Positions 1 to 39,852 of a stretch of 39,852 nucleotides of DNA are shown in pieces. The translations under genes were made by a program, and so were the position numbers. How positions within the stretch are numbered: the first letter of the stretch is position 1; each line of letters begins with the position of its first letter. The notes beneath the pieces were generated by a model that was given only the letters and a program-made list of their open reading frames with translations, made no database searches and had not been told where the DNA came from. Origin of the DNA: an uncultured Bacilli bacterium (GTDB lineage: Bacteria; Bacillota_I; Bacilli_A; RFN20; CAG-826); the NCBI GenBank assembly GCA_944363535.1, contig CALVUG010000008.1:1-39852 (forward strand). Direction: 5' to 3'.

Positions 1-816
1 GTTTGGATGTTCTTCGTAGAAATCTTCGATCATAAGTTCGATCATTCTTGTATTCGCTTGGCCCCAAGTATGCCAAACTGAGATTTCAGTTTTCTTTTTA
101 GTGGAATTAAAATACGCAACATAAGTCGTATTTTCTTTAACTTCAGAAATTTCAGGGGACCATCCAGCAAATGAATAAACATAATAGTCTTCTTCCCTAG
201 TAGGAGTTGGACCATCATAAGTAGGAATAGTTCCATAAGGAACATTTTCATCTACTTCTAAAACAGTACCATCGTAATTTTTCCAAGTGATAGTATATGT
301 TCTAATTTCATTATTGTATTGAGCAACATATTCTGCATCGCAGTAAACCATAGTTAAATTAGGCATCCAACCTGTAAAATTATAAACATACTGAGATTCA
401 CTATCTCTAGTAGGAGCTGGACCATCATAAGTAGGAATAGTTCCATAAGGAACATTTTCATCTACTTCTAAAACAGTACCATCGTAATTTTTCCAAGTGA
501 TAGTATAAGTGTTTATATTGCTAGAGTATTGAGCAACATAAGTTGCATTACTAGTCGCTGCTACTACAGTAGGTGACCAACCTGTAAAAGTATATGAATA
601 ATTAGCACTATCGTTTCTTATAGGAGTTGCGCCATCATAAGTAGGAATAGTTCCTTTTTTCACATTTTGATCTATTTCAAGTATTGATCCATCGTAGTTC
701 TTCCAAGTTATCGTATATGTATTTACATCGTTGCCAATTGGATTTGAAGAACACCCTGACAAAGTAATTAACATTAAAGTGATGGGTAGTAATAATTTTA
801 GTCTATTGGTAATCAT
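1..816 (-). CDS. Lipoprotein ABC-type solute-binding protein with InlB-type repeats (3' end off window)
   Basis: Reads from an ATG at 816 (SD GGAGGT at about 825-830) and is open to base 1, so only the first 272 codons are present. A signal peptide ends in a lipobox LSGC with Cys22 as the lipidated residue. Residues about 33-242 are three tandem copies of a roughly 70-residue module (TYTITWKNYDG, GTIPTYDG, YTFTGWSP, TYVAQY), the pattern of Listeria-Bacteroides/InlB B repeats (Flg_new family). After the third repeat the chain continues ISVWHTWGQANTRMIELMI, which resembles the mature N-terminus of family 1 extracellular sugar-binding proteins. Inference: a membrane-tethered binding protein held off the surface by a repeat stalk, for sugar or similar uptake. 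Permease genes would lie outside the window. The lipoprotein and repeat calls are firm; the binding-protein call rests on about 30 residues. Confidence 0.75.
   Translation of the reverse strand, partial: MITNRLKLLLPITLMLITLSGCSSNPIGNDVNTYTITWKNYDGSILEIDQNVKKGTIPTYDGATPIRNDSANYSYTFTGWSPTVVAATSNATYVAQYSSNINTYTITWKNYDGTVLEVDENVPYGTIPTYDGPAPTRDSESQYVYNFTGWMPNLTMVYCDAEYVAQYNNEIRTYTITWKNYDGTVLEVDENVPYGTIPTYDGPTPTREEDYYVYSFAGWSPEISEVKENTTYVAYFNSTKKKTEISVWHTWGQANTRMIELMIEDFYEEHPN
197..716 (-). repeat. Three tandem 210-bp coding repeats
   Basis: The same coding segment recurs at exact 210-base intervals (aligned bases accatcataa at 211 and 421, gccatcataa at 631). The two copies nearest the left edge are almost identical at DNA level over about 100 bases (197-296 against 407-506, one difference seen), while the third is more diverged. 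This points to recent duplication or gene conversion of the two promoter-distal copies. They encode the InlB-type repeats of the lipoprotein. Confidence 0.85.
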
Positions 817-839
817 ACAAATTAACCTCCATATGTAAA

Positions 840-879
840 ATAATAGCAAAAATTAGGTGGTGATTGTAGTTTAAACTAC
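840..879 (-). promoter_or_regulatory. Candidate promoter with palindromic operator for the solute-binding gene
   Basis: A perfect 14-base palindrome GTAGTTTAAACTAC lies at 866-879. On the minus strand a -10-like TATTAT is at 840-845, and the -35 position (863-868, TACAAT, weak) overlaps the palindrome. A weak -35 under a palindrome is what a regulated promoter often looks like. It also sits 10 bases after the larE stop, but no T-run follows it in that direction, so a terminator is less likely. Confidence 0.4.
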
Positions 880-889
880 CTCTATTTAT

Positions 890-1681
890 CTATTTATCGT
901 AACTTCCTTTGCGATAGCCATTCAAGTCGAGAGTAATAAATTTATAACCTAGTTGGTTTAGCGCGTATATCACTTCTTCATCTTTCACTAGTTTAGAAAA
1001 ATCTTTTCTTCTAATTTCTAAACGTAAGATATCATTTTCTTCCCTCGCTCGAACAATTGGATAGCCGCATGCTTTTAAAATTACTTCAACTTTTTCAACT
1101 CGTCTTAATTTTTTTAACATAAGTTGACTATCATAAGGAAATCTCGTCGCAAGGCAACTATTAGAAGGCATATCGAATTCGCTAATGGCAATTTTTCTCG
1201 CACATTTTCTTATATCTTCTTTATAAAAATCTAAGTCGATGAGAGGAGTAAGAATTCCTAATTCTTCGATGGCTTTTTTCCCAGGCCTAACTTCACCTAA
1301 GGTATCAGTTTTATTTTCGCCCACTAAAAGTTTATTAAAGCCATCTTTTTTCATCGTTTCTAAAATTGCCTTCATCATCGCTTTCTTGCAGTGATAACAA
1401 CGCATGACACTATTAGATTTGATTGTAGGAACTTTTAAAGTATCGATTTCGATCACTTCGTAAGGAAGATGATATTTATCTAAAAGCATAAAAGCGGTTT
1501 TGTAATTTTCTTTTCCCATCAAAGGATGTTTAACAAGGTAGCCTTTAACACGCTCTTCGCCTAAAGTCATGGTGGCAAATTTTAATAAAAATAAAGAATC
1601 GATGCCACCAGAATAAGCGATAGCGGCTTCACCTTGTTCTTTTAAATATTTTTTTAAATTATTTAATTTAATATCTTTCAT
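890..1681 (-). CDS. larE: LarE, ATP-dependent sulfur transferase for the nickel-pincer nucleotide cofactor
   Basis: The 263-residue protein has the PP-loop ATP-pyrophosphatase motif SGGIDS at 24-29 and the LarE signature SNSCLATRF with Cys176, the position of the sulfur-donating cysteine in Lactobacillus plantarum LarE. LarE adenylates the carboxylates of P2CMN and converts them to thiocarboxylates. A CxxC pair (Cys95, Cys98 in MRCYHCK) is also present; together with Cys176 this matches the three-cysteine class of LarE reported to hold a [4Fe-4S] cluster rather than sacrifice its own cysteine. The start overlaps the larB stop by four bases (ATGA), so the two are translationally coupled. It is the last gene of larC-larB-larE. 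Length is normal for the family. Confidence 0.93.
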   Translation of the reverse strand: MKDIKLNNLKKYLKEQGEAAIAYSGGIDSLFLLKFATMTLGEERVKGYLVKHPLMGKENYKTAFMLLDKYHLPYEVIEIDTLKVPTIKSNSVMRCYHCKKAMMKAILETMKKDGFNKLLVGENKTDTLGEVRPGKKAIEELGILTPLIDLDFYKEDIRKCARKIAISEFDMPSNSCLATRFPYDSQLMLKKLRRVEKVEVILKACGYPIVRAREENDILRLEIRRKDFSKLVKDEEVIYALNQLGYKFITLDLNGYRKGSYDK

Positions 1682-2418
1682 TTTTCCGCGAGTAGATTAA
1701 TTTGATGAGCGATATAAGCCGCGCCAAAACCATTATCGATGTTGACGACGCTTACCCCATTCGCACAAGAATTGAGCATCGTAAGTAAAGCGCTTAAACC
1801 ATGAAAATTCGCGCCATAACCAACAGAAGTGGGACAAGCGATGACTGGAACTTTGACTAAACCGGCAACGACGCTTGCTAAAGCGCCTTCCATCCCCGCC
1901 ACGCAGATGATGACATTCGCACTTTTTATTTCTTCTTCATAAGCTAATAAACGATGGATACCAGAAACGCCTACATCGTAAATCTTTTCTATGTTTGAGC
2001 CTAAGAAATCTAAAACTTCATACGCCTCATTTGCGACTCTAGAATCCGCCGTTCCGGCACTTACGATGATGACCTTACCAACTTTTTTCTTCTCTTTCGT
2101 CATCTTTAAAATGCGCGAATGCTTATCATAACTTACACTTGGAAGATAATTTTTAACATAGTTAAATTGTTCTTCGCTTACTCTCGTCGCTAAAGCTTCA
2201 CCATTTTTTTCGTATAAGTTAAGGAAAATCTTTGCGAGTTGTTCTTCACTTTTATTTTCGCCGTATATCACTTCGCTTACGCCAGTTCTTTGCTTACGGT
2301 CATGATCAATTTTAGCGAAGCCTAGATCTTCAAAAGAAGCATTCTTTAGTAACTTTAAAGCTTCTTCTTCGCTCATCTTGTCATTTTTATATCGTCTTAA
2401 TATCTCTTTAATTTCCAT
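1678..2418 (-). CDS. larB: LarB, pyridinium-3,5-biscarboxylic acid mononucleotide synthase
   Basis: The 246-residue protein has a PurE-like C-terminal half: VSAGTADSRVANEAYEVL at about 120-137, VAGMEGALASVVAGL at 173-187 and SVGYGANFHGLSALLTMLNSC ending at Cys218, the likely active-site cysteine. LarB carboxylates and hydrolyses nicotinic acid adenine dinucleotide to P2CMN, the first step of nickel-pincer cofactor synthesis. The ATG lies inside the end of larC (11-base overlap) with no good SD, so translation probably depends on coupling to larC. The N-terminal 100 residues are the usual LarB extension. Confidence 0.95.
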   Translation of the reverse strand: MEIKEILRRYKNDKMSEEEALKLLKNASFEDLGFAKIDHDRKQRTGVSEVIYGENKSEEQLAKIFLNLYEKNGEALATRVSEEQFNYVKNYLPSVSYDKHSRILKMTKEKKKVGKVIIVSAGTADSRVANEAYEVLDFLGSNIEKIYDVGVSGIHRLLAYEEEIKSANVIICVAGMEGALASVVAGLVKVPVIACPTSVGYGANFHGLSALLTMLNSCANGVSVVNIDNGFGAAYIAHQINLLAEK

Positions 2419-3577
2419 AACTAGTTAGTTTGATAAATAAATCGTATAAATCTTTTAAAGGAACGTCATTTTTCTTCGCTACTTCTTTTAAAGATTCGTA
2501 TTCAGGATAAATCTTTATTCCATTTGGAGTGTAAACTTTCTTACCTTTTAACATTCCATAAATTGAGTCGACGCTAATTTCTTCTCTTCTTAAAGTGAGA
2601 CGTTTTTCTTTACGGTATCTTATCCCAATGGAAGAAGTTTCTAAAAAGATGACTTCGCTTATCTTAGCTAAATCGTTCGGTCTTAAAATTACTTCTAATT
2701 TATAAGCAGGACGATTCTTTTTCATAAAAAGCGGCGAATAAGAAACATCTAAGGCTCCTAGCTCGAATAATTTTTCTTGGACGTAACCTAAAATTTCAGG
2801 ACTAATGTCATCGATATTCGTATTTAAGACGTAAACGTCTTCTTCGTTCATCTTATCTTCTTCTTCGATAAGAAGCGAAACTAGAATGTTAGGTATTTTA
2901 ATATCTTTAGAACCCGCTCCGTAGCCACTTTTAATAATTTTTCCATAAGGAAATGGTTTAATACTTGTTACTAAAGTAGCGAATATTGCCGCGCCGGTCG
3001 GAGTGATAAGTTCCGTTTCGACATCGATTTGTTTAAAAGGAATTTGATGCTCTTTTAATATTTCTAAGGTGGCCGGAACTGGCACTGCCATGAGGCCGTG
3101 CTGGCAATTAATGAAGCCTTTTCCTTCATTTAATTCTCCACCATAAATTTTATCGGGATGAATTTTATCGACTAAAATCGCTGTACCGACGATATCGATG
3201 ATAGAATCTAATGCTCCTACTTCATGAAAATGTACTTCTTCAATCGGAACATCGTGCACTTTACTTTCCGCTTTCGCTACGACGTAAAATATTTTCTTGG
3301 CTAAAGCTTTGACGGAAGCATTTAAGTCACTTTCATCGATAATTTTATTAATATCACTTAAATGTCTATGGACGTGACTTTCTTCCACTTTTACTTCCAA
3401 AAGCTTCGCGTGAATATGATTTTTATTCGTCTTTTTGATAATAATTTCGTAACCTTCAAGATGTAATTTCTTTAGTTCATCTAAAAGATAATTATCATCA
3501 CCGATAATTTCTAATAACGCGGCTAAAGTCATATTACCGCTGATGCCACTTGGGGCGGATAGATATAATATTTTCAT
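2408..3577 (-). CDS. larC: LarC, nickel insertion protein for the nickel-pincer cofactor
   Basis: The 389-residue protein begins MKILYLSAPSGISGNM, the LarC opening, and carries the expected HVHRHLSDI histidine segment (about 69-77), VHFHEVGALDSIIDIVG and ELITPTGAAIFA. LarC uses CTP to place nickel into the bis-thiocarboxylate made by LarE. The gene is one uninterrupted frame, unlike L. plantarum where larC1/larC2 are joined by a programmed frameshift. The start ATG overlaps the stop of a 31-codon upstream ORF (TTATGA). The usual client gene larA (lactate racemase) is not in this window, so the cofactor must serve an enzyme encoded elsewhere. Confidence 0.95.
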   Translation of the reverse strand: MKILYLSAPSGISGNMTLAALLEIIGDDNYLLDELKKLHLEGYEIIIKKTNKNHIHAKLLEVKVEESHVHRHLSDINKIIDESDLNASVKALAKKIFYVVAKAESKVHDVPIEEVHFHEVGALDSIIDIVGTAILVDKIHPDKIYGGELNEGKGFINCQHGLMAVPVPATLEILKEHQIPFKQIDVETELITPTGAAIFATLVTSIKPFPYGKIIKSGYGAGSKDIKIPNILVSLLIEEEDKMNEEDVYVLNTNIDDISPEILGYVQEKLFELGALDVSYSPLFMKKNRPAYKLEVILRPNDLAKISEVIFLETSSIGIRYRKEKRLTLRREEISVDSIYGMLKGKKVYTPNGIKIYPEYESLKEVAKKNDVPLKDLYDLFIKLTSYGN

Positions 3578-3669
3578 AATTTTTTTATTAGTCGGATATT
3601 AATTAGTTCGTAAAGTTTAACGAGAGACTCTGGACTAATAACTTTTGTGAAATATACTTTGCTTGGCAT
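3574..3669 (-). pseudogene. 31-codon ORF leading the lar operon, probable 5' stump of a DUF362 gene
   Basis: A strong SD (GGGAGGA) precedes ATG at 3669. The peptide opens MPSKVYFTKVISPESLVK and runs 31 residues before a TGA that overlaps the larC ATG. From memory of the family, the SKVYF-T opening followed by a helical ESLxKLYE segment is how DUF362 (ferredoxin-like, PF04015) proteins begin, and full members run to several hundred residues. The last residues (IRLIKKL) do not look like the family. I infer that a deletion removed the rest of the gene and fused its first codons and promoter to larC. The alternative is a true leader peptide that couples ribosomes into larC. Confidence 0.55.
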
Positions 3670-3708
3670 ATTTTTTCCTCCCTATCAAAAGTTATTAAAT
3701 TCAATTAT

Positions 3709-3737
3709 TTTATATGTTAAAAGTTAGTGGTTGTCAA
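3709..3737 (-). promoter_or_regulatory. Promoter of the lar operon
   Basis: Minus strand: TTGACA at 3732-3737, 17-base spacer, TATAAA at 3709-3714. A near-consensus sigma-A promoter about 40 bases before the DUF362-like ORF. No operator or riboswitch was seen in the short leader. Confidence 0.85.
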
Positions 3738-3761
3738 CAATTGTGATTTATTTAACAATAA

Positions 3762-4955
3762 TTAAGCAAAATAGGTGTTGATAAAAGACATGTAAGCAAT
3801 TTGAAAGTTTTTAAATGCACTAGTGAAATTGAAAGCCTTCGAAATCGATTCAGAAGCATAGAAAAGTAAGACGTAAGCGAATAGTAACTGGCTAAAATTG
3901 AAACTGCTCGCCGCTAAAGTGATAGAAATAGCTAGTAACGCAATTAAAAACCAGACGATATATTTCTTTAATAAGTAAAGTTTACCTACTTCTTCACTTA
4001 ACGTAGAAAGTTCTTTCACTAATGCTTCAAAGTAAGCGTAATCTTCTTTTTTCGCTACTTCGAGTAAACTTTCCTTCTGTAAAATTTGTAATTTCTTCGG
4101 TTCGACGTATCTTTTTTCGACGAAAAAGAAGCAAAGATGAACGATGAAGATGATGAAAAATAGATAGATGAAGATAAGATTACTTAAAGAGGCTAAAACA
4201 AGTAAGATGAGGATGCTCGTAAGATTACTGATGAAAGTAATCGGAGCGTTGATGCTAAAAGTTTTTAATTCGATGATCGTCTTCAAAGATTTTTCACTAC
4301 CATCCGCCTTATATAAGTAATTAGCAAGATAAGTTTCATCAAATTTCTTCGATAAGGATAAAGAATAGGTACGATAGATGATCTCTAAGATGACGAAACA
4401 CATGAGAAGTAAAATCGGTAAGAAAAATGGAATATCAGGCGAGACGATGAAGATGAAAGAGAAGAAAGTTAAACTAGTCAAAGTATTTAATATCACTTGT
4501 ATTTGTCTTTCTTTCTTAGGAATGAACTTATAGACGCGCATCTTCTTCTTATCTTCTTTTACTTCATCATAGATGAGACAAGTATTTGCAAACAATAAAT
4601 AAAATTCTTCTAATTTCATCTTCTTCTTTCCCTCTAATGGATCAGCGAAGTAGATGTAATTTTTCTTAATTTTATAGACGAGAACAGCGTGGCCTACTTC
4701 ACCTTTTTTAATTTGAGCGATGAAAGGAAAAGTATGGATAGTTAATAAATCTTCGTTTTTTAAAAAACGATAGCCATTTAAAGTGACGCCATAATTCGAG
4801 GCGATATCTTTCAATTCTAAAAATGAATAAGTACCGCTCAATTTTGGGTGCTTCAAATATAGATATCCTCGGTCCTTCTTCAAATTAGCGAGGAGCATCT
4901 TTAAACAGGTGTAGCCACAATCGTCTGGGTAAAGTTGAGAAATCGTATGTATCAC
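3762..4955 (-). CDS. C39 peptidase/ABC membrane-domain protein lacking the ATPase domain
   Basis: Residues 1-130 form a C39 double-glycine peptidase domain with all catalytic positions: Gln7, Cys13 (DDCGYTC), His89 (GHAVLVY) and Asp105 (FADP). Residues about 155-375 give six hydrophobic helices (about 157-171, 176-194, 238-258, 260-280, 332-350, 355-372), a full ABC exporter membrane domain. The protein ends at residue 397, just after helix 6, whereas peptidase-containing bacteriocin/leader-peptide exporters continue with about 230 residues of nucleotide-binding domain. No Walker A or signature motif is present and no separate ATPase gene lies nearby. The start is GTG at 4955 with no clear SD; the next Met would delete Gln7 and Cys13. 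Likely cleaves double-glycine leaders; export would need an ATPase from elsewhere. Confidence 0.8.
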   Translation of the reverse strand: MIHTISQLYPDDCGYTCLKMLLANLKKDRGYLYLKHPKLSGTYSFLELKDIASNYGVTLNGYRFLKNEDLLTIHTFPFIAQIKKGEVGHAVLVYKIKKNYIYFADPLEGKKKMKLEEFYLLFANTCLIYDEVKEDKKKMRVYKFIPKKERQIQVILNTLTSLTFFSFIFIVSPDIPFFLPILLLMCFVILEIIYRTYSLSLSKKFDETYLANYLYKADGSEKSLKTIIELKTFSINAPITFISNLTSILILLVLASLSNLIFIYLFFIIFIVHLCFFFVEKRYVEPKKLQILQKESLLEVAKKEDYAYFEALVKELSTLSEEVGKLYLLKKYIVWFLIALLAISITLAASSFNFSQLLFAYVLLFYASESISKAFNFTSAFKNFQIAYMSFINTYFA

Positions 4956-5003
4956 ATAGTATTAATACGCTAGGCTAAGAAAAGAAATGACCAAAAATAA
5001 AAG

Positions 5004-5031
5004 AAAAACGGCCAATTTCTTGACCGCTTTT
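5004..5031 (-). terminator. Rho-independent terminator after rpsU
   Basis: On the minus strand, CGGTCA pairs with TGGCCG around a short A-rich loop (one G-T pair), flanked by an A-run and a T-run, six bases after the rpsU stop. Confidence 0.75.
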
Positions 5032-5036
5032 GAGAC

Positions 5037-5213
5037 TTATTTACGATTTTTACGACGAGCCTGTTCAGATTTCAATTTTCTTTTGAGACCAGGCTTTAGA
5101 TAGTATTCGCGTTTCTTGGCTTCTTGAAGGGTACCAGCTTTATTTACTTGACGTTTGAAACGGCGAAGAGCTTCATCTAATGATTCGTTTTCGCGTACGA
5201 CTGTCTTCGGCAT
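5037..5213 (-). CDS. rpsU: Ribosomal protein bS21
   Basis: The 58-residue basic protein opens [19 protein letters not shown] and ends in an Arg/Lys-rich tail, as bS21 does. It is a small-subunit protein near the anti-SD region of 16S rRNA. The frame is open further upstream, but the ATG at 5213 follows an SD (AAGGAGATGATAAG) and gives the family's usual length. It has its own promoter and terminator and so is probably monocistronic. Confidence 0.97.
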
Positions 5214-5247
5214 CTTATCATCTCCTTCACTAAGTCGTTCGAATGTA

Positions 5248-5276
5248 ATTATAAAGATAGAATGATACTTTATCAA
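5248..5276 (-). promoter_or_regulatory. Promoter of rpsU
   Basis: Minus strand TTGATA (5271-5276), 17-base spacer, TATAAT (5248-5253), about 35 bases before the rpsU start. Confidence 0.85.
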
Positions 5277-5294
5277 TAAAATATCATCAGTTGA

Positions 5295-5930
5295 TTAAAT
5301 AATTTTTGGTCCAGAAGACGTTCCGATACGATTCGCCCCAGCTTCGACCATGGCTAAGAGGTCTTCATGGCTTCTTACTCCGCCACTAGCTTTAACGCCC
5401 ATATCTTCACCGACGGTTTCGCGCATCAATTTGACGTCGTGCACGGTCGCGCCACCCGTCGAAAAGCCAGTCGAAGTTTTGACGAAATCCGCCCCAGCGG
5501 CTTTAGCTAACTTACAAGCACGTACTTTTTCTTCATCGGTGAGTAAACACGTTTCGATGATAACTTTTAAAGTATGCGCACCACACGTATCTTTGATACG
5601 TCTAATTTCTTCTTCGACGTAATGATCATCATGGTCTTTAAGTCTAGAGACGTTGATGACCATATCGATTTCATCCGCGCCTTTATCTAAGGCATCTTTC
5701 GTTTCGAAAACTTTAACTTCAGTCGTATTGGCGCCTAACGGGAAGCCGATGACTGTACACACTAAAACTTCGCTACCCTTAAGCGCATCTTTTGCAAGGC
5801 TTACGAAACCTGGATTGACGCAGACACTTTTAAAACCATATTCTTTAGCTTCTTCACAAAGTTTCAAAATAGCGTCTTTTGAAGCATCTGGTTTAAGCAA
5901 AGTATGATCGATGAGTAAATTATAATTCAT
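5295..5930 (-). CDS. deoC: Deoxyribose-phosphate aldolase
   Basis: A 211-residue class I aldolase that splits 2-deoxyribose-5-phosphate into glyceraldehyde-3-phosphate and acetaldehyde. Visible active-site residues: Lys151 (FVKTSTGF, Schiff base), Asp90 (EIDMV) and Lys180 (VKASGGVR). The open frame extends six codons upstream, but ATG at 5930 has the SD (AAAAGGAGC) and fits the usual start [15 protein letters not shown]. Length matches short bacterial DeoC. No other deoxynucleoside genes are adjacent; it sits between rpmF and rpsU. Its own promoter is not obvious, so read-through from rpmF is possible. Confidence 0.97.
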
Positions 5931-5953
5931 AAACGCTCCTTTTAACAAAATAA

Positions 5954-5973
5954 AAGTTAGGTAAACCTAACTT
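5954..5973 (-). terminator. Terminator overlapping the rpmF stop codon
   Basis: AAGTTAGG-TTTA-CCTAACTT is a perfect 8-bp stem followed by TTATTTT on the minus strand. Its first arm begins within the rpmF TAA. Moderate GC suggests incomplete termination, which could feed deoC. Confidence 0.8.
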
Positions 5974-6181
5974 ATTTCTTCGAAGATTCTTCTTCAGTCT
6001 TCTTTTCTTTTTTCACGATGACTTGACGACCATCGTAATAGCCGCAGCTTGGGCACACTTGGTGAGCCTTGATCATCGCACCGCAATGGGAGCAAGTGAC
6101 GAGACCGCTAACCTCTAATTTAAAATGAGTACGTCTCAAACGTTTCGCCGATTTCGATGTACGCCTGAATGGAACTGCCAT
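5972..6181 (-). CDS. rpmF: Ribosomal protein bL32 (zinc-ribbon form)
   Basis: The 69-residue protein starts [17 protein letters not shown] and has four zinc ligands, Cys30, Cys33, Cys43 and Cys46, so it is the zinc-binding type rather than the Cys-free paralogue. The Lys/Glu-rich tail (56-69) is longer than usual. The common partner yceD (DUF177) is not upstream. A TATAAT lies at 6207-6212 with a weak -35. Confidence 0.97.
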
Positions 6182-6323
6182 TATCCTTCACCTCACTTCC
6201 GACAATATTATATAAAAAGAAGAAGATTAAAGAAAGTCATTTTTTGACTTAGTCAAGATTTTTGCTAATTTTTAACGATAAATTTCGATTGTAAATAATC
6301 ACTAATTAGATACTTATAAATTA

Positions 6324-7613
6324 CTAAAATCTAACTTTAACATTAAAATCGATGTCTTTTTGTGTAATCTTAGTTTTGACGATGTCTCCGATATGAGCGT
6401 CCTTCACTCCGAGCATGATGTAATTATCGCTCATACCGTAATAGATGTCATTTTTATTGTCTTTTGATTCAATTAATATCTCTACTTCTTTTCCTAACAT
6501 CTTAGAAAGAATATTTTCTCTTAATGATTTTTCGACATCTAATAAAGCATGCACTCTTTCTTTCTTCTTTTCTTTACTTACGTCATCTTTTAAAAATTTT
6601 TGCGCGTACGTGCCATTTCTTTCTGAATATGGAAAGACATGAACTTTAAAAAAGTTCACTTCCTTAATAAAATTTAACGTCTCGATAAATTCTTCATCGC
6701 TTTCGCTTGGAAAACCGACGATGATATCCGTAGCAAAACTTACGTCACTTACTTCTTCTTTTACTTTCTTTACACGTTTTAAAAACGCTTCTTTATCGTA
6801 ATGACGACGCATCAATTTTAAGATGCGGTCACATCCACTTTGCAAAGATAAATGAAGGTAACGACATAGACGGCGATCATTTTTAAGTAAGGCGATAAAT
6901 TCATCGCTTAAAGTCGATAATTCGACGCTAGATAGACGAAGTCTATATAAATTAGGGTAAGTAACAAGTATGTCTTTTAATAAGGACACTAAGTCACCTA
7001 ATTCATCTAGATACGCTACTGTATCGATGCCGGTGAGAACTATTTCTTTGATGCCATGATTTAATAATTCGCCAATTTCTAAGATGATATCTTCTCTTTT
7101 TCTTATGCGCATCCTGCCGCGCACGTATGGGATGATGCAATACGTACAAAACTTATCGCAGCCATCGCTAGATTTGACGTAAGCCCTGACGTGGCCTTTA
7201 AATGAAGCGATATGGCCTAATTCTTCGTACGTTCGACTAGTTTTATCATTTAACACTAATCTTGGCTCTAAGGGTGTGTTTTGAGCGATTTTAAGCACTT
7301 CTTTACGCCCTCTTGTGCCGATCGCCGCACTTAAAAATGGTAACTTAGTGAAAATTTCTTCTTTTAAATCTTCGACGATGCAACCCATCGCTACGCATTT
7401 TGCCTCCGGATTAAGCTTATGCAATGAACGTAAAGTTTTTAAAGACTTATTTTTCGCTACTTCGGTGACATCGCACGTATTGACGATGATAAGTTTAGCC
7501 TCTTTTACATATTCTACTACTTTATGTCCTAACTTTAAAAATGAGGCTTTGAGAGCCTCTACTTCGTAGTCGTTAACTTTGCAGCCTAGAAAACTAAGAT
7601 AGACTTCCATCAT
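6324..7613 (-). CDS. mtaB: MtaB, tRNA t6A37 methylthiotransferase
   Basis: A 429-residue radical-SAM methylthiotransferase. The N-terminal UPF0004 domain holds Cys11 (GCKVN), Cys47 (NTCD) and Cys78 (MGCIVE) for one [4Fe-4S] cluster; the radical-SAM CxxxCxxC is Cys152/156/159 (CDKFCTYC); a TRAM-like domain ends the chain. MtaB converts t6A to ms2t6A at position 37 of ANN-decoding tRNAs. The SD AAAGGG precedes ATG at 7613; a second ATG follows at once (7610). The first overlaps the TGA of the upstream gene by four bases, indicating coupling. Confidence 0.93.
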   Translation of the reverse strand: MMEVYLSFLGCKVNDYEVEALKASFLKLGHKVVEYVKEAKLIIVNTCDVTEVAKNKSLKTLRSLHKLNPEAKCVAMGCIVEDLKEEIFTKLPFLSAAIGTRGRKEVLKIAQNTPLEPRLVLNDKTSRTYEELGHIASFKGHVRAYVKSSDGCDKFCTYCIIPYVRGRMRIRKREDIILEIGELLNHGIKEIVLTGIDTVAYLDELGDLVSLLKDILVTYPNLYRLRLSSVELSTLSDEFIALLKNDRRLCRYLHLSLQSGCDRILKLMRRHYDKEAFLKRVKKVKEEVSDVSFATDIIVGFPSESDEEFIETLNFIKEVNFFKVHVFPYSERNGTYAQKFLKDDVSKEKKKERVHALLDVEKSLRENILSKMLGKEVEILIESKDNKNDIYYGMSDNYIMLGVKDAHIGDIVKTKITQKDIDFNVKVRF

Positions 7614-8395
7614 TTTTTCCCTTTGAGGCGGAACTGATTACGTTTAAATTTACGTTCTTTTTTGTAGATGAGATGATGCATTCTACCAGAAATTAAATCT
7701 TGGGTGAGTAAAGCATCGATGAAAGCTTTCTTATCGTCCGCATTATAAGCCTCGATGACTGGTTTAATTCTTTCGACCATGCCATTTTTATTGATGTGAT
7801 GCATGTATTTATCGAATAGACAAATCTTGGCATCTAATCTACCTTGGTCATTTATGACGTAGATGTTAGAAAAATCGACGTGATAAAAGAAAGCAATCTC
7901 ATCTTTTTCTCCTAATTTTAAAAGGCGGGAAAATAAAGAATCGTAGATATTAAAACCATATTCATCGAATGGATCTATCAAAGAAGCAGCGAAATCTTTT
8001 TTTATGACATCATATGGGGCTTCGTTTAGTTTTAAGGGCTCTCTTGCGTAGATTAAATTTAAGGCTTTAGACAAGCAAGGAACGTAGATTTTTTCTCCTT
8101 CTTTACTTGTCAAGTAAACTAAGTCTTGATGGATGTCAAAATCTTTCTTTTCTTCCTCATTTAAAGTGAGATATTTTTTCGCTCTTTTTTCGATCTGAGT
8201 TTTATTGAGCAAAGCTTGGATAAGAATATTAGCCTGAATAATTTTAAAATCATCGCTCGTCTCTAGTAACTGTTTATTCACTTGCGGAAATTTGAGCAAC
8301 AAATCTAATTTATCGCTAAATAAAGCGTACTCTTTCGTCTTCCAAAGATGTTTGATACGTTTCTTTTTACTTTCTAAAAGTTTATAAAGTTTCAT
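7610..8395 (-). CDS. Unknown 261-residue protein upstream of mtaB
   Basis: I do not recognise this family. The protein is soluble, rich in Lys and Leu, and mostly helical in appearance up to about residue 95, followed by a possible beta-containing region (residues 100-200) and a strongly basic tail (about 238-261) that could bind nucleic acid. No cysteine pairs or nucleotide-binding loops are seen. It overlaps mtaB by four bases and lies three bases after the zinc-ribbon membrane protein gene, so the three form one transcription unit. The only SD-like GGGGAGAA is far (about 17 bases) from the ATG and could pair with a CCTCC nearer the start. Confidence 0.7.
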   Translation of the reverse strand: MKLYKLLESKKKRIKHLWKTKEYALFSDKLDLLLKFPQVNKQLLETSDDFKIIQANILIQALLNKTQIEKRAKKYLTLNEEEKKDFDIHQDLVYLTSKEGEKIYVPCLSKALNLIYAREPLKLNEAPYDVIKKDFAASLIDPFDEYGFNIYDSLFSRLLKLGEKDEIAFFYHVDFSNIYVINDQGRLDAKICLFDKYMHHINKNGMVERIKPVIEAYNADDKKAFIDALLTQDLISGRMHHLIYKKERKFKRNQFRLKGKK

Positions 8396-8398
8396 AGC

Positions 8399-8830
8399 TT
8401 AACGGAGGAATTCTCCCCTTCCATCTTTTAAATCGATCGCTTGTTTCAAATAGATAGCGTATCCTAGGTGAACTAAAATAGGAAGACCTAGGAAGATGAT
8501 GAATAGATACCATAGGCCGAAGAAGATAGTTAAGATCGTCGGTAAGATAATTCCTAAAATGATGAGGAAAGCAAGATTAAGATAAAACGCTAGATAGAAA
8601 TGTAGATAATAAAAATCTAGCCCTAACAAATTAGCAAACAAGGCAAGGCGGACGGCAACTTTACGCGACTTAGCCTTTGGAACGTCATCTTTGATGACAC
8701 CGATCGTCTGGGTCAGCTCGACCGTATCTTGACTTACCGCATCTTCAAAAGGGTGCTTTAACCCGCAGACGGGACAAATATCTTTATCAAGTTTCGATAG
8801 ACGGCTTCCACATTGACGGCAATTTGGCAT
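8399..8830 (-). CDS. Zinc-ribbon membrane protein, unknown function
   Basis: A 143-residue protein with an N-terminal zinc ribbon (CRQCG at 4-8 and CPVCG about 19-23), a short Thr/Asp-rich linker, then a hydrophobic block of two to three membrane helices (about 62-130) and a short basic tail. The frame is open to 8890, but ATG at 8830 has the SD (AAGGGGC) and starts directly with the zinc ribbon. The layout is similar to small zinc-ribbon/TM2-like proteins of Firmicutes; no specific function is assigned. First gene of the unit with the 261-residue protein and mtaB. Confidence 0.75.
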   Translation of the reverse strand: MPNCRQCGSRLSKLDKDICPVCGLKHPFEDAVSQDTVELTQTIGVIKDDVPKAKSRKVAVRLALFANLLGLDFYYLHFYLAFYLNLAFLIILGIILPTILTIFFGLWYLFIIFLGLPILVHLGYAIYLKQAIDLKDGRGEFLR

Positions 8831-8870
8831 AATTTTCGCCCCTTTCTTGCTCCTTATATATAATTTTAAA

Positions 8871-8898
8871 AAAGACGCTTGAATTTTCAAGCATCTTT
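8871..8898 (-). terminator. Terminator of the hrcA-grpE-dnaK-dnaJ operon
   Basis: AAAGATGCTTG and CAAGCGTCTTT form an 11-bp stem (one G-T pair) around AAAATT, followed by a T-run on the minus strand, about ten bases after the dnaJ stop. Confidence 0.9.
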
Positions 8899-8908
8899 AT
8901 ATAGAAAT

Positions 8909-10051
8909 TTAACGGCTGAAATTACGTTTAAAATCGTTTTGTGGATCATCTTTGGCGTTGAGGCTTGCTCTTACGCGAGTGAGTAATTCTTTTTGTTCTT
9001 TGCTAAGTTTAGAAGGTGTAACGATCTTAACGTGAACGTATTCGTCGCCCGCTCCATTTCCTCGCATCGCTTTGACGCCTTTACCTTTCATACGTAAAAT
9101 TTGGTTAGGAGCGATGCCAGCGGGAATATTTAACATCACGTTATCGTAAACCGTTGGTACTTCGATATCCGTTCCAAGCATCGCATCGATGCTAGAGATC
9201 GGCACTTCGATATGAATATCGTTACCGTCCCTTTGGAAATATTTATGTGACATGACGTTCACGCGGATGTATAAATCGCCATTTGGTCCACCATTTTCGC
9301 CACGCGAACCTTTACCTTGCAAACGAACTTGTTGCCCGCTAGCGATACCAGCGGGAATATTTACATCGACGTTCTTTTTGATACGGGTATAACCTTTTCC
9401 ACCACATTTATCGCACGGATTTTTGATGATTTTACCTTTGCCGCCGCAACGAGGACAAGTGACGTCTTGCGACATCATCCCGAATAATGATCTCGTCTGC
9501 GTGCGGACGTAACCTCGACCTTGGCAGTCTGGACAAGTGATTACATCACTTTCGCTTCTTGCTCCGCTTCCGTGACACGCTTCACACACTTCTTCATAAT
9601 CTAAAGGGAAAGAAATCGTCTTACCTCTAATCGCGTCCATGAAAGATAATCTAATGTCGATGAGTTCATCGTCACCTTTTCTTGGACCATAGTTTTGTCT
9701 ACTTCTTCTTCCACCACCGAAGATGGAGGAGAATAAGTCACCGAAATCGCCGAAATTGACGTCGCTGAAGCCTTGACCTTGGAAACCCGCTCCTTGGAAA
9801 GGATTGGAACCCATTCCTTCACCATGTTCGAAAGCAGCGTGACCAAATTGGTCGTAAGCCTGTCTTTTTTGATCGTCGTAAAGGATGTCGTAAGCTTCTT
9901 GTACTTCCTTAAATTTTTCGGCGGCATCCGGAGCTTTATTGAGGTCAGGATGATATTTTTTCGCTAATTTACGATAAGCCGATTTAATCTCATCTTTGGA
10001 AGCAGATTTACTCACACCTAAGACTTCGTAATAATCTCTTTTCTGGGCCAT
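8909..10051 (-). CDS. dnaJ: Chaperone DnaJ (Hsp40, type A)
   Basis: The 380-residue co-chaperone has a J domain with HPD at 34-36, a Gly/Phe-rich linker (about 75-118), four CxxCxGxG zinc repeats (Cys156/159, 173/176, 199/202, 213/216) and the two-part C-terminal substrate domain. It stimulates the DnaK ATPase and delivers substrates. SD GGAGCG precedes ATG at 10051. Last gene of the heat-shock operon. Confidence 0.98.
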
Positions 10052-10078
10052 ATGCGCTCCTTTCTTAGATGAGCACCA

Positions 10079-10097
10079 AAGGGGCTCGTAGCCCCTT
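10079..10097 (-). promoter_or_regulatory. GC-rich hairpin between dnaK and dnaJ
   Basis: AAGGGGCT and AGCCCCTT form a perfect 8-bp stem with a 3-base loop. The following bases (TGGTGCTC) are not a T-run, so it is more likely a processing or 3'-end stabilising hairpin that sets the dnaK:dnaJ ratio than a full terminator. Confidence 0.65.
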
Positions 10098-10132
10098 CAG
10101 TCCTAATTTAATCTTTTTAAAGTCGATGATAA

Positions 10133-11977
10133 TTAAGCCTTCTTATCGCTGAAGTCAGCGTCGATGACATCATCATCTTTATGGTTCGATGCATCCGCTT
10201 CGGCTTGCGAAGATTCTCTTGCTTCTTGGCTAGATTTACCTTCGCTATTCATGGACGCCATCATCTGAGCGGCTCTTTCGAGTTCGTCGATACGATTCTT
10301 GAGCGTTTCCATGTCGTTATTGTCCAAAGCTTTCTTTAGTTCATCTCTTAAATCTTGCGTTTGTTTCTTTTGATTTTCATCCATAGATGCACCTTTTTCA
10401 TTTAAAGCCACGTCGATTGTCGAGATGTATTGTTCAGCTTTATTTTTAAGTTCGATTTCTTGTTGACGTTTTTCATCTGCTTCACGGTTTTCTTCCGCTT
10501 CGCGGACCATGCGGTCAATTTCTTCTTTCGATAAGCCGTTCGAGCCAGAGATAGTGATCTCTTGTTCTTTTTGCGTATCTAAATCTTTGGCCGTCACTTT
10601 GACGATACCGTTCACGTCGATATTGAAGGTAACTTCGATTCTAGGTTCACCCTTACGCGCTGGTTTGATACCGGTAAGTTGGAAGTGACCGAGAAGTTTA
10701 TTATCGTGGGCTAAAGGACGTTCACCTTGATAGACCATGATGTCCACCGCTGGTTGATTATCGGCCGCGGTCGAAAAGATTTGTGATTTAGTCGTCGGAA
10801 TCGTCGTATTTCTTTGGATGAGTGGAGTCATGATTCCACCTAAGGTTTCGATCCCTAAGGTCAAAGGTGTGACGTCAAGTAAGACGACGTCTTTAACTTC
10901 GCCAGAGAAGACCCCACCTTGAATAGCGGCCCCGATGGAGACAGCTTCATCAGGATTGACCGATAAGTTAGGCGTCTTACCGCCACTTAATCTCTTGACG
11001 AGTTCTTGGACGGCTGGCATTCTAATCGAACCACCGATGAGTAAGATTTGATCAAGTTCATTTACGCTCATCTTCGCGTCTTCTAGCGCACGTTTAAATG
11101 GAACTTCGCAACGGGCGAGAAGATGTTTGGTAAGTTCTTGAAATTTCGCACGGGTAATGGTCGTTTCAAAGGACACTGGGCCACTAGAAGACATGCCGAT
11201 GAATGGTAAAGAGACGGTCGTTTCAAGTGAACTTGAAAGTTCAATTTTAGCTTTTTCAGCCGCGTCTAAGAAACGTTGTAAGGCCATCTTATCGGAGATG
11301 TCGATACCATGTTTAATTTTCACTTCGTTCTTCAAATAATCAGCGAGCACTTGATCCCAGTCATCGCCGCCGAGATGGTTATCGCCTGCGGTCGAGATGA
11401 CTTCGAAGGTGCCATCACCAATATCTAGAATCGAGACGTCGAACGTACCGCCACCTAAATCGAACACTAAGATCTTTTCCGATTTGTTCGTATCTAAGCC
11501 ATAAGCTAAAGCCGCGGCGGTTGGTTCGTTGATGATACGAACGACATCTAGACCAGCAATTTGACCAGCGTCTTTGGTCGCTTGTCTTTGCGCATCGTTA
11601 AAGTAGGCTGGGACGGTGATGACCGCTTTTTCTACTTTGTGACCGATATTTTCTTCGGCATACTTTTTCATGTAGGCTAAGATTTTAGCGCTTATTTCTT
11701 GTGGGGTAAAATCTTTATTTTGCGAAGCGATGTGCACTTTTTCCGCTGTGCCCATCTTACGTTTGATGGATGAGACGGTGTCAGGGTTAGTGAGAGCTTG
11801 TCTTTTCGCCGCATTACCGACGATCACTTCGCCATTATTTTTGAAAGCGACGACGGACGGTGTCGTCATCGTGCCTTCAGGATTGGGGATGACTTTCACT
11901 TTGCCATCCGCTTGTAAGTAAGATACGACCGAATTAGTCGTACCTAAGTCGATACCTAAAATTACTTCTTTTGCCAT
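10133..11977 (-). CDS. dnaK: Chaperone DnaK (Hsp70)
   Basis: A 614-residue Hsp70: ATPase domain with [11 protein letters not shown] at 7-17, [14 protein letters not shown] and [12 protein letters not shown]; conserved linker [15 protein letters not shown]; substrate-binding domain; helical lid; and the C-terminal DVIDADF motif. Shorter in the ATPase domain than E. coli DnaK, as in Gram-positives. SD AAGGAGGAAA. Second chaperone of the HrcA-controlled operon. Confidence 0.99.
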
Positions 11978-11995
11978 AATTTAATTTCCTCCTTT

Positions 11996-12574
11996 TTAAG
12001 CATCTAGCTTCTTTTCTTCTTCTTTATCGTTACTCTTGCTCTTGGTGACTTTGACAAGGATCGGTCTAAGTAGGTGATCATGAAGTTTATAACCTTTCGC
12101 GTTAACTTTGAGCACTGTGACTACGTCACTTTCTTCTTCACCAACTTCGATTGCGTGCATCGATTTTTCATCGAACTTATCGCCCGCTTTTGCATCTAAG
12201 ACTTTGATACCTTCCTTGTCCAAAAGGCTTAAGAGCTGATTGTGAATGTAAGTAAATCCCACTAAGTAGTTCTTCAATTTTTCGTCTTCGACCGGGATTG
12301 ATAAGGCACTATCGAAGGCGTCTAAGATAGGAATTAAATCTTCGATGAAGGAAGCGCTACGATACTTCAATGCGTCGCGGTAATCCTTTTCGAGCGATTT
12401 GCGTAAGTTTTCCGTATCCGCATAAGATTTATAATAAGCATTTTTCCAATGATGAATTTCTTCTTTTAAAGCACTTATTTCTTCTTCGCGTTTACGATCT
12501 TTCTTCGCTTTCTTATCTTCCTTTTTTACGTTCTCTTCTTCTTGTATTTCTTGTTCGAGTTTTTCTTCTTCCAC
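11996..12574 (-). CDS. grpE: Nucleotide exchange factor GrpE
   Basis: A 192-residue protein with an acidic/basic disordered N-terminus, a long coiled coil (about 30-90) and the GrpE signature in the C-terminal half (GFTYIHNQLLSLLDKEGI, FDEKSMHAIE). It releases ADP from DnaK. The start is GTG at 12574. An ATG five bases upstream is in a different frame (it reads the HrcA tail), so the SD AAAGGAG must serve the GTG. The first 49 bases overlap hrcA. Confidence 0.95.
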   Translation of the reverse strand: MEEEKLEQEIQEEENVKKEDKKAKKDRKREEEISALKEEIHHWKNAYYKSYADTENLRKSLEKDYRDALKYRSASFIEDLIPILDAFDSALSIPVEDEKLKNYLVGFTYIHNQLLSLLDKEGIKVLDAKAGDKFDEKSMHAIEVGEEESDVVTVLKVNAKGYKLHDHLLRPILVKVTKSKSNDKEEEKKLDA

Positions 12575-13584
12575 GTCATTTCACTCCTTTCATCGAAATA
12601 ATGATCTAAAGTTTCGTTAAGATAATCGATGGCCGTCAAGACGCGGTCGTAATCGATGCGCGACGGGCCAAGTAAAGCGATGTGACCTTGCCCCACTCCT
12701 GGAAGATGGAGTTTGGAAGTGATGATAGTTAAATCATCATCTTCACCGTAGACGTTGATATCTTCTTCGTTACGACTTTGATCATAAATTTCTTTGATGA
12801 TGTCGGGGGAATGTAAGGCTACGACCATCTTCTTTAACTTAGCGAGGTCTTGACGGTATTCCGGGCGTTCAAGTAGTTTATCTTGTCCGTAGAAATTCAC
12901 CCTCGCACTCGCAAATTTGACGAACGCTTCCATGATGAATTGATAGACGAGACTCGAATCGAGCAAGTAATCTTGGATGATCGGTTTCAAGGCATCGACT
13001 TTTTCCATCAAGTCTTGAATTTTCGTCCCTTTGATTCTCTCTTCGATAATCTTGACGCACTTGACGAGGGAATCGATATCAATCGATTCTTTTAAGACGT
13101 AAGTCTTATTTTCGACGTAACCTTTATCGGTGACGAAGATGGCGGTGATGGTCTTATCGTTGATGGGAATAATCTGTAAAGAGATGAGACTTTCTTCATG
13201 CGTATTTGGACCTAAGACCGCACTAGCGAGACTTGTCATCTCAGAAAGAATTTCGCAACTTTGGGTGAGAATTTCATCGATCGATTTACTTTGATCAGCG
13301 AAGATTTGTTGGATTTGATATTTGAATTCATCATCTAAGCTATGATCTCTTAAATGTTCGACGTAATAACGATATCCTTTCGAAGATGGAACTCTTCCTG
13401 ACGATGTATGCGTCTTTTCGATGAGACCTCTTTCCTCTAAGGCCTTCATTTCATTACGAATCGTCGCCGAACTGTAATCGAGCCCATAAGTTTCTAAAAG
13501 CATATTAGAACCGACTGGTTCGCACGTCTTGATGAACGTTTCGACGATCATTTTGAGAATTTGGTCTTGTCTAGTTAGCTTCAT
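12526..13584 (-). CDS. hrcA: Heat-inducible transcription repressor HrcA
   Basis: The 352-residue repressor has an N-terminal winged helix (residues 1-75, SSATIRNEMKALEERGLIEK and HTSSGRVPSSKGYRYYV) and the HrcA GAF-like/dimerisation body. It binds CIRCE and needs GroEL in Bacillus to stay active. A Lys-rich tail (KKKNSNKKYKKKRT) extends past the usual end and is encoded in the overlap with grpE. CIRCE lies directly upstream, so the operon is autoregulated. Confidence 0.98.
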   Translation of the reverse strand: MKLTRQDQILKMIVETFIKTCEPVGSNMLLETYGLDYSSATIRNEMKALEERGLIEKTHTSSGRVPSSKGYRYYVEHLRDHSLDDEFKYQIQQIFADQSKSIDEILTQSCEILSEMTSLASAVLGPNTHEESLISLQIIPINDKTITAIFVTDKGYVENKTYVLKESIDIDSLVKCVKIIEERIKGTKIQDLMEKVDALKPIIQDYLLDSSLVYQFIMEAFVKFASARVNFYGQDKLLERPEYRQDLAKLKKMVVALHSPDIIKEIYDQSRNEEDINVYGEDDDLTIITSKLHLPGVGQGHIALLGPSRIDYDRVLTAIDYLNETLDHYFDERSEMTWKKKNSNKKYKKKRT

Positions 13585-13594
13585 ACATTCCTTT

Positions 13595-13621
13595 TTAGCA
13601 CTCTTACTTCCTAAGTGCTAC
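13595..13621. promoter_or_regulatory. CIRCE operator 1 (HrcA site)
   Basis: TTAGCACTC, nine bases, AAGTGCTAC: consensus left arm and two mismatches in the right arm against TTAGCACTC-N9-GAGTGCTAA. It lies between the -10 box and the hrcA SD, at the expected transcription start and 5' leader. Confidence 0.95.
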
Positions 13622-13626
13622 CAATA

Positions 13627-13654
13627 ATTATAGTGAACTTTTTAGCAGTGTCAA
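13627..13654 (-). promoter_or_regulatory. Promoter of the hrcA operon
   Basis: Minus strand TTGACA (13649-13654), 16-base spacer, TATAAT (13627-13632). The start site should fall inside CIRCE 1, and the -35 box lies inside the second CIRCE-like element. Confidence 0.92.
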
Positions 13655-13668
13655 CAAAAAAGTGCTAA
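13642..13668. promoter_or_regulatory. Second CIRCE-like element overlapping the -35 box
   Basis: TTAGCAGTG, nine bases, AAGTGCTAA: three mismatches to CIRCE in total, with the exact N9 spacing. It covers the hrcA -35 and shares its right arm with the terminator of the neighbouring gene, so it could be a working second operator or a by-product of the terminator stem. Confidence 0.6.
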
Positions 13669-13684
13669 ATTTTTCTTTTAGCAC
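13662..13684 (-). terminator. Terminator of the 13713-14474 gene
   Basis: Minus strand GTGCTAAA and TTTAGCAC form a perfect 8-bp stem around a 7-base loop, followed by TTTTTT (13656-13661). Confidence 0.85.
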
Positions 13685-13712
13685 CATTTTCCTTATTAAT
13701 ATATTTATATTA

Positions 13713-14474
13713 CTACACTACTTGTGCGACTTTTCTTGATAAATCTTCGTTAAATTTGCGGTTGAAAGCGTAATAGATGCCATAGATCGCTGGCATCCCT
13801 AAATTCGTTTCAAGACAAGAATTGACTAATAAAGTTCTAATCGATTCTTCGTTCATCGGTCGAATGCCATTGATGAGCAAGGAAAATTCCCAGCTAAATT
13901 GGACGAAGAAACCGATGAGAAACAAAGTGATGACGTTAACGAAAGGTTTCTTCGCTCTTAAAAGTAAGAAAATTAAGATGAGATAAGATACGACTAAGAA
14001 GATGCCCATGATACCGTGATATTTACCGGTCGTACGATACGTTTCGATCGTCGCTTCGCCTCCAAGTTCGGCGATGGAAGGAGCGATGAGCCACCAGCTA
14101 ATGATCATAAGAATCCAGTATTTTGCGTATTTATCTTTGGCAATTAAAACCCAGATGAAAGCAAAATTAGTGATGCCATAGCTCATAGACATCCAAAGTA
14201 AAACTAAGAAAGTATTTAATGGACCTTGTTCTACTCCATCGATACTTACCGTTCTTGAACCAGCCCAAAGGTAAAAGCCACAGTAATCGACGATCGTATA
14301 TAAGACGCCACCAAAAAGAGCAAAAATTAAAGTCGCATATCTTTTCTTCCAGATGAGGAAGGCAAGAAAGATAGCAAGAAAGATACAATCGATGATGATG
14401 TAAAGAATATTAAAATTGCGCGTTGGGGTGATACCGTTCATCGCCTCATTTAATACTCTTATTGTTACATCCAT
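13713..14474 (-). CDS. Unknown polytopic membrane protein
   Basis: The 253-residue protein has about seven hydrophobic helices (near 24-42, 47-68, 85-106, 118-135, 150-172, 177-200 and a weaker one near 226-240), many Trp and Tyr residues and a short cytoplasmic-looking tail. I do not recognise a family and see no catalytic motif. SD GAGGAAAG precedes ATG at 14474; a TATAAA box lies nearby upstream, so it may be transcribed on its own after hemW. It has its own terminator. Confidence 0.75.
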   Translation of the reverse strand: MDVTIRVLNEAMNGITPTRNFNILYIIIDCIFLAIFLAFLIWKKRYATLIFALFGGVLYTIVDYCGFYLWAGSRTVSIDGVEQGPLNTFLVLLWMSMSYGITNFAFIWVLIAKDKYAKYWILMIISWWLIAPSIAELGGEATIETYRTTGKYHGIMGIFLVVSYLILIFLLLRAKKPFVNVITLFLIGFFVQFSWEFSLLINGIRPMNEESIRTLLVNSCLETNLGMPAIYGIYYAFNRKFNEDLSRKVAQVV

Positions 14475-14513
14475 CTTTTCTTTCCTCGGCTCTATTTTAT
14501 ATATTTATATAAG

Positions 14514-15620
14514 TTAAAGCAAATCTTTTAAGATTAAATCGAGAAGTAAAGAACCTTCATAAGTCGTCATGATAGTGTTCCCTTCTTTTATTAATAACTT
14601 CGTATTTAGATAATGATTTATAACTTTTTCATATTTTTCCTTAGTGGTTTCACTTACATCTTCATAAATATCTTTAATTGATAAACCTTCTTTTAATCTT
14701 AATCCGAGCATGAATTTATAAAATAATTTATCTTCATCGGATATTTTTTCTTTCTTTTCTTCGCACGTGATACCTTTTAAATATTTGCTGATATTTTCCG
14801 TATTCTGATAGCGACATTCATTAACGTAAGAGGCCGCCCCTGCCCCGATACCGTAATAACTTAAATTTCTCCAATAGACTAGATTATGTTTCGAAGCAAA
14901 ATGCGGTTTAGAAAAATTTGATGTTTCGTAACGAACGTAACCGTGTTTAGTTAAAGATTCATAAATGTAATCGAACATCGTCCTTAAACTATCTTCATCA
15001 GTCTCTTCGACTTTTTTAGCGAAAAGTTCCGAACGATCTTCGATACTTAAAGCGTAAGTCGAAATATGTTCGACGTCTAATGATAAGATTTTTGTGACAT
15101 CAGACTTTAAAACGTTCATATCTTGTTTAGGATAACCGTAGATTAAATCGACGTTGATATTAGCAAAGCCCAAAGACCTCGCAAGAGCGATAGTCTCTCT
15201 AACTTTCAATTCATCGTGATGACGGTGCATATCTTTCAAGATAAATTCATCGAATGATTCGACGCCAAAAGATAAGCGATTGACCCCGTAACGAGAATAA
15301 AGTTCGAGTTTTGAAGAATCTATTGAATCAAAATTACATTCGACGCTAAATTCGTAATCTTCATCCTTTTTAATAGCCTCTAATTTCTTCAATAATGGTT
15401 CGATTAAATAAATTGGCAAACAAGAAGGCGTACCTCCGCCGATATAAATAGTTTTTAAATATTTAATATTTAAGTTATCTAATTCTTCCACTAATTTAGC
15501 CATGTAAGAAGAGGCTAATTTTTCCACGTAAAAACAATGCAAAAATGAGCAATAAGAACAAATATCTAAACAGAAAGGAATATGAATATATAAGGAAGTT
15601 ACTTCCTCATTTCTTCTCAT
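14514..15620 (-). CDS. hemW: HemW-like radical SAM protein (coproporphyrinogen III oxidase-related)
   Basis: With the ATG at 15620 the protein has 368 residues. YIHIPFC, then Cys17/Cys21/Cys24 (CLDICSYC) bind the radical-SAM [4Fe-4S] cluster; YIGGGTPS, SFGVESFD and IYGYPKQ follow, and a HemW C-terminal domain ends the chain. HemW is thought to insert haem into respiratory proteins and is not the haem-pathway oxidase. The open frame extends to 15671, but that would run deeper into the upstream gene; even this start overlaps it by 14 bases. No good SD is visible for any candidate, so the exact start is uncertain. Third gene of the unit with the small membrane protein and Fic-like gene. Confidence 0.88.
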   Translation of the reverse strand: MRRNEEVTSLYIHIPFCLDICSYCSFLHCFYVEKLASSYMAKLVEELDNLNIKYLKTIYIGGGTPSCLPIYLIEPLLKKLEAIKKDEDYEFSVECNFDSIDSSKLELYSRYGVNRLSFGVESFDEFILKDMHRHHDELKVRETIALARSLGFANINVDLIYGYPKQDMNVLKSDVTKILSLDVEHISTYALSIEDRSELFAKKVEETDEDSLRTMFDYIYESLTKHGYVRYETSNFSKPHFASKHNLVYWRNLSYYGIGAGAASYVNECRYQNTENISKYLKGITCEEKKEKISDEDKLFYKFMLGLRLKEGLSIKDIYEDVSETTKEKYEKVINHYLNTKLLIKEGNTIMTTYEGSLLLDLILKDLL

Positions 15621-15879
15621 TTTGCGCTTGTTTTTCTTCATAATCCTTGATGGCTTCAAGCGTCTTTTCATCTTCGATCGGCTCTAAGATGCGGCTTAAT
15701 TCATCTTCGGCAATCTTTTCTTCGTCGAGGCGCTTTTCAATTTTAGGCGCGCGGTTACGAAGGAAGAAATGATAGAATAAGTAAGCGATGAGCCCGATGA
15801 CGATAGCGCCGAGCAAGATAAAACAGATGATGACACCAGGATTATCGTACCAATCGAGAGTTAATATAGCATTTAACAT
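15607..15879 (-). CDS. Small single-pass membrane protein, unknown
   Basis: A 90-residue protein: short outside N-terminus, one strong membrane helix (about 15-39), then a charged, Glu/Lys-rich helical cytoplasmic tail. SD GAGGAAAA precedes the ATG. It starts 18 bases after the Fic-like gene and overlaps hemW, so it is part of that operon. It is reminiscent of small membrane anchor or scaffold proteins; no family recognised. Confidence 0.75.
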   Translation of the reverse strand: MLNAILTLDWYDNPGVIICFILLGAIVIGLIAYLFYHFFLRNRAPKIEKRLDEEKIAEDELSRILEPIEDEKTLEAIKDYEEKQAQNEKK

Positions 15880-15897
15880 AAATTATTTTCCTCATTT

Positions 15898-17340
15898 CTA
15901 ACGTTTTTTAGGCGTGTAGATATATTTATTTTTTATCTTTTGTTTTTCGTAGTACCCTTCGCTCACGAGCGTATCCATGGAAGTTCTTGCTGTTTCATAA
16001 GCACAGCCGAGAGTCTTTTTATATTGAGCGATGGTATAAAATTTACCAAGCGTGCAATGTCTTGCATAGAAATAAGCTTCCCCTCTTTTTAAACGTGGAT
16101 TAGATTCGAGGAGATGTTCTTCTAACTTTTGAGCGTCTTTTTCATCTAAGCCTAAGGCTAAAGAAGAAAGGTTGATCGCTTGATGCGTAGAACCTTCATA
16201 TTGTTTAATTTCTTCTTTTTTCGTCTCTACTATTACTTCTTTTGGTTTAACTAATTCGACGCTTTCTTCTTTAGAAGGAGCGACTTCTTGTTCAAAATCG
16301 AATAAGGAAGTAGGTTCCGTTTGGACGATCGGTTTAGAAGGAACTTCTTCTAATCTTTCTTTTTTCACTTCGTTTAAAGTCGTTTCGACGTAAAGCTTAT
16401 TTAATTCATCTAAATTAGTCTCGATTTTCTTTAAAGCGTAAAGTAAGAAATAGGTGACGTCCCCGCTTTTTTGCACTTCTTTTAATAGAGCATCTAACCT
16501 ATCATTTCTTACGAATAAATCGACGATATTTAAACTGAAGGCCGATTCATCTAGATCAGAAGAGGCAAAGATGGATAAAGCAAGTAAGATAGCCATCTCT
16601 TCATTAAAATCATCGAATGGCTTAGCGTAATATATGTAATAGGCAAAAACGATTGCTTTAAGTAAGGAAGGTAATGCGGAAGATTTAATAAAATTAAGTA
16701 ATACACCCATCGATTTTTCAAGTAATCTAGCTGGCATATAATCGTAGATACGATTCACTAAGACGCTAGAGGAAGAAGTTTTTGGATCGTAATAGCGATA
16801 TAGATGAGTTAACTCATCGTTCCCACTTATCGAAGAATATAATTTTGCTAAATAATCTTCATCGATTGGGCTTAGATAAGAATTTTTGACGAGTTTTAAG
16901 GTCTCATTAAATCTCGCTAAGCGCATATGTCTTTCATAAGTCGGGACAGGATGAGGCGAAAGTAATTTGATGATAGTATCATCATCGATGTCGATACCTT
17001 TCACTTCAGCGTATCTTTTTAAAATGTCAAAATCGAGTTTATCACCAAGATAAAAATAAGATGAAAAACGCAAATGCTTATTTTTATTATATTGCATCAT
17101 ATTTTTCGATAGTTTACGTTCGATTTGATTGACTTGATTTTGTACGAGCCCGCACATCGTCAAATATAAACTTTTTTGTTCAGCATCATATAAGGCGAGT
17201 GGGCGCATAAAATTTTCCCGATAATCTAAAATATCATTCCAAAAATTGTCCACGAGTGAGAGCCGTAATTCACGCTTCACATCTTCTTTGGTGGCATACA
17301 TTTCTTCGCTAAATCTTAAGACGAGACGTTTATCAGCCAT
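15898..17340 (-). CDS. Degenerate Fic-fold protein with C-terminal winged helix
   Basis: A 480-residue protein. Residues about 130-270 follow the Fic layout: YERHMRLARFNETL, then LSPIDEDYLAKLYSSISG (as in the element before the Fic core), an LYR segment, then AIVFAYYIYYAKPFDDFNEEMAILLALSIF. The last aligns with the Fic loop HPFxxGNGRxxR but reads KPFDDFNEEMAI (240-251): catalytic His is Lys240, the first Gly is Phe and the Arg is gone. AMP transfer should be lost while the fold remains. Residues about 320-400 are a low-complexity linker and 425-480 look like a winged helix (YTIAQYKKTLGCAYETARTS). I infer a regulatory or DNA-binding role. SD GGAGGG. First gene of the unit ending in hemW. Confidence 0.65.
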   Translation of the reverse strand: MADKRLVLRFSEEMYATKEDVKRELRLSLVDNFWNDILDYRENFMRPLALYDAEQKSLYLTMCGLVQNQVNQIERKLSKNMMQYNKNKHLRFSSYFYLGDKLDFDILKRYAEVKGIDIDDDTIIKLLSPHPVPTYERHMRLARFNETLKLVKNSYLSPIDEDYLAKLYSSISGNDELTHLYRYYDPKTSSSSVLVNRIYDYMPARLLEKSMGVLLNFIKSSALPSLLKAIVFAYYIYYAKPFDDFNEEMAILLALSIFASSDLDESAFSLNIVDLFVRNDRLDALLKEVQKSGDVTYFLLYALKKIETNLDELNKLYVETTLNEVKKERLEEVPSKPIVQTEPTSLFDFEQEVAPSKEESVELVKPKEVIVETKKEEIKQYEGSTHQAINLSSLALGLDEKDAQKLEEHLLESNPRLKRGEAYFYARHCTLGKFYTIAQYKKTLGCAYETARTSMDTLVSEGYYEKQKIKNKYIYTPKKR

Positions 17341-17382
17341 AACTAAATCCCTCCACTTATTGTTAGTATATACTTTTTTAAA

Positions 17383-17404
17383 AGTATTTTAAATACTAAT
17401 TAGT
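17383..17404. repeat. AT-rich inverted repeats between lgt and the Fic-like gene
   Basis: AGTATTT-T-AAATACT (17383-17397) overlaps ACTAATTAGT (17395-17404). They lie after the lgt stop and upstream of a TATACT box for the Fic-like gene. They may be a weak terminator or an operator. Confidence 0.45.
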
Positions 17405-17423
17405 AGATTTTTAGTAATATTTC

Positions 17424-18197
17424 TCATTTGTCGGCAATAGGACTTTTCTTCTTTTTAAAATAAGTATAAATAAGATATGCACACGTGCCTAAAAAGACGA
17501 AGATAGCAACCCATTGGGAAGGTGAAAGTAAAATGCTAACGCCTCGATCATCCCCGCGATAAAATTCGATGATAAATCTCGCTATCGCATATAAGATTAA
17601 ATAAGCGACGAATGGTCTTTTCTTAAATAAAGTAAGGCACAAAACTAAGATTGCAAGTAATGAGGCCATCTCATAAATTTGCGTGGCGTAAACTTTCGTG
17701 CCTGGGCCATATAACGCTGATGCTGGAGCGTCGCTAGGAAAGACGACCCCAGCCAAGCTATCGGTCGGTTTGCCAAAACAACATCCCGCTGCAAAGCAAC
17801 CTAATCTTCCTAACGCGTGAGCGAATACGATGAAGGGCGTAAGAATATTTAAATATGTTAAAGTATCTAACTTCGGATGGACTTTTTTGAAGATAAACAT
17901 GAGTAAGATAAAGAAGCCAAAGGCACATAAAAAGCCACCGTAAAAAGCAGTCGAAACGAAGTAAAGTCCCCTTCTTTCTTCGATCTTTAATAAACCATCG
18001 AATAAATAACCACCAAGATAACCGACGATCAAAGATAAAGATAAGAAGATGGTGACGAGCATCGTCTCTTCAAAATTCACTTTCTTTACAAATTTTACGA
18101 CGAGAAAAAATCCTAATAAAAGAATCGTAACACCCATACCTACGAGGAAGGAAAAAGTAGAAATTTTAAATAGACCGAAATCTAAAGTTGGAAACAT
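17424..18197 (-). CDS. lgt: Prolipoprotein diacylglyceryl transferase (Lgt), variant signature
   Basis: The 257-residue protein has about seven membrane helices. The Lgt signature region reads HALGRLGCFAAGCCFGKPTD (127-146): His127 and Arg131 are kept, but the usual GNFxNxE is GCFAAGC, as in a diverged branch of the family. YATQIYE (170-176) and RFIIEFYRGDDRG match Lgt. It attaches diacylglycerol to the lipobox cysteine of prelipoproteins. The frame is open to a TTG at 18215, but MFPTLDFGLF at 18197 is the usual Lgt opening. No SD is visible; TAAAAT lies seven bases before this ATG, suggesting a leaderless mRNA. Three lipoprotein genes in this window are likely substrates. Confidence 0.85.
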   Translation of the reverse strand: MFPTLDFGLFKISTFSFLVGMGVTILLLGFFLVVKFVKKVNFEETMLVTIFLSLSLIVGYLGGYLFDGLLKIEERRGLYFVSTAFYGGFLCAFGFFILLMFIFKKVHPKLDTLTYLNILTPFIVFAHALGRLGCFAAGCCFGKPTDSLAGVVFPSDAPASALYGPGTKVYATQIYEMASLLAILVLCLTLFKKRPFVAYLILYAIARFIIEFYRGDDRGVSILLSPSQWVAIFVFLGTCAYLIYTYFKKKKSPIADK

Positions 18198-18223
18198 ACG
18201 TCTTATTTTAACCAATTAAAAAA

Positions 18224-18253
18224 AGAAAAAATAGACCGAAGTCTACTTTTTCT
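18224..18253 (-). terminator. Terminator with TTCG tetraloop after the lipoprotein operon
   Basis: Minus strand AGAAAAAGTAGAC, TTCG, GTCTATTTTTTCT, then more T. The C(TTCG)G loop is a very stable tetraloop. Confidence 0.9.
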
Positions 18254-18284
18254 AACGAAAGGAGATTCGACAAATACGAAACAA

Positions 18285-19178
18285 CTAGATGTCGAATAAC
18301 GTTTTTTCTGGTCTGACGTAAGGGTGGAATTTTTCGAATAAGGTAAGACCAATTTGCGAAGCGATAGCAAGAGAAATAGTAACGCTTATTCCGATCGCAA
18401 TTGGACTTGCAAAACTATAAGCCATTGAGGAAGTAAATAAATTACCAGAAGCTACAGCTTGCGTAATATCTTGTCCTCCACCTTGGACGAATAATTCCCA
18501 GGTCATCGAAGAAGCGATCACTTGGAACACTAATAAGACGACGCTAGAAAGTTGTAAAATAAATTTAGTTAATTTATTTTTAATAAATAATATGCCCCAA
18601 ATTAAACCTAAAGTAAGAAGCATGAAAACGAAACTTGTAATGCCTAAAGCGCTAGGAGCATTACCTTGCGTCCCAAAGATGATATCAAAATAAGAGATTT
18701 TATAGAAATCCGAGACGTAAGTAATGCCTAGATTTGTCACATAAATTTCTTGCATGTCGACGACAGGCAAAATCATGAAACCTAAGACGCCTAAAATAAG
18801 AGCACTAGTGATACCAGTTGCGACGATGTCGCGTCTATGTTCACTTCTAATTAATATGATGATGCTACCAAGCGTAGCAAAGACGCCACCGACGAGGATA
18901 AGATAGACGACTAAGCCATAACTTGTTTGGCCAAAGCCAAAGAGAGCAAAATACCAAATGCTACAAGTTAAAGCGATAATTCCACCGATAAAAGGACGTT
19001 TAAAGCTTAATGCCGCCCCAACAATTAAAGCGATGGAAACAAGTAAACCATAAAGCCAATCGGTCAAGCCGATGTAACTTTCAAGATTTCGCGGTGCACA
19101 CATGAGCCAAGTTAAAGAACCAAGTAAGCCAAGATATGCTCCAATAAAAACAATTGCAATACCTAATTTTTTTGACAT
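18285..19178 (-). CDS. Unknown polytopic membrane protein of the lipoprotein operon
   Basis: With ATG at 19178 (SD AGGAGG, seven to eight bases away) the protein is 297 residues; the open frame reaches 19211 but that would run into the upstream gene. About eight hydrophobic helices (near 5-27, 38-57, 61-80, 88-108, 120-140, 181-203, 208-230, 257-285), with a larger extracellular loop around 141-178. No family recognised and no catalytic motif. It starts two bases after the stop of the 290-residue lipoprotein gene, so the proteins are probably made together and may form one envelope complex. Confidence 0.8.
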   Translation of the reverse strand: MSKKLGIAIVFIGAYLGLLGSLTWLMCAPRNLESYIGLTDWLYGLLVSIALIVGAALSFKRPFIGGIIALTCSIWYFALFGFGQTSYGLVVYLILVGGVFATLGSIIILIRSEHRRDIVATGITSALILGVLGFMILPVVDMQEIYVTNLGITYVSDFYKISYFDIIFGTQGNAPSALGITSFVFMLLTLGLIWGILFIKNKLTKFILQLSSVVLLVFQVIASSMTWELFVQGGGQDITQAVASGNLFTSSMAYSFASPIAIGISVTISLAIASQIGLTLFEKFHPYVRPEKTLFDI

Positions 19179-19180
19179 CT

Positions 19181-20053
19181 TTAATTGCCTCCTGTGACAG
19201 GTTCGTTCCAAACGTTAAGCGTAATTGAACCTTGCCAAGCACTACTGCTAGTAGTAACGCGGATAACGGTCGCTAAATTACCTTCGACTTTGCGCCATTC
19301 ATCGACGATATTTAAGCATACACCAGCCGAACTATAAGATGGTGTACGCGTATGAGCAAATTCTGGATAAGATTCCATAAATGTTACATAATCTTCAATC
19401 ATCGCCGTATGCGAGCCATCGAGAATATAAATCCCATAAATTCCAAGTATGACGGTACGTCTACCTGATTCGTTTACACCACGTTGGTAGTTATAAAGTG
19501 TCCCGCGGTTATAAGAAGGGATATCACTACCTACCCAATGATCGAAAATATCGAAGGTTTCTTCACCTGTAAACGGGTTAACTTCGCCAGGGAAAACACG
19601 GCTCACGACAGAATTAAGTTTTTCAAAAAGAATATTGATATTGTCGCCGTCAAGCGTTGCTTGAATATTGATTGCTTGAGCAGTTAAATTGTAACCATTA
19701 TTGATATAAGCCATGTTTTCGATCCTATCATCAATTCGCCAAGTAACAGAAGTTACATCGCGATAAGATTGTACGAAAGCATCAAAATCAGAACTATCCA
19801 CATCGTAAATAGTCACTAGTAAAGATTCAGTCGGAGGTTCACGATCAAGTTCAGCTTGGCTAATAACTTTTTGGTAAGAATAAGATGAACCACCTGTGAA
19901 ATCTGGAATGTTTGTGGCGGGTAAAGAAAGTTCGCGCACAATTAAATCGACAGGGTATTCTTCAACGAAGATAACTTTGTTATCGCCATCATTTGGAATA
20001 CCGCATCCACTAACAAGAATAGCTAGAGCTAATAAAGGAATCATTTTTTTCAT
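19181..20053 (-). CDS. Lipoprotein of unknown function (290 aa)
   Basis: Signal peptide MKKMIPLLALAILVSGC with lipidated Cys17. The mature part has no recognised domain; it appears to be alpha/beta with several Tyr/Asp-rich segments and an internal repeat-like pattern of LLVTIYDVDSSDFDAFVQSY (about 79-98) and VILGIYGIYILDG with MIEDYVTFMESYPEF (about 200-232), which could be two copies of one small fold. Start overlaps the stop of the 421-residue lipoprotein (TAATG). Middle gene of the three-gene operon. Confidence 0.8.
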   Translation of the reverse strand: MKKMIPLLALAILVSGCGIPNDGDNKVIFVEEYPVDLIVRELSLPATNIPDFTGGSSYSYQKVISQAELDREPPTESLLVTIYDVDSSDFDAFVQSYRDVTSVTWRIDDRIENMAYINNGYNLTAQAINIQATLDGDNINILFEKLNSVVSRVFPGEVNPFTGEETFDIFDHWVGSDIPSYNRGTLYNYQRGVNESGRRTVILGIYGIYILDGSHTAMIEDYVTFMESYPEFAHTRTPSYSSAGVCLNIVDEWRKVEGNLATVIRVTTSSSAWQGSITLNVWNEPVTGGN

Positions 20054-21318
20054 TAGTTTGTTCCTCCTTCTTCTTCAACTTCTTGATTTGGATAATCATC
20101 GAACGGATTATCGACGTTAGTCCATGTGTCATCGATCGTAGGAACACTAAGTTCATCCGCGGTTACATCTTCATAAGAAATGATATATTCACGAATAGAT
20201 TCTAAAGAAGAATTAGTTGAACGAACACGAACGATACCGTAAACAAAATCATTTTCGACAAATTGCATAGCATAATAAACATCATTCCAAGAATATGTGA
20301 TGTATAAGCTACCTTCACCATTCGTATAGAAATTATAATCGACATAAGCTTTATTCGTCGGATTACGATCTATTTGCGTCTGAATATTATTCAATTGCGT
20401 TAAAGCATCATTTCCAGTCGGGAAGCCAAGAGTAGATTGAGCATTAGACCAATAAGTATTTGAATTAGCCGTTACTGCTATTGTACCTGTATCACTTGGC
20501 ACGACGTTGATAGTATAAGTATCATCTGCGTGGACGTTAAAAGTAATATTATATAAACCGGCTGCATTGACAGAAATATCACCATCATCAAGTTTTGACA
20601 TGTCACCTTCAAAAGCAGAACCGCTTGCGATAGAAGCACCCCACATATTTTCGCCAGTTGCATCGCTAATTTGCCATTGGTCGTAGGCTGTAAATCTTAC
20701 GCCGACAATCGTATAAGCACTAACGACGTTAGGATCTTCACTCGTCACTGCTTCTAATGGATAACCACCGATTGGATGCCATTTTTGTGGACCGCTAAAA
20801 GAACCACCGCCAACAAGATAATAATTTGCACCAAGACTAGGTTTATCAGTATCGGTGAATTGTTTGAATGTCGTCGTTTCGGCATTAGCAGCATCGGGGG
20901 TAACATCGGTCAAATTCGTCGTATAATAAACATCGTTTTCGCCGATGAAAAATGCACGACTTTCGTCGATAAGATAGCTAGTAGTCGAGCCATTGTAAGT
21001 TGATGAACTAGTGCCTTCTAAATGGTAAACGACACGACCAAGTGTGTTAGAAAAATAGGCTTTACCAGTAGCGTTTGCATTATAGTTAATAGCGTCAGAT
21101 TGGCCAGAAAGTGTTAAAGAGATATCGATTTTTGCACTGTCGTGAACGCGATAGTCAGAACTCGCTTGAGCTTTGATGATTTCTCTGGCGACGTCTTTTG
21201 CTTCGTCTAAAGAAATCTTTTCACCGATATCGCCAACAGGGTGAAAATTACCTGATGGAGAGCAACCTACAACACCTAAAAGCAAAGGCGTTATAGCTAA
21301 CAAGATTTTTTTCTTCAT
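20053..21318 (-). CDS. Lipoprotein with a carbohydrate-binding-like beta-sandwich (421 aa)
   Basis: Lipobox VVGC with Cys19. Residues about 30-150 form a beta-rich region; about 166-273 (YYLVGGGSFSGPQKW, GVRFTAYDQWQISDATG, GLYNITFNVHADDTYTI) resemble the starch-binding/SusE-type beta-sandwich found in glycan-binding proteins. The C-terminal part (about 280-405) repeats the small TQIDRNP-type alpha/beta layout, and the tail is acidic (DDYPNQEVEEEGG). First gene of the operon with the 290-residue lipoprotein and the polytopic membrane protein. Glycan binding is inference from pattern only. Confidence 0.75.
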   Translation of the reverse strand: MKKKILLAITPLLLGVVGCSPSGNFHPVGDIGEKISLDEAKDVAREIIKAQASSDYRVHDSAKIDISLTLSGQSDAINYNANATGKAYFSNTLGRVVYHLEGTSSSTYNGSTTSYLIDESRAFFIGENDVYYTTNLTDVTPDAANAETTTFKQFTDTDKPSLGANYYLVGGGSFSGPQKWHPIGGYPLEAVTSEDPNVVSAYTIVGVRFTAYDQWQISDATGENMWGASIASGSAFEGDMSKLDDGDISVNAAGLYNITFNVHADDTYTINVVPSDTGTIAVTANSNTYWSNAQSTLGFPTGNDALTQLNNIQTQIDRNPTNKAYVDYNFYTNGEGSLYITYSWNDVYYAMQFVENDFVYGIVRVRSTNSSLESIREYIISYEDVTADELSVPTIDDTWTNVDNPFDDYPNQEVEEEGGTN

Positions 21319-21344
21319 AATACGTTAATGTCCTTCCGTCATAA

Positions 21345-21373
21345 ATTATAAAGTAAATATAAAATTTAATCTA
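21345..21373 (-). promoter_or_regulatory. Promoter of the lipoprotein operon
   Basis: TATAAT at 21345-21350 on the minus strand, 17-base spacer, poor -35 (TAGATT at 21368-21373). SD GGAAGGA follows but lies an unusually long 12 bases before the ATG. Confidence 0.5.
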
Positions 21374-21403
21374 TATTTTTTATTAATAAGGTCATTGGGC
21401 AAG

Positions 21404-23218
21404 TTATTTTTCATCGTCTCCCAAGGTAAGAACGGACATGAAAGCTTCTTGCGGTAATTCGACACTTCCGACCGCTTTCATACGCTTTTTACCTTGTTTT
21501 TGCTTTTCTAATAATTTTTTCTTACGAGAAATATCTCCACCGTAACATTTGGCTAAGACATCTTTTCTTACCGCCTTAACGTCCGCCCTAGCGATAATTT
21601 TTCCGTTCACGCTCGCCTGGATTGGTACTTCGAATTGTTGCCTTGGAATAACTTGTTTAAGTTTAGAAACAAGAGCGATTGCTCTTTCGTAAGCTTTTGG
21701 TTTGTAAACAATCGTCGATAAAGCATCCACTACTTGACCGTTTAATAAGATGTCCATCTTCGCTAATTTTTCTTCGCGATACGAATCGTAATGATAATCT
21801 AAAGAGGCGTAACCTTTCGATACGCTTTTTAAGCGATCGTAAAATGAATAGACAATTTCAGCGAGAGGAAGAAGGTAGACGACTTGCATCCTCGTATCAT
21901 CAAAATAATCTAAAGATTTATAAATACCTCTTCTATCTTCACATAGCTCCATGATTGGACCGACGAATTCTTGTGGTGTCATGATGTTAACTTGAACGAA
22001 TGGTTCTTCAATCGATTTAATACAAGTTAAATCTGGCATCTTAGCTGGATTATCTAAAGCGATCATTTCCCCATTCGTCAAATTGACGTGATAGATGACG
22101 CTTGGTGCGGTCAAAATTAAATCTAAGCCATACTCTCTTTCTAATCTTTCTTGGATGATATCCATGTGTAGTAATCCTAAAAACCCGCAGCGGAAGCCAA
22201 AGCCCAAGGCTTTAGAAGTTTCTACTTCGTAAGTTAAAGAAGCATCGTTTAACGATAATTTTTCTAAAGCTTCTTTTAAATCGTTGTAACGTTTACTATC
22301 GCTTGGAAAGATGCCGGAGAACACTAAGGGGGTGACGTGACGGTAACCCACTAACGGGGTCTTAGCCATATCATCTTTTAAGGTGATTGTATCACCTGGT
22401 TTAACATCTTTTATATCTTTAATTTGAGCCGCAAGATAACCTACTTCACCAGCTTTTAAGACGTCGACTTTACTTTCCTTAGGATTTCTTAAACCGACTT
22501 CGGTCACAAGATATTCTTTTTGTATACCCATAAGATAAATCTTATCGCCTACTTTAAGCTCCCCATCCATGACGCGAATTTGTAAGATGGCGCCACGATA
22601 TGAATCGTAAAATGAATCGAAGATTAACGCTCTTAAAGGTGCGTTAAGTTTACCTCTTGGGGTGGGTATTTTTTTGACGATTGCTTCTAAAACTTCTTCG
22701 ATATTTTCTCCCGTCTTAGCTGAAACAGTAATGGCGTCTTCGCGACTTAGACCAATCTTTTTTTCAATCTCATCTAAGGTGCGTTCTACATCTGCGCTAG
22801 GAAGATCAATCTTATTGATGATGGGGATGATCGTCAAATTTTCATCTACGGCTAAATAGACATTAGCGAGCGTCTGCGCTTCCACGCCTTGCGTCGCATC
22901 GACGACGAGTAAGGCCCCTTCACAAGCCGCTAAAGAACGCGATACTTCGTAAGTAAAATCGACGTGTCCTGGAGTGTCAATTAAATTGAAAAGATAAGTT
23001 TTCCCGTCTTTGGCGTGATAAGGAAAGGTGACAGCGTTAAGTTTGATAGTGATGCCTCTTTCCCTTTCTAAATCCATCGAATCGAGAAATTGGTCTTTCA
23101 TCTCACGTTTGGAGACAGTATTTGTGAATTCTAAAAGACGGTCCGCCAAAGTTGATTTACCGTGATCGATGTGAGCGATGATGCAAAAATTTCTGATTAG
23201 ACGAGGATCGTAACTCAT
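21404..23218 (-). CDS. lepA: Elongation factor 4 (LepA)
   Basis: A 604-residue translational GTPase: G1 AHIDHGKST (15-23), G3 DTPGHVDF, G4 NKID, SAK of G5, then EF-G-like domains and the LepA-specific C-terminal domain ending in [19 protein letters not shown]. It promotes back-translocation and ribosome biogenesis. Start ATG at 23218 has no SD; an extended -10 box ends ten bases upstream, so the mRNA would have only about three leader bases. Confidence 0.98.
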
Positions 23219-23228
23219 AATGGTTGTA

Positions 23229-23237
23229 ATTATAACA
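23229..23237 (-). promoter_or_regulatory. Extended -10 promoter of lepA
   Basis: TGTTATAAT (TG, one base, TATAAT) at 23229-23237, no good -35. It predicts a start site three or four bases before the lepA ATG. Confidence 0.7.
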
Positions 23238-23265
23238 AAATTTTATCTATAAGATGATGAATTTC

Positions 23266-25602
23266 TCATCGTTTCCAAAATTTTTCTAATAGAAGAGCAA
23301 GATGTGCGACGCCATCGACTCGGTTGATACGACCATATTTATTTACGAAGACATCACGGTAACTTTTCCATAAGGCACGGTGATCGATAAGCAAAGCAAA
23401 GCCCCTATCGCTAGGCGAACGGATGACGCGCCCGAAAGCTTGTAATATTTTCATGATGCCAGGGTTAACGTAAGCGTAAGCGTAACCATTATCAAAATAT
23501 TTTTCATCGTAATATTTTTTCATCTCTTCTCTCGCTAAGGTCGGAGGAGCGATGCCGACGGAGATGACGATGACTCCGCTTAGCCTATCTTCACTTAAAT
23601 CGACCCCTTCCGCGAGGACCCCTCCTAAGACGGCGACACCAATCGTCGTCTTCTTCGGGCTTCTTTTAAAATTATTTAAAAAGGTATTAACTTCATCCGC
23701 TTTCATCTCTTTATTTTGGTAATAAATTTGATAATTATCGAATTCGCTAAGGACGTTTCTTAATTGATTTAAATATTCATAACTAGGAACGAAGACGATG
23801 TAATTAGCGACCTTATGACCACAAGCTTCTAAAATTATATCTTTAACTTCATTCATCGAATTTTCTCTATCTTTGTAACGTAAGGAAAGATGAGGATAGA
23901 CCATGAATAAGAAATTTTCTTTTGGGAAAGGTGAAGGAATAGAAAAATTAGTGTCACTATTAGATAAACAAGAAACGTAATAATCCATCGGAGTAAGCGT
24001 TCCGCTATAAAAGATAGTCGTATCGACGCGGTTCAACATTTCGACGATGTAATCGTGCGCATCTAGCGTATAAAGATGAACGATGAAGTGATCAGCGTTT
24101 TTCTTTTCATAATATTGAATGTAAGTATCATTCATCCTTTCTCTAACCGAAAAGAAAGTTAAAAAATTATAGTAGATGTCAAGCATCTTTTCGCTTGCAT
24201 CTTCTTCATATTTATTTAAAAAATAAACCATCGCTTCATCGAACGCTTCAATTTTTAAAATTAATTCGTCGGGAAAAGAATCAACTTTCACTTCGCTAAA
24301 TTCTTCTTGTTCTTCGCTTAACGATGCAAGATATTTCACTAAATTTTTATAAGCCGTATGAAGTTTTTTTCTTCCTAACAGTCTAAAATCATCTTTCGCA
24401 TTATTTAAATCGTGCAAGTCGAAGGAAGCGCTATACATTTCTCTCGCCCGATCGATAAGATTATGCGCTTCATCCACTAAGACGAGATGACGTTCACTTT
24501 CTTCATCGAAATGACGACGTAAATACGCTCCCGGGTCGAAGAAATAATTGTAATCGCCGATGATGAAGGAAGTAAAAGTTGAAATATCTAATTGTAATTC
24601 GAAAGGACAGACCATCTTCTCTTTAGCGATACTTATAATCGTGTTCGTATCAAAATTACTATGATTTAAAAATGCTTCTTTTAAAACACTAAAAAGTTTC
24701 GTGTAATAACCAAGTGCATAAATACATTTAGAAGGAACGCACGCTCTAACATCGTTTAGACATATTTTTTCTTTCGCCATCAAAGTGACGCTCGTGATTT
24801 CTAGACCTTCTTTACGAAGTTGTTCTAAAGCTTGTTCGACGCTACTTTTACCACTTCCTTTGGCAGTTAGATAAAAGATACGATCAATTTTATCTTGCTC
24901 TAATTCTTTTAAAGATGGATAAATAGCGGCCATCGTTTTACCAATGCCAGTTGGGGCTTCGATGAAAAGACGATATTTTCCCTCGATGGCGTTTTTTACT
25001 TCATCCATCATCGTCTCTTGACCTTCTCTTAAATCAGAAAAAGGAAATTTCAACGAGGCAATCGATTCATTTCTTCGCATATTTTTAAGGAGCATAATAT
25101 TTTGAAAAGAAAGATATTCACGAATTAAGGAAGTGACAAATTCTTCTAATTCTGGAACGTAAAAATGGTAAAGATAATCTTTCTTAATAGAAGGATTTAA
25201 TTGGTAAATATAAAGTAGTGAAACATTAACGTATTCCACCCCTAAATTATAGGCTAACATCAAGGCGTAACATTTCGCCTGTCCAATGTGCCATTCTTCT
25301 TGCTGTTCCTTAAATAAATCGATGTCGATGACGCTAGATTTAATCTCTTGTACGGTAGGAATTGTTCCAAGTATAACTCCATCCGCCCTACCTTCTAAAG
25401 TGACGAGATAATCATCGACCGCAAAAGTATGTTTTAAAAAATATTCGGGTAGATAAGAACTATCCTGCGCTCTTTGGTGAATGCTATGCAATCTTACCCC
25501 TTCTTGCATCGCAGTAGAAGAATAGATAAAAGAATTGATATCCCCGCTTCGAAGAAGAAAATCTACTAATTCATGGACGCTTAAAGTAAGAGTTTTGGCC
25601 AT
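23266..25602 (-). CDS. PD-(D/E)XK nuclease fused to an Fe-S DinG/XPD-type helicase
   Basis: A 778-residue protein. Residues 1-165 form a RecB/Cas4-like nuclease: Glu70-GRADG (Asp74), Glu86-IKSS (Lys88), and GQAKCYALML (108-117). Residues 185-778 are a superfamily 2 helicase: Walker A PTGIGKT (217-223), DEAH (377-380), and motif VI-like QAFGRVIR. Four cysteines between motifs I and II (Cys281, 288, 293, 332) match the Fe-S cluster of XPD/DinG helicases. Expected to unwind 5'-to-3' and trim DNA in repair. The ATG lies ten bases after the fmt stop without a clear SD. Same unit as fmt. Confidence 0.88.
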   Translation of the reverse strand: MAKTLTLSVHELVDFLLRSGDINSFIYSSTAMQEGVRLHSIHQRAQDSSYLPEYFLKHTFAVDDYLVTLEGRADGVILGTIPTVQEIKSSVIDIDLFKEQQEEWHIGQAKCYALMLAYNLGVEYVNVSLLYIYQLNPSIKKDYLYHFYVPELEEFVTSLIREYLSFQNIMLLKNMRRNESIASLKFPFSDLREGQETMMDEVKNAIEGKYRLFIEAPTGIGKTMAAIYPSLKELEQDKIDRIFYLTAKGSGKSSVEQALEQLRKEGLEITSVTLMAKEKICLNDVRACVPSKCIYALGYYTKLFSVLKEAFLNHSNFDTNTIISIAKEKMVCPFELQLDISTFTSFIIGDYNYFFDPGAYLRRHFDEESERHLVLVDEAHNLIDRAREMYSASFDLHDLNNAKDDFRLLGRKKLHTAYKNLVKYLASLSEEQEEFSEVKVDSFPDELILKIEAFDEAMVYFLNKYEEDASEKMLDIYYNFLTFFSVRERMNDTYIQYYEKKNADHFIVHLYTLDAHDYIVEMLNRVDTTIFYSGTLTPMDYYVSCLSNSDTNFSIPSPFPKENFLFMVYPHLSLRYKDRENSMNEVKDIILEACGHKVANYIVFVPSYEYLNQLRNVLSEFDNYQIYYQNKEMKADEVNTFLNNFKRSPKKTTIGVAVLGGVLAEGVDLSEDRLSGVIVISVGIAPPTLAREEMKKYYDEKYFDNGYAYAYVNPGIMKILQAFGRVIRSPSDRGFALLIDHRALWKSYRDVFVNKYGRINRVDGVAHLALLLEKFWKR

Positions 25603-25611
25603 ACTTTATTT

Positions 25612-26580
25612 TTAAGATAACACTTCGTTTAGAAGATGATGATAGCCATTTAAGAAATCACGTACTTTCATCCTTTTAGCGTTAGCCTTCTGCACTTCTA
25701 AAACTTCGATATCGCCATCTTTTAATTGCAAGATGAAACGATCTTTTAAGACTTCTTTTACCGTTCCGACAGGCTTAGAGACGTCAAAAGAATGGAATTT
25801 TGCGTCAAATATCTTTAAACTTTCGCCGTTTATTAGTAAATATCCTCCTGGATGATAACTTAACGCTCTCACCCATCTAAGGAAAGATTCTACATCTAAA
25901 TCTAAATTCAATTTTTCATCTTCCTTTTTAATTTTAGGAGCGAAAGTAACCTTAGATTCATCTTGAGGAACACCCTCTAATTCACCTTTTAAAAATTTAG
26001 TTAAAATCACGGGAGCAAATTTTAATAAAGATGCAGTAAGCTTATCGCATAATTCATCGTAATTTGCGTCTAAAATTTCGATTTCATCCGTAGCAAAAAC
26101 TTGTCCAGCATCCATCTTATCGACCATTTCCATGAGGGAAAAACCACTCACTTTATATCCTTCGATGATACTTCTTCTAATCGGATCTGCGCCCCTAAGC
26201 GAAGGTAAGATTGAACCATGGAAATTAAGCGCGCCAAGACGAGGAATATCAAGTAATCCTTGTGGAATAATTTGTCCGTACGCTAGACAGACAATTAAAT
26301 CGATATTAAACGGTTTAATAAATTCGTAATTTTCTCGAATTTTATTTGGAGTGAAACATGGAATATTTAAACGTCTACTTACTTCTTCTACATCCGAAAG
26401 GATCATCTTTTGTCCTCTCCCTTTTGGTCTCGCTGGTTGAGCGATGGTTAAGACGACGTTAAAGCCCTCGTTCACTAAGGTTTCTAATAGCCTTGCTGAC
26501 ATGGTGGGTGAACCTAAAAAAGCGATGCGCACTTCTTTCGGATTTAAATGTAAATTTTTAATTAAACTAGTACTTATCAT
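25612..26580 (-). CDS. fmt: Methionyl-tRNA formyltransferase
   Basis: The 322-residue enzyme formylates initiator Met-tRNA. Visible: VRIAFLGSPTMSARLL (18-33), the active-site block NFHGSILPSLRGADPIRRSI (His in NFHGS) and MDAGQVFATDEIEI, then the OB-like C-terminal domain. About 17 residues precede the usual Fmt start; a GTG at Val18 is an alternative. No SD is seen for ATG at 26580; a promoter ends seven bases before it, suggesting a leaderless mRNA. Divergent from the AMP-ligase gene. Confidence 0.96.
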   Translation of the reverse strand: MISTSLIKNLHLNPKEVRIAFLGSPTMSARLLETLVNEGFNVVLTIAQPARPKGRGQKMILSDVEEVSRRLNIPCFTPNKIRENYEFIKPFNIDLIVCLAYGQIIPQGLLDIPRLGALNFHGSILPSLRGADPIRRSIIEGYKVSGFSLMEMVDKMDAGQVFATDEIEILDANYDELCDKLTASLLKFAPVILTKFLKGELEGVPQDESKVTFAPKIKKEDEKLNLDLDVESFLRWVRALSYHPGGYLLINGESLKIFDAKFHSFDVSKPVGTVKEVLKDRFILQLKDGDIEVLEVQKANAKRMKVRDFLNGYHHLLNEVLS

Positions 26581-26587
26581 GCATAAT

Positions 26588-26617
26588 ATTGTAATATTAT
26601 CAAGTGGGATGTTTCAA
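26588..26617 (-). promoter_or_regulatory. Promoter of fmt
   Basis: TTGAAA (26612-26617), 18-base spacer, TACAAT (26588-26593), then seven bases to the fmt ATG. Transcription should begin at or within a base of the start codon. Confidence 0.65.
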
Positions 26618-26687
26618 ATGTTATATGAAGCATTCTCATCGACTTTTGTCCCAAGATTGGTGATAAAATTATTATAGAGGTAAATTT

Positions 26688-28712
26688 ATGGCCTTATATC
26701 CTGAATATCAACAAGTACAAGCTTTCGTCGATCATACCAAAGATTTATTTACGACGAATATGACTATTCAAGACATCTTTGAAATGTCATTTAAGACGAA
26801 CGATTACAAGACTGTTTTCATCTATCTTAATAATAAAAAACGAGTCGAAAGACTAAGTTACGCGGATGCGCGTTCTAAAATTTATAATATCGCTTCTAAA
26901 CTACACAAATTCCTTTACGCTATTCCGAAAGGAAAGATTGTCGGTTTAAAACTTCGCACTTCTCCTCTATGGATCTTATTTTATTACGCTATTTTGATGT
27001 GCGGTTATAAACCCCTTCTACTAGATCCAAAACATGATGTCAATCAAACGATAAAAATTATTAAGAAAGCTGACGCTGTCGCTTTAATTTCTAACGATAA
27101 TTTCAATTATCAATTTTTAAATATGAATGTCGAAGAAATTTTAGATCAAAGAAGCGATTATTCTTTCATGGAATCTTGGGAAAATGAAATTATTTTTACG
27201 ACTTCTGGTACGACTGGCGAGCCAAAACTTGTCGTCTTTGACGGAAATGCCTTATGTCATCAAATTAACGCAGCTTTAATCTTACCTGAAAGAAGTAAAG
27301 ATATCATCTATCCACCCACTATGGGAGAACTAAAAGTTCTCTGCATGTTACCGTTCTATCATATTTTTGGCTTCATGGCTAATTTCTTATGGTATACATT
27401 CTTTAATAAAACATTAGTGTTTCCTTATTCTCTTGCACCAAATGATATTTATTCGATCGCACAAAGACAGAAAGTGACGCACATTTATAGCGTACCTTTA
27501 TTTTGGGATAATATCGCAAGAGCGGCTTATCGTTCTTCCGCTTTAGAAGGGCCAAACCATTTAGATACGCTCAATAAACTTGTCTTATACAATACTGGTC
27601 GTATTTCTAAGGCTGACGCTGGAAATGCCGCTTATCGCTTCACGCTTACTAACTTACAAAATAAGATTTTAGGTACTTCGATTCGTTTTGCTATTACCGG
27701 CGGCTCTTTCATCTATCAAAAAACATTACACATGATCAATGGTTTAAATTATCCATTACATAATGGCTATGGTATGACTGAGATTGGTGTCACTTCAGTG
27801 GAGACGAGCGATGACGTCTTCAAAAGACTTAAAGGTAGCATTGGTAAGCCACTTTATGGTGTCGAATATAAAATCTTACCGATCAATATCGAAGGAGCGA
27901 AGAAAAAAGACGATAACGTCGGTGAATTACTCGTCCGTTCACCTTTCTTACACGTGAAGACAATCGAAGATGGAAAAGAAATTCCTGCCATTTTAGATGA
28001 GGAAGGATATTATCATACAGGTGACTTAGCAAAAATTGATAAGACTGGTCGCTATTACATCAAAGGTAGAGTAAAAGAACTTATCATTTCTCCATCTGGT
28101 GAAAATATTTATCCTGAGGAAATTGAAGAAAAGTTCCACGACATTGAAAATATCGCTAATCTTTGCGTCGTCGGCGTCAAAAAATCAAGTAGTGACGTCG
28201 AAGATGTCGCCTTAGTGATCGAAGTGAACGCAAATATCGATGATGCTTTGTTTAGCAAAGTGAAAAAAGATATCTTAGAAAGAAATAGATCCATCGGATT
28301 AAAATACCGCGTCAATAAGATCTTCGTCTACCGTGATAAACTTCCGATATCATCTAATCGTAAAGTTAAACGTTACGAAATTAAAAACTTGTTAGAAAAT
28401 AAAGATCGTCGTTTCGTCAACATCAATCGCGATGAAGAACCTTTAAATTACGAAGGCTACGATGAAAATAAAGTAAAACAAGTCTTGATTAAGATGAGAC
28501 AAATCTTCTCCAAAGTTTTACTTTTACCAGTATACAAACTAAGCGATGATGGTCATTGGATCGATGATTTCGGAGGAGATTCCATGTCTTATATTGCTCT
28601 CGTCCACGAGATCGAAGATAATTTCCACATCGAATTTGAAGATGAAAATTATGGAAAATTTACTTGTATCCGTGATTTTACCCTCTATCTACTCAAAAAA
28701 AATAAATTTTAA
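26688..28712 (+). CDS. AMP-dependent acyl ligase fused to an acyl/peptidyl carrier domain
   Basis: A 674-residue protein. The adenylation domain (about 20-570) has TTSGTTGEPK (171-180), GYGMTEIG, YHTGDLAKID and a C-terminal NRKVKR lysine. Residues about 590-674 form a carrier-protein domain with DFGGDSMSY, in which Ser632 is the predicted phosphopantetheine site. It should activate an acid with ATP and load it onto its own carrier arm. No other synthase, condensation or thioesterase gene is nearby, so this is not part of a visible biosynthetic cluster; a role in lipid or cell-envelope acylation is possible. SD AGAGGT seven bases before ATG. Divergent from fmt; followed by rpsT. Confidence 0.88.
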   Translation: MALYPEYQQVQAFVDHTKDLFTTNMTIQDIFEMSFKTNDYKTVFIYLNNKKRVERLSYADARSKIYNIASKLHKFLYAIPKGKIVGLKLRTSPLWILFYYAILMCGYKPLLLDPKHDVNQTIKIIKKADAVALISNDNFNYQFLNMNVEEILDQRSDYSFMESWENEIIFTTSGTTGEPKLVVFDGNALCHQINAALILPERSKDIIYPPTMGELKVLCMLPFYHIFGFMANFLWYTFFNKTLVFPYSLAPNDIYSIAQRQKVTHIYSVPLFWDNIARAAYRSSALEGPNHLDTLNKLVLYNTGRISKADAGNAAYRFTLTNLQNKILGTSIRFAITGGSFIYQKTLHMINGLNYPLHNGYGMTEIGVTSVETSDDVFKRLKGSIGKPLYGVEYKILPINIEGAKKKDDNVGELLVRSPFLHVKTIEDGKEIPAILDEEGYYHTGDLAKIDKTGRYYIKGRVKELIISPSGENIYPEEIEEKFHDIENIANLCVVGVKKSSSDVEDVALVIEVNANIDDALFSKVKKDILERNRSIGLKYRVNKIFVYRDKLPISSNRKVKRYEIKNLLENKDRRFVNINRDEEPLNYEGYDENKVKQVLIKMRQIFSKVLLLPVYKLSDDGHWIDDFGGDSMSYIALVHEIEDNFHIEFEDENYGKFTCIRDFTLYLLKKNKF

Positions 28713-28741
28713 TTGATACCAATTAGCATTTTTGCTATTAT
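28713..28741 (+). promoter_or_regulatory. Promoter of rpsT
   Basis: TTGATA (28713-28718), 17-base spacer, TATTAT (28736-28741), beginning at the first base after the ligase stop codon. Confidence 0.85.
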
Positions 28742-28773
28742 CTAAAAGAACGTCTGTGAGGTGAACAAACTAG

Positions 28774-29034
28774 ATGGCAAACATTAAATCACAAATCAAA
28801 AGAAACAAACAAAACGAAAAAGCTCGCAAAAGAAACGCCAGCGCTCGTAGTGAACTTCGTACAGCGATGAAGAAAGTTCGTCTCGCTGTCGAAAAGAAAG
28901 ATAAAGAGAATGCTCTTATCTTACTTAGCAAAGCTGAACGTCTTGCGGATAAATTAGCTAGCCGTGGCATCCAACACAAAAATACTGCCAGCCGTCAAAA
29001 AGCTAGCTTACGCCGTCTTGTCAATACGCTTTAA
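28774..29034 (+). CDS. rpsT: Ribosomal protein bS20
   Basis: An 86-residue basic helical protein opening MANIKSQIKRNKQNEKARKR, with the long helices and SRGIQHKNTASRQKASL end typical of bS20. SD GTGAGGTGAA. Its last 14 bases overlap the 3' end of holA on the other strand. Confidence 0.98.
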   Translation: MANIKSQIKRNKQNEKARKRNASARSELRTAMKKVRLAVEKKDKENALILLSKAERLADKLASRGIQHKNTASRQKASLRRLVNTL

Positions 29035-29971
29035 AACGTATTAGAAAAGATTCAAACCCATAGAAGCGATCGATGAGACCGCTTTTTATTTTTAAATCTA
29101 AATCGTAAAGTTCTAATAAAGTTTCTTCAATTTTAAGACGAGCAATCTTACTTTTCATTCTCTGCATCGTCCTCACACGCGAGATATTAATTTTTAATTC
29201 TTTGGCGATCTCATCATCATTCATACCAATCTTCGATAAGAAACGTACATCGTTTAATAAACGGAATTGATTTCCTAACATCGAAATGATGCGAACTGGT
29301 TCTTCGTTTTGCACTCTTAAATCGCGAAATGTGCGAATGGCTTTGGCTTTATTGTTATTAAGTAAAGAATAGAATAGATCACCAGTTTTTTCTTCTAACG
29401 GATTAGTGACTAAGAGTTCGACATCTTTCAAAGTGATATTTTTTGAATATAACGCTAATTTTTGGGCTTCATTTTGAAAAAGAGTTAAATCGCCATGCAC
29501 TCTTCTTTTCAGTTCCGCTCTTGCGGAAGCATCGATATTTGCGCCGAGCGATTTTAAAAAATAGGCTTTGATGTAAGCATCCCATTCATCATCGTTGATG
29601 TCGAGTAATTCAAAAATCTTTCCATATGCTTCGATATATTTATATAAAGCATTATTCTTATCGATTTCTTCCGCTTCTAAGATAAAACAGATGTCATTAT
29701 CGTAAGCATTTTTAATTGACGCTAATAAACTATCTAAAAATTTATTTTTATTACCTTTACTTAAAAAGGTTGCGTTAGAGATGACGATAAATCTTTTCGA
29801 AGCCATCAAAGATGGCGTTTCGATCGCGTCTATTATTTCAGCATTAAGTTCTTCGTTATAATCGAACTTGATAAAATTTAAATCGTCAAGTTCGCCGAGC
29901 GATTCTTTCGCTAAACGATTCATCTTCACTTTATTACGTGCACTTTGTGGTCCAAAAATTAAATAGATCAT
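29021..29971 (-). CDS. holA: DNA polymerase III subunit delta (HolA)
   Basis: With ATG at 29971 the protein is 316 residues: IYLIFGPQSARNK at the N-terminus in place of a working Walker A, a AAA+ core (RFIVISNATFL, CFILEAEEIDKNN) and the collar domain (ISMLGNQFRLLNDVRFL). The delta subunit opens the sliding clamp in the clamp loader. An in-frame TTG at 29989 is possible, but TATAAT sits seven bases before the ATG. Directly follows comEC, as in many Bacilli. Confidence 0.93.
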   Translation of the reverse strand: MIYLIFGPQSARNKVKMNRLAKESLGELDDLNFIKFDYNEELNAEIIDAIETPSLMASKRFIVISNATFLSKGNKNKFLDSLLASIKNAYDNDICFILEAEEIDKNNALYKYIEAYGKIFELLDINDDEWDAYIKAYFLKSLGANIDASARAELKRRVHGDLTLFQNEAQKLALYSKNITLKDVELLVTNPLEEKTGDLFYSLLNNNKAKAIRTFRDLRVQNEEPVRIISMLGNQFRLLNDVRFLSKIGMNDDEIAKELKINISRVRTMQRMKSKIARLKIEETLLELYDLDLKIKSGLIDRFYGFESFLIRFKAY

Positions 29972-29978
29972 CTTTTTT

Positions 29979-29984
29979 ATTATA
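29979..29984 (-). promoter_or_regulatory. -10 box immediately before holA
   Basis: TATAAT at 29979-29984, then AAAAAAG and ATG. No convincing -35. Read as a promoter it gives a leaderless holA transcript inside the comEC-holA junction. Confidence 0.5.
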
Positions 29985-29994
29985 GTCAATCTGA

Positions 29995-32013
29995 CTAAAT
30001 AAAGCGATATGTAATTGTTCCTTCTAAATAAGTCGCGCGATATGAAATATCAAGTCTTTCAAGTCGAGAAAGAGTATCAAAAGATGGATGACCGTAACGA
30101 TTATTTTTTCCCGCTGAGATGATAACTTCATCTGGATTACACACTTTTAAAAATTCGTAAGATGAAGAGGTTTTAGAACCGTGATGCCCTAATTTAAGTA
30201 TATCTGTATCTAAAGAAATGCCGCTACTGATGAGCCTAGCTTCCACTTCGCTAGAAGCATCCCCCATCAATAAAAATTTCGTCTCATCGATCGTAAACTT
30301 GATGACGAAACTGGCGTCATTTTCCCCACGATCTAGATTCGTATAATTTAAGTTTTCTAACACTAATCCATTTAAATTTAACGGGAAATTAGATTGATTT
30401 TCAATAATTTCACCGACTGGAAAATTTTTTATTAAAGAATCTTTGGCCCCATCATGATCAAAATCTTCGTGGGTGATAATTAGGTAATCGAGTTTATAAA
30501 TTCTTTGCTTTTTTAAATAAGGAATTAAGGCTTCACTTGCGACGTCGACATTAAATATCCCGCCCGTATCGATAAGACAAGACTCCCCCCGATGCATAAT
30601 TAAAGTTGAATCGCCCTGGCCGACGTTGATGAAATGGACGCTCGAAGTAAAATAGTTACTAACTGGGATAAGATGAATGACGTTAAGCGCTACTATTCCA
30701 ACGTAAGCCCATCGAAAAAGTTTATGATATTTAATTTCCGCACTATAAATTAAAATGACGAAACATAATAAATAGATAATTAATTCAAAATCGATGAATC
30801 CTGGAACGTGCACGCTTAGTGGTATAGAGGCAAAGTAACTCGATAAGCCGATGACAAAACTAGATAGATAATTGATGAAGAAAGGAAAAAGCGGATAAGT
30901 TAGATAAAAGATGAAGCCGCTAACGAAAATAATACCATTAATCGGAGTGAAGATGAGTTGAAATAAGGCGAATAAAATATTAAATTCCCCATTTTGGGAC
31001 ATGTTGAACGGTAAGAAGATAAACGCTAAAGTGAAAGCGAATAAAAGCTTACGTTTAATCCCCCTAGTTTCACGGATTTTTAAATTCAAGAAATTGATGA
31101 GGAAAGAAGCGATGAAACCAAATTGAAAACTTAATTGATACGCGAGATGATAATCGATTAATAAAAAGCCAATCGCACATAAAGAAAGTATTTCCGTCTT
31201 AGAAAATTTGTCATTTAAGCGATAGTGATTAAAATGTTCGAAACTTTTGATACATAAGATACGGATGACGCTAAAAGAAGGAAAAGTTAAGACACTAAAT
31301 ACACCTAAAATCATTAGACTTATTAAATTAGCCCTTCTTTCTTTAAAAAACATCGTAAGAATGTAATTTAAAAAAGAGATGGCCAGATAGACGTAAATTC
31401 CGCTGATGGAAAAGAGATGGACGATCGATAAAGAAGTAAAATTAGAGGTTGAAGCATGTTCATAATCGCGTTTTGAAAAGAGTAAAGCATTTAACATGAC
31501 TTTCCCGTCTTCATCAAAATGTTTTAAAAATTCGTTCATCTTCTCTTTTGGATGAAGAATATTTGGAATAATTATTTCTTTTTCTTCTACTTCAAATTCA
31601 CTATAAACACCCTTTTGATTCAAATAATTTTCAAAATCGAATTGTGATTCGATGCTATTAAAACTTAATTCAGTTACTTTACCTTTTAACTTAAGAAATG
31701 AAAGAGCATCCACTTCATTATTTTCTTCGTAGACGTAATAAGCATGTATTCCACTTTTAACTAGATAATAATTCGTCTCCGATTCTAAGACGACACCATA
31801 GATTATTTCGTTTTCCTTTTCTTCGACTTTTAAAGGAATAAAAGAGACTCCTAAGCCGATAGAAAAAATTCCTATAAATAGCAAAGAACGTTTAATTTTA
31901 AATTTCTTTATTAATACAATTAATAAGATTATAGATATAACAATTTTAAAACTAAGGCTCATCTCCGTGAAGATGAGCCCATACAATAAGCTTATGAAAA
32001 GCCAGAAAATCAT
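29995..32013 (-). CDS. comEC: DNA uptake channel ComEC/Rec2
   Basis: The 672-residue membrane protein has two N-terminal helices, an OB-like DUF4131 segment (about 75-135), a Competence domain with many helices (about 175-440) and a C-terminal metallo-beta-lactamase domain: FINVGQGDSTLI, THEDFDHDGA (HxDxDH) and LGHHGSKTSS. It forms the inner-membrane pore for single-stranded DNA and may degrade the other strand. The ATG overlaps the comEA stop by four bases with no SD, so translation is coupled. Confidence 0.96.
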   Translation of the reverse strand: MIFWLFISLLYGLIFTEMSLSFKIVISIILLIVLIKKFKIKRSLLFIGIFSIGLGVSFIPLKVEEKENEIIYGVVLESETNYYLVKSGIHAYYVYEENNEVDALSFLKLKGKVTELSFNSIESQFDFENYLNQKGVYSEFEVEEKEIIIPNILHPKEKMNEFLKHFDEDGKVMLNALLFSKRDYEHASTSNFTSLSIVHLFSISGIYVYLAISFLNYILTMFFKERRANLISLMILGVFSVLTFPSFSVIRILCIKSFEHFNHYRLNDKFSKTEILSLCAIGFLLIDYHLAYQLSFQFGFIASFLINFLNLKIRETRGIKRKLLFAFTLAFIFLPFNMSQNGEFNILFALFQLIFTPINGIIFVSGFIFYLTYPLFPFFINYLSSFVIGLSSYFASIPLSVHVPGFIDFELIIYLLCFVILIYSAEIKYHKLFRWAYVGIVALNVIHLIPVSNYFTSSVHFINVGQGDSTLIMHRGESCLIDTGGIFNVDVASEALIPYLKKQRIYKLDYLIITHEDFDHDGAKDSLIKNFPVGEIIENQSNFPLNLNGLVLENLNYTNLDRGENDASFVIKFTIDETKFLLMGDASSEVEARLISSGISLDTDILKLGHHGSKTSSSYEFLKVCNPDEVIISAGKNNRYGHPSFDTLSRLERLDISYRATYLEGTITYRFI

Positions 32014-32534
32014 GCGTGCAAGACGACGTAATTTCTTATTTTGTTATAAGTCGCATTCCCGATGCCGTAGACGTCTAATAATTCTTCTAAGGTATCGATA
32101 CGATTACCGCTCGCGCGATATGAGACGATGCTCGACGCGACGCTAGAAGAAATACCTTCACACGTTTGTAGCTCAGCCGCACTATCGGCGTTGACGTTAA
32201 CTTTTTCAATCGGTTCAGTCGCACAAATATCATTGACGTCGTATTTAGGTGCGATGTAATAAGTCATTCCTTCACTAATTTCTGCATCGAGGAAATAAGC
32301 TAATGGATCAGCGTTATCGCTTACTCCACCAGCCTTCTCGATTAGATCGCCCATAGTGGAGCCTAAATCTAAGGCGTAAGTACCAGGTCTAGATACCTCT
32401 CCTTCGATAGTGATCGTGAGATATTCCCCGTTTTGTAAGTAATTAGGATCACTTCCAGTCCCACTTGACATGAAGAGGAACGCTCCGATGACACCGATGA
32501 CACCGACGACGACGATGGCAATAATTTTTAACAT
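32010..32534 (-). CDS. comEA: Competence DNA receptor ComEA
   Basis: A 174-residue protein: one N-terminal membrane anchor (3-22), an SLBB domain (about 40-95, ITIEGEVSRPGTYAL) and a helix-hairpin-helix pair (about 112-172, VNVNADSAAELQTCEGI and LEELLDVYGIGNATYNKI) for DNA binding. Strong SD GGAGGTG. Followed by comEC. The type IV pilus and comF parts are not in the window. Confidence 0.96.
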   Translation of the reverse strand: MLKIIAIVVVGVIGVIGAFLFMSSGTGSDPNYLQNGEYLTITIEGEVSRPGTYALDLGSTMGDLIEKAGGVSDNADPLAYFLDAEISEGMTYYIAPKYDVNDICATEPIEKVNVNADSAAELQTCEGISSSVASSIVSYRASGNRIDTLEELLDVYGIGNATYNKIRNYVVLHA

Positions 32535-32562
32535 TTTTTCACCTCCTAAGAATTACTACACG

Positions 32563-32591
32563 AAAAAAGGGCCCGTAGGTCCTCTCTTTTT
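32563..32591 (-). terminator. Terminator after greA
   Basis: AGGACC, TACG, GGCCCT with one A-C mismatch, between an A/G run and TTTTTT on the minus strand. The opposite strand would form a better paired hairpin (G-T), but no gene reads that way. Confidence 0.65.
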
Positions 32592-32620
32592 GACTAAATT
32601 TAAGGAAGTCTAAGACTTTA

Positions 32621-33082
32621 TTAATCCACTTCTAAAATTTTATATTTAGTCGATTTATCACGGATGACGATAGAGACACTATCGCCTTTCTTATGACCGA
32701 TAAGTTTCGAACCGAGTGGCGAAACATCGCTAATCTTATTATTTAATGGATCAGCTTCGATCGTTCCGACGATGCGATAAGTTACTCTTTTACCATCTTG
32801 ATTTTCTAAGACGACGCTATCGCCGATGCCGACACGATTATCTTTCGTATTCGTATCGATGACGACGGCGTTAGCTAAAATATCTTCGATTTGTTTGATA
32901 CGTCCTTCCACTTCCGCTTGTCTATTGCGGGCTGCGTCATAATCCGCGTTTTCACTTAAATCGCCTTGGGCGCGTGACGCAGTAAGTTGTTCGATAACTT
33001 CTGGACGCACATAATCGATTAGCTCACGTAATTCTTTTTCTAAATCTTCGAGACCAGATTTCGTTAGTTTGTATTCTGCCAT
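32621..33082 (-). CDS. greA: Transcription elongation factor GreA
   Basis: The 153-residue protein has the N-terminal coiled coil with SRAQGDLSENADYDAAR (about 34-50, the acidic tip that enters the RNA polymerase channel) and the C-terminal FKBP-like domain (SPLGSKLIGHKKGDSV). It rescues backtracked polymerase by stimulating RNA cleavage. SD AAGGGAA. Likely has its own promoter (TAAAAT box in the 76-base gap after the DUF1292 gene). Confidence 0.98.
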   Translation of the reverse strand: MAEYKLTKSGLEDLEKELRELIDYVRPEVIEQLTASRAQGDLSENADYDAARNRQAEVEGRIKQIEDILANAVVIDTNTKDNRVGIGDSVVLENQDGKRVTYRIVGTIEADPLNNKISDVSPLGSKLIGHKKGDSVSIVIRDKSTKYKILEVD

Positions 33083-33158
33083 AATTTTTGTTCCCTTCTT
33101 TTTGTGAAATCTTATTTTACTAAAATATTTTTAAAAGTAAAGACATTTTAACTTTTAG

Positions 33159-33431
33159 TTAATGCACGGCTTCGACTTCAATTTCCGTATCTTTTAAAAA
33201 GTCGTTTAAAATATCGCTACATTCAAGGAATTCTTCTTCATCACTTACGACTTCTAAACTCTGATTTGTTTCATCATAAGAAAAGATGTAAACATCATCA
33301 GGGTCACTTTCCAAATAAGCGAAAAGATAATTTTTCTTCCTTTCATCGTGCGTATAAGTAAATAAAATTTTATAGATGATTTGTCTACCTTCATCATCTT
33401 CGATCATAATTTCATCGTCTTTTAAATTCAT
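33159..33431 (-). CDS. DUF1292 protein (YrzB-like)
   Basis: A 90-residue, very acidic protein with the DUF1292 pattern: MIEDDEGRQIIYKILFTY, YLFAYLESDPDDVYIFSY, EVVSDEEEF. Function unknown. It lies between ruvX and greA as in most Bacilli, overlapping the ruvX stop by four bases (ATGA). SD AAGGAAGAG. Confidence 0.92.
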   Translation of the reverse strand: MNLKDDEIMIEDDEGRQIIYKILFTYTHDERKKNYLFAYLESDPDDVYIFSYDETNQSLEVVSDEEEFLECSDILNDFLKDTEIEVEAVH

Positions 33432-33856
33432 TTTCGTCTCTTCCTTTCTAGATAAGAATCTAGGATCTTGGTCGCCGCGACCATATCGATGACGCCTTTC
33501 ATATCTTTCGCTTTGTAATTAGAAGCATGCAATTCTTTTGAAGCTATGATCGTCGTCATCCTTTCATCGACTTTATAAATTTTTAATGGGAAAGGACATT
33601 CTTCTTCTAACTTTTCGATGAAGTGGTCGACACTTTTCGTCCCTTCTGAAGGCGTTCCTTTCATGTTCAATGGATAACCGATAGCAATCTCACTCACTTC
33701 TTCTTTCGTTAAGATATCGATGAGTAAGCTTCTTGCTTTCTTATAATTTTCGTATTCGAACTGAAGATTAGCATAAGGCCGAGCAAAACTTACTTCATCG
33801 CTTGCGATAGCGACCCCCAAGGTTTTTTTACCTAAATCTAAGCCGATGATTTTCAT
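33428..33856 (-). CDS. ruvX: RuvX/YqgF, RNase H-fold nuclease for 16S rRNA end processing
   Basis: The 142-residue RNase H-like protein opens IIGLDLGKKTLGVAIASDEVSFARP (Asp7 catalytic), with IAIGYPLNMKGTPS, VDERMTT and a late Asp (MKGVIDMVAA). Annotated as a Holliday junction resolvase, but experiments in E. coli support a role in 5' maturation of 16S rRNA. Two bases after alaS, SD AAGGAAC inside the alaS end. Confidence 0.95.
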   Translation of the reverse strand: MKIIGLDLGKKTLGVAIASDEVSFARPYANLQFEYENYKKARSLLIDILTKEEVSEIAIGYPLNMKGTPSEGTKSVDHFIEKLEEECPFPLKIYKVDERMTTIIASKELHASNYKAKDMKGVIDMVAATKILDSYLERKRRK

Positions 33857-33858
33857 AG

Positions 33859-36465
33859 TTATTTAAGTTCCTTTTTTAAAGATGCAAAGGCGACTTCGAT
33901 TTGATCGACATTTTTAAACGAACCTTGGGCAAGTTTAGCTCTTCCGCCACCAGAACCAGGTAAATATTTCTTTAAAATATCTACGATATTTTTCGCTTCG
34001 ATGCCATCACTCACTACTTTATCGCCTACACCGACTAAGAAAGGATAAGAATTTTCATCTTTACCCACTAAGACGATAAGATGTTTATCATCACCGTTTT
34101 TAAGTTCATCATAAAGCGGTAATAGACCATTTCTTGTCACTTTCGGTAAGTATTTTAAAAGTAAATTATAAGATAGATAAGTACCCATCTCTTGCTTTAA
34201 GACGTCCGCCATCACTTTAGCGATTTCGCTTTCTAAATATAAAGCGTGTTTCTTGACGTTATCTAAATTAGATAAAGTCGCATTTAAACGATCATTAACT
34301 TCAAATTTAGATTTAGCGTTCAAAGAAGTTTTAGCTCTATCGATGACGTTTTCTTCTTGATCGATGTAACTTAACGCTCCTAAAGAAGTGACGGCTTCAA
34401 TTCTTCTTATCCCACTAGCGATACTTTCTTCGCTCACAATTTTAAAGATGCCGATATCTTCCGAATTTTTCACGTGCGTTCCACCGCAGAATTCTTTGGA
34501 GACGTCACCAAAGGTGACAACTCGGACGATATCTCCATATTTTTCATCGAAGAACGCTCTTGCCCCAATCTTTTTAGCTTCTTCGATTGGAAGCACTAAA
34601 GTCTTTTCTTCGATACCTTCACTAATCCATTCGTTCACGCGGTTTTCAATTTCTTTTAAATCGCTAGAAGATATCTTACTAGGATGAGAGAAATCGAATC
34701 TAAGATAATCTTTAGAAACGAAAGAACCTTCTTGTTTAATATGATCACCTAGGACATCGATCAAAGCTTTTTGTAGTAGATGCGTCGCAGAATGATTTCT
34801 CATCGTGAGAATTCTTTGCTTACGGTCGATTCTTAAATCGAACTTATCACCAACTTGAAGTAGACCAAATTGAACGTGAACGTGATGTAAGTTTTGCCCA
34901 TTTGGGGCGTGATAAACGTAACTTACTTTAGCGTGAGTTGTTTCATTTGCGATTTCACCGACATCCGAAACTTGGCCGCCGCTTTCCGCGTAAAAACATG
35001 TCTTATCGAAGATGACGTCCCCTTCATCATCTAAAGATGATACTTGTTCACCATCTTTAAATAAAGCGATGATCGTACCTTTTAAACTAAAGGCATCGTA
35101 ATCGAAAGTTGAAGGCGAAGTAAATTTCATCAAATCGCCCGATTGTTTCGACATACTTTCGACGACTTTCCTTGCACTTCTTGCTCTTTCTTTTTGTTTT
35201 TCCATCTCGACTTCAAAGCCTGCTTCATCGATAGAAACGCCCATGTAATCGCATAATTCTCGCGTTAATTCCAAAGGAAAACCGAAAGTATCGTAAAGTT
35301 TAAAAGCATCTTGTCCGCTTAACTTTTCATCATTTTGGACCATTTTCTTTAGCATATGTTCGCCGTTAGCCAAAGTCTTAAGGAATTTTTCTTCTTCCGC
35401 TTTCATCATCTTTTGCACGACTTCCATCTTCGTATCTAAATATGGATAGAAATCGTGCATAATTAAGACGACCGCTGGAACGAGTAAATGTAAGAAAGGT
35501 TTATCGATACCAATATGTCTAGCGTAGACCATGGCTCTTCTCAATAATCTCCTTAAGACGTAACCTCGACCTTCATTAGAAAAAGATTCTCCATCGCTAA
35601 GAGCGAAAGTGCACGCTCTTATGTGATCAGCGATGACGCGGTATGGCATCGGATTTTCTTTATAAGGCACTTTAGCAATCTTTTCCGTCGCACGGATTAA
35701 AGGCATGAATAAATCGGTGTCGAAGTTCGTCTCGACTTCTTGCATGACGCAAGCGATTCTTTCTAAACCAGCGCCGGTATCAATATTTTTTGCAGGTAAT
35801 TCTTTATAATCTTTTCTATCTACTCCATTCACGGCATTGAACTGGGAAAAGACGATACCCCATATTTCGATGTAACGATCATTTTCTAAATCTTTACGCA
35901 GTAATTCATCCCCACGATGCATCTTATCATATTTTTCTCCACGGTCATAAAATACTTCCGTATTAGGTCCACACGGCCCCTCTCCAATTTGCCAGTAGTT
36001 AGATTCTAGAGGAATAAGATGCGATTCATCGACACCTTGTTTAAGCCATAAAGCGTGCGTTTCAACGTCGCTTGGATGATAAGTAAAATAAAGTTTATCT
36101 TTTTCGAACGCAAACCATCTTTCACTCGTCAAAATTTCATAAGCCCAAGGAATAATTTCGTTACGGAAATAATCGCCGATAGAAAAGCAACCTAACATCT
36201 CAAAAAATGTTTGATGTCTAGCTGTTAAACCAACTTCTTCCATATCGTTCGTACGTAAGCACTTTTGGACGTTAACGATACGCCTAGAATGTGGAATTAA
36301 AGAACCATCGAAATATCTTTTTAAACCAGCAACGCCAGAGTTGATCCAAAGTAAAGTTGGATCATTCTTTGGAATGAGGCTTGCCCCTTCTTCGAAATGA
36401 TGACCTTTCGATTCGAAAAATTCGATCCACATTTGTCTGATTTGATGACCAGTTAATTTCTTCAT
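33859..36465 (-). CDS. alaS: Alanyl-tRNA synthetase
   Basis: An 868-residue class II enzyme. Catalytic core (1-250) with TARHQTFFEMLGCFSIGDYF and GAGLERIACV; editing domain with HSATHLL and CGGTHV zinc ligands; C-terminal DHHA1 domain with PGSGGGRAKLAQG. It charges and proofreads tRNA-Ala. SD GAGGTAAA. Expression is controlled by the T-box immediately upstream. Confidence 0.99.
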   Translation of the reverse strand: MKKLTGHQIRQMWIEFFESKGHHFEEGASLIPKNDPTLLWINSGVAGLKRYFDGSLIPHSRRIVNVQKCLRTNDMEEVGLTARHQTFFEMLGCFSIGDYFRNEIIPWAYEILTSERWFAFEKDKLYFTYHPSDVETHALWLKQGVDESHLIPLESNYWQIGEGPCGPNTEVFYDRGEKYDKMHRGDELLRKDLENDRYIEIWGIVFSQFNAVNGVDRKDYKELPAKNIDTGAGLERIACVMQEVETNFDTDLFMPLIRATEKIAKVPYKENPMPYRVIADHIRACTFALSDGESFSNEGRGYVLRRLLRRAMVYARHIGIDKPFLHLLVPAVVLIMHDFYPYLDTKMEVVQKMMKAEEEKFLKTLANGEHMLKKMVQNDEKLSGQDAFKLYDTFGFPLELTRELCDYMGVSIDEAGFEVEMEKQKERARSARKVVESMSKQSGDLMKFTSPSTFDYDAFSLKGTIIALFKDGEQVSSLDDEGDVIFDKTCFYAESGGQVSDVGEIANETTHAKVSYVYHAPNGQNLHHVHVQFGLLQVGDKFDLRIDRKQRILTMRNHSATHLLQKALIDVLGDHIKQEGSFVSKDYLRFDFSHPSKISSSDLKEIENRVNEWISEGIEEKTLVLPIEEAKKIGARAFFDEKYGDIVRVVTFGDVSKEFCGGTHVKNSEDIGIFKIVSEESIASGIRRIEAVTSLGALSYIDQEENVIDRAKTSLNAKSKFEVNDRLNATLSNLDNVKKHALYLESEIAKVMADVLKQEMGTYLSYNLLLKYLPKVTRNGLLPLYDELKNGDDKHLIVLVGKDENSYPFLVGVGDKVVSDGIEAKNIVDILKKYLPGSGGGRAKLAQGSFKNVDQIEVAFASLKKELK

Positions 36466-36484
36466 ACGTTTTTACCTCTTAAAC

Positions 36485-36705
36485 ACAAAAAAATCGTTCC
36501 AAGGAACGATAAGTCTTATCGCGGTACCATCCTCGTTCACTTATTAATTTATATTAATAAATGCACCTCAATTTAGCCTTAACGCGGTCTTTACGTCGAT
36601 TATTATCGCTCTCTGGGAGTGGCAATTCTTCATTTACTTCTAGACCCTTTTCACCTCTAGGCCCTCGCTAGAAGAAGCAAGATAAAGATGAGTTCCCTTC
36701 ATCGA
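36485..36705 (-). ncRNA. T-box riboswitch (alanine) in the alaS leader
   Basis: The T-box core GGATGGTACCGCG lies at 36519-36533 (minus), where TGGTACC pairs with the tRNA acceptor end. Terminator ATCGTTCC-TT-GGAACGAT with TTTTTTT follows at 36487-36510. Stem I is closed by GGGA (36694-36697) with TCCC (36615-36618); the 3' side carries TTGCCAC, giving a candidate GCC alanine specifier at 36621-36623, and CTTCTAG/CTAGAAG forms an inner stem. Uncharged tRNA-Ala should favour the antiterminator and turn alaS on. Confidence 0.92.
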
Positions 36706-36714
36706 GTTAACTTG

Positions 36715-36743
36715 ATTATAGCAAACTAAATTTATAATTTAAA
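36715..36743 (-). promoter_or_regulatory. Promoter of alaS
   Basis: TTTAAA (36738-36743), 17-base spacer, TATAAT (36715-36720), starting just beside the stop codon of the surface nuclease gene. Confidence 0.75.
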
Positions 36744-36745
36744 GA

Positions 36746-39742
36746 TTATTTATTTTCTCTTCGACGTTTTTGAACGACGGAAACAATTAATCCGATGCTC
36801 GCAAGTAAAATGACGACGGTGATGAAAGAAACGATGATAGTTGAAGCATCACCAAATAAATCGAAATTAACAGCTGGTGAATTGTTGGTAATCGCTCTAT
36901 TCATGAAATTGACGTAGCCACCATGCTGAGGATCTTCACCATATTTATTTAAGATATAATCGTATCTTGCAATTGCAGCAAGAATATCTGTGTCAGTAGT
37001 GTTTCCACTCTTAAAAATTTGTTTTGCGTCTTCGCTCAATAATTCGAAATCATTCGCTAAGGTATTCCATAAAGTAGAACTAGGTGCGGTTATTCCATCA
37101 TCACAAAGCGGAGTATTTAAGAATGTATTTGCAAAAGTTTTAGCTTCAGCTTCTGGAGTGATAGTTGGTTCCACTAGTTCATAAAGAGCGATGTCTTTTT
37201 GATAGCTAGTAGACTTGTAATATCTAAAATATCCTGCGGTATTATATTCCATATTATTTCCACCGCTAGCAACTAAGAAAATATTATTATTAATGTCGAT
37301 AGAAATAGTATGTGGATCCTTTACCTCACTAACTGTATTACTTGTACCGGTATTTCCAATGTAATGACCGCTCGCGGTCTTAACATAATATGTATTAGAA
37401 GTTGTTGCATCTTCGATTGTTATAGTTGAATTGAAAAGCGTATCGCTATAATCAATAGTCTTATCATTGTTGATATTAACACTTATTGTGTTATCTTTGT
37501 CGAACCCGGTCGTTTTAGCACCATTGAACGCTAAGCTACCGCTTTCATAAACGATCAAGTAAGTACCAGTCCAATCAGTCTTATTTTCAGTTACTTTAGC
37601 AAAAGTCGAGCTTTCAACTGGAACATCTGGATTAGGATCTTCTCCTCCACCACCTTGTTCATTAACGGTAACGCTAAATGAAGTCACTAAACCTTGATAG
37701 GAAACACTAATAGTAACTGTACCAGTATTATTTAAAATTGTTCCTTCAGCAGGATTAAAACTACATGCATATGTAACATCTTCTAAATTATTGCCATTTT
37801 CATCATATGTGTGAACCACTAAACCAGTTAGATCTAAAGTTTCACCTACTACATATGTAGTCTTATTAGGCATAGAGATTACTCTGATACCTGAAATTGT
37901 TGGTTCTACACCAGATGAACCATTGCCAGAAACGATCGTGATTGATTTTACGTAAATTGAATTAGTGGTACATGTAACTTCTATACTCAATTTACCAGAA
38001 GATACTGATGAAAGTGGAATTGTATATTCGGTTGGTGTATCACTAACAGTAGAAGTAGAAACAGTCATTGAACCAACTTCTTTTCCATCAACTTTAATAA
38101 TCACCTTGCCTGCGCCTTTGCTTGAATTTCTTGAAAGAACAAGGTGTACTTCGCTCAAGCTTGTAACATCTTCACTTAATGAAGCGGTAGCAGGATTATT
38201 ATTAAACTTATCAGTAATTTGCACACCTTTCTCATCATTATACATAGCTGTATCGCCTGACCAACCGGCTGGCTCTGACGTCCAGCTTGCATTGGTAAAT
38301 GTATATGTCTTTTCAGTGTGTATTGCTTTGCTTACTGTTATTCCACTACAAGTAGCGGATGCATTTCCATAATAGCAAACAACACTAGTGGTGCCTTCCG
38401 ATAACGTTTCTTGATAAGTTGTTCCATCGTACCATAAACAATCATTAACACTTACATTTGCACTAGTTCCGTCACTATAAAGAGCAGTGATAGTTAATCC
38501 AAATGGATTAAATTTTTCACCTTCATAATAATTTGTTTTATTAGGTGTACCGCTTATTGAAATGCTTTCAACTTCTTTAACATTAAAAGTAACACTATCT
38601 TTAATATTCATATTTAATGATGAAGTTGCTGTAATAGTTGCGCTTCCGCCTTTAAGAGCCCTAATCGTACCATCAGATGAAACACTTACAACACTACTAT
38701 TAGAGCTAGACCAAGTAACACTTTTATTCGCATTAGAAGGAGTAACATTTATACTTAAGGTTCTTTCTTCGCCGACGCTTAAAGTCGTATTAGATGTAAC
38801 GATATCAATACTTGTTGGTGCAACACTAGATTGACCACCATTTTCGTATGTTTGCATACATTCGTTATATAACGAATCACTAATTTTATCTTTGAATACT
38901 CTACATCCCCATTCAGGATGATCGACGTAAGGATTACGATTCTTTTGTTTAGAAGTTTCAGAATAATCATTACGATTACCTTCTAATTCATCTGGAACAT
39001 CTAAGATATGCCATTCAATCATTTCTTCATAAGATGAAAATGTATTAGTAATTTCAGGTAAAGTTGAATACGTATTTTTATATGCCGTCCAAACGTACAT
39101 GATAATCCTTGCGGCGTCGCCTTTAGAAAAATCCATCGGCTCAAAATAAGTACTATTTTTTTTACCATATTGCATGTTGTTGTACGTTTCAACACTACCG
39201 GAACTTACGGTTCCATATTTAAGATTAGATCTGGCACCATTTGTCTTTTCATATGTCGGTCTAATGTGTAAAATATCCGTGCCTGCTTTGCTTGTTCCCC
39301 AATTATTATTTGATAAATTTTGTGGCCAGCAATGTTCTCTATTCCAATTTTTGGCACTGCTAGAATTTACTTTAGTAATCGAATTATGTGTATAGAAAAG
39401 GACCATATTACTAGGATTATTAGGATCTTCATCAACATCTTTTAAAACGGAACCTAATTCATTGGAGCCTTCCCCACTATAAGTATAAAAACCATCAGGG
39501 TAAATAAGACTTGTTAAATTAGTTCTTAAAGTACCATTTAAACCATCGGTTAACGAATCAGGATTCAATGAATCGTAATAATTTCCACTATATGTAAAAG
39601 GTTCAAAATCCTCTACTACAGCTGCATGAACGTCAACATCGTGATGTTTAGAAGTTTCAATAATAGATGAAGCAAAAACTCCCACGCTAAGCGCCATAGA
39701 AAAAATAAAAGTGGCTAAAATAGCTTTAAATTTGTTTTGCAT
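36746..39742 (-). CDS. Surface endonuclease I with Ig-like modules and C-terminal membrane anchor
   Basis: A 998-residue protein from ATG at 39742 (SD AGGTGA; the frame is open three codons further to a GTG). Signal peptide about 1-26. Endonuclease I/NucM domain about 85-300 with NREHCWPQNL (His137) and GTDILHIRPTYEKTNGARSN. Then a Big_2 Ig fold (about 308-390), a second Ig-like domain (about 393-470), a jelly-roll-like domain (about 478-605), a third Ig-like domain (about 613-695), a Gly/Pro linker, a beta-rich domain (about 713-855), a helical domain (about 860-950) and a membrane helix (about 965-990) ending QKRRRENK. There is no LPXTG, so it is held by the helix. Likely degrades extracellular DNA or RNA. 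Confidence 0.9.
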   Translation of the reverse strand: MQNKFKAILATFIFSMALSVGVFASSIIETSKHHDVDVHAAVVEDFEPFTYSGNYYDSLNPDSLTDGLNGTLRTNLTSLIYPDGFYTYSGEGSNELGSVLKDVDEDPNNPSNMVLFYTHNSITKVNSSSAKNWNREHCWPQNLSNNNWGTSKAGTDILHIRPTYEKTNGARSNLKYGTVSSGSVETYNNMQYGKKNSTYFEPMDFSKGDAARIIMYVWTAYKNTYSTLPEITNTFSSYEEMIEWHILDVPDELEGNRNDYSETSKQKNRNPYVDHPEWGCRVFKDKISDSLYNECMQTYENGGQSSVAPTSIDIVTSNTTLSVGEERTLSINVTPSNANKSVTWSSSNSSVVSVSSDGTIRALKGGSATITATSSLNMNIKDSVTFNVKEVESISISGTPNKTNYYEGEKFNPFGLTITALYSDGTSANVSVNDCLWYDGTTYQETLSEGTTSVVCYYGNASATCSGITVSKAIHTEKTYTFTNASWTSEPAGWSGDTAMYNDEKGVQITDKFNNNPATASLSEDVTSLSEVHLVLSRNSSKGAGKVIIKVDGKEVGSMTVSTSTVSDTPTEYTIPLSSVSSGKLSIEVTCTTNSIYVKSITIVSGNGSSGVEPTISGIRVISMPNKTTYVVGETLDLTGLVVHTYDENGNNLEDVTYACSFNPAEGTILNNTGTVTISVSYQGLVTSFSVTVNEQGGGGEDPNPDVPVESSTFAKVTENKTDWTGTYLIVYESGSLAFNGAKTTGFDKDNTISVNINNDKTIDYSDTLFNSTITIEDATTSNTYYVKTASGHYIGNTGTSNTVSEVKDPHTISIDINNNIFLVASGGNNMEYNTAGYFRYYKSTSYQKDIALYELVEPTITPEAEAKTFANTFLNTPLCDDGITAPSSTLWNTLANDFELLSEDAKQIFKSGNTTDTDILAAIARYDYILNKYGEDPQHGGYVNFMNRAITNNSPAVNFDLFGDASTIIVSFITVVILLASIGLIVSVVQKRRRENK

Positions 39743-39781
39743 AAGATTCACCTAATCTTTCTTAATTTCGCGTGTATTTAT

Positions 39782-39811
39782 ATTTTAAAACCACACAACC
39801 AGTCTTATCAA
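39782..39811 (-). promoter_or_regulatory. Promoter of the surface nuclease
   Basis: TTGATA (39806-39811), 18-base spacer, TAAAAT (39782-39787). Confidence 0.6.
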
Positions 39812-39852
39812 GAAAGAATATGACCTTCACGTTTACTTAACGCTATTGTCCC

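Follow-up and report, generated by a model that had tools for sequence, protein, structure and literature searches.

A dead Fic-fold protein with two winged helices as a probable binder of TTAGTA arrays at the replication terminus of uncultured Bacilli

Overview

A stretch of 39,852 nucleotides from an uncultured Bacilli bacterium, referred to here as the window, encodes a protein in which a Fic fold with a dead catalytic motif is combined with DNA-binding-type domains. PFW is the name used here for this family of pseudo-Fic, two-winged-helix proteins. In genomes that carry it, arrays of the hexamer TTAGTA lie upstream of its gene, in the replication terminus region and beside dif, the site across from the replication origin at which chromosomes finally separate. 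PFW probably binds these arrays clustered around dif, as judged from sequence comparison. Taken as a whole, the best explanation is that PFW acts at the replication terminus by recognising a specific DNA sequence, is built on an inactive Fic scaffold and serves an organising or tethering role, and this reading is considered fairly probable. Computation establishes the fold, the dead motif, the arrays with their position at the terminus and dif, and their co-occurrence with PFW, whereas PFW as binder, the scaffold function of the Fic domain and the organising or tethering role are inferred.

The compared genomes are metagenome-assembled genomes of uncultured Bacilli, 0.8-2 Mb in size and including Candidatus Onthovivens merdipullorum. 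They carry anonymous family (f1, f2...) and genus (g1, g2...) labels, and the genome of the window is G000, of family f1. The features of the window on which the argument draws are the following.

15898..17340, minus strand: PFW gene, 480 aa, pseudo-Fic plus two winged helices (open reading frame, relatives, AlphaFold2 model, dN/dS)
17152..17340, minus strand: N-terminal winged-helix-like domain, residues 1-63 (AlphaFold2 secondary structure H-H-H-E-E, pLDDT 85-97)
16345..17151, minus strand: Fic-fold helical core, residues 64-332 (Foldseek PDB and family-profile matches)
16591..16623, minus strand: degenerate Fic loop KPFDDFNEEMA, residues 240-250, replacing HPFxxGNGR (sequence and column counts in 62 homologues)
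16156..16344, minus strand: linker, residues 333-395, disordered and fast-evolving (pLDDT <50 at 348-395; dN/dS 0.21-0.38)
15901..16155, minus strand: C-terminal winged helix, residues 400-480, the most conserved part (AlphaFold2 model, invariant columns, dN/dS 0.010-0.016)
15607..15879, minus strand: 90-aa one-helix membrane protein with a conserved acidic cytoplasmic tail, directly downstream of PFW
14514..15671, minus strand: hemW, radical SAM heme chaperone (TIGR00539, 273.7 bits against a cut-off of 205.4), a neighbour with no part in the proposed mechanism
17394..17416, plus strand: candidate PFW site, TACTAA + TTAGTAGATTTTTAGTA, upstream of PFW, with three units, two of them in an 11-bp direct repeat

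Domain architecture and fold

The first-pass annotation of this DNA had recognised a Fic core that leads through a long linker to a C-terminal winged helix, and structure prediction bears out this layout. The AlphaFold2 model of the window's PFW reaches a pLDDT of 86 and a pTM of 0.68, and when it is searched against the PDB with Foldseek, the best 50 matches are all Fic proteins (8cil at E 3e-7), which rules out a non-Fic fold. The window sequence alone matches Pfam Fic (E 0.081, residues 199-255) and the PDB entry 8cil weakly. Pfam Fic is matched by 20 of 62 PFW homologues, with a best E of 8.7e-8, and a search with the family profile reaches Fic proteins of the ordinary kind, aligned over residues ~77-323, at E values as low as 1e-16. 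By structure and by Pfam, PFW belongs to the Fic fold.

The C-terminal winged helix is seen in the AlphaFold2 model as helices at 400-413, 419-427, 437-444 and 448-460 followed by strands at 464-469 and 472-477, and weak matches to Penicillinase_R (Pfam) in 7 of the 62 homologues agree with this fold. This domain, which includes the recognition helix YETARTSMDxL, is nearly invariant in the homologue alignment. The N-terminus, an addition to the earlier layout, also appears to be winged-helix-like from predicted secondary structure, with helices at 2-13, 18-25 and 31-44 and strands at 45-51 and 57-61. A PHROGs search with PFW returned unknown families only, with weak E values, and Rfam has no match within 15400-18300 of the window.

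Loss of the catalytic loop under purifying selection

The loop that replaces HPFxxGNGR had been read as the loss of the catalytic His, Gly and Arg, and the same loss is found in all homologues examined. In the catalytic-His column, the 62 homologues have K (47), R (12), Q (2) or V (1), and His in 0/62. The first loop Gly is replaced by Y, F, H, L, N or S (mostly Y/F), the second mostly by E/D and the loop Arg mostly by E, leaving Pro-Phe as the sole well-kept part of the motif. HPFxxGNGR is also gone in the distant homologues of f2, f5 and f7, so that a survey of loop conservation yields no homologue with the motif of an active Fic enzyme among those examined. PFW is present in 83/95 related genomes, normally in one copy each, and its dN/dS within the genus is 0.046-0.073, falling to 0.010-0.016 in the C-terminal winged helix. 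This strong purifying selection (0.05-0.07) shows that the gene is no decaying pseudogene and, together with its distribution, rules out a lone mutant. The earlier idea that the scaffold was kept while the enzyme was lost is thus in agreement with a dead loop throughout the family.

A separate intact Fic protein is encoded in the same genome (L031, G000:C10:34473-34802) and carries HPFNDGNGRMSR, providing a within-genome contrast to the dead-loop PFW. This protein bears on the proposal that PFW is still an enzyme, with a re-evolved active site in which Lys stands for His and with DNA binding as a form of regulation, as in CbFic2. The proposal draws on the best structural match, CbFic2 (8cil), which is a dimeric Fic enzyme that binds DNA (PMC10628234), but it is highly improbable, since the His, Gly-Asn-Gly and Arg positions show no consistent alternative beyond Pro-Phe, the genome also encodes the intact Fic protein, and orthologues in f25 keep the winged helix while the core is nearly lost. 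The Fic domain of PFW would serve as a scaffold.

The f25 orthologues, from the same class, are lepA-linked proteins of ~300 aa (L244-L249) with a strongly shortened Fic core, which retain the N-terminal domain and a winged helix with a similar recognition helix. Genomes of f25 contain no TTAGTA arrays, and none beside dif, which weighs against the main explanation. Most of these loci share a TTTTGTCGAAA-like sequence upstream of the orthologue; as an f25 counterpart of TTAGTA, TTTTGTCGAAA was rejected, with at most 6 copies per genome, not above control and unclustered. A receiver-like gene of ~220-240 aa lies downstream of the orthologue in 5/6 of the f25 loci, in the place of the small membrane protein.

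TTAGTA arrays upstream of PFW and across the genome

DNA binding had been regarded as the likely function of PFW, and its two DNA-binding-type domains, with repeats just upstream of the gene, are consistent with this. The AT-rich inverted repeat at 17383-17404 had been suggested as the target; relevant repeats do lie upstream of PFW, but the meaningful element is the TTAGTA array (17394-17416), into which the end of the inverted repeat extends. TTAGTA/TACTAA is enriched 26-fold in the 120 bp upstream of PFW homologues, where its density reaches 13.5 per kb, compared with 0.52 per kb in the rest of the loci. The units precede PFW in nearly all relatives, with a typical spacing of exactly 11 bp, and the promoter array, which recurs across genera, sits just upstream of the -35 region.

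The exact pattern TTAGTAN5TTAGTA occurs five times in the genome of the window: once in the PFW promoter, three times on contig C14 and once on C17. The 83 genomes with PFW have 374 sites, compared with 108 for the reversed sequence as control; in the 12 genomes lacking a PFW match, the counts are 13 and 20, respectively. Counts of one-mismatch patterns are by themselves not enriched over control, because most such matches arise by chance; the signal resides in exact or multi-unit arrays. One such one-mismatch copy lies in the window at 6311-6327, in an intergenic gap beyond the dnaK operon. In G053, arrays are present and a PFW match is absent, the genome being 86% complete, so that this is possibly an assembly gap. 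The divergent PFW of G064 has an altered recognition helix, and this genome has neither an exact site nor an upstream array.

Arrays outside the promoter are mostly intergenic and lie partly at orthologous positions across genera. An array precedes dxs in the window's genome, G014 and G043, and in the window's genome and G043 further arrays lie between aspS and tkt and beside plsY. The arrays before dxs (L048, C14:17597-17640 of the window's genome) and dnaG (L049, C17:18700-18731) abut the start codon, and no Shine-Dalgarno sequence is visible at these two starts. A regulon of an OmpR-type response regulator, considered for the 11-bp repeats, was dropped since the sites are clustered at the terminus.

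Arrays beside dif

A first dif search used the Bacillus-type dif consensus and was run independently of the arrays. In three genomes, G014, G043 and that of the window, its best match and an array are about 125-165 bp apart, within an intergenic region that adjoins nadD and separates convergent genes. In the window's genome the coordinates, outside the window itself, are C14:25494-25520 for dif and C14:25349-25365 for the array. A dif pattern derived for the lineage has a single match in each of 81/95 genomes, with 0 in the control. In 44/48 genomes with PFW (f1, f3 and f5 included) and in 0/9 without it (Fisher 8e-8), an array sits no more than 200 bp from dif on what we take, by comparison with E. 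coli dif, to be the XerD-arm side; the nine genomes without PFW come from few families (f4, f6, f8 and one f5) and are not fully independent. The four PFW-carrying genomes with no clear array beside dif are G017, G019, G031 and G049. The spacing is nearly fixed at ~95-118 bp from the dif end, and in f1 the array keeps a nearly constant offset and strand in 27/28 genomes.

The DNA between dif and array is unconserved, with the exception of a TTWTCCACA box, which is found in 32/48 genomes with PFW and 0/9 without. It lies about 40-110 bp from the dif end on the XerD side, mostly at 74-97 bp. This box by dif, present in the window's genome and 31 others, resembles a DnaA box. Array density is highest within 300 bp of dif, and in genus g53 of f5 and in G089 the sites pack both sides of dif over about 0.5 kb. 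The dense arrays of L289 (G089:C7:24500-24992) and L290-L294 (f5) consist partly of palindromic TTAGTACTAA units and have a centromere-like look.

This geometry might instead reflect a dedicated accessory of XerCD/dif dimer resolution for which the array next to dif suffices, with a secondary role for the remaining sites. The nearly fixed spacing and strand, the density peak and the intervening box all speak for such a role, which is compatible with the main explanation; as an account in its own right it is nonetheless unlikely, given well-formed arrays up to 40 kb away, partly at conserved orthologous positions.

The association of the arrays with PFW also weighs on whether another protein binds them, PFW being merely a controlled gene or one located in the region. 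Arrays at many genes besides PFW (dxs, tkt, dnaG), the f25 orthologues with a similar winged helix and no arrays, and the arrays of G053 would fit another binder. However, the dif-side arrays track PFW, the PFW-promoter array recurs across genera, the protein has two DNA-binding-type domains of which the C-terminal one is nearly invariant, and both kinds of site are missing where the recognition helix is altered, in G064, making another binder rather improbable. That PFW itself binds the arrays is the most economical reading, argued from three of the observations above: the array before its own gene in nearly all relatives, its paired DNA-binding-type domains and the co-occurrence of dif arrays with PFW.

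Clustering of arrays at the replication terminus

The candidate sites are confined to the terminus region, at dif or the GC-skew switch and opposite dnaA, in the manner of MatP sites, in G014, G043, G022 and G305, and PFW would be their binder. In G014, dnaA is at 713 kb and the GC skew changes sign at 180-190 kb; ten arrays, each of 2-5 units, fall within 142-220 kb, and two more are found in 180 kb sampled elsewhere. All seven exact sites of G043 lie on a 156-kb contig with a skew switch at 80 kb, and its 860-kb contig with dnaA carries none. The complete genome G305 contains a single exact site, at 719,353, which is next to dif and where the GC skew switches. In G022, where dif is at 298.5 kb, three arrays surround it at 289-308 kb. 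The distance between dif and the PFW gene itself is about 34-37 kb for G014 and G043 and about 42 kb for G305 and G022; by synteny, it should be roughly 40 kb in the window's genome.

The first-pass annotation favoured a sensor or transcription factor, a suggestion that is not supported in this form: the sites are arrays centred on dif and the terminus, including convergent intergenic ones, and no scattered regulon. An ordinary autoregulated transcription factor whose regulon lies near the terminus by chance would account for the array upstream of the PFW -35 region and for those immediately upstream of the dxs, tkt and dnaG starts. It is quite unlikely, because the dif-side arrays lie between convergent genes, with no promoter and at a fixed distance, the f5 g53 genomes keep sites almost solely around dif, and the targets have position in common, not pathway. 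Autoregulation is probably one of several roles of PFW as a terminus-binding protein.

Terminus location is also a property of polar replication-fork traps such as Tus/ter and RTP/ter. A winged helix is found in RTP as in PFW. As with tus (PMC10331603), one of the sites belongs to the PFW gene itself. Oriented barriers must be mirrored about dif (PMC6549158), whereas the arrays occur in both orientations within 10 kb, with 15 plus and 18 minus on the XerC side and 3 plus and 23 minus on the XerD side. PFW has no match to a terminator family in Pfam at E<=1. A polar trap, being very unlikely, was dismissed since the array orientations do not mirror.

Neighbouring genes and the membrane protein

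PFW had been placed in an operon with hemW; hemW does lie downstream, with the 90-aa reading frame between them, while a functional link to PFW is not evident. The small membrane protein had been named as a possible partner. Its standing as a conserved neighbour is upheld, as a homologous small transmembrane reading frame lies 2-24 bp 3' of PFW in about 80/80 related loci, a count made with a permissive filter and including one locus (L114) that looks wrong-framed. Its conserved tail reads L.R.L.pveDe. It is present in f2 and f7, and missing in several f5 genomes and in f25. Several f5 genomes have dif arrays without this protein, so a membrane link could not be universal. The protein is a plausible anchor for PFW, and its conservation is suggestive of the terminus being held at the division site; it may add an anchor that is not essential to terminus marking.

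Upstream, a membrane protein, two lipoprotein-like reading frames and lgt lie between lepA and PFW in the window (18285-21318), and lepA lies directly upstream of PFW in most relatives outside the window's genus. A 253-aa multi-helix membrane protein between hemW and hrcA (13713-14474) has no Pfam or NCBIfam match at E<=1.

Comparison with known systems

In uncultured gut Bacilli, PFW appears to fill the place that MatP holds in E. coli without being related to it; it would work like MatP or Caulobacter ZapT but belongs to neither family. As with MatP and the matS sites of the E. coli Ter macrodomain, the sites are non-polar and confined to the terminus, and the proposed role of the small membrane protein resembles that of ZapB, the partner that connects MatP to the division site. 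MatP is, however, a small ribbon-helix-helix protein and matS a 13-mer, whereas PFW combines Fic with two winged helices and its candidate sites are TTAGTA arrays right beside dif at a set distance. The MatP family has no match to the window's PFW among Pfam families at E<=1, and reports of MatP and ZapB are limited to enteric bacteria (PMC7188993). In Caulobacter crescentus, ZapT carries the annotation of a transcription regulator, yet its site of action is the terminus, which it connects to the Z-ring (PMC7188993). The proposed pairing of PFW with the membrane protein would parallel that of ZapT with ZauP. ZapT belongs to the MerR family and has no clear DNA motif and sites mostly inside reading frames, in contrast to the Fic and winged-helix architecture of PFW and its sharp, mostly intergenic candidate motif.

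The best structural matches, CbFic2 of Coxiella burnetii (8cil) and Shewanella SO_4266 (3eqx/3zcn), share the Fic core and C-terminal winged helix. They are class II Fic enzymes, whereas the PFW homologues all lack HPFxxGNGR, and PFW has in addition an N-terminal winged helix, as predicted, and a long linker. Tus/ter and RTP/ter share with PFW the terminus location and a site in the gene's own promoter; they differ in that the PFW candidate sites lack strict polarity, and a sequence relation was not found in Pfam.

Proposed mechanism and significance

In the proposed mechanism, the Fic domain would have lost its AMP-transferase chemistry and been kept as a folded, probably dimerising scaffold for the two winged helices. 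These would bind TTAGTA arrays of 2-5 units spaced by 11 bp, one helical turn. Such arrays occur next to dif, on its XerD-arm side, in other intergenic regions within roughly +/-40 kb of the terminus, and in the PFW promoter, where binding would allow autoregulation. By drawing these sites together, PFW would give the terminus region its organisation and hold dif within reach or in place for the last step of segregation and for Xer recombination. In most of the lineage, the one-helix membrane protein transcribed with PFW would tether this complex to the membrane or the site of division. In CbFic2, DNA is contacted by the winged helix and induces dimerisation (PMC10628234), so a plausible origin for PFW is an active DNA-binding Fic enzyme that lost its chemistry and kept the DNA-bound dimer.

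A wider and more tentative proposal, which may well not hold, is that this uncultured Bacilli lineage as a whole marks its terminus by dead-Fic PFW on phased TTAGTA arrays spaced from dif, together with the DnaA-box-like element, and links it to the membrane through the small protein encoded on the same transcript, which would sit in what was once the Fic cleft. Literature searches turned up no previous account of arrays of this kind or of a dead Fic protein at dif. If lineage-wide marking of this kind is true, it would be a third, unrelated coupling of terminus and division, and the first in Gram-positive relatives. The conserved protein, the sharp motif and the nearly fixed dif geometry in genomes of 0.8-2 Mb make the question testable. 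The TTAGTA arrays together with dif provide a sequence marker for locating the terminus in fragmented metagenome assemblies, and PFW would represent an enzyme fold turned into a scaffold of chromosome architecture across a whole order.
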